Of a stretch of 30,151 bases of DNA, positions 1-30,151 are shown piece after piece. How positions within the stretch are numbered: position 1 is the stretch's first letter; every line of letters begins with the position of its first letter. The notes beneath the pieces were generated by a model, which was given only the letters and a program-made list of their open reading frames with translations, searched no databases and was not told where the DNA came from. The DNA is from a virus. The DNA lies in IMG/VR virus record IMGVR_UViG_3300036889_000012, positions 1 to 30,151 of that record; one strand, written 5' to 3'. Both the position numbers and the translations under genes were made by a program.

Positions 1-510
1 AGCCGTTCCCGCCGGAAGAGCGGCAAGGACTAAAGCTCTAAATAATGGAGACTGAGAAGTACCACCAGGGGGTCCAGCATAGACGACGTTGGCAGGTTCG
101 GGTCCATACAGTGTCGCACTTTGCTCTTGATCGATCTCCGTCAGCTTGTCCAGGCCATTCTCGAAACTCTTCATCGGGACCGGCATGTTGTCCGTGAAAA
201 CGCTAGCTTGAGTCACGGGCGTAGTGCGTTCAATCATCAGAGTCCCAGATGCGCAGGCTGTGTTGAGAGTTACTGATCCTCCATTGGATGGGTTGTTATT
301 CACGGCCACTACGGAATAAGTTGAGGGCGACAACACAGTGCCCGCCTGAGTTACGGTGATCGCTGTCGCAGCGGAGTAAGAAAATGGGATCGGGTAGGGG
401 CCCACGCTGCCACTGCAAGTGTAGGACACGCTAGTACTCTGCGTCGTAACCGTAGCGCGTGCCCACGCGCTCGCCAGAATCAAGACCATCAGTAGAAAGA
501 TTCTCTTCAT
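1..510 (-). CDS. Tail fibre protein, T7-type N-terminal domain, with signal peptide (3' end outside window)
   Basis: The reading frame opens at ATG 510 and runs off the window, giving 170 residues. It begins with a Sec-type signal peptide (MKRIFLLMVLILASAWARA, AxA cleavage site around residues 17-19). The mature part has the pattern of the T7 gp17-like fibre N-terminal domain: a PIPFSY start, a VLSPSTYSV turn, a G-x-V strand, then ERTTPVTQ, followed by the helical LDKLTEIDQEQ stretch that normally attaches the fibre to the tail. Start choice is supported by GAGGG just upstream of the ATG. It is the last visible gene of the late operon. In known podoviruses this domain anchors receptor-binding fibres to the virion and has no signal peptide, so the leader is odd. 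The fibre assignment is a family-pattern call; export is inferred from the leader only. Confidence 0.8.
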   Translation of the reverse strand, partial: MKRIFLLMVLILASAWARATVTTQSTSVSYTCSGSVGPYPIPFSYSAATAITVTQAGTVLSPSTYSVVAVNNNPSNGGSVTLNTACASGTLMIERTTPVTQASVFTDNMPVPMKSFENGLDKLTEIDQEQSATLYGPEPANVVYAGPPGGTSQSPLFRALVLAALPAGTA

Positions 511-522
511 ATCCCTCACCCC

Positions 523-536
523 CGCCCCGCAGGGCG
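523..536 (-). other. Small GC hairpin upstream of the tail fibre start
   Basis: CGCCC and GGGCG arms flank a four-base loop. The structure sits about 13 bases upstream of the fibre ATG, next to its RBS, between the 36-residue ORF and the fibre gene. It lacks a T tract, so it is more likely a translational or mRNA-stability element than a terminator, or it may be chance. Confidence 0.3.
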
Positions 537-564
537 TCGGTCGATCACTAATCAGTCGGGCACG

Positions 565-675
565 TCACCGAGGTCGGAACCACAAGACCCCCGCCGTCTG
601 CGCCACGTAGCGGGTCGTGGCGTGCGCTGCCACGGCAAGCATCAGAACCGCGAGTGCTGTGTAAATGCGTTTCAT
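565..675 (-). CDS. Small secreted protein of unknown function (36 aa)
   Basis: ATG 675 overlaps the stop of the preceding fibre-region gene as ATGA, which implies translational coupling. The 36 residues consist of a signal peptide (MKRIYTALAVLMLAVAAHA, AxA site) and a 17-residue tail TTRYVAQTAGVLWFRPR. The tail runs through a GGGGG tract. One extra G there would replace the last residues by a different short C-terminus (GGLVVPTSVTCPTD) before a stop, so a sequencing error, a real frameshift or a truncated relic are all possible. I do not recognise a family. It sits among other signal-peptide genes of the fibre region. Confidence 0.5.
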   Translation of the reverse strand: MKRIYTALAVLMLAVAAHATTRYVAQTAGVLWFRPR

Positions 676-1727
676 TTCGCCCCCAAGTCTACTAGCAACG
701 CACCCGGCGTGATGTCGCTGCCGGTTACGTTGCACACGCTCCAACTTGCAGTGCTCGTCGCGGATACCCACACCTTGAGCGACAAACCGCCGCTCGATCC
801 CCAACCCGTAATCGCGTTTGGATTGCCCTCATAGGCCACAGTGAACGTCGATCCCGGCGTTGCCCCAGACGGCGCAACCAGGCCCGTCATCGTCACCGTT
901 GCTGGAGTCGTACAGGTGTTGGCCGTGATCGTGCTCGTGGGCATCGTGAGCTGCACGGTAGCAATGCCTGCGCACGTCACCCCGCTGGTTGTAGTCGCGG
1001 TCACGTACTGGCCCGCAGAGCAGCTTCCTACTGCGGCGCGAGCTGCGGCTGCGCCTGAAGCATCAAACGTTGATGTCGCTAAATTGCAATTAAGTAGCGT
1101 GCCGGAGGTGGTGTAGGTGCACATATCGCCATCAACATATGTGCCCTTCAAAAGCGAAAGCGCTGGTTGCGGTGCGGCGTTATTGCAATTTAACAAGGTT
1201 CCGCTGGACGTGTAGCTGCACCAGTCCCCATTCGTATAGGTTCCCGCGAGTAGGCTGAGGGACGCCTGCGCGCCCATATCACCAAGCGCTTGTGATGCGG
1301 TGCGGTATTGTTGAACGTGCGCTGTGCCAGTGGATTCCGCAAACTCTGGTGTGGTTGTCGTGCCTGAGCCATCGGTCACCGTTCCGCTGCCGCTTGGTGT
1401 TGCAGCCGAGTAGCATGGATTTGGTGTTCCTCCAGTCGTGTACTCTACGGCCTGACCATTGGTAGGCGTGAAGCCGGTGCAGAATGGAACGCCCTTTAGC
1501 CCTTCCACGATCTGCGACGAAGATGATCCTCCCAAGTCACCTGCCGCCGTGAAGCCACCGCCGCCACCGTCTACCTGCTGAGGCGCTCCATTGGCGCAGA
1601 TGTAGAAGTGATTGTTGTACAGGTAGTACGGGGTAGACGAGTCGCAATATGTGTTAGACGGTGTTGTTTGGGACAAGCAGTACGGCGCGAGGAAAAGCAA
1701 GCACAAAAGTAAAGGCAGACGCTTCAC
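672..1727 (-). CDS. Secreted, Ser/Thr/Gly-rich fibre-like protein with internal repeats
   Basis: The start is GTG 1727, chosen because a full AAGGAGG stands five bases upstream; the SD itself contains the TAA stop of the previous gene. The 351-residue product begins with a hydrophobic leader (about residues 1-19, cleavage near CLS/Q). Residues 62-80 contain GDLGG...QIVEGLKG and residues 85-107 a PTNGQAVEY...PCYS segment, both of a kind common in phage fibre shafts. Residues 157-182 and 190-215 are a tandem repeat (LSLL-GTY-GD-C-YT-SGTLLNCN, 33-residue period). An FDASGAAAARAA helix follows, then a beta-rich, Cys-containing C-terminal domain. It is probably a fibre or fibre-associated virion protein; the function is inferred from position and composition. 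The stop overlaps the next small gene. Confidence 0.65.
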   Translation of the reverse strand: MKRLPLLLCLLFLAPYCLSQTTPSNTYCDSSTPYYLYNNHFYICANGAPQQVDGGGGGFTAAGDLGGSSSSQIVEGLKGVPFCTGFTPTNGQAVEYTTGGTPNPCYSAATPSGSGTVTDGSGTTTTPEFAESTGTAHVQQYRTASQALGDMGAQASLSLLAGTYTNGDWCSYTSSGTLLNCNNAAPQPALSLLKGTYVDGDMCTYTTSGTLLNCNLATSTFDASGAAAARAAVGSCSAGQYVTATTTSGVTCAGIATVQLTMPTSTITANTCTTPATVTMTGLVAPSGATPGSTFTVAYEGNPNAITGWGSSGGLSLKVWVSATSTASWSVCNVTGSDITPGALLVDLGAK

Positions 1728-1736
1728 GATACCTCC

Positions 1737-2261
1737 TTAGAGTGTCGCTCTGAAGATCAGGTCGAGAGTGATTTGCGCGCTGTCAACGCTGTTCGCTGTG
1801 ATGGCTACCGTCAACGCGCTACGCACGGGAGGGTACACCGGGTAAGGAGCCGTCGCGCTGGTGATCGGAGTCAACTGCGCGGCGCTGGCGCTACCGTTGG
1901 TGGTCAGCAATCCCAAGTCCATAGCAAAGCCCCGCGTGTCTGTGATGGTGATCGTGTAGCTTCCCGTGGGCTGAGTCGTACCAGGAGTGCGCCCGACTTG
2001 ATACAAATAGTACCCCGTCAGGTTGTAGGCATTCAGATAGGCCGTTGGGGATGATCCGGTCAGAGGCACAACCGTAGACGGGAAACTGCCGTCTGCCGAA
2101 TCGCCGACACAGGTCAGAGTGACGATCACCACTCCAGCATCGGGCACACGATTCGATATGTTCTGTGTGCTGGTGACATCGGTAACGTTGCAGGTTCCAA
2201 CAGCCCACGCCGGCAGAGCCATGCCAAATGCCAGTAGAACTGCGAGTAATCGATTCCTCAT
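1737..2261 (-). CDS. Secreted beta-rich protein of the fibre region, unknown function
   Basis: I place the start at ATG 2261 because GAGGAG lies correctly upstream; an in-frame TTG at 2279 would overlap the preceding gene and puts a charged stretch before the leader. The 174-residue product has a clear signal peptide (MRNRLLAVLLAFGMALPAWA, AxA site). The mature part is rich in Thr, Val and Ser with few Cys, including a GYYLYQVGRTPGTTQ and a YTITITDTRGF strand pair, and it ends in a beta-type sequence. I do not recognise a family. Its place between the ATP-grasp gene and the fibre genes suggests a virion-surface or exported accessory protein. Confidence 0.6.
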   Translation of the reverse strand: MRNRLLAVLLAFGMALPAWAVGTCNVTDVTSTQNISNRVPDAGVVIVTLTCVGDSADGSFPSTVVPLTGSSPTAYLNAYNLTGYYLYQVGRTPGTTQPTGSYTITITDTRGFAMDLGLLTTNGSASAAQLTPITSATAPYPVYPPVRSALTVAITANSVDSAQITLDLIFRATL

Positions 2262-2271
2262 AGGATTCTCC

Positions 2272-3531
2272 TCACTCAAACTTTACTCCAAAATCAGCCA
2301 ACTGTTCCAGATTCTTCTTCAAAATGTCCGCGCTTCCAGTAAAAGCCTCAACCTGTGTTCCCTTGATCTGGTCGCTAATCTCTTGAGCCTCCGCAACGCA
2401 CTCATCGATGCTGTCTCCATAAGCGACAACTGCCGCGAAGATTGGGCCGGCCTGCTGAGGCATGATCCACAAACCATCGGGAAACTGCGTCGCGTACCGG
2501 AGCTTGATCTGGTCTCGGAATTTGTCGGGAAACTCCACGAGCAAAGGATGCTTATCAACCCACGCGCTTTGCACCAGAACTTCAAATCCATACTTTCCCC
2601 TGTATTCCGGCTCAACCAGCTTACCGTCCGCGCCTTCCCAGAGGATCTCCGGCAGGTTCTTCATCATGTTCAATTCCAACTCGAAGACCGGCGAGCCGAC
2701 TCTCATGGCCGGATCGCTCAGGTACATCTTATCTTTTCCGGTGCGAAACTCCATCGCAAAGAAGTTGCGATACTGATATTCCTTGAGTGCCGGACTCAGC
2801 TTTTCGTAGGCTTCCACGATCTTCTTTGGAAACTGAGCCCATTCTTTGACGACGCCAATATACCCCTGATCCTTCTGCTCATTGCCCAGCAAGCCCCGCG
2901 AGGGGTACTGGCCGTCAATGCAATAGGTGTCAATCGCCAGATCGAACGTATCGGGAAGATTATCCTCGACAACGAATGTCCGGTAATCGGCTACTGGGCC
3001 AAACTCCGCCTCCAACTCGTCCAGATGGTTCTTTGATAGTTCGTAGCCCTCAACGCAGAATGTCTCCGTGTCCCCGCGCGTGCGGCTGATTTTGATCCAC
3101 AGCTTTTCCTTATCGCGACTCTTGATATATTTGCGCAGCGCCGTCATGCCCGTGACCACTTCGTAAGGCGGCTGGAGTATGTCCAGCGTCTTGAAATACT
3201 CGCGCGCCTCCTCACGATAGAGTTCCAATTCATCTCCGTTGCGCGATCCCCAGACTCTCTTTCCCTGCGCTGTGAGATATTCCTGCAATGGCCCCTGGTG
3301 CGATTCCGGAAACATGAACAGATCTACATCATCGATGATGTCCCAAATATCGTCCACGCGCTCAAAGGTTGGGAATCCCTCGCCTAGTTCGGTGTGGTAG
3401 GAAGTCGGATAGTCCGCCACCCACGGCGACGTGTAGTAGACCTTACCGAAGGACTCACTCAGTTTCTCGGCAAGAGCCGTATATACCCCGTTATCTACTA
3501 CCGCGACACTCTTTGTAGAGTAGTCAGTCAT
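2272..3531 (-). CDS. ATP-grasp-like ligase (PurD-like architecture)
   Basis: The 419 residues follow the ATP-grasp plan. Residues 1-92 form a Rossmann-like pre-ATP-grasp domain ending in FPESHQGPLQEYL..GKRVWGS, parallel to the start of PurD-type enzymes. Residues 105-125 match the helix that precedes the ATP site (EEAREYFKTLDILQPPYEVV), with a possible ATP-binding lysine in LWIKISR (about 145-150). Residues 258-300 resemble the metal-binding core (MEFRTGKDKMYLSDPAMRVGSP..NLPEIL), although the usual E/N pair is partly replaced by D273. The family joins a carboxylate to an amine using ATP; substrate is unknown here. It lies inside the virion operon between the gp16-like protein and secreted fibre proteins, so modification of a virion or surface component is a plausible inference. 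It overlaps a 34-residue ORF at its start. No strong SD lies directly upstream. Confidence 0.7.
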   Translation of the reverse strand: MTDYSTKSVAVVDNGVYTALAEKLSESFGKVYYTSPWVADYPTSYHTELGEGFPTFERVDDIWDIIDDVDLFMFPESHQGPLQEYLTAQGKRVWGSRNGDELELYREEAREYFKTLDILQPPYEVVTGMTALRKYIKSRDKEKLWIKISRTRGDTETFCVEGYELSKNHLDELEAEFGPVADYRTFVVEDNLPDTFDLAIDTYCIDGQYPSRGLLGNEQKDQGYIGVVKEWAQFPKKIVEAYEKLSPALKEYQYRNFFAMEFRTGKDKMYLSDPAMRVGSPVFELELNMMKNLPEILWEGADGKLVEPEYRGKYGFEVLVQSAWVDKHPLLVEFPDKFRDQIKLRYATQFPDGLWIMPQQAGPIFAAVVAYGDSIDECVAEAQEISDQIKGTQVEAFTGSADILKKNLEQLADFGVKFE

Positions 3532-3628
3532 TGCAGTGTCCCACCTCTTCCGGAGGCCACTCCTCGTCCACCAGCCCCAAGTCCCATAAGGGCCAGAGAT
3601 TGTCGATCTTGCGCCTACGAATGCACAT
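3524..3628 (-). CDS. 34-residue microprotein overlapping the ATP-grasp start
   Basis: ATG 3628 follows the stop of the gp16-like gene by two bases, and the ORF ends eight bases inside the ATP-grasp gene. The peptide begins MCIRRRKIDNLWPLWDLG, continues with an acidic, Trp/Pro-containing stretch (VDEEWPPEEVG) and ends HCND. It is basic at the N-terminus and acidic at the C-terminus. It fills an otherwise empty 97-base gap in a tightly packed operon, which argues for a real gene. It could simply provide translational coupling for the enzyme, or be its peptide partner or substrate; neither is shown by the sequence. Confidence 0.45.
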   Translation of the reverse strand: MCIRRRKIDNLWPLWDLGLVDEEWPPEEVGHCND

Positions 3629-3630
3629 AA

Positions 3631-6600
3631 TCACCGTCTCTGCCCTGGCAGTCGCATCCCACTGTTTCCTCTGCCCACGCCGGGAAGATGGAAGCCGCCG
3701 CCTCTACCTGCTCCGGGAAGTACTCCCTTCCCCGCGTTGCCTGTTTTTATGCCTTCACGGATAACCTGCGAACCCATAGCGTCTCCAGCCAATTCCAACA
3801 GGTCTTTGTAGGAGTATTCTTTGTTAGGGTCTTTCAGGGCGTTCTCCACCGTCTCCACCGCGCTTACTGCTGAAATCGGGGCCAACCTTTCAGCAGCGTA
3901 TTCACTCTGATCTGCGAGCTTTTTACCGAAGCTATCTGCCTTCTTGTAGATAGGCTTGCCGCCGTACTCCACATTCATTGCCATGTGCCCAACGGTTCCG
4001 ATCACTGGCGCTGCCTTGTTGACTACAAACTCCGCCGTACCCGCTACTGGCGTGTCACTCATTGATTTCTTTACCCACGTCATAGCATCCTTGGGCGCAC
4101 CGGCAAAGAACAGATTGACGTACATTTCCTTACCGTCCTTGTCCTTTCCTAGATAGACCTGATCGATATGTCTAATGTCGGTCGGATCATACTTCCCGCC
4201 AATCGCTAGACTCATTCCAGCAGTCATGGCAAAGCCAGTAGCAAAAGACTTGACAAAGAACATACGGGCGGCGGAGCCTGCCGGTCCACCTTGAAATGCG
4301 TACTTTGCGTTTAGGATATTGCTGAAAGTCCAGTCCGGGGCCAAAAGGAACATGCGGTACATATCCCTCATACTCTTGCTCACACCCATCACATCCCAGT
4401 TCAGACCACCGTAGGCCGCGTTCATTTCCTTGGCGATGCTGCGCATTGCCGACCCGTATTCCTGATTGGTCGCTTCGGGATGCTTCGCAACCCAAGCCGC
4501 CTCCTGTGCCGACATATCCGTAACCTTGAACTTGCGTTGAATCACGTCGAATGTGGTTTTCGTTATGTACTTTGCGAATCCATCAACCTGCTTGATTATG
4601 GGGAGATTGGTGAGTCTTCCAAATCCAGTAGGGATATCAGACGGGTTCATCCCCTTGTAGGCTTCGTATTCGGGACCAGTCTTTGTTGTAGTAAGCCCGT
4701 AAAGAGCGTGATGCCTTTCCTGCGCCTCAAAATCTGGCGATGAATTGTCTGAGTGCATCGCTCTCACATAGCCGTCCACGCTCATGTTGTTCATGGCGGT
4801 AATGCCCATGGTCTTGATGTGGAAGAGGGAAAGGCCAAGCTCGATTGCTTTGGTGACTTGCTGCACATGCAGAAACTTTGCGACTGCGGAAGGTTTTCCT
4901 CCACGCTCAAGCAATGGCGCCAGCGCATCGGAAACGACCTTCGGTACGTAAAGGCCGCCTGAACCGCGAAGTGTTTCCCAACCCTCGGGATGGCTGTCTT
5001 CGGTTCCCTCTACACCCAAAGCGGTATTCCTCAACTCTGTCGTGAATAATTTAGTAGAAACCGCTATCGCATGTCGGTCCCCATAGATGGCGAGTTCGTC
5101 AAAAGCGTTGAATGTACGCGCCTCAAAGTCTCCAGATTTCAACGGATCAAGAAGGTTTAGATACTCTCTCTGAATTGCATGAGGGGTTTTCTCTGTAAAT
5201 TTTGATCCGCCAAAACCCTTCGCGCCCTTGTCCATAGCCTTCACGAACATTCGCGGGCTGTACCGCGCAGGGTCAATGCTACTATCCATTATTCCCAACT
5301 GACGTGCTCTATCAAGCGCTTTCGTGAAATACTCGGTAAGCATCTTGTCGGCGGCCATCATTTCAGGAGTAGGTTCCAAGGCCCTCTCCATCGATGGGAT
5401 GTACTGCTTGAGGTTTTCATTCGATCCCGCTTTGATCTCCGGGATCGACGAGCGAAGAGCATCGGGATTTTTGCGGTAATCGCGCATGAAGCTAATTGCC
5501 CGTTGATGCACAACGTCGGGTTCGAGTTTTCTCAGCCGGCCAACAAGCTGCGCAGCCTCAGTGACGAACATATTGTGCGGCCCGACAAGAAGAGTCCTCA
5601 ATGCAGACTCGCCATAGTCGGCACCCTTTAGACCAGCCTTTATTCCGTTCAACGTAGCCCTTCCTCCAGCAAAGAACCTTGCGAGTTCCTGTTCCATTGA
5701 ATCGAAATCCGCTGCGCCCTCCGCCACATTGCGGCCGGCAACCCTCTCTCGTGCCTGTCCGTAGTCCTCGGCGTGAAGCTCTTCCTTGTCGCCTCCGGCA
5801 ATATCGCTCCACATCTTATAAACTTCCGGCTCGTTTTCCTTGACCCACCGCTTCGCCGCGTTGCGGTCGAGAAACTTGCCATCTGGCGTAACAAAGCCCC
5901 GCCCAGACTTCATCTCGCCGCGGTTGTAGAGTTGGTCGATGGTCTGCGGACCGCGTTGCTGGGCCTCAGCCGTGATGGGCTCTCCGGACTCTATCGCCTC
6001 TTTCTTGAGCGTCCTAGCCCGGTCAATGACCGCCTGCTCGTGAATCTCCGGATTCTGCAATACCTTGTCCGCGAGCTTAGGATCGGCCTCCAACTCGGCC
6101 ATCTCAACCGGCTTTTGGGACAAAACTCGCGAAGCGAGGTCTGAATGGCTTTCATTCTCATCGGCTTCGGCAAAAGACTCACCGAAGTTAATAGCAGACT
6201 TGAGTCCGGGCGCAGGATCAGGCTTGACGGGGGGTTGCGCGGCGAGCTTGTCGGCAGACTCCTGGGGTGTCGTTCCATTCTTGGCGTACACATCCATGAG
6301 GGCTTGCTTAGACTCTCCCTTTCCTAGCATCAACCCGCCGGTCGCAAGATTAAGGGGAACCACCATCAAAGCGGAATCCTCGAAGTCCCGGAGGCGAGGC
6401 ATGCGCTGATCGAGCAAAGAACCCGCTAAGGTCATTGCGCTGGCCTGATACATGCCCTTCATGGCGATGCTTGCCAGGGGCTTCTCAGCAATCATTCCCG
6501 GCACCGGAATGTCGCCTGCAACGCTGAATGCTTCGGCTCCGAGTGCTCCCTTTGTTGCGGACCACAACGCATCGCCTGCTCGATCCGCCAATTCTCCGAA

Positions 6601-7119
6601 GCTCTTTGTATCCCCCTCTTCGTAATTCTCCATCATCCACTTGCGCAATCCCGCATCCAAAGCTGAACCACCGACGAAACCAGCAATGGCCGCTCCGGGT
6701 ACAGCAATATCCGCTAGCGCGCCTACAACTATCGGAACCATAACAACGGGATCAGTAGCAAAACTAACCAAGTTGTGAACGCCGCGCTCAAACACATTGG
6801 AGGATTCAAAAGGATCGGCCTCTTTCCCGCGTATGAGCATCCCCAATGGCGTCTCTTCAAAACCCGTCTCCGCTGCATAGGCAAATCCCTTGTCATAATC
6901 CGCATCGCGATTACGCAACTGATCCTCGATCTCATCATGGTTCTGATAAGCGTATCCTGGCGTCACTCCAATCATCCGTGCGTGGACAGAGGCTTTCCAC
7001 GCAGCTCCGGAGTCTTCCGGCGTCATCTGCGGAGCGTTCATCGCAGACGGGGACGCTTCCGTAGGCTGTTGCCACGGAGCTTGCTCTGCGCTCGGTCTAT
7101 CCCACGGCGCGGCGCTCAT
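3631..7119 (-). CDS. Large internal virion / ejection protein (gp16-like position)
   Basis: I start at ATG 7119, which overlaps the previous stop as ATGA and has GGAGA upstream; an in-frame TTG lies at 7134. The 1,162-residue product occupies the place of T7 gp16. Residues 1-40 are Pro/Ala/Gln-rich; residues 123-152 form a hydrophobic segment; the middle is long and helical; around 955-977 there is a second hydrophobic stretch. After it comes a YLGKDKDGKEMYVNL motif typical of large phage polyvalent/virion proteins, and the C-terminus is Gly/Arg-rich (GRGGGFHLPGVGRG). I see no lytic transglycosylase motif, unlike T7 gp16. Expected role: packaged in the capsid and ejected with DNA, spanning the cell envelope. 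The virion-protein call is solid; the exact family is not. Confidence 0.75.
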   Translation of the reverse strand: MSAAPWDRPSAEQAPWQQPTEASPSAMNAPQMTPEDSGAAWKASVHARMIGVTPGYAYQNHDEIEDQLRNRDADYDKGFAYAAETGFEETPLGMLIRGKEADPFESSNVFERGVHNLVSFATDPVVMVPIVVGALADIAVPGAAIAGFVGGSALDAGLRKWMMENYEEGDTKSFGELADRAGDALWSATKGALGAEAFSVAGDIPVPGMIAEKPLASIAMKGMYQASAMTLAGSLLDQRMPRLRDFEDSALMVVPLNLATGGLMLGKGESKQALMDVYAKNGTTPQESADKLAAQPPVKPDPAPGLKSAINFGESFAEADENESHSDLASRVLSQKPVEMAELEADPKLADKVLQNPEIHEQAVIDRARTLKKEAIESGEPITAEAQQRGPQTIDQLYNRGEMKSGRGFVTPDGKFLDRNAAKRWVKENEPEVYKMWSDIAGGDKEELHAEDYGQARERVAGRNVAEGAADFDSMEQELARFFAGGRATLNGIKAGLKGADYGESALRTLLVGPHNMFVTEAAQLVGRLRKLEPDVVHQRAISFMRDYRKNPDALRSSIPEIKAGSNENLKQYIPSMERALEPTPEMMAADKMLTEYFTKALDRARQLGIMDSSIDPARYSPRMFVKAMDKGAKGFGGSKFTEKTPHAIQREYLNLLDPLKSGDFEARTFNAFDELAIYGDRHAIAVSTKLFTTELRNTALGVEGTEDSHPEGWETLRGSGGLYVPKVVSDALAPLLERGGKPSAVAKFLHVQQVTKAIELGLSLFHIKTMGITAMNNMSVDGYVRAMHSDNSSPDFEAQERHHALYGLTTTKTGPEYEAYKGMNPSDIPTGFGRLTNLPIIKQVDGFAKYITKTTFDVIQRKFKVTDMSAQEAAWVAKHPEATNQEYGSAMRSIAKEMNAAYGGLNWDVMGVSKSMRDMYRMFLLAPDWTFSNILNAKYAFQGGPAGSAARMFFVKSFATGFAMTAGMSLAIGGKYDPTDIRHIDQVYLGKDKDGKEMYVNLFFAGAPKDAMTWVKKSMSDTPVAGTAEFVVNKAAPVIGTVGHMAMNVEYGGKPIYKKADSFGKKLADQSEYAAERLAPISAVSAVETVENALKDPNKEYSYKDLLELAGDAMGSQVIREGIKTGNAGKGVLPGAGRGGGFHLPGVGRGNSGMRLPGQRR

Positions 7120-9332
7120 GGCTGCTTCTCCCAATTCTTCTGGTCGTACTGATCCCCGCCCTTGAATTTCCAGTCCGCATTGTCGTAGTGTTTAACGGTT
7201 CCAACGGGGGGCGCATTGGCTTTTGAAGCGGAGGGCAAGGTCGTATCTGTGGTTCCACTTGGAGGATTTGCGCTAGGGTATCGCGGAGTATATTGCCCCC
7301 CCGTAGCGCCGGATTTTATTCCCTCCCAGATGTAAGCTGGTAATTGACTCAATGAAGGCGTTGGAAGAACGCCAAATCTCTGATCTAGAAGGTCTGAAAT
7401 CTGCTTTTGAATCTTCGGCCCCAGAACTTTCTGCGCGATTACCGCCTTATCCTTTGATGGGTTTGCGTTGACCTGCTGCTCCCATGCTTTAAAGGTTTCC
7501 GCGTATTTCTCCGACAACCGATCAGCCTCTTCTCGTGTTGCTGTTTTCGGAATAGCGAAGGCGTTCGTGAGTATAGACATTCCGGTCTGGTAGTCCTTGT
7601 TCGTCTTGGCTTCATTGATCGTGCTGATTACCTGCGCCTGATCTCTGCTCGTCATTCCTGTAGTGGTACGGACGGTCACTGGGTCAAGAATCTTTCCGGA
7701 GGCAATGTCCATGAGAAAATTGCCCGCGATCTGATCGCTTTTTTGCTGTCTTTCTTGCATCGCTATTTGGCGTCCCTGTATACGCATCTGTTTATTGTAG
7801 CGATCATTTTCATCCCACTTACTTAGGAGATAACTTCTACCGTGTGCGTTTATTTCGGAGTCTGGAATCTGGAATATCTGGGCGCGCGAAAGTTTATCAA
7901 GGTTTGGTTCGTACTTGTCAATAGCCCGTGTATTTTTGTCAGCCTGATTGTGCTCGGATAAGGTTCTCAGACGTTCCTCATCTTCAATCAATTTCTCCGC
8001 CATCACTCGATCCGGATTACCCTTTTCGTCCACTAAATTGTGTTGTTGCAGCCATTGTCCGTCTTTAAGGACATTGCTGCGAGCTTCCCAATTCTCGGTC
8101 CCGTCTGGGTTCTTAAATTCCGGCGCACCGAGAGCGGCATCCTTGATGTTGAGCGCACCGTTAAAGTTTTGCGACTCAGCTTGCTCATTCAAGTGCTTGT
8201 CCATGTCAATCGCATGGTCACGCAGGATGTTCACTTCAGCGGGAGTTATGTTGATCAGGTTCAACGGTCCAGTTGCGCTATGTTGTCCGAATCTTCCATA
8301 CTTTCCAGCCTCCGCATCTTCGTGATACTTCTGACCAAAGGCGTCCGCATCAGCAATTCTCTGCTTTTCGTCTCCTGCAAACTTGGCCATAAACTGCCCG
8401 GTGTCCTTATAGTGCTGCCACGCCTCATCTTCGGTATGGAGTTTCCCATCGTAGATTGTCGGAAAGAGAACTTCCACCCCATCCTCATCACGGCTGGCAG
8501 AATAGACGGTTCCAGTAGTACCTTTCTTAATCGAACCCGTATCAACCTCTGGACGGTTGTACCATTGAAAATTTTTACCAAGTTCCACGAGAGTGGAATA
8601 TCCAGATGTAGACGGTGGGGCTCCCTGAGTACCACCTCCCAACTGCGCAATGGCCTGCTGTCTCTCCATTGGATTGGCGCTGGTAATCGCAGCTTCATTG
8701 ATTTGTTTCTGTGTCGCCTCCTGAAATGCGTCCATGTTGAGTTGCTTTTCGGCGGTGGTCATCAGGCCATTCTTGACCGCATCATCGTACAGACCTTCAA
8801 CGTGGGAATGAATCTGTTGCTCTTGCGCCACAGCGCCGCTGCGGTGCGCTGCTACGAGTTGCGGGAGAAGCGTCTTAATCTGGATAGCGGTGTTTGCGTC
8901 GTTTTCCTGCCCCAGCAAAGTCAGTTGCCTCGCCTGTCCCAGCGTGTCCATGCTCGGCTTCAAGCCCTGAGCGGACATCTGGATTTCTATCGCGGCGGGA
9001 GACTTTCCGAAGTCCTTGACAACCTGATTCAGTTTTCCATTCGGGCCCGTGTACTGGTCTAGAACGTCTTTTACCTGTCCGGAGTTGGTTGTTTTCTTGA
9101 GTTCGATTTGCAACTCGTCGTCGAGCGCCTTCATGTGGTTCTGCGCAGCGATCTCATCGACATGCTTCTGCGCTTCCCGGATGTGCGCTTCGAGATCAAG
9201 TCCCGTGTCCGCAATGTCTCCAGAGGTGTCCGCCAACTGAGCAATATCCTGCCCAGGCTTGCCCGCCTGACGGGGATTTATGTATGGCTTATCGACGGAT
9301 TGAAGATCGGGCACACCGGGAATCTGCGGCAT
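7116..9332 (-). CDS. Internal virion protein (gp15-like position)
   Basis: The 738-residue protein starts at ATG 9332, coupled to the upstream stop by TAATG, and ends overlapping the next gene by ATGA. It is mostly helical and Gln/Lys/Asp-rich (coiled-coil-like stretches around residues 45-80, 140-230 and 420-560). Residues about 257-347 form a distinct module (YNRPEV, then EVLFPTIYDGKLHTEDEAW, HYKDTGQFMAKF) that I recognise as a mobile element of many phage virion proteins, though not by name. Position directly between the gp14-like and gp16-like genes supports an ejection-apparatus role as for T7 gp15. The C-terminus is Pro/Thr/Ser-rich and ends KNWEKQP. Confidence 0.75.
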   Translation of the reverse strand: MPQIPGVPDLQSVDKPYINPRQAGKPGQDIAQLADTSGDIADTGLDLEAHIREAQKHVDEIAAQNHMKALDDELQIELKKTTNSGQVKDVLDQYTGPNGKLNQVVKDFGKSPAAIEIQMSAQGLKPSMDTLGQARQLTLLGQENDANTAIQIKTLLPQLVAAHRSGAVAQEQQIHSHVEGLYDDAVKNGLMTTAEKQLNMDAFQEATQKQINEAAITSANPMERQQAIAQLGGGTQGAPPSTSGYSTLVELGKNFQWYNRPEVDTGSIKKGTTGTVYSASRDEDGVEVLFPTIYDGKLHTEDEAWQHYKDTGQFMAKFAGDEKQRIADADAFGQKYHEDAEAGKYGRFGQHSATGPLNLINITPAEVNILRDHAIDMDKHLNEQAESQNFNGALNIKDAALGAPEFKNPDGTENWEARSNVLKDGQWLQQHNLVDEKGNPDRVMAEKLIEDEERLRTLSEHNQADKNTRAIDKYEPNLDKLSRAQIFQIPDSEINAHGRSYLLSKWDENDRYNKQMRIQGRQIAMQERQQKSDQIAGNFLMDIASGKILDPVTVRTTTGMTSRDQAQVISTINEAKTNKDYQTGMSILTNAFAIPKTATREEADRLSEKYAETFKAWEQQVNANPSKDKAVIAQKVLGPKIQKQISDLLDQRFGVLPTPSLSQLPAYIWEGIKSGATGGQYTPRYPSANPPSGTTDTTLPSASKANAPPVGTVKHYDNADWKFKGGDQYDQKNWEKQP

Positions 9333-9805
9333 TACCAGTCACCCCCTCCGCCGGCAGGTAACGGTGTCGGAGCTTTCGCACCGTAGTAGGCGGTCGATGC
9401 CTTCGTGAGGCCACTCAGGAATGAACCGATTCCGCTCATTGTTCCCGAGAACGCCGCAATCTTCCCGTAGTAGCGTTGCATCGCAGCCTCTTCAGTCCCA
9501 GCCTCTTCGATCTGTACGCTTTCCTTGGCTCCGCGCGCCACCGTTGCTGCCATGATGAGTAGCGGCGACCCTGAAGCAATGTCCACGCCAGCGGCGGCAT
9601 ACCGGCCTGCCTGAGTGCCAACTAAGGAAGAAAACTTTTGCTGATTCGCTTCCACTTGATCCCGCATATTCTCAAGCGTGATGTCGGCGTTGTAGTCGTC
9701 GGCTGCCTTCTGTTTCTGGCCGGACTCATATCCCCCGAATCCGCTCATCACTGAAGAGAGAACACCCACCCCAAAGTTGGCTCCCGATATGGATTGCGGC
9801 GTCAT
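9332..9805 (-). CDS. Internal virion protein B (T7 gp14-like)
   Basis: The 157-residue protein has the usual plan of this family: a short hydrophobic Gly/Ser N-terminus (residues 6-26), a helical Ala/Gln/Asn stretch, the conserved AGRYAAAGVDIASGSPLLIM block at about residues 66-85, another helix with EEAGTEEAAMQRYY, and a Gly/Ser hydrophobic segment before a GGGGDW end. T7 gp14 is an ejection protein that inserts in the outer membrane at the start of infection. It is coupled on both sides (ATGA upstream, TAATG downstream), so it is expressed in step with the neighbouring ejection proteins. Confidence 0.8.
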   Translation of the reverse strand: MTPQSISGANFGVGVLSSVMSGFGGYESGQKQKAADDYNADITLENMRDQVEANQQKFSSLVGTQAGRYAAAGVDIASGSPLLIMAATVARGAKESVQIEEAGTEEAAMQRYYGKIAAFSGTMSGIGSFLSGLTKASTAYYGAKAPTPLPAGGGGDW

Positions 9806-10239
9806 AGCTGTACCTCAAAGATACGCGCGTACATGGAGCAGGTTTCTCCGGAAGGGCCGAACTTCCTCATCGTTCCCTCGTAATCGAACCCAAGATGACG
9901 GAACAGGCGCTCAGAAACTCCCCGAGCGCAGGTAGCCTGAACTCTCTGGAATTCTCCGACGCTCACGAGAAGGGGAAGTTTTGCTCGCATAGCACGCAAG
10001 CACGTCAGGAGATGCTCTCGGAAGAAACGAGTCGGAAGCAGCCACGCTTCGCCACGGTGCCATTGGAGATTCACAATCCCTCCCGCAAAGACTGGTTCCC
10101 CATCGACAATCAGGCAAAGAGAAGAGCTTCCTGAAGTAAAGTAGGAGCGCCGATCAAGCAACGCCGCGAGTGCCGGCGAAACTCCAGCAAGAAGCTTGTC
10201 TAGGTGCTCGGGATTGAGTGCCACTACTTCGTATGTCAT
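9802..10239 (-). CDS. Internal virion protein A-like (T7 gp13 family, GNAT-like fold)
   Basis: The 145 residues show the acetyltransferase-like pattern of the gp13 family: an N-terminal LNPEHLDKLLAGVSPALAALL helix, central strands (CLIVDGEPVFAGGIVNLQWHRGEAWLLPT), a helix with FFREHLLTCLRAM, and a C-terminal VSERLFRHLGFDYEGTMRKFGPSGE that matches the GF-x-E-G segment of GNAT proteins. In T7 this protein assists virion assembly; enzymatic activity is not established. It starts one base after the stop of the tail tubular B gene, and its place before the gp14-like gene matches T7 order exactly. Confidence 0.75.
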   Translation of the reverse strand: MTYEVVALNPEHLDKLLAGVSPALAALLDRRSYFTSGSSSLCLIVDGEPVFAGGIVNLQWHRGEAWLLPTRFFREHLLTCLRAMRAKLPLLVSVGEFQRVQATCARGVSERLFRHLGFDYEGTMRKFGPSGETCSMYARIFEVQL

Positions 10240-10240
10240 A

Positions 10241-13200
10241 TCAATCCTGATTCGCGGAATCGCGCCAAACCAGACCTCGCAAAGTGAACGGCAGGGGATC
10301 GCTCTGGGTCACATAAAACGTCGATTCGTCGCTCCAGTCGTCGTCCATATCGCGCGTCAATTCAAGTGTACTCATTGCCGGAGGTTGCAACATTGTTCCC
10401 GGCCCGTAAGTGATGTCGTACATGTGGGCAGGATCGGTCCCGTACTCCCCCCCCATCGACTGATACACACTCAGCGTAACCCGATTGAGCTTTTGCTTCA
10501 TACCCCGCGTCGTAGATCCCTGCGCGGACATCACAGGATTTGTCGGTCGAATCGTTATCTGGTAGGGAATCCCGATGGTGATGAGGTTGGAGAAGTAGGG
10601 AAACACTACCGTATCCGAGGTCACTATCGTCGGCTGAAGAATCACTGCACCGTCGCCCACCGCCACAACCTGTTGACCGAGAAGGTAGCTCATCCCAGTC
10701 ACCTGATTGGTCACCTCCCGGACCGTTCCACCGCCCGTATAGACGCCAAACAAAGTTGAGTCCATTCCAACCAACTGGAATTCGTTTAGAACTGCATTGA
10801 CCACCGTGTAGGCTTGAGTCGCATCCTGATTGATTTGCGTCATGCCTTCTACGCCCGATATCTGCACCGTCATTCCGTCTGTAAAACTGTGACCGGGAGC
10901 CTGGACCTCAACAGGAGTTCCATTGTTGATTCCCGTGATGGCCACAGGTGGCAATCCTTGCCACTGCTGACCACAGTTCACAAAGAAGGCATTCGAGAGT
11001 TGACCGAACAATTCTTGCGGCATGAAGTATTCGACGTACCGCATTGTCACGCCATTGATGGTCCGGTTGACGACAACGGAGATTTGATCCTCTATATTCG
11101 CTCCGCTGATGACCGCAACAGATTCAATGCTTCCCCCTTGGGTTTGCATATTTATGCGGAACCACGCATACACCTGATCCTGCGTGTTAAAGACAAGTCC
11201 GATCATTTGCCCATCATTGCGCACGGCCCAGAAAATCGGATAAGGCTCCGCCTGAAACGCGGTCTGTGCGATGCCGGATTGAGCCGAGGACGGACCTAGA
11301 GTTATGTTGCGGTTGAGGCGTGTCAGGTCGAAGTTGTCCCACTGGTTAGACACGAAGTTGAAGACCAAGAATGTCACGATTCTGGTGGACCGAGAGACGA
11401 AAATTGCTGATCCATTCACCAGTTGCGGCTGCAAGGGACTGACCCCGAGGTTGCTTTGCAGGGCCGCATTTACATTGGTTTGGCTCAGGGACGATCCGTT
11501 CGATCCCTCCACAACCCACACGCCTCCAGCACTGCCGATCAATAGAGCGTTGGGGGTTCCAATCATGCTGAGGAGTTGGTTTAGTTTGTTCGCAACCAAG
11601 GTGTATTGGAAAGCGTAATCGTCTTCGTTGGGATCGCAGATGAAATCGTAGTAATCATCTTGAACACTGCCATTGATCTGCACGGGATTGTTGTCGCTTC
11701 CTCCGATGGTCAAGCGCTCTTGGTAGAGAGTTCCGCAAGCTGGATAGTCTCCCGCCGCTGCGAAGAATGGAAAGACCGCGACTGCAAATCCACCGCTCAC
11801 ATAGGCTAAGTATCCGGTGGTATCGACTAGATTCCCGGTGTTGGCGTCAAGAAGGTCGAAAGAGCAAGTCCCGTCGCCATTGTTCACAAAACTATCGACG
11901 TAAAATTCCCCTTGATTAAGTTCGACCATCCCGCCGATGAGATTCATGTAGATTCGCTGATTGTTGCTAAAAACTGTAGTGGTCGCCGCAATCGTAACGA
12001 CACCAGGGTTTGCCTTCGTGATCCCGGTGATCGACTGTCCGAGGCCGTTGTATCCGGTCTTCACAACGTCCAAAGTTCCGCGATATGTGGAACCATTGCC
12101 TAATGTTCCGGGGAGCGCTGGTGCATACTGCCATGAATTAGCGGCGAGTCTTTTAATCTGCGCCGGCGGATAGTTGGGATGGAAGACCCACAACACGTCC
12201 GCGCTTTGCGTTGAGCAATCGAGAGCGAATAGGTCGGCCTCGGCATACGGCGTGGTTAGCTCAATCGGCGGTTCCGCGAGGCTGGTTCCGTCTTCCCAAA
12301 ACGCCGAGTTCCACGACAGTCCTGTCGCTCCAAAAACTAGAGGGAATTCATCGAATTGGTTGTTTGCGGTACATTCTGCTATCCAGTTTTGCGTGTTCCA
12401 TCCCAGGGGGGCGTAGACAAGAGAAGGTACTGCGATCCACGGAGCCGCATAATAAAGAGCATTCGGAGTTACCGTCCAACCCGATAAAAGAACCTGGTTG
12501 CTCGTCGAAGCATTCAGTTCCGATAAAGCTCTAATTGCAGTCTCAATCAGGTTTGCAGCGTTGTTCGCTGCCGTTGTTTTAGCCAGCGCGATATTGATGC
12601 CTTGGTTTGGCGAACTCCCGGTAATCGTGACGCTAAGAACATCAGAAGTATTGGTCGTGAAAGTAATTGGAACTGTCTGAGCATTAGCCGTTCCGTAGGG
12701 CGCCGCGATGTAGAGTCCCTTGCGGTTTGGAGTCTGCCCTATGAAAGCAAAGAATGGACCCACCAGTGACAGGTTTGCAGCGACATACGCAGTCGCCGGA
12801 TCATAGTTGAGGGCAGTGGGAAGAGTGACCGCCAGCCCCAAAGACCATGATCCTTCGCTCGCCCCTTCCCAGATACGGATAAGTCCCGCTGAGAGTTCGA
12901 GGATCGCCCCCTGAATTGTCGAAAACTGGAACGGGACGAGACGACTTTTTCCGCTCGAACCCGTCATCATGCTCTCGCTTGCGATAGTCTGCGAGTTGTT
13001 TACTATGTAGGTTCCCGTATAGCCAAGCCCCGAACCCAGAGCAGTGATGACGGTTCCCGCGGCGATGCCTGTTCCGTAGAGCGTCTGCCCAACACGGAGG
13101 CTCCCCTGCGCTACGGCTGTCACGGTGAGGGTCGTAGTGGCGATTGATCCGGTGAACATAGAACCGCCGCGGGCGGAAACCCCAGCGAAGTAGGTTCCGG

Positions 13201-13360
13201 GCATCTTCTTGGCACCGCCCTCGACGAGCGGTACGGCGTTTTCTAAAATTTTGCAGGCAGAATTATACTTGGCGATGTCATCTCGGAAGTCTACGAGAGG
13301 ACTGCACTCCCCGGTGTTAAATGATTGACGTACAACGGCTAGCTTTCCACCACTAGGCAT
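10241..13360 (-). CDS. Tail tubular protein B (T7 gp12-like) with inserted beta modules
   Basis: The N-terminus is diagnostic: [21 protein letters not shown] (21 with the Q counted separately), then [21 protein letters not shown] at about residues 36-58. In typical homologues this runs straight on to RLVPFQFST; here a 65-residue Gly/Thr module (about 69-133, [20 protein letters not shown]) is inserted before it. Two further beta modules of the kind annotated as E1-FCCH-like occur at about 444-524 and 806-881. The protein forms the nozzle of the short tail, together with the gp11-like adaptor. It has 1,039 residues, longer than T7 gp12 (about 794), which the insertions explain. The start ATG 13360 has AGGAG upstream. 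Confidence 0.85.
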
Positions 13361-13393
13361 AGACTCTCCTATTTACATTATTATTTATTCCTG

Positions 13394-14140
13394 CTACCAG
13401 CGGAAATAGCGGCCGGCGTCTACCCAGGATGTGCTCCCGGCTTCGTCTTCGCTGAAATCGAGGCATTCGTTCTGGGCCTCGGCAGAATTCAAGCTGTCTT
13501 TGTACATCTGCTGCATCAGTTCAAACTTCGATTTGTCCTCCGTGACGCCGATCGACAACTCCATCGCCAATCGATTACAGAGGCAGTTCACGAATCCTGG
13601 CATCAGTTGTGTGTAATCGGAGATCAGTCGGATGTAGTTAATCATCGCCGGACCCCGGAAACCCATGTAATCCGTGAGCGCGTACCTCCCCGCAGGAAAG
13701 GGCAAGGAATACGGTGTCGGCGGGCATGTGATCGGCGACGACCAGCCAGCGGTAAGAGTCTCGATGACGTAAGGAGTGTCGTAGGGCCAGAACGGAGGAT
13801 CTTCCCGCCTATACCATCCTTCGCCCTCTGGACCCCAGAGCCAGGCGAAGTGGTGTCTGTCCCTGGGGCGCTTGTGCGGGCGCACGAATCGGAGGAGGTC
13901 AGAGGGTAGAGCCCATGCAGCCTTGTAGGAATAGAGGGGGATGACTGGGCTTAGCTCAAGCTGGACTCGAGTCTTGGCGAATTTCCAGTCGCGCTCCGCC
14001 ATTACCTCTCCAAACACGAAATCCCAAACCGCGAGACACTTAACGGCATTGGGGGAATTCTCGTTGACATTTGTAATTTGCCCACGAGCTCCTATTCTCC
14101 CCAGTGCAACATTACATATGCTGGTTTGTGAATAATTCAC
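13394..14140 (-). CDS. Tail tubular protein A / adaptor (T7 gp11-like)
   Basis: The start is GTG 14140, supported by GGAGG four to five bases upstream. The SD and start lie inside the last 29 bases of the HNH gene, so the two overlap. The 248 residues show the adaptor pattern: a helical start SICNVALGRIGARGQITNVNE, then NAVKCLAVWDFVFGEVMAERDWKFAKTR and the PSDLLRFVRP segment (ALPSDLLR near residue 76), and a C-terminal helix pair with FVNCLCNRLAMELS. The gene links portal to nozzle. The order gp11-gp12-gp13 is conserved. Confidence 0.85.
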   Translation of the reverse strand: MNYSQTSICNVALGRIGARGQITNVNENSPNAVKCLAVWDFVFGEVMAERDWKFAKTRVQLELSPVIPLYSYKAAWALPSDLLRFVRPHKRPRDRHHFAWLWGPEGEGWYRREDPPFWPYDTPYVIETLTAGWSSPITCPPTPYSLPFPAGRYALTDYMGFRGPAMINYIRLISDYTQLMPGFVNCLCNRLAMELSIGVTEDKSKFELMQQMYKDSLNSAEAQNECLDFSEDEAGSTSWVDAGRYFRW

Positions 14141-14633
14141 GCTTCCTCCGTCGCATCTGGTGAAGGCTTATGAACTGGCAGTTCATGCAAAGGATACGGA
14201 ATCCGGAAGGGAATCCTTCTCTCTTTAGCCACTGGTAGAAATTTAGTCCCGCGTTGAGCCTGATACTTTTTCTATGTGCGTTTCCTCCTCCATCAATGTG
14301 ATCCACACTTAAACATGGAATCCTGTCCTCGTTGCACAACGCACACTTCATCGTACCGTGGCTATACTTTTCTACCACTAACGTCTTCAGTTTAACCTTG
14401 TGCCGCCGAGAATTCTCTTCAACACGAGACTTCTTGACTGGATCAGCACGATTGGCCCGATCTCTAACTCGGGCTTTTTCGCGAAGTTCCTCAAGATGTT
14501 TTTCTTTATAGGTTTGGATGTAACCGAGAAATCTTTCGCGGACTTCAGGACGCTTTCTATACTCTCGCTGATAGTCTCTCGCGTATGCCCTAGCAGCATC
14601 TTTCTGGGATTCAGATTTATCGCCGTAGTTCAA
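14112..14633 (-). CDS. HNH homing-type endonuclease
   Basis: The 173 residues have a very basic helical N-terminus with repeated R/K-rich units (about 10-85) and a C-terminal HNH zinc finger: C97-x2-C100, the VDHIDGGG core at 110-117 (D111, H112), and C149-x2-C152. The LNFYQWLKREGFPSGFRIL segment is typical of free-standing phage HNH nucleases. The start is TTG 14633 with TAGGGGG upstream, which contains the previous gene's stop. The gene interrupts the usual capsid-to-tail order and overlaps the gp11-like gene by 29 bases, as expected for a mobile homing gene that supplies the neighbour's RBS. No in-frame ATG precedes the zinc finger. Confidence 0.8.
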   Translation of the reverse strand: MNYGDKSESQKDAARAYARDYQREYRKRPEVRERFLGYIQTYKEKHLEELREKARVRDRANRADPVKKSRVEENSRRHKVKLKTLVVEKYSHGTMKCALCNEDRIPCLSVDHIDGGGNAHRKSIRLNAGLNFYQWLKREGFPSGFRILCMNCQFISLHQMRRRKRELFTNQHM

Positions 14634-14641
14634 CCTGCCCC

Positions 14642-15082
14642 CTACGCCGGGACAGTTGCAGTCTCGGCAGTATTCCTGTGACTCTTGTTGTGGACTCTAA
14701 TGGCGTACAGGTTCGGAAGAACCTCACCGCATGTTTTGCAGGTGAATGTCTTGCCCTTCTTCTTCCCCCGTTTTTCGATCACAACCGACTCGTCAGAAAC
14801 CACTTCCTCGACGGCCTCAGTCTTGTGAACAGACCGGGTGTGAGTTCCAAGATCATTCAGAGATTCGAAAGGCTTCTGGCATTGCTTGCAGATGAAACCG
14901 CCGGGAGCGGGACTAACTCCAGTTCCGGTCATCGTTCGGTCGAACTCGAAAACGTAAATATTCCCGATCTTCATAACAGCAAGAGTACCGTCGTGCTCGA
15001 TCTCATAAGTCTCGCCGGGATAGAACGAGAAACACTTCGGACTATCCCATGCGAGAGAGATGCATTTGGCTTGCACCTTCAT
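14642..15082 (-). CDS. Protein with two C2H2 zinc fingers, between capsid and tail genes
   Basis: I start at ATG 15082 (ATGA overlap with the previous stop, GGTGGGG upstream); an in-frame ATG at 15112 would overlap by 34 bases. The 146 residues comprise an N-terminal small beta domain (about 15-50, with [12 protein letters not shown] and [12 protein letters not shown] strands), a Pro/Gly linker, zinc finger 1 (C65-x2-C68-x12-H81-x4-H86), an acidic then basic linker (KRGKKKGK at 104-111) and zinc finger 2 (C115-x2-C118-x12-H131-x3-H135). Both fingers keep all ligands and the classic spacing. DNA or protein binding is inferred from the fold. Its place in the virion operon suggests a virion component or a late regulator; neither is established. 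Confidence 0.75.
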
Positions 15083-15837
15083 TGTTCCCCACCTGTCTTG
15101 GGTCCAAACCATGAGGTCAGGTATCCCGTTGTCGCTGCGCCGCCGGCATTGGCCGCATACCAGCGCAGAAACTCCAGAATGGACGCTCCGTTGACGGGAA
15201 TGAAGTAATGCGCTCCATTCACCCCCAACTGCGCCGCACTCAAGGTTCTCGCCGCGATGATGTTGGTTGCGGTGCCAATGAGTGCGCCCGTCGCCGATGA
15301 CGTGAGAACAGAGAAGGCGATGCTGGTCGTCGCGACCGTCAACATGGGCGCCGTGATGACCAGGTGAATCCCCATCTCAACCCCGCCATCCCCAACGACT
15401 TCAGGCGGGAAGGTGTAACCCTTCTCCGCGTAGGACGGGAACTGCGGAAGCCACGGGTAACTTGCCCCCGTATTCGGTGCCCCGAAGTCGAGTTCGTTGT
15501 TCGAGTACTGCGCGCTTCCCGTCAGAGCATCGCCTAGCGTGTTCGGTCCAAACGTCATGGCAGTGCCGCCGGAGACGGTTTGCGAGATGTTGACGATGTA
15601 GGTTGTGCCTCCACCAAGACCGATGCCGGTCCCGAGGGCGGTAATGAAGGTTCCGGCAGTGACTCCGGGACCATTCACACTCTGCCCAACCACGATCTGA
15701 CCGGTGGTCAAGGTCGTGACAGTAAGGGTGGTTCCGGAGATGGCGCAACTGGAAGCTGCGTTGATTGTCGAAGTGATCGGACCGGAGACGGAGGTTCCGG
15801 AGCCGTGCAACATTGCAACTGCATCTGTGACTGGCAT
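15079..15837 (-). CDS. Capsid cement/decoration-like protein
   Basis: The gene follows the major capsid gene directly, with AAGGAGG before its ATG. The 252-residue product has an N-terminal Gly/Thr beta module at about residues 33-97 ([20 protein letters not shown]) and a C-terminal jelly-roll-like domain with [18 protein letters not shown] and [19 protein letters not shown]. Order and size fit the cement protein of BPP-1-type phages (Bbp16-like), but I assign that only by position and overall pattern. The N-terminal module closely resembles one in the gp12-like tail protein. The stop overlaps the zinc-finger gene. Confidence 0.6.
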
Positions 15838-15847
15838 GTGTCCCTCC

Positions 15848-16894
15848 TTAGCTCAGGACCGTTTCGGTTGAGAGAATCTTTTCGGCGACGTAGATCGGAA
15901 TGTTCTGGAACTTGGTCACCGACCGTCCAAACACATCCGTCTCATTGGCGTTGAAATTGGTGTAGGCGTTGAGCTTCTGCGATACCGCGCGGATGTCGAT
16001 TTGCGTCTTCAGCGCGCGGTTGACCAGAATCACCGTGCCGGAGCCCTCACCGCCCCGTGGCAGTTGATTCTTGGCCGCGATAAAGACGTTCTCGTCGAAG
16101 TTGTTTGCGGAAAGGATCGTCGGATTGATGTTCGCGATGCGCTGCACGGCACGTTCATCAGCGATCTGGATTCCCATATACCAGGTCAGCAAAGTGCCGA
16201 GAACCTCGTACATGGCATTTATTCCTATCGTTCCGAGCGAACTAGCGAGTTGCTTGGTGTACTGCCCAAGGTCTTCCACACTCAAGCCAGCGGGCGTATT
16301 GGGAGGATAAATCCCGTACACCGAGTCGTCGCCGAACTCGATCATCCATGCGCTTGTAACAGAGCCATTGGTAGCGCCGCCCTTCCACACGTTCGGCTGC
16401 CAGCTCGTGTCTCCGTTTGGGTAGGATGCAGTGGTGTTGAAGCGGGTAGCCAGGCCATTGAATGCTCCGGGGTTGGTCGCCAGGTTTCCGTAAATCAGGG
16501 TGGACTCCATCAATTGAAACAGTCCCTCTACGTGGTTCATGTCCTGGTCCGCTCGCCATGCGTTCGGATCGTTCTGGATCATCCAGAGAGCCTTGTCCAC
16601 TTCGCTTCGATCCTCGAAAAGAGCGATGGGGTCGTTGATGGGAGTGTTCTTCGATGTCGTCGGCTTGATTCCCTCGTTCCAGCGGCGCGTCGAGGCCGTG
16701 GGAAGAGAATCGGTGCGGACGGCAATGTTCGAAAGGATGTTGTTTGAGGGTTTGAGTGGCATCATCCTGACCAGCGGTGTCATGCGGTCAAGGATGCGTG
16801 TGGGGAGAACGAATCTCGCCCCTGCATCGGCGGACGAATAATTCGCCACGATGTCGGTAAACGTGGAATATCCCAGTTGGGAAATATCGGCCAT
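15848..16894 (-). CDS. Major capsid protein (HK97-fold, BPP-1-like)
   Basis: The 348-residue protein lies directly downstream of the scaffold gene and has the length and pattern of podovirus major capsid proteins: an N-terminal arm with [15 protein letters not shown], a [22 protein letters not shown] segment near residues 92-113, then [32 protein letters not shown], and a C-terminal A-domain-like [27 protein letters not shown] stands before ATG 16894, as expected for a strongly expressed gene. It forms the capsid shell. Alternatives are unlikely given scaffold before it and cement after it. Confidence 0.85.
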
Positions 16895-16912
16895 GTCGAG
16901 CCTCCTTTAGGC

Positions 16913-17638
16913 TCAGGACTTTTTCGGAGGAGCGGGACTTTTCGAGTAGCCGATGAAGGTGGACTTCGCCGAACTCCGACTCATCCCTCCCTGTGGCGAC
17001 TTGTCCTCGCCGGTCAGGGCAGCGAACTTTAAAAGCATCCTGATCGTGGTCGCCCGGTATGCCGAGTTCCCATTCTCGAACGCCTTGTCAAATTCGCCCT
17101 CTCCGTACTTGGTCCACATCCGTTTGGCCAGTTCCACGCTGGTATCAAACTTGTCGCCCAACTCGGTTCTGAGCTTCTGTTCATTGGTCGTAATTTCCTG
17201 CTGACGCTGCGCATTCGCAGCCTCCACAAGTTTCTGTATCTGAGCGTTAAAATCTCCGCTCAGTCCATCGGCTTGCGCGGCAGTAATACCACGCCTATGA
17301 AATTGGGTTTTCCAGAAGTTCGTCCACTCGGGGGCATTCTTGTCCTCACCTTGTAGTTTGTATTCACTGGGCTGTTTGGGTCGTCCCAAAGCGTCGTAGT
17401 AGAGGTTCCGGTCCTCATCGCTCGCGTCATCCGGCAGTTTGGGCACATAGTTGCTCAACTTTCCCTCCAGTTCGGAGACCTTCGACCGCACCGCAAGATC
17501 GTCTTTGGCAAAATCGCCAACCGTCTTGAAGGCTTTGAGGGCTTCGTTCTCTTTGAGATCGTCGGGCAGACCAGCGCGCCATCCCAGGGATTCCGTCTGT
17601 GTCTGAGAATCGTTCGTCGTTTGGGTATTGTCAGGCAT
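16913..17638 (-). CDS. Capsid scaffolding protein
   Basis: The 241-residue product is highly charged and helical: a Thr/Gln-rich N-terminus, GWRAGLPDDLKENEALKAF at about 19-37, a coiled-coil start (VRSKVSELEGKL), then LPDDASDEDRNLYYDALGRP..PSEYKL, which is a signature of scaffold proteins in this phage group, and a long helix with LVEAANAQRQQEITTNEQKL. The basic C-terminus (KSPAPPKKS) would bind the capsid shell interior. It precedes the major capsid gene, the standard order. Confidence 0.8.
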   Translation of the reverse strand: MPDNTQTTNDSQTQTESLGWRAGLPDDLKENEALKAFKTVGDFAKDDLAVRSKVSELEGKLSNYVPKLPDDASDEDRNLYYDALGRPKQPSEYKLQGEDKNAPEWTNFWKTQFHRRGITAAQADGLSGDFNAQIQKLVEAANAQRQQEITTNEQKLRTELGDKFDTSVELAKRMWTKYGEGEFDKAFENGNSAYRATTIRMLLKFAALTGEDKSPQGGMSRSSAKSTFIGYSKSPAPPKKS

Positions 17639-17669
17639 ATGTTTCTCGTTTCAATAGTACACCGTCGTG

Positions 17670-17858
17670 TCAAGTCCTCTTGACTGAAGGCGACTTGTCA
17701 TAGTCGATCATCTGGTTCGGCGGTCGCTTCTTCTTCTTCCATTGGTCAAAGAGCGATCTGCGACTTGCCATAGCTGGCTTCGTGTCGTCGTCGAGCGCGG
17801 CATTCGAGGCATGACCAGTCGAGCCACCCTTGCCGCCGCCTTTTGCTCCACCAGCCAT
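17670..17858 (-). CDS. Small basic Gly/Lys-rich protein
   Basis: I start at ATG 17858, which has AGGAG upstream; a GTG lies six bases earlier. The 62 residues have a Gly/Lys-rich N-terminus (MAGGAKGGGKGGSTG), an acidic patch (LDDD), then a basic helix RRSLFDQWKKKKRPP and a KSPSVKRT end. It lies between the decoration-like and scaffold genes. It is probably a minor virion or assembly protein; the family is unknown. Confidence 0.6.
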   Translation of the reverse strand: MAGGAKGGGKGGSTGHASNAALDDDTKPAMASRRSLFDQWKKKKRPPNQMIDYDKSPSVKRT

Positions 17859-17866
17859 GGTCACTC

Positions 17867-18262
17867 CTACGAAGTCGGGGTTGTGTCTGCCGTCACACGC
17901 TGCACGTCGCCGGCAACCGAGTCCATGAACAGGAGAGCCGCCTTCAAGTTGACTACGGCGATTCCCGTCATGCCAGTCACCTTGAAGGTAATGGTCTGCC
18001 CGGAACCGTTGTTGACGACAAAATGTTTTCCTGGAACCAGCGCCGGGAATATGGCGTTTGCCGCACCGCCCGCAAGGATCACGGAGTATACGGACCCTGC
18101 CGTTTCCTCGGGATTCATATTCCAGTCCGCAGTACCGGAAGCGTAACTGTGCGAAACATTCTTATCGACCGTGAAGGTAGCCTTGCCAGCTTCCTGCGGA
18201 TACCTAATTCCGCTAGGTCCCCCATACCGTTCATTGTCGTAATACGGCGCTGTTCCTGCCAT
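17867..18262 (-). CDS. Small beta-rich virion (head decoration-like) protein
   Basis: The 131-residue product is beta-rich, with YSVILAGGAANAIFPALVPG, then HFVVNNGSGQTITFKVTG (about residues 80-97), a hydrophobic KAALLFMDSVAG and a VQRVTADTTPT end. The pattern 'V-N-x-S-G-x-T-I-T-x-K ... D-x-x-x-V-x-R-V-T-x-D' is common in small phage head proteins next to capsid genes. GGAGA precedes its ATG. Location between the Bbp19-like and scaffold genes supports a capsid surface role. Confidence 0.6.
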   Translation of the reverse strand: MAGTAPYYDNERYGGPSGIRYPQEAGKATFTVDKNVSHSYASGTADWNMNPEETAGSVYSVILAGGAANAIFPALVPGKHFVVNNGSGQTITFKVTGMTGIAVVNLKAALLFMDSVAGDVQRVTADTTPTS

Positions 18263-18263
18263 G

Positions 18264-18509
18264 TCATTCTCCTTTTTGAATCATTCCAAAGTCTTTGTAC
18301 AGCCCGTTGAAGGCACCGGCGTGCTCCGCGATGATTACTGCCAGAGAGTATTCACCCAATCTCACCGGGTCATCCGCGTTCAGTGTCTTCCCAAAATGCC
18401 CCAGCGTCAAGATGTCTCCCAACACTATACGCCCCTCGGCCGTTCCGAAGACGTTCTTGTACCTCTGCTGCATGTCCTTTGCTTCCTGAAGAAGATCACG
18501 CTCCGGCAT
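18264..18509 (-). CDS. Bbp19-like small phage protein
   Basis: The 81-residue product has the compact helical pattern of the Bbp19 family: YKNVFGTAEGRIVLGDILTL (about 17-36), then GHFGK and ADDPVRLGEYSLAVIIAEH. Such proteins sit just downstream of the portal gene in BPP-1-type podoviruses, as here. Function is unknown; it is regarded as a structural or assembly protein. It ends one base before the next ATG. Confidence 0.7.
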   Translation of the reverse strand: MPERDLLQEAKDMQQRYKNVFGTAEGRIVLGDILTLGHFGKTLNADDPVRLGEYSLAVIIAEHAGAFNGLYKDFGMIQKGE

Positions 18510-18518
18510 CGCCGCCTC

Positions 18519-18707
18519 CTATATCTCAGAAAACTTAAGCCATTTTGAGATGCGAATCGGAATAATCCATCTCCAGATATAGAAATATCGTGCGTATTCC
18601 CGCCTCTCATATGGAACTGAGGCGGGATCTGATGATACTAGCATCTTGCCCCAAAGAGAGTCTCCCAGATCCCGCATTCCCCTCCAACCTTTACAGCTAA
18701 TCATCAT
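18519..18707 (-). CDS. Small protein coupled to the portal stop, unknown function
   Basis: ATG 18707 (or the second ATG at 18704) overlaps the portal stop within ATGATGA, with GAGGAG about ten bases upstream. The 62-residue product is Trp/Tyr/Arg-rich, with an aromatic C-terminal segment (YARYFYIWRWIIPIRI) that could be membrane-interacting. It fills the space between portal and Bbp19-like genes. I do not recognise a family, and the ORF could be fortuitous. Confidence 0.45.
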   Translation of the reverse strand: MMISCKGWRGMRDLGDSLWGKMLVSSDPASVPYERREYARYFYIWRWIIPIRISKWLKFSEI

Positions 18708-20572
18708 GATCCCGATTCTCCTCCACCCATCAATTCCTTCAAAATGCTTCCAGACTCCGGAGACTTGCTCAATGCAGCGGCAGCCTTGGCCATCTTCGGC
18801 ACGACATCAGCAGTCTGCTCCTGCTGGGCCCGCTGATTGAGTTTCTGCAAAATTGCAGCGAAAGTCTTTTCGTCGTACACAACATCGACGGGAGCATTGA
18901 CTGCATCCCTTAGCGTTCTCAAAATCTGCGGAGCGTTGATTGCGTGGATGATGGTTGGGTCCATCTGAGCAACCTGTGCGGTCAACTGGAGGAATGAAGT
19001 GATCGAACGAACCGTGGTCAGACGGGTCTGGGCCTGCGCTAGGGGTCCGAGGTACTGGACCTCAACCGGACCATGTATCGATTCGAGCAGTATTTGAGGG
19101 GGAGAAGGAATTCGGCCTGCCTCAGCCTCAATCGAGTACACACGAGCGATAAGCGGATCAAACGCCTCCGATTGAAGGTTGCCCACTCGGGTTCCCAAAA
19201 TTGCGGCTTTCTCTCCCTGAAGTTCCTGCACCTGGTCGATGACCATGCGCGAGGTATTGCTTGCTCCGGCCAGTTGTGAGAATTTCTGAAACACGTCGGT
19301 ATAGAAGTGCTCATTGATAACCGCCACCACGCGGTCCTGAAACTCGATATTGAAGGGCAGGTTTTGTACACCTGTTCCATTGAGGGGCATCGGCGCCCGC
19401 GTGCGAATGTCCCCGCGATTGGATTCGATATACGTGATCCCGTTCGGATCCCGCTGAATAGGTCCACGAAGGTCGGAATAGGCTACTAGGGGCGGCTCGG
19501 CGGCACGCTGCGCTGTTACTAGATTGGTTCTGGCCATCTGGTTGATCTTGGCAATCGAAACGAACGCATCGTGGGCCGGACCTCTGCCATAGACCTCATC
19601 CGAGTTCTTTCGCCAGCGCCATGAAATCATAGGCATGGAATCGTATCCGCCCTCTTCGGCGATGACGTTCTTTGAATCCGCGAGCGCTGTAGTCATTTTG
19701 CCCGGAACGAGAATCTTCCCGCCCCTGCAATAGACCCACTCCGACTCCCAACGCTTACCCTTGGCGTCGATGCGCTGCGGTTCGTAGTCCTTGCGCGGGT
19801 AAATCGCGTGGAGTACGTCACGCTCCGAGTGCATATTCGATTCATAGTCCCGTTTGAAGTTGGGCTCGATTGAGCACATCTTATCCCAACTGAACTTCTG
19901 CTCAAGCTGGCGCAGCGTCTGCTTAAAGACGCGATAGTCCGTATCCACTTGTCCAAATTGATTTTCTGCAATGAAGCACTCGCGGAAGTGAGGAACCTGA
20001 AAAACAATTGTTCCACGTGGAACATCTTCCTCGATCACCATATGTGCTGTCCCGCACGTTGCTCCATCGGAGATGAATTCGGTCACTACATCGTAAAAGT
20101 TGCTCCGATTGAACGCCGAATACATGACCGTCTGGCAGTCCTGAAGCCACTGCTGGACCTGGGGATAGGAATCAACCCTTTCGCCGGTCCAGCTTCGCAT
20201 CTTCGACGTGCGGGGAAAGTTGAACTTACCGGGAAGCTCCAAAGCAAACCACGGCTGGTTCCTCGAGCACAAATTCCCGACCATCCCATCTCGTAGCTTG
20301 TTCCGAGCGAGCATAGCGGTATCGTCATAAACAAATTGCCCGGTCTGCTGTCCGTCCCACAGGTCACGGTCTGTGATGAACCTGCGCCCGTGGTTAACAT
20401 ACGCGATGATGTTGTCTATTGCCGGTTCCCAGAACAGCCGTTGTTCGGCAAGCACGAGCAGGTATTTCAGGCAGTCCTTCGCCTTCTGGTCATCATCCCG
20501 TTTCCCAAGTTTGGAGAGGGTTTCGCCTCGCTCTCTGGTGTAGGTCTTCGATGATCCGAAGGGATAAGTCAT
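18704..20572 (-). CDS. Portal (head-to-tail connector) protein, T7 gp8-like
   Basis: The 622-residue protein has the pattern of the podovirus head-tail connector: an N-terminal KRDDDQKAKDCLKYLLVLAEQRLFWEPAIDNI, then YDDTAMLARNKLRDGMVGNLCSRNQPWFAL (about 81-110), a DSMPMISWRWRK..DEVYGRGPAHDAF core near 313-338, and an Ala/Gln-rich helical C-terminus with LAQAQTRLTTVRSI. It forms the dodecameric ring through which DNA is packaged and ejected. It is coupled to both neighbours by ATGA overlaps. Size is in the expected range for this family (T7 gp8 about 536, BPP-1-type larger). Confidence 0.85.
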   Translation of the reverse strand: MTYPFGSSKTYTRERGETLSKLGKRDDDQKAKDCLKYLLVLAEQRLFWEPAIDNIIAYVNHGRRFITDRDLWDGQQTGQFVYDDTAMLARNKLRDGMVGNLCSRNQPWFALELPGKFNFPRTSKMRSWTGERVDSYPQVQQWLQDCQTVMYSAFNRSNFYDVVTEFISDGATCGTAHMVIEEDVPRGTIVFQVPHFRECFIAENQFGQVDTDYRVFKQTLRQLEQKFSWDKMCSIEPNFKRDYESNMHSERDVLHAIYPRKDYEPQRIDAKGKRWESEWVYCRGGKILVPGKMTTALADSKNVIAEEGGYDSMPMISWRWRKNSDEVYGRGPAHDAFVSIAKINQMARTNLVTAQRAAEPPLVAYSDLRGPIQRDPNGITYIESNRGDIRTRAPMPLNGTGVQNLPFNIEFQDRVVAVINEHFYTDVFQKFSQLAGASNTSRMVIDQVQELQGEKAAILGTRVGNLQSEAFDPLIARVYSIEAEAGRIPSPPQILLESIHGPVEVQYLGPLAQAQTRLTTVRSITSFLQLTAQVAQMDPTIIHAINAPQILRTLRDAVNAPVDVVYDEKTFAAILQKLNQRAQQEQTADVVPKMAKAAAALSKSPESGSILKELMGGGESGS

Positions 20573-20811
20573 GCTCCCAGAGTCGCTTTCTGCGTCGTAG
20601 CCGTTCCCGCCCCGAGAGGATTTGTCAGCACCGTGGACGCCATGCCCCTGCGCTTGGCCAGGGCCGTAGCCTGGGCCTGTGCCGCCGCGTTCGCGGCATT
20701 GGCCTCATCGGTCGCGGTATTTGGCGTAGTGGGTGCCTTGGGCATCTCGGCGATAGCGACGCCGGTCGCCGCGGCACCGATGCCGGCGGCAATGAGCGGA
20801 ATAAAGGGCAA
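20569..20811 (-). CDS. Small conserved phage protein upstream of portal
   Basis: The 80-residue product has a hydrophobic N-terminus (PLIAAGIGAAATGVAIA, about 5-21), an Ala-rich helix and a C-terminal RRGMASTVLTNPLG...KATLGA. The RRG-x-A-S-T-x-L-T ... LG ending is a recurring signature of small proteins next to portal genes in podoviruses. The only available start is TTG 20811, with no SD, immediately beyond which the oppositely oriented HNH gene region begins. This suggests that the original 5' context was disturbed by the HNH insertion. The stop overlaps the portal ATG. Confidence 0.6.
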   Translation of the reverse strand: MPFIPLIAAGIGAAATGVAIAEMPKAPTTPNTATDEANAANAAAQAQATALAKRRGMASTVLTNPLGAGTATTQKATLGA

Positions 20812-20863
20812 GAGGGGCGCGATTTTAGGCCACCTTTCCCATTATTTCAGATAGAATGGGGTT

Positions 20864-20880
20864 GTGGGAGTCGTAAGCTC
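20864..20880. other. Hairpin upstream of the plus-strand HNH gene
   Basis: GGGAG and CTCCC arms flank a short loop in the 99-base gap between the TTG-start small gene and the HNH gene. It could be a leader structure for the HNH mRNA or a stop for transcription entering from either side. There is no T tract. I found no convincing -35/-10 pair for the HNH gene in this gap. Confidence 0.3.
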
Positions 20881-20910
20881 CCGCACACTTAAGGTCTAGG
20901 AGGACCATCC

Positions 20911-21486
20911 ATGCCAACCCCATTGCAAAAATTGTATCCCAAAGAGACCGACGAGCAGCGCCGCGCCCGCCTCTGCGCAAATACCAAACGTCACTACCAC
21001 CGAAACATAGAGAAAATGAGAGCCAAAGATCGCGCTCGCTATGCAGAGCGTAGGGAGGAAGTTTCTGCAAGAAAGAGAGCGGCGTACGCTGCTGACCGCG
21101 AGAACAAGATAGCCACTGTCGTAAGGTGGCAAAATCGAAACCCTGAAAAGGTAAAGCAATCCCAGAAAGAAAGAAACTTATGGAGATGGTATGGATTAAC
21201 GATGAAAGATTTTGAGTCTCTTTTCTTAAAGCAAGGGTCGATGTGTCCGATTTGCTTATGTAAGTCCCCGGAAGGGAAGAACCCGTGGCATGTTGACCAC
21301 GATCACAAAACGGGGCAGGTGCGCGGCATCCTCTGCTCTCCGTGCAATTTGATGCTCGGCCATGCAAAAGATAATCCACAAACTCTCCGTGCTGCTATCG
21401 TCTACCTCACCTGCAAACCATGGTACAACGGGTTGGCCGAAACCGCACGATTATCTCTCGCAAGCAGCATCCGGGCAAACTCTTGA
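20911..21486 (+). CDS. HNH endonuclease (endonuclease VII-like), antisense to the late operon
   Basis: ATG 20911 has AGGAGG upstream. The 191 residues contain a basic helical N-terminus with repeated R/K-rich units (about 15-90) and a recombination-endonuclease-VII-type zinc finger: C112-x2-C115, WHVDHDHKTGQVRGILCSPC at 126-145 (D129, H130, H132, C142, C145), then NLMLGHAKDNPQTLRAAIVYL. It lies between the large terminase and the portal companion but on the opposite strand, and its last 28 codons are antisense to the 3' end of the terminase gene. This is the typical position of a free-standing homing gene beside a conserved target. Its N-terminal repeats resemble those of the HNH gene at 14,112. 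Confidence 0.85.
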   Translation: MPTPLQKLYPKETDEQRRARLCANTKRHYHRNIEKMRAKDRARYAERREEVSARKRAAYAADRENKIATVVRWQNRNPEKVKQSQKERNLWRWYGLTMKDFESLFLKQGSMCPICLCKSPEGKNPWHVDHDHKTGQVRGILCSPCNLMLGHAKDNPQTLRAAIVYLTCKPWYNGLAETARLSLASSIRANS

Positions 21487-23087
21487 TCGATCTCCTGCTC
21501 CGGCGCTTTGTACACCGGCTGCTCGAGCGCAGCGTAGCGCACGCAGTCGCAGGCATCTTTGTACTGCTCCTCTGGCTTGTCGGTGCCTTCCTTCCACTGG
21601 TAGTTAAACATGTCCTGAATCGGACCTCGGTTCCCTTTGCAACCTTCGGCCGCGAACATCATGCCGGGAAAGCTGGTTCCCTTCAAGGTTGAATAGTGGG
21701 GCTTCAGATACTCCTTGACCATCTTGTGACCCAAGGCAATGTCTCCCGGCGCCGAGTGAGAGAGCACGATATGCTTGATTCCGGCCTTATCCAACTCCTC
21801 TTCCCACGTTGTCTCGAATTCCGCCGTCTGACGGGTCTGCGATCCATACTTCGCGTCGAGGATCACCATCCCGGCCTCTCGATAACCATGCTCGGCGCGC
21901 TTCACCTTTACCTGGCGAGCAATCGAATCGATGGTCCCAGAAGCTAAGAGGTAAGTGTACCAGTAGACCCGGTTTGCTGCTTTGCCGTTGACCACAATCT
22001 CTTCGGGGGAAACAGCCCCAAACAACCACCGGGTAGGTCTAGCATCGTGAGGATCGACTACCTCAATCCGCATCCAGTCGCGCGGGATCTCGAAGTCTTT
22101 ATAAATGTGAGCGTCGCGGTCGAGTTCTTTGTATACAAGACCGGACAAGTGTTTCCATTTGCCTTCTTCGCGGGCTTCCCTTTCGTCTGGGTCTGTGATG
22201 TTTTTGAGGAAGTTTAGAATACCGGCTCTAGGCAAAAATCCCATCACCGCCCCGCATTTTGGGCAATGAGCAACCGGCCGTACCTGACCCGGTTCCAACC
22301 TTTCGGGATCGTTTTCCGGAATCGTCAGTTCACAAGCTCTGCACCAGTCCTGGCAGTTATCCCACGTAGAACCACGGAAGACCGCAATCTCCTGATCGTC
22401 CCCGCCATTGTTAAAAGCGTGAAGTGACAATAAATCATAGATATACGCCTCTTTCAATGGCGTCATGGTGAGGATCATGGATCCGTTTGTGGACATTAGT
22501 CCACGGGTAGCCGCGATCAGAATCTCCTTTGGGGGCGGTTCATCGAAGTGAACCCAATGTGAAATGACACCTTCCCACGTCTCCGCCGGCTGAACATACG
22601 ACCGGAAGTTGATCGTCGATCTGTTATCCAAGGTGAGGCTTTTGATCGATCCATCTGAATACCGGCTGAGGTCCGTAATCATTCCCTTGGGGATCAAGCT
22701 CATAAACTCCGGCTCGATCCGCATCGCCAAAGTCTGACCAGCCACTTCGCAACCCACAATTCCACTGTTCGGAACCTGAATGGGAATCTTGAAGTCGGGA
22801 TCACTTTGCAGAAGCCAGGGACGGAACCCAAGGGCGTGAGCGATGTCCTCCGCTACTCCCATAGTCGTTTTACCGACCTGATTTCCACTTTCAAACAGTC
22901 TTGTCCTTGGCGTCCTTCCACGCGCGTTCTTCATGCGAATAAAGGGTTCCTGCGCCCGATTCATTTGCAGGAAGCCAATTCTTATGTAGCTCTCGATCCT
23001 ACCGGCAATCTTGGCGATGCTCGCCGGATCATCCCTTGAGTAGCCTTCCAGCAAATCCGGGGTCGCCTGCTGTCCTCTGCGCGCCAT
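21402..23087 (-). CDS. terL: Terminase large subunit (TerL)
   Basis: I start at ATG 23087; an in-frame TTG at 23090 is the alternative. The 561-residue protein has Walker A (ESGNQVGKTT, about 66-75), Walker B with catalytic acid (SHWVHFDEPP, about 176-185), the C-motif-like ILTMTP (205-210), and a C-terminal nuclease domain with VVDPHDARPTRWLFGAV, MVILDAKYGSQTRQT and YKDACDCVRYAAL carrying the expected acidic residues. Between the domains sits a four-Cys insert (C249-x2-C252 and C275-x2-C278) that looks like a zinc ribbon. It packages DNA into the prohead by ATP hydrolysis and cuts the concatemer. The 3' end overlaps the antisense HNH gene. Confidence 0.9.
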   Translation of the reverse strand: MARRGQQATPDLLEGYSRDDPASIAKIAGRIESYIRIGFLQMNRAQEPFIRMKNARGRTPRTRLFESGNQVGKTTMGVAEDIAHALGFRPWLLQSDPDFKIPIQVPNSGIVGCEVAGQTLAMRIEPEFMSLIPKGMITDLSRYSDGSIKSLTLDNRSTINFRSYVQPAETWEGVISHWVHFDEPPPKEILIAATRGLMSTNGSMILTMTPLKEAYIYDLLSLHAFNNGGDDQEIAVFRGSTWDNCQDWCRACELTIPENDPERLEPGQVRPVAHCPKCGAVMGFLPRAGILNFLKNITDPDEREAREEGKWKHLSGLVYKELDRDAHIYKDFEIPRDWMRIEVVDPHDARPTRWLFGAVSPEEIVVNGKAANRVYWYTYLLASGTIDSIARQVKVKRAEHGYREAGMVILDAKYGSQTRQTAEFETTWEEELDKAGIKHIVLSHSAPGDIALGHKMVKEYLKPHYSTLKGTSFPGMMFAAEGCKGNRGPIQDMFNYQWKEGTDKPEEQYKDACDCVRYAALEQPVYKAPEQEIDQEFARMLLARDNRAVSANPLYHGLQVR

Positions 23088-23212
23088 CAATCAAAACTCA
23101 ACCACTTGAACAATTTGAAGCGCAAGGTTGATTCCCGCTTGACCATGTGACCTGTCGGAGTCAACGGGAACAGGAAAAAACGATTAAGGCAATACATCCA
23201 AACTGGAGCCAT
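23087..23212 (-). CDS. 41-residue microprotein coupled to terL
   Basis: ATG 23212 has AGGA seven bases upstream, and the stop overlaps the terL ATG as TGATG. The peptide starts MAPVWMYCLNRFFLFPLTP and ends in a basic segment (RFKLFKWLSFD). The strong RBS and exact coupling argue for a translated ORF that opens the terL start, which itself has only a weak SD. I do not recognise a family. Confidence 0.4.
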   Translation of the reverse strand: MAPVWMYCLNRFFLFPLTPTGHMVKRESTLRFKLFKWLSFD

Positions 23213-23233
23213 TGCATCATCCTAACGCACCGA

Positions 23234-23273
23234 GGCAGCGGGCGTGTCTCGGCTTCAGACTCGGCCCGCTGCC
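23234..23273. other. Strong hairpin between the Ig-like gene and terL
   Basis: Perfect ten-base arms, GGCAGCGGGC at 23,234 and GCCCGCTGCC at 23,264, flank a 20-base loop that holds a short inner pairing. There is no T tract on either strand, so it is not a classic intrinsic terminator. It could be an RNA processing or attenuation element in the late mRNA, or a DNA element near the packaging genes. Confidence 0.6.
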
Positions 23274-23286
23274 AGGGAGAGGAACT

Positions 23287-23709
23287 TTAAGCTGCCGAAC
23301 CTTTTGCCATCGCTGCGAGATGAGCTGCGGTCGCACCGGAAGCTGCTCCTGCCGCCGAAGGAGTAGACGGCGTAGAGAACTCAACCGCAATCGACTCAGT
23401 AATCCCCACAGGAGGAACAACCGCATTGACCTGGATGGTGATTGACTGAGTGAATGGCGTAACCGCGCCGTTTACATCGGTCACTGTAGCGGACACGGAA
23501 CCGGGGACAGCTCCCGTCGAGGCCGCAACTCCTGTGACAGTGGCAGTGACTCCATCGGGGTTTAGCACCACGGTCGCGGACGGGTCCGAGAACGTGTACG
23601 AGACGGCAGAGACAACGCCGCCTGAAGGTGTCACGCCATCGGCCAGCATGGGAACGATGGACGCTTGCGAGGTCTGTCCTGCATTCAGGACTAGGACATT
23701 GTTTGCCAT
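23287..23709 (-). CDS. Ig-like (Big-type) virion protein
   Basis: The product from ATG 23709 (GGAGA upstream) has 140 residues in an Ig-like beta pattern: NNVLVLNAGQTSQASIVPML, a GGVVSAVSYTFSDPSATVVL segment, GVTATVTGVAASTGAVPG, SVSATVTDVNG and TQSITIQVNAVVPP, followed by an Ala/Ser-rich tail. The frame is open upstream, and ATG 23847 with its own GAGG would add 46 residues of a charged helix (RIEREILKDDQRILRELDEI). Either start, or both, could be used. Small Ig-like proteins near terminase genes are usually virion decorations that adhere to surfaces or mucus; that role is inferred. Confidence 0.65.
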   Translation of the reverse strand: MANNVLVLNAGQTSQASIVPMLADGVTPSGGVVSAVSYTFSDPSATVVLNPDGVTATVTGVAASTGAVPGSVSATVTDVNGAVTPFTQSITIQVNAVVPPVGITESIAVEFSTPSTPSAAGAASGATAAHLAAMAKGSAA

Positions 23710-23908
23710 GGGTGAATCTCCTTTGAAGCGAACCACTATGTAGTGTGTGAGATGTTTTGGGTGAAGCTCGCGCTCAATCTCGTCAAGCTCCCTGAGAATG
23801 CGCTGATCGTCCTTCAGAATTTCGCGCTCAATCCGGTCTCGATGCATCTTCGACCTCGCACACATTCTAACCCAAATCGCTAACCGCATGTATGTCTAAT
23901 CCGGAACA

Positions 23909-24043
23909 TCACGCAGCACGGCGCCACTGCCCAGGCCTGTCCCTCGCTTCAACAAATACCGGAATCGCCTGCGGAAACACCTCCACAATCCGTATCACGC
24001 GAACGGTCGTCACAACAGCTACGGGATGTGTCGCTTTGGGCAT
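23909..24043 (-). CDS. Possible 44-residue ORF
   Basis: The ORF starts at ATG 24043 and reads MPKATHPVAVVTTVRVIRIV followed by EVFPQAIPVFVEAR and a basic end. The Val/Arg pattern resembles small phage proteins with a VRVIRIVEV strand, and the ORF lies in the late direction just before the Ig-like gene. There is no good SD, and a 58-residue plus-strand ORF covers the same bases, so the call is weak. Confidence 0.3.
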   Translation of the reverse strand: MPKATHPVAVVTTVRVIRIVEVFPQAIPVFVEARDRPGQWRRAA

Positions 24044-24226
24044 CGTCTGCACACGCACAGACTAGCACAATCCCATGTTTACTACTTTGGTTCCATCACG
24101 AAAATAAACTCTTTTACGAGGAAAATCCGTGCCGCTGTTGGTACGCGTTGGACCCACCCCCGGCCTAAAGGGGGCATAGGGGTGGGGTCCAGATTGCTTT
24201 ATTGTATGTGATTGAATCAGAACAGT
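24044..24226. other. Non-coding gap downstream of the small terminase gene
   Basis: I see no convincing ORF here. The stretch holds an AT-rich segment (about 24,098-24,125) and the large GC hairpin listed separately. Its position beside the small terminase gene makes it a candidate for a transcription boundary or packaging site. Confidence 0.4.
24150..24190. other. Long GC-rich hairpin beside the small terminase gene
   Basis: GGACCCACCCC at 24,150 pairs with GGGGTGGGGTCC at 24,179 with one bulged base, around an 18-base loop that itself contains CGGCC and a GGGGG run. On the plus strand it is followed by a modestly T-rich AGATTGCTTTATTG, but on the minus strand by no T tract. It may stop transcription in one direction or mark a packaging signal. 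Confidence 0.5.
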
Positions 24227-24712
24227 TTATTTATTATTCGCAGCATCGTTTCGCTTATCTGCCGAGATTGGCGAAATGTCATCGATTGATACGCTGATTG
24301 TACGCGGATTGGCTCGCTGTGCCTTGATCGCTTCTACTACGTCGAGCATCTGTATCATACTGATTCCAGTGGCTTGCCCGCGCACTAGACGTGCCTTGTC
24401 CTCGAGGATTGCAGCCGATGTTACGCGGGCCATCAACGGCGCTTTTGTAATCTCCGCCGCTGTCAATGACTCAAGAATCCTCAGTTGCAGTGCGTCATAA
24501 ACTTCCGCCTTGGTTGTCTGGAAGTCCAGCAAGGTCGCTGGTGATCGATTGTCTAAGAAGGTGTTAAGTACACACGACACATTCTGTCGAGTGCATCCAA
24601 CCTTGCGAGCGATGTCGCTTTTGGATAGCTCGGGATACCTAAGAGCTAGCTTTCTGATCTTTGGTGCGACGCCGATCTTCCCGAGTTGAGGGGCTGTTTC
24701 GCTGGTCGCCAT
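24227..24712 (-). CDS. Terminase small subunit-like protein with HTH
   Basis: The 161-residue product has a helix-turn-helix at about residues 24-50 (LSKSDIARKVGCTRQNVSCV), then a helical region with TTKAEVYDALQLRILESL and ILEDKARLVRGQATGI, and a C-terminal tail. This arrangement (DNA-binding HTH, then an oligomerising helix with DKxRLxRGQ) is seen in many podovirus small terminase candidates. It would recognise the packaging site and recruit TerL. It is the second gene of the late operon, upstream of TerL. A regulatory HTH protein is the main alternative. Confidence 0.65.
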   Translation of the reverse strand: MATSETAPQLGKIGVAPKIRKLALRYPELSKSDIARKVGCTRQNVSCVLNTFLDNRSPATLLDFQTTKAEVYDALQLRILESLTAAEITKAPLMARVTSAAILEDKARLVRGQATGISMIQMLDVVEAIKAQRANPRTISVSIDDISPISADKRNDAANNK

Positions 24713-24720
24713 GACTGGAA

Positions 24721-24879
24721 TTATGCCACAATCGCGGGAGAATGGCGGGTAATCTGCTCACGTTCCCATCCGAGCAGTCTACCACTGCAATGCTTTGAGC
24801 AAGTCCGCGGGATGTTGGAATTGGTGATTGTGCGCGGGAATAGAGCCTTGCACCATTCACAGCGAAGTGCGTTGCTCAT
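24721..24879 (-). CDS. Small zinc-ribbon-like protein (52 aa)
   Basis: The ORF starts at ATG 24879 and ends eight bases before the small terminase ATG. It begins MSNALRCEWCKALFPRT and carries two Cys pairs, C7-x2-C10 and C27-x3-C31 (RTCSKHC), the spacing of small zinc-binding phage and recombinase-associated proteins. The remainder is basic. The SD is weak. It is the first gene of the late operon and therefore a candidate regulator or small terminase partner; this is inferred from position. Confidence 0.55.
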   Translation of the reverse strand: MSNALRCEWCKALFPRTITNSNIPRTCSKHCSGRLLGWEREQITRHSPAIVA

Positions 24880-24913
24880 TGTGCTGTGTTCCGCTTCGCA
24901 TAGGGTCTAGCTT

Positions 24914-24943
24914 AGCATATGCCCGAACAGGTGCCATTCTAAA
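24914..24943 (-). promoter_or_regulatory. Candidate late-operon promoter (weak)
   Basis: On the minus strand TTTAGA and TATGCT stand 18 bases apart upstream of the 52-residue gene, each matching four of six sigma70 consensus bases. It is the best pair I found for the leftward operon. Confidence 0.3.
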
Positions 24944-24957
24944 GGCTTTAATAGAGT

Positions 24958-25020
24958 TTTCGCCTTCCATTCATTTTATTTCGCTATACCTCTCACATTT
25001 CGCTTGACAGTATGGCGAAA
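24958..25020. promoter_or_regulatory. Operator array of TTTCGC half-sites
   Basis: TTTCGC occurs as direct repeats at 24,958, 24,979 and 24,998 (21- and 19-base spacing), and the inverted half GCGAAA lies at 25,015. The last two form a dyad with an 11-base centre that covers the -35 box of the rightward promoter. The region lies between the leftward late operon and the rightward recombinase operon, so a repressor bound here could control both. Confidence 0.6.
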
Positions 25021-25032
25021 CAGGTCTAGTGT
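25004..25032 (+). promoter_or_regulatory. Sigma70 promoter of the recombinase operon
   Basis: A perfect TTGACA at 25,004 and TAGTGT at 25,027 are separated by 17 bases. The -35 box lies inside the TTTCGC/GCGAAA dyad, so the promoter is probably repressible. It faces the two microproteins and the serine recombinase. Confidence 0.65.
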
Positions 25033-25076
25033 TGGTTTCGTACTGAAGCGGGTTCCACGCTCACGGAGCTACGATC

Positions 25077-25178
25077 ATGCGCGGGGTTGTCCACATTGCG
25101 AACGCGTGCTCAGTGACAATGGCGCGCAGGATCGCCAACGCACTTAACATCTACCGCACCAACAAGAAAGGTTACTGA
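25077..25178 (+). CDS. 33-residue microprotein, first ORF of the recombinase operon
   Basis: ATG 25077 has GGAG eight bases upstream and follows the promoter by about 45 bases. The peptide starts MRGVVHIANACSVTMARRIA and ends NIYRTNKKGY; it is basic with a possible amphipathic helix. Its stop lies two bases before the next ATG. Coding is supported by SD and spacing only; the function is unknown, perhaps a leader peptide. Confidence 0.4.
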   Translation: MRGVVHIANACSVTMARRIANALNIYRTNKKGY

Positions 25179-25180
25179 CC

Positions 25181-25285
25181 ATGCAGCTATTTATCGCACT
25201 TTGTGCTCCTACCCTCGCCGTGCTGTCGATCGGCGTTGCCCTCTACTGCTTCAATATCGCCCGTGGCGTGAGGCGGTGGCTATGA
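25181..25285 (+). CDS. 34-residue single-span membrane microprotein
   Basis: The ORF (MQLFIALCAPTLAVLSIGVA, then LYCFNIARGVRRWL) has one membrane span at about residues 3-24 and a basic cytoplasmic-type end (positive-inside). Its TGA overlaps the recombinase ATG as ATGA, so translation of the recombinase is probably coupled to it. The AAAGG upstream is a fair SD. The function is unknown. Confidence 0.5.
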   Translation: MQLFIALCAPTLAVLSIGVALYCFNIARGVRRWL

Positions 25286-25977
25286 CGCTCAAGGCTTTCA
25301 GCTATCTCAGAGTATCTGGCCTGTCTCAGACGGCAGGAGACGGCTTCCCACGCCAGCGCGCGGCCATTCTGGAGTATGCAGCCAAGAACGACCTTGAGAT
25401 TGTCGAGGAGTTCGCTGAGAACGGGGTGAGCGGCACAACTGACCTGGACGACAGGCCGGCGCTGGGTGCATTGCTGGCAGCGCTCGAGGCGAATGGCATC
25501 AAAACCATTGTCTGCGAGAAGATCGACCGCCTGGCTCGTGATCTTTTGATCCAGGAAACCATCATCGGCGACATGCAGCGGCACGGCTACACGCTCGTTT
25601 CAACGATGGAGCCCGACCTGTGCTCGACAGACCCCAGCCGCGTCTTCATCCGGCAGGTGTTCGGTGCCTTGGCGCAGTATGACCGGGCTACCTTGACCGC
25701 AAAGATGGCCGCCGCAAAGGTTCGCAAGCGCAAGGCGGATCCCATGTGGAGCGAGGGCAAGAAACCATATGGGATGCTTGAAGGCGAGGCTGCAATCCTG
25801 ACTTTCATGGACATGCGACGCAGGTCAATTCCGCCTACAACGTTTCAGCAGATTGCCCATGAGTTGAACTACGATAAGAAATTCGCCCGCTCCGGCAAGC
25901 CTTGGACCGTTGGCGCAGTCCACAAAATCCTGCAACGAGCGTGGCACGGACAGAAACAGCAAGAGCCGCTTCCCTAG
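25282..25977 (+). CDS. Serine recombinase (compact integrase/resolvase family)
   Basis: I start at ATG 25282 (coupled to the microprotein); an in-frame start at 25,201 would add 27 unlikely residues. The 231-residue product has the resolvase catalytic domain: YLRVSG with nucleophile Ser12 and Arg10, and EKIDRLARDLL at 79-89 (Arg83, Arg86). The catalytic domain is followed by a short segment like the 'Recombinase' domain (KKPYGMLEGE, TFQQIAHELNYD, GKPWTVGAVHKILQR). It lacks the zinc ribbon and coiled coil of large phage integrases. It should cut and rejoin DNA via a Ser-DNA linkage. Integration, resolution or inversion cannot be told apart here, and no attachment site is evident. Confidence 0.85.
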   Translation: MTLKAFSYLRVSGLSQTAGDGFPRQRAAILEYAAKNDLEIVEEFAENGVSGTTDLDDRPALGALLAALEANGIKTIVCEKIDRLARDLLIQETIIGDMQRHGYTLVSTMEPDLCSTDPSRVFIRQVFGALAQYDRATLTAKMAAAKVRKRKADPMWSEGKKPYGMLEGEAAILTFMDMRRRSIPPTTFQQIAHELNYDKKFARSGKPWTVGAVHKILQRAWHGQKQQEPLP

Positions 25978-25983
25978 CGGCTC
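25963..25983 (-). terminator. Hairpin terminator between lysis cassette and recombinase
   Basis: GAGCCGCT and AGCGGCTC form a perfect eight-base stem with a five-base loop. Read on the minus strand it is followed by the T-rich TTGCTGTTTCTG, so it best fits a terminator of the leftward lysis operon. It overlaps the 3' end and stop of the recombinase gene and may also stop that transcript. Confidence 0.6.
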
Positions 25984-26039
25984 CGCTGCATCACAGCTAA
26001 CGATGCTCCTCCCTCTACCGCGCGAGGGGCTGCGCGATC

Positions 26040-26285
26040 TTAGCTTGTGGGCGGTGTCAGTGGCGTCCCGTTTGGCAGCAATGCAAGCACGCTGGCCGCT
26101 GTCACAGGCACTCCGGCTGCGCTGGCCCATGCGCTGATAGCCGTATTTGCCAAGCCTTCAAGGGATGCGATGGCACTCACGGGCAGCGCCAAGGCTGGGT
26201 CCAGCGCTTGGATCTCTGCCAGTACCTCGTTAGCTACCTGCTCAATCTCCTGCACCACACTGAGAACTGATCCGGCCGTGGGCAT
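26040..26285 (-). CDS. Small phage protein of the lysis cassette, unknown function
   Basis: The 81-residue product is helical and Ala-rich with a regular pattern (VVQEIEQVANEVLAEIQALDP, then LANTAISAWASAAG and ITxxSVLALLP-like VTAASVLALLPNGTPLTPP). ATG 26285 is coupled to the lipoprotein stop by TAATG. Similar small proteins occur near lysis genes of other phages, but I cannot name a function. It is the last gene before the terminator. Confidence 0.6.
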   Translation of the reverse strand: MPTAGSVLSVVQEIEQVANEVLAEIQALDPALALPVSAIASLEGLANTAISAWASAAGVPVTAASVLALLPNGTPLTPPTS

Positions 26286-26671
26286 TAATTGCCACCTTTC
26301 GTGTAGAGTGCTTTGATGTCAGTGATGATCGTGGGAAGTTGCTGAATAGCTACATTCACGTCAGCTTCGAGGGCTGTAAGGCTCGCGGTCGTTCCGCCGG
26401 CCGCCTTGGCCTCTTCGTAGGTCACCATCGAATCCACGGCGGTCGTCTGAAGCTTCTTTGCCTTGTTGACCGTATTGTAGACGGCTGTCGAGTGCGGCAG
26501 GCAGGCCGTAGCCGTGGGAGCGCAGGGAGCTGTGGCCGAGGCTTCGTAATCGGCCTGGGCCTGGTTGATGACGGCTTGGGATGCCGCAAGCATCTTGTAG
26601 GTGGTCTGCTCCCAATTTGTGCATCCGAAGATCAGCATGAGCGGGATTGCGAATAACATGAGTCGTTTCAT
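26285..26671 (-). CDS. Lipoprotein of the lysis cassette (spanin-like candidate)
   Basis: The 128-residue product has a lipoprotein leader (MKRLMLFAIPLMLIFGC, with a lipobox-like LIFGC and Cys17 to be lipidated) and a helical mature part (YKMLAASQAVINQAQADYEA, VYNTVNKAKKLQTTAVDS and ADVNVAIQQLPTIITDIKAL). AAGGA precedes its ATG. In Gram-negative phages a small lipoprotein beside holin and endolysin genes is often the outer-membrane spanin; no inner-membrane spanin partner is evident, so that role is inferred. Confidence 0.65.
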   Translation of the reverse strand: MKRLMLFAIPLMLIFGCTNWEQTTYKMLAASQAVINQAQADYEASATAPCAPTATACLPHSTAVYNTVNKAKKLQTTAVDSMVTYEEAKAAGGTTASLTALEADVNVAIQQLPTIITDIKALYTKGGN

Positions 26672-26684
26672 GGGGTTCCTTCTT

Positions 26685-26996
26685 TCAGTTTGCCCGTGGC
26701 GTTGCGGCGTTGACCTCAGCCTTTGTGGGTGGGTTGGGGCTATCTGCGATAACCAGAGCCTGCGATACGGTCCCGGCGGAGCTGCTGGAGCGGCTGTATT
26801 TGAGGATCAGAACCACGAGCGCCCCGATGTCTGCAACGATCTTCGGATGCGCCCCCACAAGGCTCAGAACGAAGTTACGGAATTGCCCATCTGACGTGTA
26901 GAGTGTCGCAAAGGCGATCGCGGCCATCGCTACCGAGTGGGCGGTGATGTTTTTGCTCCTAACCCATGCGACGAATTGCGCAATCAAGGCGTTCAT
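26685..26996 (-). CDS. Holin-like membrane protein
   Basis: I start at ATG 26996, with AAAGGGA upstream; an earlier in-frame start at 27,029 would overlap the 26-residue peptide gene. The 103-residue product has two hydrophobic segments (about residues 17-33, HSVAMAAIAFATLYTS; and about 50-65, IVADIGALVVLILKYS) separated by a short polar loop, with a charged N-terminus and a polar tail. Two spans next to an endolysin fit a class II holin. Alternative: any small membrane protein. Confidence 0.6.
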   Translation of the reverse strand: MNALIAQFVAWVRSKNITAHSVAMAAIAFATLYTSDGQFRNFVLSLVGAHPKIVADIGALVVLILKYSRSSSSAGTVSQALVIADSPNPPTKAEVNAATPRAN

Positions 26997-27004
26997 ATTC
27001 CCTT

Positions 27005-27085
27005 TCACATCATCCGATGACGGTCCCAAGCCATCAGGCCCAGAATGGCCACCAGCGCGACGAAACCAGCGATTATGAGGGTCAT
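27005..27085 (-). CDS. 26-residue membrane microprotein overlapping the endolysin stop
   Basis: ATG 27085 overlaps the endolysin stop as ATGA and has AGGTG upstream. The peptide is almost entirely one membrane span: MTLIIAGFVALVAILGLMAW followed by DRHRMM. It could be a lysis accessory (antiholin- or pinholin-like) or a coupling element for the holin. It is too short for most gene finders. Confidence 0.5.
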   Translation of the reverse strand: MTLIIAGFVALVAILGLMAWDRHRMM

Positions 27086-27642
27086 GGATTCACCTGCACG
27101 GCAGTATACGCCTCGGCACCGTTCGTCTCGCCTGTCAACGCCATTCTACGCTGCTTTGTCAAGGCTCCGTTGTAGGAGATGTGGATGCAGGCCGGTATTT
27201 GCGTGCCGGGATCCGTTTCGAGGATAACTTGGTCAAAAGGGAGATGCGACTGGAGCCGTATCCAATCGAACGCAACCGTCAAATCCACGGCCAGCGGACG
27301 GAAGTCAGCCGCCGCGTTCTGGCCCTGATAGAGATGCTGCGAGTCCGGCGCACCGCCTACCGCCGCGTTGTGCTGTGGGTTCCTGTACCCGCAGGTAATC
27401 AGGATCGGCCCGAACTTCGCCCGCAGTGGCTCCAGAAGCACGTTGCAGAGCACCATAGCGTTCGCCACGATCGTTGGAAACGCCCCGGATACGCCTAGCT
27501 CGGTGTCGGCGAAATGGGGCGAAAGCTGCATGGCCTCATCATAACGCGATTTGCGCCGAAAATCCCGCAAATCATCGCAGGCGATTACTTCACGCCAGGC
27601 CTCACGTTCAACAGAAGACTCACGAAAGAGTAAATGCGGCAT
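27082..27642 (-). CDS. Endolysin, peptidase M15 (L,D/D,D-peptidase) type
   Basis: The core matches M15 peptidases: LSPHFADTELG near residue 40, LRAKFGPILITCGYRNP (73-89), HNAAVGGAPDSQHLYQGQ (91-108, zinc ligand H103), AADF (D113) and CIHIS (H154). It cleaves peptide crosslinks or stems in peptidoglycan. ATG 27642 has AGGT at a good distance and gives 186 residues; ATG 27531 gives 149 residues beginning MQLSPHF, the usual family start, but its GAGG is only two bases away. The 37-residue extension has different third-base use, so the short form is possible. No signal peptide is present, so a holin is needed. Confidence 0.75.
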   Translation of the reverse strand: MPHLLFRESSVEREAWREVIACDDLRDFRRKSRYDEAMQLSPHFADTELGVSGAFPTIVANAMVLCNVLLEPLRAKFGPILITCGYRNPQHNAAVGGAPDSQHLYQGQNAAADFRPLAVDLTVAFDWIRLQSHLPFDQVILETDPGTQIPACIHISYNGALTKQRRMALTGETNGAEAYTAVQVNP

Positions 27643-27698
27643 GATTCGACCTACAATCGGGTGGTATGGGCGAAGGGATTCATTCTGTGAGAATTTGC

Positions 27699-27727
27699 TT
27701 GAAAGTGGGCGCGTGATGTTAGATAAT
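27699..27727 (+). promoter_or_regulatory. Sigma70 promoter of the replication operon
   Basis: TTGAAA at 27,699 and GATAAT at 27,722 are separated by 17 bases. Just downstream is a dyad, ACAGTC at 27,733 and GACTGT at 27,750, at or after the start point, which may be an operator. The promoter faces the replication-initiator-like gene and opposes the endolysin gene. Confidence 0.65.
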
Positions 27728-27784
27728 TGCAGACAGTCGGCCCCGCGCAGACTGTGGGTGAGTCGGGTAGCTCCCGGTTCCGTT

Positions 27785-27831
27785 CAAGTGGTGAGGGTGG
27801 TTTCCAAGACTGCCCTCGCCAGCCTCACTTG
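27785..27831 (+). other. Leader hairpin upstream of the replication gene
   Basis: CAAGTG-GTG-AGG at 27,785 pairs with CCTCACTTG at 27,823, with a three-base bulge and an inner GAGGG/CCCTC pair. The stem ends right before the RBS (GGAGAGG), so it could influence translation of the gene. Confidence 0.4.
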
Positions 27832-27841
27832 GAGAGGATTG

Positions 27842-28492
27842 ATGGCGAACGCATGGTTTCGTTTCTATTCCGAGTTTGAAGACGACCCCAAAGTCCAACT
27901 GATGTCCGAGGCTGACCAGCGCCGTCTCGTGCTTTTGTTCTGCCAGCGATGCAAAGAGCAAAAGCGCACCGATGTGGAGCAGTCTTTCAAGTGGCGCGTG
28001 AGCCTCGATGAGATCGCCAAAACGAAGGCCGTTTTTGTCCAAAATGGATTCATCGACGAGGAATGGAACCTGATCCACTGGGACAAACGTCAATTTCTCT
28101 CCGATTCTTCTACTGAGCGCACCAGACGCTATCGGGAACGGAAGAGAACGTCACCGGAACGTCACGATGTGACAGATGTGACAAAGCGTGACGGCCTAGA
28201 TCAGATACAGATCAGATCAGAACAGAAACAGAACAGAGGCAGATCAGACCGTGATCTGACCCCCCTCGTTTCTATTTTTTCTAAGGTACCAACCAAACCT
28301 CCCGCCCTTCCCAAAAACCGCAACGAGATGGTAGCGGCTGGGTACGCTTTTTCAAACACTCGCCCGTGCCAGATTTGCGGCGAGGAATTGCAGTGGTTCA
28401 CATCGCCCAAGGGTGGGAGCATACCAGTTCTGGCCGAGAGCGGCGCGGTGCATTTGGGCAACTGTGCCAAGATTGCGAAGGCGAACAGCTAG
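27842..28492 (+). CDS. Phage replication-initiator-like protein with C-terminal zinc motif
   Basis: ATG 27842 has GGAGAGG upstream. The N-terminal 85 residues (NAWFRFYSEFEDDPKVQLM, then LVLLFCQRCKE and LDEIAKTKAVFVQNGFID) match the winged-helix domain of phage replisome organisers. Residues 90-105 are an Arg-rich linker (TERTRRYRERKR). The linker at 117-140 is low-complexity and encoded by the iteron-like DNA repeats. The C-terminal part has C176-x2-C179 and H204/C208, a probable zinc site. It likely opens the origin and recruits helicase; no helicase is in the window. Confidence 0.65.
   Translation: MANAWFRFYSEFEDDPKVQLMSEADQRRLVLLFCQRCKEQKRTDVEQSFKWRVSLDEIAKTKAVFVQNGFIDEEWNLIHWDKRQFLSDSSTERTRRYRERKRTSPERHDVTDVTKRDGLDQIQIRSEQKQNRGRSDRDLTPLVSIFSKVPTKPPALPKNRNEMVAAGYAFSNTRPCQICGEELQWFTSPKGGSIPVLAESGAVHLGNCAKIAKANS
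28147..28286. repeat. Iterons and AT-rich tract inside the replication gene (putative origin)
   Basis: Two AACGTCAC units (28,147 and 28,158, 11-base period) are followed by two GATGTGACA units (28,166 and 28,175) and GCGTGACGG. A second set of ATCAGA/ACAGA units follows (about 28,198-28,246), ending in a dyad, CAGATCA-GACCG-TGATCTG at 28,240-28,258, and then a pyrimidine/AT tract (28,269-28,283). The arrangement, iterons followed by an AT-rich segment within the initiator gene, is that of lambda ori inside O. Confidence 0.5.
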
Positions 28493-28521
28493 GAGATGGC
28501 GGGAAACCGTTAAGGCTTGCT

Positions 28522-28938
28522 ATGGGTGAAAAAGAGAAAACGGGATACGAGGCGTATCTGCAAACAGAGCTTTGGGAGACAATTCGCTCCCGAATTCTGA
28601 AACGTGACCACAACCTTTGCGTCCGCTGTGGGGATTGGGCAACCCAGGTCCATCATCGCAATTACAAGAGACGAACGATGTGCGGCGGAGACGATAAGGC
28701 GCTCGTTTCCCTATGCGCGATCTGTCATCGGAACATCAGTGTGAAACCTAGTGGGCAAAAACGTCGGCGGAGCCAACAGGAGCGATTGCTTAAGCTAAAG
28801 CCTTGGAATCATAAAGAGATTGCAGCGGCTACCAAAGAGAAACCCCAGCCTCTGACTAAAACCGAACGGTGGCGGCGGGCGCTCGAAGGACCTCCAGAGC
28901 TACAGCTTGCCGCCTGGTACAAGATATATGGCCGGTAG
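28522..28938 (+). CDS. HNH endonuclease (138 aa)
   Basis: I start at ATG 28522 with AAGG upstream. The N-terminal part (ELWETIRSRILKRDHNLCVRCG) and the core C33-x2-C36, H44-H45 (QVHHRNYK) and C65-x2-C68-H69 (LCAICHRN) match the HNH zinc-finger nuclease fold. The C-terminal 60 residues are basic and resemble a DNA-binding tail. It follows the replication gene in the early operon. It may be a mobile gene or a phage maturation/nicking enzyme. Confidence 0.75.
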   Translation: MGEKEKTGYEAYLQTELWETIRSRILKRDHNLCVRCGDWATQVHHRNYKRRTMCGGDDKALVSLCAICHRNISVKPSGQKRRRSQQERLLKLKPWNHKEIAAATKEKPQPLTKTERWRRALEGPPELQLAAWYKIYGR

Positions 28939-29029
28939 GGCGTCGCTCTCCCTGCCTCCCCGCTCCTACCTCCCCAAACCACAACCTGTAGTGGTCCTGA
29001 AAATAATCACCACAAGTGCGCATTTTCTT

Positions 29030-29071
29030 GTTGACACGCTCGGCAACGCGTTGCTAATCTTGTCAACGTTG
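29030..29071 (+). promoter_or_regulatory. Promoter embedded in a nested palindrome
   Basis: TTGACA at 29,031 and TAATCT at 29,055 form a sigma70 promoter with an 18-base spacer. The spacer holds the perfect palindrome GCAACGCGTTGC (29,043-29,054), and around it are mirrored arms GTTGACA (29,030) and TGTCAAC (29,061), all symmetric about 29,048/29,049. A further palindrome, CAACGTTG, lies at 29,064-29,071. It controls the small-gene operon that follows. Confidence 0.65.
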
Positions 29072-29105
29072 TTAAGGGTAGCCGCTACCAGCGGATGGTG
29101 AAGCA

Positions 29106-29354
29106 ATGACTAGATATGGCAATAACGCGCGCGGCGTCCGCCAGATGATTGAGGATGACCGCCGAGAAGCCCACGCCGAAAGCATGGAGATAACTAAAAA
29201 GTCCGCCGAATGTGCTCACTGCGGGAAACGAATCGTTTGGAATGTGGCCACTCATGCTTGGGAGCATAGGCCAGCAGTTACAGGATTGAAGCCTTGTGCT
29301 TGCTATGTTTTGGGGAATTACATACTTGACTCCCTTGGAGGGATGAGTGGCTGA
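29106..29354 (+). CDS. Small zinc-binding protein (82 aa)
   Basis: The 82-residue product follows the palindromic promoter, with GGTGAAG upstream of ATG. It has a charged N-terminal helix (MIEDDRREAHAESMEITKKS) and a CAHC/CAC Cys pattern (C36, C39, then C64 and C66) with H and W between, a probable zinc site. I do not recognise the family. It overlaps the next gene by eight bases. Confidence 0.55.
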   Translation: MTRYGNNARGVRQMIEDDRREAHAESMEITKKSAECAHCGKRIVWNVATHAWEHRPAVTGLKPCACYVLGNYILDSLGGMSG

Positions 29355-29634
29355 TTCAACATCTGTGCTTGTGACTCAAATAGAGCGAATCGTGGAACCG
29401 TCGTTCCGTAGGACTCGCTACGCGAAGTTCCAACGACCAACCGGCTATTTCCTCTGCGATGCGTGGTTTGAGGATGGCAAGCCAAGAATGCAAATACGTT
29501 CAGGCATTGACAGGTTGGAAGATGCGGCAATCGTGGCCACTGCGATACACATGGCGATTGATTGGCTCCTCGAAGAAACGGCGCGCGGGGGCAACATTCC
29601 CGCGAAAGAACTTGCGAGGGACTCAAGTATATAA
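29347..29634 (+). CDS. Small protein of unknown function (95 aa)
   Basis: The start is GTG 29347, supported by GGAGGG upstream and overlap with the previous gene's end. The 95-residue product has a beta-type centre (RYAKFQRPTGYFLCDAWFED, RMQIRSGIDRLEDAA) and a helical C-terminus with AIHMAIDWLLEETARGG. No known motif is visible. It belongs to the early operon. Confidence 0.6.
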   Translation: MADSTSVLVTQIERIVEPSFRRTRYAKFQRPTGYFLCDAWFEDGKPRMQIRSGIDRLEDAAIVATAIHMAIDWLLEETARGGNIPAKELARDSSI

Positions 29635-29694
29635 GTCCCATGTTTTGCGCTTCGCAACTCCGCGACGGGGGTCTATCGAAAAGGTGGAAAAAGC

Positions 29695-29931
29695 ATGACT
29701 TACGACGACTGGAAACTCGAATCGCCAGAAGAGGAAGAGTACCGGCTATCCAACTGTCAACGTCGAGCCAAGTCCCGCGCTGAATGGATGGAAGAGCACG
29801 CCGATTACTTGCTGGAAGAGCGCCGCGAAGCCGAAGCCGACCACGACCGCGACTGGTATCAGGAGAACGATCCCCAGTCTTTGGTCGATTCGATCAATGC
29901 CGCCAATGCCGGTAATCCGAGGAAACCATGA
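29695..29931 (+). CDS. Small acidic protein (78 aa)
   Basis: AAAGGTGG precedes ATG 29695. The product is strongly charged and helical (ESPEEEEYRLSNCQRRAKSR, EEHADYLLEERREAEADHDR) with a possible coiled coil and a soluble C-terminus. Its TGA overlaps the next ATG. I do not recognise the family; it may be an inhibitor or adaptor protein, but nothing shows that. Confidence 0.55.
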   Translation: MTYDDWKLESPEEEEYRLSNCQRRAKSRAEWMEEHADYLLEERREAEADHDRDWYQENDPQSLVDSINAANAGNPRKP

Positions 29932-30151
29932 AGACCTACACCGACGCCGATGTGATCGCAGGACTTGCATCTCGCGTGGCTGGTTCCAGCTACCGCGCCA
30001 TCGCGGATGAACTAGGCGTGGACTTCGCGTATCTCTGCCGCGCCATCAACGGCGACATTGAGCTGCCTGAGAGCATCGCGATCGCGGCTGGATACTCAGC
30101 AATCCCACAACCCATACGCACATGGAAGCTTGTCAGGAAGGACGCAGCATG
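29928..30151 (+). CDS. HTH protein (partial; window end)
   Basis: The frame starts at ATG 29928 and is open to the window end (74 codons plus TG, so a TGA stop may follow directly). Residues about 22-45 (SYRAIADELGVDFAYLCRAI) form a helix-turn-helix; it is followed by ELPESIAIAAGYSAI, which resembles a conserved Cro/XRE-like phage HTH pattern. The gene is coupled to the acidic protein gene by ATGA. It is probably a DNA-binding regulator. Confidence 0.6.
   Translation, partial: MKTYTDADVIAGLASRVAGSSYRAIADELGVDFAYLCRAINGDIELPESIAIAAGYSAIPQPIRTWKLVRKDAA

Follow-up and report, generated by a model that had tools for sequence, protein, structure and literature searches.

Genomic Context of the Palindromic Site

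The analyzed window (30,151 bases) comprises the entire IMG/VR virus record IMGVR_UViG_3300036889_000012, in which the genome of an uncultivated phage is incompletely represented. The minus strand encodes head, portal, tail, terminase and lysis proteins. Genes for a DnaD-like replication protein and an HNH protein, together with several small ORFs, occupy the right end of the plus strand, and a serine recombinase is encoded at 25201–25977. The palindromic site described here (Table 1) is located in a 167-bp gap (28939–29105, ~0.6% of the window) between two co-directional genes. Its upstream neighbor is the HNH gene on the same strand, with the best phage match of the encoded protein (40% identity over 61% of the query) in a Tunturiibacter phage. 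The 82-aa product of the first downstream ORF has no family match above the cut-off, and searches of phage collections yielded no DNA match, as well as no protein match for the ORFs starting at 29106 and 29347.

Some other features of the window were observed along the way. An HTH-containing ORF upstream of the terminase gene (24227–24712, minus strand), which adjoins the terminase in many relatives too (~37–55% identity), probably encodes the terminase small subunit. The second-best palindrome, CGTCACGATGTGACAGATGTGACAAAGCGTGACG, accompanied by a tandem GATGTGACA, is located inside the DnaD-like gene (28160–28193) and, by analogy with lambda O, could be an origin within a replication gene. 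The window end (30150–30151) and the end of contig L004, which belong to different IMG records, are at most 1 base apart just past the HTH ORF at the right end, and this coincidence is more suggestive of a true genome terminus, of a break in a circular molecule or of a junction that varies between strains than of random ends of the assemblies.

Table 1. Coordinates of the palindromic site, its putative promoter elements and the downstream ORFs discussed in the text.
Feature	Position	Strand	Remarks
38-bp imperfect palindrome	29030–29067		Top palindrome of the window
Putative operator copy O1	29030–29047	+	GTTGACACGCTCGGCAAC (GTTG-N10-CAAC)
Putative operator copy O2	29050–29067	-	GTTGACAAGATTAGCAAC (minus-strand reading); 20 bp from O1, center to center
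Possible degenerate third copy O3	29068–29085	+	GTTGTTAAGGGTAGCCGC; 12/18 to O2, good in the left half only; weak, inferred
Perfect 12-bp core palindrome	29043–29054		GCAACGCGTTGC; O1/O2 junction
Perfect 8-bp palindrome	29064–29071		CAACGTTG; O2/O3 junction
-35 box TTGACA	29031–29036	+	Exact consensus; within O1
Candidate -10 GCTAAT	29053–29058	+	4/6; spacing 16; overlaps core; within O2
Alternative -10 TAATCT	29055–29060	+	3/6; spacing 18; abuts core; within O2
First downstream ORF	29106–29354	+	82 aa; CxxC...H...C zinc-ribbon-like pattern
Candidate Cro-like regulator ORF	29928–30149	+	At least 74 aa; probable helix-turn-helix; runs off contig end

Geometry of the Palindrome and Its Re-Parsing into Two Inverted Sites

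The top palindrome (GTTGACACGCTCGGCAACGCGTTGCTAATCTTGTCAAC) has its axis at 29048/29049, with 15 of 19 pairs being complementary. By its log-odds score (17.5 vs. 14.2 for the next one) it ranks first among all even and odd palindromes of the 30,151-base record. The initial annotation was right in placing the seven-base outer arms, GTTGACA and TGTCAAC (29061–29067), and the perfect 12-base center on one symmetry point. The end assigned to these 38 bases (29071) was four bases too far and included the additional perfect 8-mer CAACGTTG, which is the "third palindrome" said to follow directly; this 8-mer does exist, but its CAAC is common to the right outer arm. A search for the 12-base palindrome elsewhere in the phage, which had been proposed as a check, was run on the record, and GCAACGCGTTGC was found at one place only (allowing up to one mismatch).

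Two back-to-back inverted copies, O1 and O2, of one 18-bp site, GTTG-N10-CAAC, account better for the "nested palindrome." The two copies are identical at 14 of 18 positions in inverted orientation and are separated by a 2-bp gap. All occurrences of GTTG and CAAC in 29030–29071 fit a single scheme (GTTG-N10-CAAC, GC, GTTG-N10-CAAC, GTTG), and in the entire 30-kb window the GTTG-N10-CAAC pattern occurs only as O1 and O2. Read outward-in, the five half-sites are GTTGACACG, GTTGCCGAG, GTTGCTAAT, GTTGACAAG and GTTGTTAAG. Two GTTG-N10-CAAC sites within 42 bp were observed in none of 300 order-2 Markov sequences, and the tails of the five GTTG half-sites have 24 identities vs. a mean of 12.7 for random GTTG occurrences (P = 0.004), the half-site pattern and its statistics being chosen post hoc, after inspection of the site, and thus indicative only. 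Dispersed stoperator-like copies were rejected, since no further strong operator copies were found in the 30 kb.

Candidate Promoter Elements

The exact TTGACA is contained in the outer left arm, as originally described, and starts the top sigma-70-like pair of the gap, on the plus strand, i.e., in the direction of the downstream genes. On the minus strand TTGACA is mirrored, but without a good -10. The statement that the -10 abuts the center holds for TAATCT, which is a poor match, whereas the better-matching GCTAAT overlaps the core instead. A stricter consensus promoter scan listed no promoter in the 29030–29067 region and reported neither of the -10 candidates. Repeated dyad-symmetric sites overlapping both -35 and -10, as observed here, are expected of a phage repressor operator-promoter region, although with a weak -10 in this case.

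Conservation and Database Searches

The only other carrier of the full operator found in IMG/VR is IMGVR_UViG_3300048827_000074, which is 99.97% identical over 10,815 bases. Searches of IMG/VR with the full operator and with the flanking proteins (82-aa ORF, HNH, DnaD-like, HTH) yielded the near-identical contig and one distant DnaD-like relative (L057). A scan of GTDB genomes with the 82-aa ORF returned no match, and a scan with the terminase alignment returned a single MAG contig. We have also fetched 34 loci whose terminases are related (two of these loci belong to the same phage), and four contigs of 47–50 kb were read whole; no GTTG-N10-CAAC pair comparable to O1/O2 was present among them, and in the terminase relatives (52–79% identity, many of them short) these early genes had no convincing homologues. 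The bare 16-base skeleton has ten matches in IMG/VR besides the phage itself, which look like chance, because they form only 9–13 of 19 pairs and nine of the ten are within ORFs.

Candidate Regulator

A candidate regulatory gene, that of the probable helix-turn-helix protein, is the fourth ORF of the downstream cluster and is not adjacent to the palindrome. Its product matched PHROG 6223 ("transcriptional repressor," E 0.093) and a Pfam HTH family (E about 0.1), both below threshold. A single-sequence AlphaFold (AF2) model has four helices (pLDDT 64), and Foldseek retrieved with this model mostly XRE/lambda-repressor-like folds (P22 C2, P2 C, SinR, C.Kpn2I, HipB and TP901-1 CI among them), all with E ≥ 0.9 and none significant. 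These observations make the protein at most a candidate for the regulator of the palindrome.

Proposed Mechanism and Comparison with Known Systems

Overall, the 38-bp palindrome is real, and the site is probably a functional operator-promoter. We consider it fairly likely that it controls the phage gene cluster extending from 29106 to beyond 30151, via paired 18-bp sites for a dimeric HTH repressor. In this mechanism, two, perhaps three, abutting 18-bp sites in inverted orientation would each accommodate one repressor dimer, and, with O1 over the -35 and O2 over the -10, two side-by-side dimers would exclude RNA polymerase, giving a steep on/off response of the downstream operon. From helix geometry, a center-to-center distance of ~two helical turns would bring the dimers to approximately one side of the DNA, the arrangement required for cooperative contact. 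The cluster could be autoregulated, with its own small XRE/Cro-like protein, whose gene is three genes further along, serving as the repressor; alternatively, the repressor gene may be situated past the contig end. The repressor model of the initial annotation is retained in its main part, as the site is best read as an operator over the promoter and agrees with the "doubly bound" option, but a single nested 38-bp tetramer site is not the most economical parse given the two inverted 18-bp copies.

By analogy, this architecture resembles the control exerted by small HTH proteins through paired operators (phage Cro/CI; C.Esp1396I), which is an ordinary phage way to control a gene cluster and a known kind of arrangement. 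The small HTH protein C.Esp1396I binds in the form of two dimers to a 35-bp fragment that carries a pair of adjacent palindromic operators, giving a tetrameric complex (PMC4321490), on a scale similar to the 38 bp observed here. In contrast to C-protein systems, the HTH gene is fourth in the cluster, not first, and a canonical C-box (the operator of restriction-modification controller proteins) was rejected, as GACT/AGTC repeats are absent from the site and GACTNNNAGTC had no match near 29030–29085 with up to one mismatch. No restriction-modification genes were found among the neighboring proteins tested, and no defense system was convincingly recognized in the seven neighboring proteins tested.

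Phage switches with several operators (lambda OR; phi13 and TP901-1 CI operators) likewise contain recurring palindromes based on a common half-site consensus. In TP901-1 and phi13, such CI operators, with the half-site consensus AGTTCAYR, control early promoters (PMC8516035), whereas the half-site here is GTTGNYAAG, the sites almost abut and there is no divergent cI gene. A lambda-type divergent switch does not describe the locus, where the same-strand HNH gene is the upstream neighbor and no divergent cI/cro pair flanks the site. PY54 has one Cro operator, a 16-bp palindrome of the immunity region to which a small Cro binds (PMC4488713), as opposed to two or three adjacent copies and a putative Cro in our case. 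If right, the proposed interpretation would provide a control point of the early operon in an uncultivated phage together with a named testable regulator; the general understanding of repressor operators is unchanged by this site.

Alternative Interpretations

A single nested operator, with the promoter locked by one tetramer or by a pair of dimers at concentric sites (GTTGACA/TGTCAAC outer arms and the GCAACGCGTTGC core), would agree with all 15 pairs sharing one axis and with the uniqueness of the perfect 12-mer in the record. We regard it as rather unlikely: an asymmetric 18-mer present twice in inverted orientation yields a concentric 38-bp palindrome automatically, and, therefore, the nested symmetry requires no special tetramer; such copies also account for the distance of 20 bp and for a fifth half-site at 29068, and a core dimer would compete with flanking dimers for the same inner half-sites.

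Binding of a host regulator instead of a phage one, by which the phage operon would respond to host physiology, is consistent with the lack of a clear repressor gene adjoining the site and with a single site cluster of this type in 30 kb. The sequence alone cannot separate this reading from that of a phage repressor, and we hold it to be unlikely.

A chance palindrome around an ordinary promoter, with TTGACA mirrored downstream by accident, appears quite improbable. In order-1 Markov sequences, the observed score is equalled ~0.17 times per 30 kb, with at least one equally good palindrome in 13% of simulated 30-kb sequences, and the available comparison sequence is near-identical only. The chance argument is thus modest for the window as a whole, but, with the gap being such a small fraction of it, we infer a probability of roughly 0.001 for chance placement there. 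Given this intergenic position over an exact TTGACA, the palindrome is unlikely to be due to chance alone, and the repetition of half-sites, as well as the poor pairing and mostly intragenic location of the bare-skeleton matches, also stand against chance.

In a distinctly speculative variant, to which we assign little probability, the inner half-sites would be common to two mutually exclusive pairings (outer–inner 18-bp dimers vs. a central dimer on GCAACGCGTTGC), so that one or two proteins could set two alternative occupied promoter states of a compact bistable operator.

Roles as an RNA hairpin (in a leader or as a terminator following the HNH gene) or in recombination or replication are hardly credible: an interrupted stem (-12.5 kcal/mol) is possible on the strand and the phage encodes a serine recombinase, but no T-run follows the stem, folding z-scores (-1.45 and -1.92) are unremarkable, which led us to reject the hairpin or terminator and favors a DNA-level role, 3 kb separate the palindrome from the recombinase gene and there are no iterons at the site.

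parS-Like Sites in Related Phages

A perfect palindrome of the bacterial-chromosome parS type, TGTTCCACGTGGAACA, was observed inside the portal gene of the window (20009–20024). The same parS core is present at non-homologous positions in three related phages: G001, the contig of L016 (29347 and 30460), L028 (9202) and G006, the contig of L008 (4755). Including the window, this amounts to five sites vs. ~0.04 expected, by a rough estimate made without a matched-composition control. A small literature search revealed no paper describing parS of the host type in a phage. The exact 16-mer parS has at least 120 matches in IMG/VR, as compared to 11 stretches matching another 16-base pattern, and, as far as these sequence matches indicate, the phages in question may carry host ParB sites.
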